Assembly (NCBI GenBank): GCA_030610025.1
Contig: JAUWSP010000033.1
Span: 1 to 11,786 of the forward strand
Source: Acidobacteriota bacterium
GTDB lineage: Bacteria; Acidobacteriota; Thermoanaerobaculia; Multivoradales; JAHEKO01
Direction: 5' to 3'
DNA length: 11,786 nt
In this document: positions 1 through 11,786 of the stretch, piece by piece
Numbering within the stretch: the first letter of the stretch is position 1
How the letters are laid out: each line of letters starts with the position of its first letter
Position numbers and translations under genes: made by a program
Notes under the pieces: model-generated
The model's input: only the letters and a program-made list of their open reading frames with translations
What the model was told of the DNA's origin: nothing
The model's database searches: none

Positions 1-2947
<2,947 letters not shown>

Positions 2948-2961
<14 letters not shown>

Positions 2962-3466
2962 ATTCGCGCTGGCGCTGGCGGTGGCGACGCTACTGCATGT
3001 GGCAGGTGTGAGCCTCTTTCCACAGTTCTCCCTGGCGGTCGATTTCTTTCTGGTCATTGTCGTCTTCAATGCCATGGACGGCGACAGCGTGGCCGGCATG
3101 TTCGGAGGGATGGTCGCCGGAATGGTCACCGACGGCGTGACGGGGGGCTATTTCGGTCTTTTTGGAATTGCCAACACGCTCATCGGATACGGTACCGCAA
3201 TTACGGCGCAGCGCCTGGTGATTCAGCGCCCCGCCAGTTCGCTTCTGGTCTTCGCGGTCGCCGCGGCGGCCCAGCAGTTGATCCTGCTCGGCATATCGCT
3301 GTTGTTTCTCACGGATGCTGATCTGCCGCAGTATTCTTGGATACTGGTGAAAGTCGGCACGACCGGACTGCTCGGAGGCGTGCTGTATCTGGCCAATCTG
3401 CGGCTGCGCTCGCGAGTCGAGATGTGGCGCCGGACGCGCAAGACCAGAATCCGTTTCGAAGGATGA
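2948..3466 (+). CDS. mreD: Rod shape-determining membrane protein MreD
   Basis: MreD is a small polytopic inner-membrane subunit of the elongation machinery that acts with MreC. The 172-residue product has the expected length and about five hydrophobic segments (roughly 5-25, 28-45, 48-85, 97-121 and 130-152). It ends in a strongly basic cytoplasmic tail (RLRSRVEMWRRTRKTRIRF), as the positive-inside rule predicts. The FGIANTLIGYG-like segment after a GGYFG turn is in keeping with the family. The ATG at 2948 overlaps the end of mreC by 14 bp and is preceded by a perfect AAGGAGG (2932-2938) with 9-nt spacing. MreD sequences diverge strongly, so the call rests on membrane topology plus position between mreC and mrdA. 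Confidence 0.9.
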
Positions 3467-3481
3467 GGAGCACTTGACGCC

Positions 3482-5272
3482 ATGAGGCAAGTTCGTGAGC
3501 AAAAGGAGGACCTTCTACAGCGGCTGCCGAGGTTGCAGCTGGCGCTCTTCGGCTTCCTCCTCTTGATCGCCGCCCGCTTCTGGTTCGTGCAGGTGGTATC
3601 GGGCGACTACTACCTGGAACTGGCCGAGAACAACAGGGTACGGGAGCTGCGCCTGAAGGCAGCCCGCGGCCTGATCTACGAGCGGCAGGGCCGGTTGGTG
3701 GCGGAAAATGTTCCTTCCTACAATTTGCTGCTCGATCCCTCTCGCAGCCAGGATCTGGAGAAGGCCTTGACCTTTGCCGAGCGGAGCCTGAACCAGCCGG
3801 CGATCGAGCTTCGGGAGGCTCTCGATGAAGGTGGTGGAGCTGGCTCCTTCCGTCCGATCCTGATCGCCGAGGCCCTGTCGCTCTCCGAGGTGGCAGCGAT
3901 CGAGGCGCTGTCTCTCGAGTTTCCGGAGTTCGCGATCGAGGTGGGTCATCTGCGCCTCTATCGGAACGGGCCGATTACCGCCCACACACTCGGCTACCTT
4001 GGCGAGGTCAACCCGCGGGATCTGGCGAGTAGGGAGAGCCCCTTCAAGCCCGGCGATCTGATCGGCCGTAAGGGAGTCGAGTTGGCCTTCGACGACACGC
4101 TGCGTGGTGTCGACGGCCAGCGAGCGGTCATCGTGGACTCCCGGGGTCGATTCAAGGAGGAATACGGCAGAGATCCGGCGAAGTCGGGTAACAACCTGAA
4201 TCTCGGCTTGGACCTGGACCTGCAACAGGAGGCGACCCGATACTTCGAGGGCAGGGCCGGGGCGGTCGTGGCGCTCGACCCGGCGACAGGAGAGATCCGG
4301 GCGATGGTCTCGGCCCCGTCGTACAACCCCAATATCTTCTCCCGACGATTGGATCGGGACGCCTGGCGCAACCTGATCGAAGCGCCCGAGGATCCGCTGC
4401 AGAACCGCGTCATCCAGAACACCTACTCACCCGGCTCGGTGTTCAAGATCGTGATGGCCGCAGCCGGCCTCAGCGAGGGCGTCATAGACGAGGAGGAGAC
4501 GGTCTGGTGTGGTGGCTCGACGAGGATTTACAACCGTCGCTGGCGGTGCTGGAAGAGAGGTGGTCACGGCCACGTCGCCTTGCATCGAGCCATCAAGGAG
4601 TCGTGCGACGTCTACTTCTACCACCTGGGCAAGAAGCTCGGTATCGAGCGCATCGCCAAGTACTCCCGACAACTGGGCCTCGGCCGCCCGACCGGCATCG
4701 ACCTGCTGGGTGAACGGGAGGGGCTGGTGCCCGATCCGGACTGGAGTGCCCGACGGCGGGGCACACCCTGGTATCCGGGCGAGACCATCTCAGTGGCCAT
4801 CGGACAGGGGCCGATCCTGGTGACACCTCTGCAAATCGCCACGCTCATGGCGGCGGTCGCCACCAACGGCTATCAGGCGAGACCCCACGTCGCCGAGTCT
4901 TCATCTGTCGAGAAAGAACAGCTGGCGGTAGAGCCCTGGGTCTTCGAGCGTATCGGGGCGGCCCTGTGGTCGGTGGTCAACGACCAGCGGGGCACGGGCT
5001 CGGCGGCCAGGGTGCCGGGAATCGAGGTGGCGGGAAAGACCGGCACGGTCCAGGTGGTGGCGCAAGAGACCTGGATCAAGAGCGAAGACCTACCCTACGA
5101 GCAAAGGGATCACGGATGGTTCGCTTCCTATGCGACCGCCGGAGACAAACAGTTGGTGGTGGTCGTATTGGTGGAGCACGGTGGGCACGGCTCCACGGCG
5201 GCGGCACCGCTGGCGAAACGGCTCTATGAGATCTACTTCCGGGACTATCTCGACAACGGCCAGTCTTCCTGA
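3482..5272 (+). CDS. mrdA: Penicillin-binding protein 2, peptidoglycan transpeptidase of the Rod complex
   Basis: PBP2 is the class B PBP that cross-links new peptidoglycan during elongation, paired with the SEDS polymerase RodA. The 596-residue product has one N-terminal membrane anchor (about 17-37) and a pedestal/dimerisation domain whose start shows the family signature RGLIYERQGRLVAEN. The transpeptidase domain follows, with the catalytic serine in SVFK (Ser319, Lys322), the second motif SCD (374-376) and KTG (519-521). SCD in place of SxN is usual for PBP2 orthologs. The segment HTLGYLGEVNPRD (about 162-174) is also typical. The length is slightly under the 633 of E. coli. The ATG at 3482 follows GAGGAG (3465-3470), which overlaps the mreD stop. 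The gene is 15 bp downstream of mreD and overlaps rodA. Confidence 0.96.
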   Translation: MRQVREQKEDLLQRLPRLQLALFGFLLLIAARFWFVQVVSGDYYLELAENNRVRELRLKAARGLIYERQGRLVAENVPSYNLLLDPSRSQDLEKALTFAERSLNQPAIELREALDEGGGAGSFRPILIAEALSLSEVAAIEALSLEFPEFAIEVGHLRLYRNGPITAHTLGYLGEVNPRDLASRESPFKPGDLIGRKGVELAFDDTLRGVDGQRAVIVDSRGRFKEEYGRDPAKSGNNLNLGLDLDLQQEATRYFEGRAGAVVALDPATGEIRAMVSAPSYNPNIFSRRLDRDAWRNLIEAPEDPLQNRVIQNTYSPGSVFKIVMAAAGLSEGVIDEEETVWCGGSTRIYNRRWRCWKRGGHGHVALHRAIKESCDVYFYHLGKKLGIERIAKYSRQLGLGRPTGIDLLGEREGLVPDPDWSARRRGTPWYPGETISVAIGQGPILVTPLQIATLMAAVATNGYQARPHVAESSSVEKEQLAVEPWVFERIGAALWSVVNDQRGTGSAARVPGIEVAGKTGTVQVVAQETWIKSEDLPYEQRDHGWFASYATAGDKQLVVVVLVEHGGHGSTAAAPLAKRLYEIYFRDYLDNGQSS

Positions 5273-6368
5273 CGAGCGGCCGTTTCTGAGGCAACTGGCC
5301 ACCGTCCGGTGGGCCCTGTTGATCTCGGCTCTGCTGATCTCGCTGATTGGCCTGATTACGGTTCACAGCGCCAGCTCCGAGCTGTCGATCGACTACCTGC
5401 CGCGCCAGGCCCTCTGGCTGGGCCTGGGCCTACTGGTCTTCGTCGTGGCCTTCAGCCTCGACTATCAGTCCCTGACGAAGTTCTCCCTGCCCATCTATAC
5501 GGTCGCGATGGTGATGCTTCTGCTGGTCCTCCTGGTGGGCAAGGAGGCGGGCGGGGCTCGCAGTTGGTTGGGTGTCGGTGCCTACCGTCTGCAGCCCTCG
5601 GAGTTCGCCAAGATCGCCACCGCCCTGTTGTTGGCTCGCTATCTAGCCGGCATCAATCGACGATTCCTGAGCTTCGGGCAGATCATGGCAGCCTCGTCTA
5701 TCGTCGCCCTGCCCATGGTGCTCGTGGCTCTCGAGTCGGACCTCGGCGGAGCGGCGATGTTCGTACCCATGTTGGCCGGCATGTTGGTGGTGGCGGGTGT
5801 GCCATGGAGGTACTTCGCTGTCGGTGCCGGCGTAGCGCTCGTACTGGCGGCGGTCGGATGGAATCTGGTGATGCTGGACTACCAGAAGGACCGGGTCCGG
5901 AGCTTCATGTCGCCAGGCAGTGACCCTCAGGGCACCGGTTATCAACTGCGTCAAAGCAAGATCGCGGTCGGTTCGGGCCAACTCACCGGCCGTGGCTATC
6001 AGCAGGGCACCCAGAGCCAATTACGGTTCCTTCCCGCGCGCCACACCGACTTCATCTTCGCGGTCCTGGCTGAAGAGTGGGGATTTATCGGAGTGGCCAT
6101 GGTGTTGATCCTCTACGGCCTCTACATCGGCAATGGGACCAAGGTGGCACTGCGTGCCCGTGACCGCTCGGGGATACTGTTGATCGTGGGACTCTTGTCG
6201 GGGTTCGCATTCCACGTCCTCTACAACACGGCCATGGTGGTCGGCCTGGTACCGATTACCGGCATACCCCTGCCGTTTCTGTCCTACGGCGGCTCCTTCA
6301 CCCTGGCTAACTTCATCGCCACGGGCCTGATCCTGGGAGTAGACTTCAGGCGACATGTGAATCGATAG
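5226..6368 (+). CDS. rodA: Rod shape-determining protein RodA, SEDS peptidoglycan glycosyltransferase
   Basis: RodA polymerises lipid II into glycan strands for lateral wall growth, together with PBP2. The product is hydrophobic throughout, with about ten membrane segments from residue ~30. It carries SEDS signatures: GGARSWLGVGAYRLQPSEFAK in the first half, then GSGQLTGRGYQQGTQ, the invariant HTDFIFAVLAEEWGF (Asp275, equivalent to the catalytic Asp of RodA/FtsW) and the C-terminal SYGGSFTLANFIATGL. The frame is open far upstream inside mrdA. I chose ATG 5226, which gives 380 aa, close to the family's ~370, and a 47-bp overlap with mrdA. No strong ribosome-binding site precedes it, and there is no ATG, GTG or TTG between it and the first membrane helix. 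Translation coupled to mrdA is likely. A rare CTG start near 5286 cannot be excluded. Confidence 0.94.
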   Translation: MRSTSGTISTTASLPDERPFLRQLATVRWALLISALLISLIGLITVHSASSELSIDYLPRQALWLGLGLLVFVVAFSLDYQSLTKFSLPIYTVAMVMLLLVLLVGKEAGGARSWLGVGAYRLQPSEFAKIATALLLARYLAGINRRFLSFGQIMAASSIVALPMVLVALESDLGGAAMFVPMLAGMLVVAGVPWRYFAVGAGVALVLAAVGWNLVMLDYQKDRVRSFMSPGSDPQGTGYQLRQSKIAVGSGQLTGRGYQQGTQSQLRFLPARHTDFIFAVLAEEWGFIGVAMVLILYGLYIGNGTKVALRARDRSGILLIVGLLSGFAFHVLYNTAMVVGLVPITGIPLPFLSYGGSFTLANFIATGLILGVDFRRHVNR

Positions 6369-6379
6369 AAGGCAGACGC

Positions 6380-7864
6380 GTGAGCCATCAACTGCTGATC
6401 GAAAGTGATGCCCACCAGAGCCGGATCGCGGTTCTGGAGGACGGGCGTTTGATGGAGGTCCGCATCGAACGGCGACGGGACGAGAGGTTGGTGGGAGCGG
6501 TCTTCAAGGGTCGAGTGACCCGTGTTCTGCCCGGGATCGAGGCTGCCTTCGTGGACATCGGCCTGGAGAGAGACGCCTTTCTCTACGCGGGCGACATCCA
6601 GGACAAACTGCAGGGCGTCGAAGAGGCCGAGCTCGAGGAGGAAGTCGAGGCAGGAGTCCTGGATCGGCCCATCAATGAGTTGATCGCCGAAGGCCAGGAG
6701 GTTCTGGTGCAGGTGGCCAAGGAGCCGCTGCCCAACAAAGGGGCGCGGATCACCACCTTCATCACGCTGCCGGGTCGCTACCTGGTACTGCTGCCAGCCA
6801 GCCAGGACCTCGGTATCTCACGGCGCATCGTGGACAGCGAAGAGCGGCAGCGCCTCGAAGACCTACTGGCTGAGATCCGTCCCCCAGAACAGGGGCTCAT
6901 CGTCCGTACGGTCGCGGAGGGCTCCGAGGCCAGCACTCTCGAAGTGGACCTCGAGCGCCTCGCCCGGCTCTGGAGCGAGATCGACCAACGCTCTCAGCAG
7001 GTCACGGCCCCGGCGCTTCTTCACCGTGACCTGGAGCTACCCATGAGGGTGGTGCGGGACTTCCTCGATGACAGGTTCGAGATCCTGTGGCTCAGCGGTG
7101 CCGAGATCTACGAGCAGGTGGTGGACTATCTGAGGCAGGTAGCTCCCGACCTCGTCGGCCGCGTCCAGTTGCACATTCCCGAGGGCACACTGTTCGAGCG
7201 GTTCGGAGTGGAATCAGAGCTGGAGAGAGCTCTGGGCAACAGGGTGTGGCTTCCATCGGGAGGCTATCTCGTGGTCAGCCCCACGGAGGCCCTGGTGGCC
7301 ATCGATGTCAACACGGGCCGCTACGTGGGCACAGTGGATCTGGAAGAGACAGCGCTCAAGACCAACCTGGAGGCCACCCGGGAGATCGCTCGGCAGCTTC
7401 GACTGCGGGATCTGGGCGGAATCGTGGTCGCCGATTTCATCGACATGGAGGACCCCGACCATCAGGCTCAGGTCATGGCGGCGCTCGAGGCCGAGCTGGC
7501 CAACGACCGGGCGAGAATCCGCATCGGGGGTCTTTCCGCCTTCGGACTGGTTCAGATCACCCGCAAGCGAAGCCGCAGCGATCTGGTGAGCCAGCTGACC
7601 CGCCCCTGCCCTACATGCCTCGGTCTCGGACGGGTGAAAAGCGAGATCACGGTGCTACTCGAGCTCCGCCGGAAGGTCCTGGAGAGAATCGCCGAGCTGG
7701 GTGGCCGTCCGCTGAAGCTCCGAGTCAGACCCGAGGTTTCGGCCTCGCTCGAAGGCGAGCAGCGCGCCATTCTCGTGGAGCTGGAGGAGCGCCTCGGAAC
7801 GCGTATACGTGTCGAAGCCGACACCGGCCTACGAGCCGAGGAGTACGAGATCCTTGGCGGGTAG
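6380..7864 (+). CDS. rng: Ribonuclease G (RNase E/G family endoribonuclease)
   Basis: RNase G is a cytoplasmic, Mg-dependent single-strand endoribonuclease that processes rRNA ends and cleaves mRNAs. The 494-residue product is close to the 489 of E. coli RNase G and lacks the long C-terminal scaffold of RNase E. An S1 RNA-binding domain lies at about 37-125 (GRVTRVLPGIEAAFVDIG, then an acidic insertion at about 75-95, and NKGARITTFITLPGRYLVLLP). The DNase-I-like catalytic core has both metal-binding aspartates, Asp309 in AIDVNTGRYVG and Asp352 in VADFIDMED. The Zn-link pair CPTC is present (Cys410, Cys413). The GTG start at 6380 follows AGAAGG with about 7-nt spacing, 11 bp after rodA. The 3' end overlaps the next gene. 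mreBCD and rng are also neighbours in E. coli, so the linkage is an old one. Confidence 0.95.
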   Translation: MSHQLLIESDAHQSRIAVLEDGRLMEVRIERRRDERLVGAVFKGRVTRVLPGIEAAFVDIGLERDAFLYAGDIQDKLQGVEEAELEEEVEAGVLDRPINELIAEGQEVLVQVAKEPLPNKGARITTFITLPGRYLVLLPASQDLGISRRIVDSEERQRLEDLLAEIRPPEQGLIVRTVAEGSEASTLEVDLERLARLWSEIDQRSQQVTAPALLHRDLELPMRVVRDFLDDRFEILWLSGAEIYEQVVDYLRQVAPDLVGRVQLHIPEGTLFERFGVESELERALGNRVWLPSGGYLVVSPTEALVAIDVNTGRYVGTVDLEETALKTNLEATREIARQLRLRDLGGIVVADFIDMEDPDHQAQVMAALEAELANDRARIRIGGLSAFGLVQITRKRSRSDLVSQLTRPCPTCLGLGRVKSEITVLLELRRKVLERIAELGGRPLKLRVRPEVSASLEGEQRAILVELEERLGTRIRVEADTGLRAEEYEILGG

Positions 7865-10064
7865 CGAGGCCACCGGCCAGGAGAGGAGCTTCGAAGGCTT
7901 CTCGTTCGAGGACGTGCATGGGGAGGTCGCGGCAACCCACCGGCCCATCGACCTATCCACGGCCATCGAGAAGCTCATCGACCCCGGTCGAGGTGGCGAC
8001 ACACTGCACTGGGGGAGGAACTACCTCTACGCCTCCGAGCTGGAGACGGAAGCAGGGCCGCTCCCTGTAGTCGTCAAGCAGTTCCGAAACCAGGGGTTTC
8101 GCGCCCGGCTGTCCCGGCATCTCAAAGGCAGCAAGGCGACGAGGTCGTGGCGGGCGGCGCAAGCCGTCATCGATGCGGGGGTGGCCACACCGGCGCCGAT
8201 CCTATTGATCGAGTCGGAGGCCGTGGATGGGCCGTCCTTCTTCGTCAGTGAGAAGGTCCCGGACTTTATCGAGGCGAGGTATTTCTTCCGAGCCCTGCAG
8301 GAGGGAATCGAGCGACAGGCCTTTCCACAGATCGAGGCCGAGATGCTGGTCGGCGGCGTCGGCCAGATGTTGCGCCGTCTGCATGATGCCGGCATCTGGC
8401 ATCGGGATGTCTCGGTTGGCAATCTTCTGATCGTGCCGGGAGGCAAGGCGTCGGATCCACCGACCGTCTATCTGATCGACCTGAATCGAGCCCAGCTCGA
8501 TCGGCCGCTGACGGTTGGCCGTCGGACTCGGGACTTGTGCCGACTGCGGATCTTCGATCCCCACCTGCAGGAGGTGCTGCTGCGCTCCTATTGGGGCCAA
8601 GGGGATGCCGATTCACCCTGGAAGAGGTGGCTATATCGACTCTCCTTTCATGGCTTCCTGGTCAAGAACTGGATCAAAGACGCCGTGCGCAGCCCCTTCC
8701 GGTCGCTCGGGTCGCTGTTCGTCTCCAGAGGGCACCATGCACACATCCCACCCCCACCAGAGGGTGCTTCGAGTCGGGACCTGGTGGTCTGGGATCACCT
8801 CTCCGACCAACCCCATCAGCATGCGGGCCGCTGGCAGCGCCTGGGTGTGAGGCTGGGGGATGCCGGGTATCACGCCCGCGAGTATGGCGCCGCGGTGGCA
8901 GCACTGCCCCGGGCGCGCCGCCGCTACCGAGAGCTGAAAGAGGGGCTCTACCGGGAACCGATACGTTGGGATGGCCTCGGAGTCGGAATGAGACCGATGA
9001 ACGAGTACTCCGAGGCGGCACTCGTGGCCCTCGAGGCGCTCGGGGTGGAGCGGGTGCTTCTGCGGCTACACCCCTGGCAGGAGGATCACGACGCCGAGGA
9101 GCGCCTGGCTCGCGAACTGCACGGGCGGGGTATCGATCTCAGCTTCGCTCTGCCCCAGAATCGGGACCTGGTCCGGGATCGAAGTCGATGGCAGGCTGCA
9201 GTGAGTCAGTTGGCCGAACGCTTCACCCCCTTCGGCCGGGACTTCCAGATCGGCCAGGCGATCAATCGCAGCAAGTGGGGGGTTTGGAATTACGCCGAGT
9301 ACCTCGAACTGGTGGCCGATGCCAGCCGGATCCTGCGACAGCATGAAGGCGTGAGGATTCTGGGCCCGGCGGTGATCGACTACGAGTTTCATCGTTTGGC
9401 CGGAGTGCTCAACATCCCCTGGGAGGGTGTGTACTTCGACATCGTCTCGAGCTTGTTGTACGTGGATCGCCGCGGGGCTCCGGAGAATCGACAACTGGGC
9501 TTCGACACCGTGGACAAGGCGGTACAGCTCAGGGCTCTCGCCGACACCGGCAGCAGTTGCAGTGGGCGAGCGTGGGTCACCGAGTTCAATTGGCCGCTGT
9601 GGGAGGGCCCCCACTCTCCGGCCGGTCGCGACGTGTCGGTCGATGAAGAGACGCAGGCCAACCATCTGGTGCGCTACTGCCTGCTGGTTCTGGGAACCGG
9701 GTTGGTGGAGAGGGTTTACTGGTGGCAACTCGTCGCCAAAGGGTATGGCCTGACGTTCCTCGACACCGAAGGCTCGTTCCGGATGCGCCTCTCGTTCCAT
9801 GCCCTGGCAACGCTGCAGGAGCAAGTGGCAGGCAGCAGCTTCCTCGGTCCGCTGAAGGCCGAGCCGCCCATCCGGCTCTATCGTTTCCAGACCGAGGCCG
9901 GAGAAGAGGTGGTCGTGGGCTGGAGCACAGCCGGTACCGTCAACGCCACTCTGCCTCGTCCCGTCTCGAGGGTCGTTGGCCGCGACGGGGAGCAACTGGA
10001 ATCGACTGCCGGTCCGAACATTCAAGTCGGTCCAGCGCCCTGCTACTTCTGGCTCGAGCGTTGA
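7854..10064 (+). CDS. Fusion of a Kdo/WaaP/InaA-type kinase with a degenerate clan-A glycosidase-like domain
   Basis: I recognise both halves by motif but know no characterised ortholog. Residues about 20-250 form a lipopolysaccharide-kinase-family (WaaP/Kdo kinase/InaA) domain: Lys75 in VVVKQF, catalytic loop HRDVSVGN (His183, Asp185, Asn190) and metal-binding Asp209 in IDLN. Residues 256-290 are basic and amphipathic, suggesting membrane contact. From about 372 a TIM-barrel glycosidase of clan-A style begins (DGLGVGMRP). It has a probable strand-7 nucleophile in TEFNWP (Glu577) and a strand-8 YWWQL motif. Where the acid/base IGNEPN is expected, the sequence reads IGQAIN (466-471), so that Glu is absent. 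Residues about 665-736 look like a small beta domain. There is no signal peptide, so it is probably cytoplasmic. TTG 7854 was chosen: GAGGAG lies 10 nt upstream and it overlaps rng by 11 bp. GTG 7809 and GTG 7914 are alternatives. It is the last gene of the operon. Confidence 0.8.
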   Translation: MAGSEATGQERSFEGFSFEDVHGEVAATHRPIDLSTAIEKLIDPGRGGDTLHWGRNYLYASELETEAGPLPVVVKQFRNQGFRARLSRHLKGSKATRSWRAAQAVIDAGVATPAPILLIESEAVDGPSFFVSEKVPDFIEARYFFRALQEGIERQAFPQIEAEMLVGGVGQMLRRLHDAGIWHRDVSVGNLLIVPGGKASDPPTVYLIDLNRAQLDRPLTVGRRTRDLCRLRIFDPHLQEVLLRSYWGQGDADSPWKRWLYRLSFHGFLVKNWIKDAVRSPFRSLGSLFVSRGHHAHIPPPPEGASSRDLVVWDHLSDQPHQHAGRWQRLGVRLGDAGYHAREYGAAVAALPRARRRYRELKEGLYREPIRWDGLGVGMRPMNEYSEAALVALEALGVERVLLRLHPWQEDHDAEERLARELHGRGIDLSFALPQNRDLVRDRSRWQAAVSQLAERFTPFGRDFQIGQAINRSKWGVWNYAEYLELVADASRILRQHEGVRILGPAVIDYEFHRLAGVLNIPWEGVYFDIVSSLLYVDRRGAPENRQLGFDTVDKAVQLRALADTGSSCSGRAWVTEFNWPLWEGPHSPAGRDVSVDEETQANHLVRYCLLVLGTGLVERVYWWQLVAKGYGLTFLDTEGSFRMRLSFHALATLQEQVAGSSFLGPLKAEPPIRLYRFQTEAGEEVVVGWSTAGTVNATLPRPVSRVVGRDGEQLESTAGPNIQVGPAPCYFWLER

Positions 10065-10435
10065 TGTCCTGGGCTTGGGTCCTGAACAGACGACCCTCTT
10101 CTTGTGGAGGTCCGTCTGGGTGGTCCGCTGGGGGACGGCGCCCTTGTCGGCCTCTGCTACATCTACCCAATCTGGTCGGTGATCGGAGGTCCCCGGATGG
10201 CCTACCTCCACATCCGCTGCAAGAACTCCCTGGAGGTCCCGACGCCGAGCCCTGGATGGGTATCCGGGAACATGGGATCGACCAAGGGCTCTCCTGAGTC
10301 TGCGGCCTCACCCGACCATGCCCCTCCGACTCAGGAGACCCCTTGGCCGATCTGGCACCGTCGGTTCCGAGAGGTTCGTCCGGGTGGTTCGACAGGGGGT
10401 GCCGAGTCGAGCGCAGCGCCAGGACCTCCTGTTCT
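10065..10435. other. Gene-poor gap between convergent genes
   Basis: This 371-bp stretch lies between the stop of the kinase-glycosidase gene and the stop of the minus-strand SCP2 gene. No reading frame here gives a convincing protein. A frame opening at ATG 10197 has a perfect GGAGGT six nt upstream and begins MAYLHIRCKNS, but it becomes low-complexity and then runs antisense into the SCP2 gene, so it may be a decayed or spurious ORF. The 8-mer GGAGGTCC occurs three times (10106, 10185, 10232). The main structure is the inverted repeat at 10276-10352. A shorter GGCACC/GGTGCC pair (from 10354) lies just right of it. No tRNA-like fold was seen. Confidence 0.6.
10276..10352. repeat. 25-bp imperfect inverted repeat with 27-bp spacer
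   Basis: The arms at 10276-10300 and 10328-10352 are reverse complements at 23 of 25 positions; the innermost ten pairs (CTCCTGAGTC / GACTCAGGAG) are perfect. The two mismatches pair 10281 with 10347 and 10289 with 10339. As RNA this would be a very stable long hairpin from either strand. It lies 211 bp after the plus-strand operon's last stop and 83 bp after the minus-strand SCP2 stop, where a bidirectional transcription stop would be useful. Neither flank has the T-tract of a classical intrinsic terminator. A REP/BIME-like or MITE-like repeat is the alternative. Confidence 0.75.
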
Positions 10436-10966
10436 CTACGGACAGACCTCTGCGTTGCTGGGCACCTGGCCGGTCAGGACCAGGAAGTTGCCGAAGGGTC
10501 CCATGTTGTTCATGGCCTCGCCCTTCGGACCCTTGAACTTCAGACGGCCGAACATCATCGCCTTCATCGGTCCGTACTTGTCCGCTCCCATCTCCTGCCA
10601 ACGCTGGGTGTCGGCAAACATCAGGTAGTCGGCCTTCGGGCTCAACTCTTCGACCTTGACGGCTCCACCGTAGACACACTGCGTCGATCCGTCCCGCTCT
10701 TCGATGCGCAACTCGACTCGGGGGCTGTCTTCACAGTCCCGACGATAGATCTGCATGATCTTGAAGCCGCGATCGAGGTCGTTCTGCATCCACTTGCCGA
10801 GCTCGCCGGTAAGCCTTTCGTCCTCGTTCCAGGCCTCGCAAGCCAGTTCGGCCCAGTCGGCGGACATGAAGACGATCTCTTCGCCAGTGGCGGGAGAGAC
10901 GAGGATCGGCACCAGGAGCACCCCCAGGCCGAGGGCGATAGCACCTGTAGTGATGAGCTTCTTCAT
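10436..10966 (-). CDS. Exported SCP2 sterol-transfer-like protein
   Basis: This is a 176-residue secreted or periplasmic protein. It starts with a classic signal peptide: MKK, a hydrophobic core at 4-25, and ATG-EE as a likely cleavage site after Gly28. The mature part resembles SCP2-type sterol/lipid-binding domains. The C-terminal stretch KYGPMKAMMFGRLKFKGP followed by GPFGNFLVLTGQVP matches the pattern in which a ligand-binding helix and strand carry the load. In the known fold the domain holds a hydrophobic ligand in a tunnel; the ligand here cannot be told. Four cysteines (43, 78, 97, 175) in a mature part of about 148 residues suggest two disulfides formed after export. The ATG at 10966 has a perfect AAGGAGG (10975-10981), giving confidence in the start. 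It is separated from lhr by 196 bp, so it probably has its own promoter, though I found no clear one. Confidence 0.8.
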   Translation of the reverse strand: MKKLITTGAIALGLGVLLVPILVSPATGEEIVFMSADWAELACEAWNEDERLTGELGKWMQNDLDRGFKIMQIYRRDCEDSPRVELRIEERDGSTQCVYGGAVKVEELSPKADYLMFADTQRWQEMGADKYGPMKAMMFGRLKFKGPKGEAMNNMGPFGNFLVLTGQVPSNAEVCP

Positions 10967-10974
10967 GGTTGCTG

Positions 10975-10981
10975 CCTCCTT
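10975..10981 (-). promoter_or_regulatory. Strong ribosome-binding site of the SCP2 gene
   Basis: AAGGAGG on the minus strand matches the full anti-Shine-Dalgarno core, 8 nt from the ATG at 10966. It is the best site in the window apart from that of mreD, and it suggests efficient translation of the exported lipid-binding protein. Confidence 0.8.
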
Positions 10982-11097
10982 GATTTTCTGGGTGTCGTCG
11001 ATAGCGCTCCCGGCTCGATGGACACCTGCAGGATTTCACCTCTGGCGAGCCGAAGGCAGCGCACATTGTGGAAGAGGCTTCAAGAATCCGCCACACT

Positions 11098-11131
11098 CTT
11101 TCGGGTGGTGCTGCCTGCATGGCCCCGAAAG
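11098..11131. repeat. 8-bp inverted repeat downstream of lhr
   Basis: CTTTCGGG (11098-11105) and CCCGAAAG (11124-11131) are perfect inverted repeats around an 18-nt loop, starting 32 bp past the lhr stop on the minus strand. It may contribute to transcript ending, but no T-run follows and a chance match is possible. The rest of the 196-bp gap 10967-11162 shows only the SCP2 ribosome-binding site. Confidence 0.3.
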
Positions 11132-11162
11132 TCACTGCCACTACCCTTTGGGATGGGTCGTT

Positions 11163-11786
11163 TCAATACCGCCGGCGCAGCTTCAGGGCTCCGGGCTCGC
11201 GGGAGACGCCGAACATCTCGGCCAGCGGCACGGCGTAGGGGCTATCCGTTGCGGGCGCGCCATTGATCGACTCGATGGCAACGCCGTGCATGGGGTCGAA
11301 CTGGCGGGTCAGCAGCACTTTCAAGAAGCCGAGGTAGTCCCGCAGGAAGGGGTGGTCGGGCTCGACCTCGATCTCGAGATCTCGGCCCTGTCGCCGAGCC
11401 ACCACCACCAACTCGGTGCCGTGGTAGACGAGATATGTCCCTACCCGCCTGGGTGGTACCCGCCCCTTGAGCTCTTCGAGCGCCAAGCCGCAAGGAGAGG
11501 CCGGGTCCAGCGCTCCCATCCAGAAGATCCTATCGGTCGGCAGCCCTTCCCGGAGGTGGCGATAGGCCGCGGGTGCGATGAACTGGAGACCGTCGATACC
11601 TCGGAAGAAGTGACCTGCCAGGACTTCGCCCGAGAGCTCCATGATGCGAAGGGTTCGAAAAAGGTTGGACCAACGCAGTGCCGGAAGCTCACGGGCCAGC
11701 AGCTCCCTGAAGAGGATTCCGTAGCGCTGCAGCAGTTGGCGGACCCTCTCCCTGTTGAGCTCCTCGACCTCCAGGGCGTCGCGCTC
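11163..11786 (-). CDS. lhr: C-terminal part of an Lhr-type DEAD/DEAH ATP-dependent helicase, 5' end outside window
   Basis: Lhr proteins are large 3'-5' DNA/RNA-DNA helicases linked to DNA repair. Only the last 207 residues are here, so the RecA-like motor domains lie beyond the right edge. The visible part matches the Lhr C-terminal region: a winged-helix-like LLQRYGILFRELLARELP, then W-x-x-L-x-x-x-L-R, the GEVLAGHFFRGIDGLQF segment (Lhr proteins typically show GEIRGGRFVxGxxGEQF), and a GALDPASPCGL stretch followed by RVPPRRVGTYLVYHGTELV. The C-terminus reads INGAPATDSPYAVPLAEMFG and ends LKLRRRY, also Lhr-like. The frame is open to the window edge, and the TGA is at 11165-11163. The adjacent SCP2 gene is on the same strand 196 bp downstream, with no sign of a functional link. 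Confidence 0.85.
   Translation of the reverse strand, partial: ERDALEVEELNRERVRQLLQRYGILFRELLARELPALRWSNLFRTLRIMELSGEVLAGHFFRGIDGLQFIAPAAYRHLREGLPTDRIFWMGALDPASPCGLALEELKGRVPPRRVGTYLVYHGTELVVVARRQGRDLEIEVEPDHPFLRDYLGFLKVLLTRQFDPMHGVAIESINGAPATDSPYAVPLAEMFGVSREPGALKLRRRY

Follow-up and report, generated by a model that had tools for sequence, protein, structure and literature searches.

What does a glycosidase-like barrel contribute to a kinase of the LPS core? The question is raised by a gene in the window (the whole stretch of DNA analysed, 11,786 nucleotides) that encodes a WaaP/Kdo-type kinase and a GH39-like barrel in the same frame. The features considered below are the following.

6380..7864, + strand: RNase G-type gene (Pfam RNase_E_G), the usual upstream neighbour
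7854..10064, + strand: kinase-barrel fusion gene, 736 aa, a single unbroken frame
7854, + strand: TTG, assumed and uncertain start codon of the fusion gene, giving an 11-base overlap with the RNase G gene
7941..8723, + strand: WaaP/Kdo-type kinase domain, about residues 30-290 (Pfam PF06293, sequence match to 6dfl, invariant residues)
8076-8078 (K75), 8400-8408 (HRD), 8421-8423 (N190) and 8478-8480 (D209), + strand: kinase catalytic residues
8775..8831, + strand: conserved junction motif, residues 308-326 (W313, D318, Q319, P320)
8949..9803, + strand: predicted GH39-like TIM barrel, residues 366-650 (structure model, fold search, profile alignment)
9255..9260, + strand: Gln468-Ala469, at the GH39 Asn-Glu (acid/base) position (HHalign and column counts)
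9264..9275, + strand: Asn471-Arg472-Ser473-Lys474, pocket motif after strand 4 (alignments)
9378..9386, + strand: Asp509-x-Glu511, after strand 5, invariant in the alignments of all three groups described below
9465..9485, + strand: Asp538-Arg539 ... Pro543-Glu544, after strand 6 (alignments)
9582..9584, + strand: Glu577, strand 7, nucleophile position (HHalign and column counts)
9831..10061, + strand: predicted C-terminal beta domain, residues 660-736, as in GH39 (strands of the model, aligned range of the fold search)

The fusion gene ends a same-strand run encoding MreB, MreC, MreD, a PBP2-type transpeptidase, a RodA-type protein and the RNase G-type protein (Pfam), and thus adjoins cell-shape genes rather than LPS genes. 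The draft genome consists of 594 contigs, and the protein matches one place in it. Among 59 related genomes, our own included, 57 give a match, and in 55 a single frame without stops spans both halves; 1203 full-length homologs were collected at E ≤ 0.001. An RNase G gene is the immediate upstream neighbour, on the same strand and at most 300 bases away, in 33 of the 46 loci with 1.5 kb of flank (50 of 53 loci were examined, four of them without flank), and the remaining 13 have other neighbours or a more distant RNase G gene. The named relatives are members of Thermoanaerobaculia or of other acidobacterial groups, and a single record is titled Deltaproteobacteria. In a broader sample of the phylum, scored with two candidates per genome, 98 of 396 genomes match at all, many through the kinase part only. 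Counting the barrel rows by hand gave 45 barrel-bearing genomes: 26 with the fused form, 15 with an adjacent separate kinase gene, one (G200) with the two domains in reversed order, and three exceptions. The kinase is thus fused to or directly beside the barrel in 42 of 45. As to the exceptions, the 19 kb of L070 from G414 contain no kinase, the kinase of G306 lies on a different contig, and G242 has pieces only. Conversely, in one class member (L147) a RodA-type gene and RNase G are followed by a stand-alone kinase, with no barrel within the 8 kb read.

The separate form belongs to a different lineage of Acidobacteriota, called Aminicenantes in the databases; the named separate barrels come from Candidatus Aminicenantes or close kin, one record being labelled just 'bacterium'. 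Twelve of the 15 adjacent pairs (L057-L068) were taken with their flanks, and in all 12 the kinase gene is immediately 5' of the barrel gene on the same strand. Using the proteins of L063 as queries (so that L063 counts itself, and some contigs end early), we found a divergent GT9 heptosyltransferase and a methyltransferase in 10 loci each, a WaaL-type O-antigen ligase in nine, and GT4 and PfkB kinase genes in eight each, a gene content resembling that of the waa locus of E. coli. Two class members (L069, L070) also have a separate barrel, with the same motifs. The reversed order is represented by a further family of 268 matches with proteobacterial, Lentisphaerae and Kiritimatiellae names, one member of which (P0245) runs on into a lipid A acyltransferase. 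The class of G200, with G200 itself excluded, gave weak kinase-only matches in 2 of 37 genomes, and a plasmid search with the reversed protein P0318 of Syntrophotalea acetylenivorans matched 3 of 72,556 records, through the kinase part only. Not seen in the first reading of the window were the wide occurrence of the pairing, its existence as separate genes within LPS-core loci, and the reversed order.

A kinase tree of 61 rows was built from 14 of the 67 rows of alignment A1 and 16 of the 50 of A4, together with all 12 separate kinases and a further 19 that include E. coli WaaP; the frames of L156 and L164 matched poorly and were left out, and L071 appears as P0122. Each arrangement is split off from the remaining rows by a single branch (fused 99/98, separate 100/99, reversed 100/94), and another branch (97/89) splits off all three plus six stand-alone kinases. 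Independent pairing in each arrangement is not supported by these branches. One old partnership, rearranged several times, fits the kinase tree better than repeated pairing, with the caution that several branches are long, that of E. coli WaaP being the longest, and the deep order is unsure.

The first half of the window protein scores 41.6 bits against PF06293, above the cut-off of 21.3, as compared with 33.4 for the reversed protein P0318 and 41.9 for the separate kinase of L063, and the WaaP chain 6dfl matches it by sequence with E = 9.7e-7. K75, D185, N190 and D209 are kept in 120 of 120 homologs, and the same catalytic set in 50 of 50 rows of the reversed-order alignment. Because this set is invariant, the kinase should be active. 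In the excerpted text of PMC6147952, replacement of K51, D163 or D188 of P. aeruginosa WaaP by Ala or Asn abolished complementation, R162A was tolerated, and WaaP is described as a cytoplasmic soluble protein. By motif, K51, D163 and D188 would be the equivalents of K75, D185 and D209. No membrane-type hydrophobic stretch was found in the fusion protein (highest 19-residue mean 1.53). The protein falls below the NCBIfam equivalog cut-offs for both RfaP (38.3 bits against 170) and KdkA (34.1 against 142).

The window protein (P0001) gives no Pfam match in its barrel half at E ≤ 1, P0142, P0318, P0362 and P0008 give no barrel match at E ≤ 0.1, and a PF01229 search of the own genome found nothing. 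A sequence-only profile search of the PDB returned one weak GH39 match (5jvk, E = 0.0086), whose strand-4 piece scored −2.8 bits and was left out; a viral structure library returned other barrel hydrolases and kinases, nothing informative. The structure model, fold search and profile alignment confirm the fold, a GH39/PslG-like clan-A barrel followed by a C-terminal beta domain. The same fold is predicted for the reversed form, whose model matches both GH39 and WaaP and whose barrel is homologous to that of the window (profile comparison, probability 100, E = 4.3e-42). The separate barrel genes, too, start with the junction motif that precedes the barrel in the fusion; it is invariant in 17 of 17 rows (alignment A2). 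The initial annotation had read an intact WaaP/Kdo-type kinase core joined to a clan-A glycosidase-like barrel. The first is borne out by Pfam, the 6dfl match and the invariant residues, and the second by model, fold search and profile alignment; the outcome it had allowed for, that the second half is not a GH-A barrel, did not occur.

As a reference for the catalytic columns, PF01229 was searched against 40 genomes; of seven places found, six were read and the five with WNEP motifs were aligned, L134 being excluded. HHalign matched the barrel profile to this GH39-like set with probability 97 and E = 4.9e-11, pairing F-Q-I-G-Q468-A469-I-N471 with Y-E-L-W-N-E-P-D and E577 with the Glu of ITE. 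Therefore, Ala469 occupies the position of the acid/base Glu. Residues were counted in the best 120 proteins of each group (fused, separate and reversed, 360 in total). The acid/base column holds Glu or Asp in none of these: it is Ala in 119 fused proteins (Arg in one), Ala in 118 separate ones (Gly and Ser in one each) and Thr in 118 reversed ones (Ala in two). The nucleophile Glu is present in 119 of the 120 fused proteins and in all 120 separate ones; none of the 120 reversed ones has it, and most of these have His or Tyr instead (Tyr in 51). The sole fused exception, P0016, differs at both columns. In all 120 separate barrels the Gln468 column is His, their strand-4 motif being G-H-A-W-N-R-T-K-W-G. 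These results uphold the earlier placement of Glu577 at the nucleophile position and the proposed replacement of the acid/base Asn-Glu by Gln-Ala, and column 469 is a conserved non-Glu in homologs, which had been named as supporting evidence.

A polar Asn/Arg/Asp/Glu pocket is present in all three groups. Asp509, Glu511 and Glu544 are invariant; in the reversed form the pocket Asn and Arg are kept in all of the best 120 proteins, and Asp-Phe-Glu, Glu-Arg and Pro-Glu in 50 of 50 rows of alignment A4. Within residues 366-650, 17 barrels of the fused and separate forms share 58 invariant residues. With segment windows set by hand from the predicted strands, 41 of the 58 lie at or after strand ends, where 22.8 are expected (hypergeometric p = 6e-8), and only six lie before strands, where 20.6 are expected. 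On the predicted structure, the invariant residues thus gather on the catalytic, sugar-binding face and avoid the opposite one.

The reading we favor, at slightly better than an even chance, is that this WaaP/Kdo-type kinase acts in the cytoplasm on the LPS inner core and that its GH39-like barrel, altered in its catalytic residues, serves as a pseudo-glycosidase domain that binds glycan. The barrel would grip the growing core oligosaccharide and so position a core sugar, heptose or Kdo, for phosphorylation; alternatively, it might check that the core is complete before phosphorylation. That the pair recurs in three gene arrangements suggests that the altered barrel directs the kinase towards the sugar it phosphorylates. 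Both catalytic Glu are missing from the reversed family, yet its pocket persists; the role shared by all forms therefore requires neither residue, and core-glycan recognition is the simplest account of what the barrel does in all of them. The preferred idea of the initial annotation, a carbohydrate-binding pseudo-glycosidase, has thus gained weight and is supported by a family that also lacks the nucleophile Glu. The LPS-core context is favored by the neighbours of the separate genes, by the acyltransferase extension of P0245 and by the related genomes (own included), which encode GT9 in 30 of 30 and WaaA (PF04413) in 29 of 30; the lack of a membrane-type hydrophobic stretch also counts in favor. 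Against the pseudo-glycosidase reading we count the near invariance of Glu577 in the fused and separate forms, which exceeds the need of mere binding, the position of our own gene beside cell-shape rather than LPS genes, the scores below the RfaP and KdkA cut-offs, and the three barrel genomes without an adjacent kinase together with the kinase of L147 without a barrel.

A somewhat unlikely alternative is that the barrel has remained catalytic, as a retaining hydrolase, transglycosylase or glycosyltransferase, so that the protein would both edit and phosphorylate a core sugar. Glu577 could work with an activated donor, which needs no acid, as in plant myrosinases, or Asp509, Glu511, Glu544 or the His of the separate form could serve as acid/base. 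Retention of Glu577 in 239 of the 240 fused and separate proteins counted, the three invariant carboxylates, the His of the separate barrels and the location of the separate genes among glycosyltransferases all speak for such an enzyme. So does CmGH1 of Croceicoccus marinus, a GH39 protein described in the excerpted text of PMC6933502 as an active beta-glucosidase with Gln and Tyr at the two catalytic positions, its activity being abolished by Y264E. Together with the Tyr in the nucleophile column of 51 of the best 120 reversed proteins, CmGH1 also weighs against the pseudo-glycosidase reading, and its activity and the retention of Glu577 therefore leave room for an active barrel. However, an acid/base Glu or Asp is absent from all 360 proteins counted, and the homologous reversed family, with the same kinase partner, lacks the nucleophile Glu in 120 of 120. 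An unlikely, more specific version is a two-headed LPS-core enzyme whose barrel, derived from GH39, would apply a new chemistry to the very core sugar phosphorylated by the WaaP-type kinase; the invariant Asp/Glu/Arg pocket would act together with Glu577 or, in the reversed family, with His/Tyr.

Alternatively, the barrel may be a structural or regulatory partner that docks the kinase to LPS glycosyltransferases or senses a soluble sugar without touching the lipid-linked substrate. Such a role, which we regard as very unlikely, agrees with the same two domains in three arrangements and with the junction motif conserved in fused and separate forms, but a mere scaffold would not be expected to keep its invariant residues on the sugar-binding face (a sensed free sugar is still compatible). 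Finally, a joining of two genes by assembly error or frame slip, conceivable for a draft of 594 contigs and allowed for in the initial annotation, has practically no chance given one stop-free frame in 55 of 59 genomes and 1203 full-length homologs.

Across distant lineages and three gene arrangements, an LPS-type kinase is paired with a barrel that has no Pfam family. Should this barrel be a pseudo-glycosidase that reads the core glycan, it would show how specificity for a large lipid-linked oligosaccharide is acquired by a sugar kinase, and its forms, with Glu kept or lost, would be a natural series for a glycosidase turning into a binding domain. If instead the two-headed version is true, glycan editing and phosphorylation would be one coupled cytoplasmic step in several bacterial groups and three arrangements. 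The pairing also offers a handle on LPS-core assembly in Acidobacteriota, whose genomes here mostly come from uncultured sources. Both domains belong to known superfamilies; the open-licence literature, which is far from the whole literature, yielded no published description of a kinase paired with such a barrel, of the three arrangements or of the catalytic series.

Compared with known systems, the kinase half shares its fold and catalytic residues with WaaP/RfaP, the LPS core heptose(I) kinase (PF06293; 6dfl), and the separate-gene form adjoins GT4, GT9 and O-antigen ligase genes like waaP in E. coli K-12; WaaP is a single-domain kinase, whereas here a GH39-like barrel is attached or adjoining. 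CmGH1 (5z3k) likewise has a GH39 fold without the Glu pair and, like many reversed proteins, Tyr at the nucleophile position, but it is reported as an active beta-glucosidase, and the excerpted text of PMC6933502 names no kinase with it. With PslG and other GH39 glycosidases (5bx9, 4zn2, 9g17, 5jvk) the second half has in common the barrel, the C-terminal beta domain and, in the fused and separate forms, a Glu at the nucleophile position. It differs from them in the replacement of the acid/base Glu by Ala or Thr, in the loss of the nucleophile Glu in the reversed family, in having no Pfam GH39 match and in being fused to, or encoded beside, a kinase.

Among the homologous proteins with the swapped domain order, P0245 (1098 aa) is a reversed fusion with a further domain behind it: residues 790-1077 match the lipid A acyltransferase family PF03279 (Pfam E-value = 2.2e-76). 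Provided that the record is sound, P0245 would be, judging from its sequence, a single chain with three LPS functions. The sole acidobacterial reversed fusion found is at locus L071 (G200:C103:36000-45997). Because the reversed fusion was found in none of the 37 other genomes in the sample of the same class, L071 may have been acquired horizontally, or its contig may have been binned wrongly.

At locus L147 (G248:C48:25000-33000), a RodA-type gene, RNase G and a stand-alone kinase of 248 aa follow one another, and the barrel was not found in the 8 kb read. The kinase site after RNase G may predate the fusion, or the barrel may since have been lost. Directly upstream of related stand-alone kinases at two further loci are PMT-type membrane glycosyltransferase genes:
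L146, 4514-6127 (-)
L149, 4475-6556 (-)

In the window, two open frames lie downstream of the fusion gene on the opposite strand:
10439-10966 (-), SCP-2-like domain protein (Pfam E-value = 2.4e-6)
11166-11786 (-), Lhr-type helicase piece, winged helix (Pfam E-value = 8.6e-21)

An open frame of 381 aa (9066-10211, -) runs antisense to the barrel; it has no match in Pfam and is probably a by-product of the G+C-rich sequence.

The W-x(4)-D-Q-P junction motif (window 8775-8831) is kept where barrels begin, in fused and separate forms alike, and is a possible kinase-docking element. Residues 316-318, inside this motif, are of low confidence in the structure model of the window protein.
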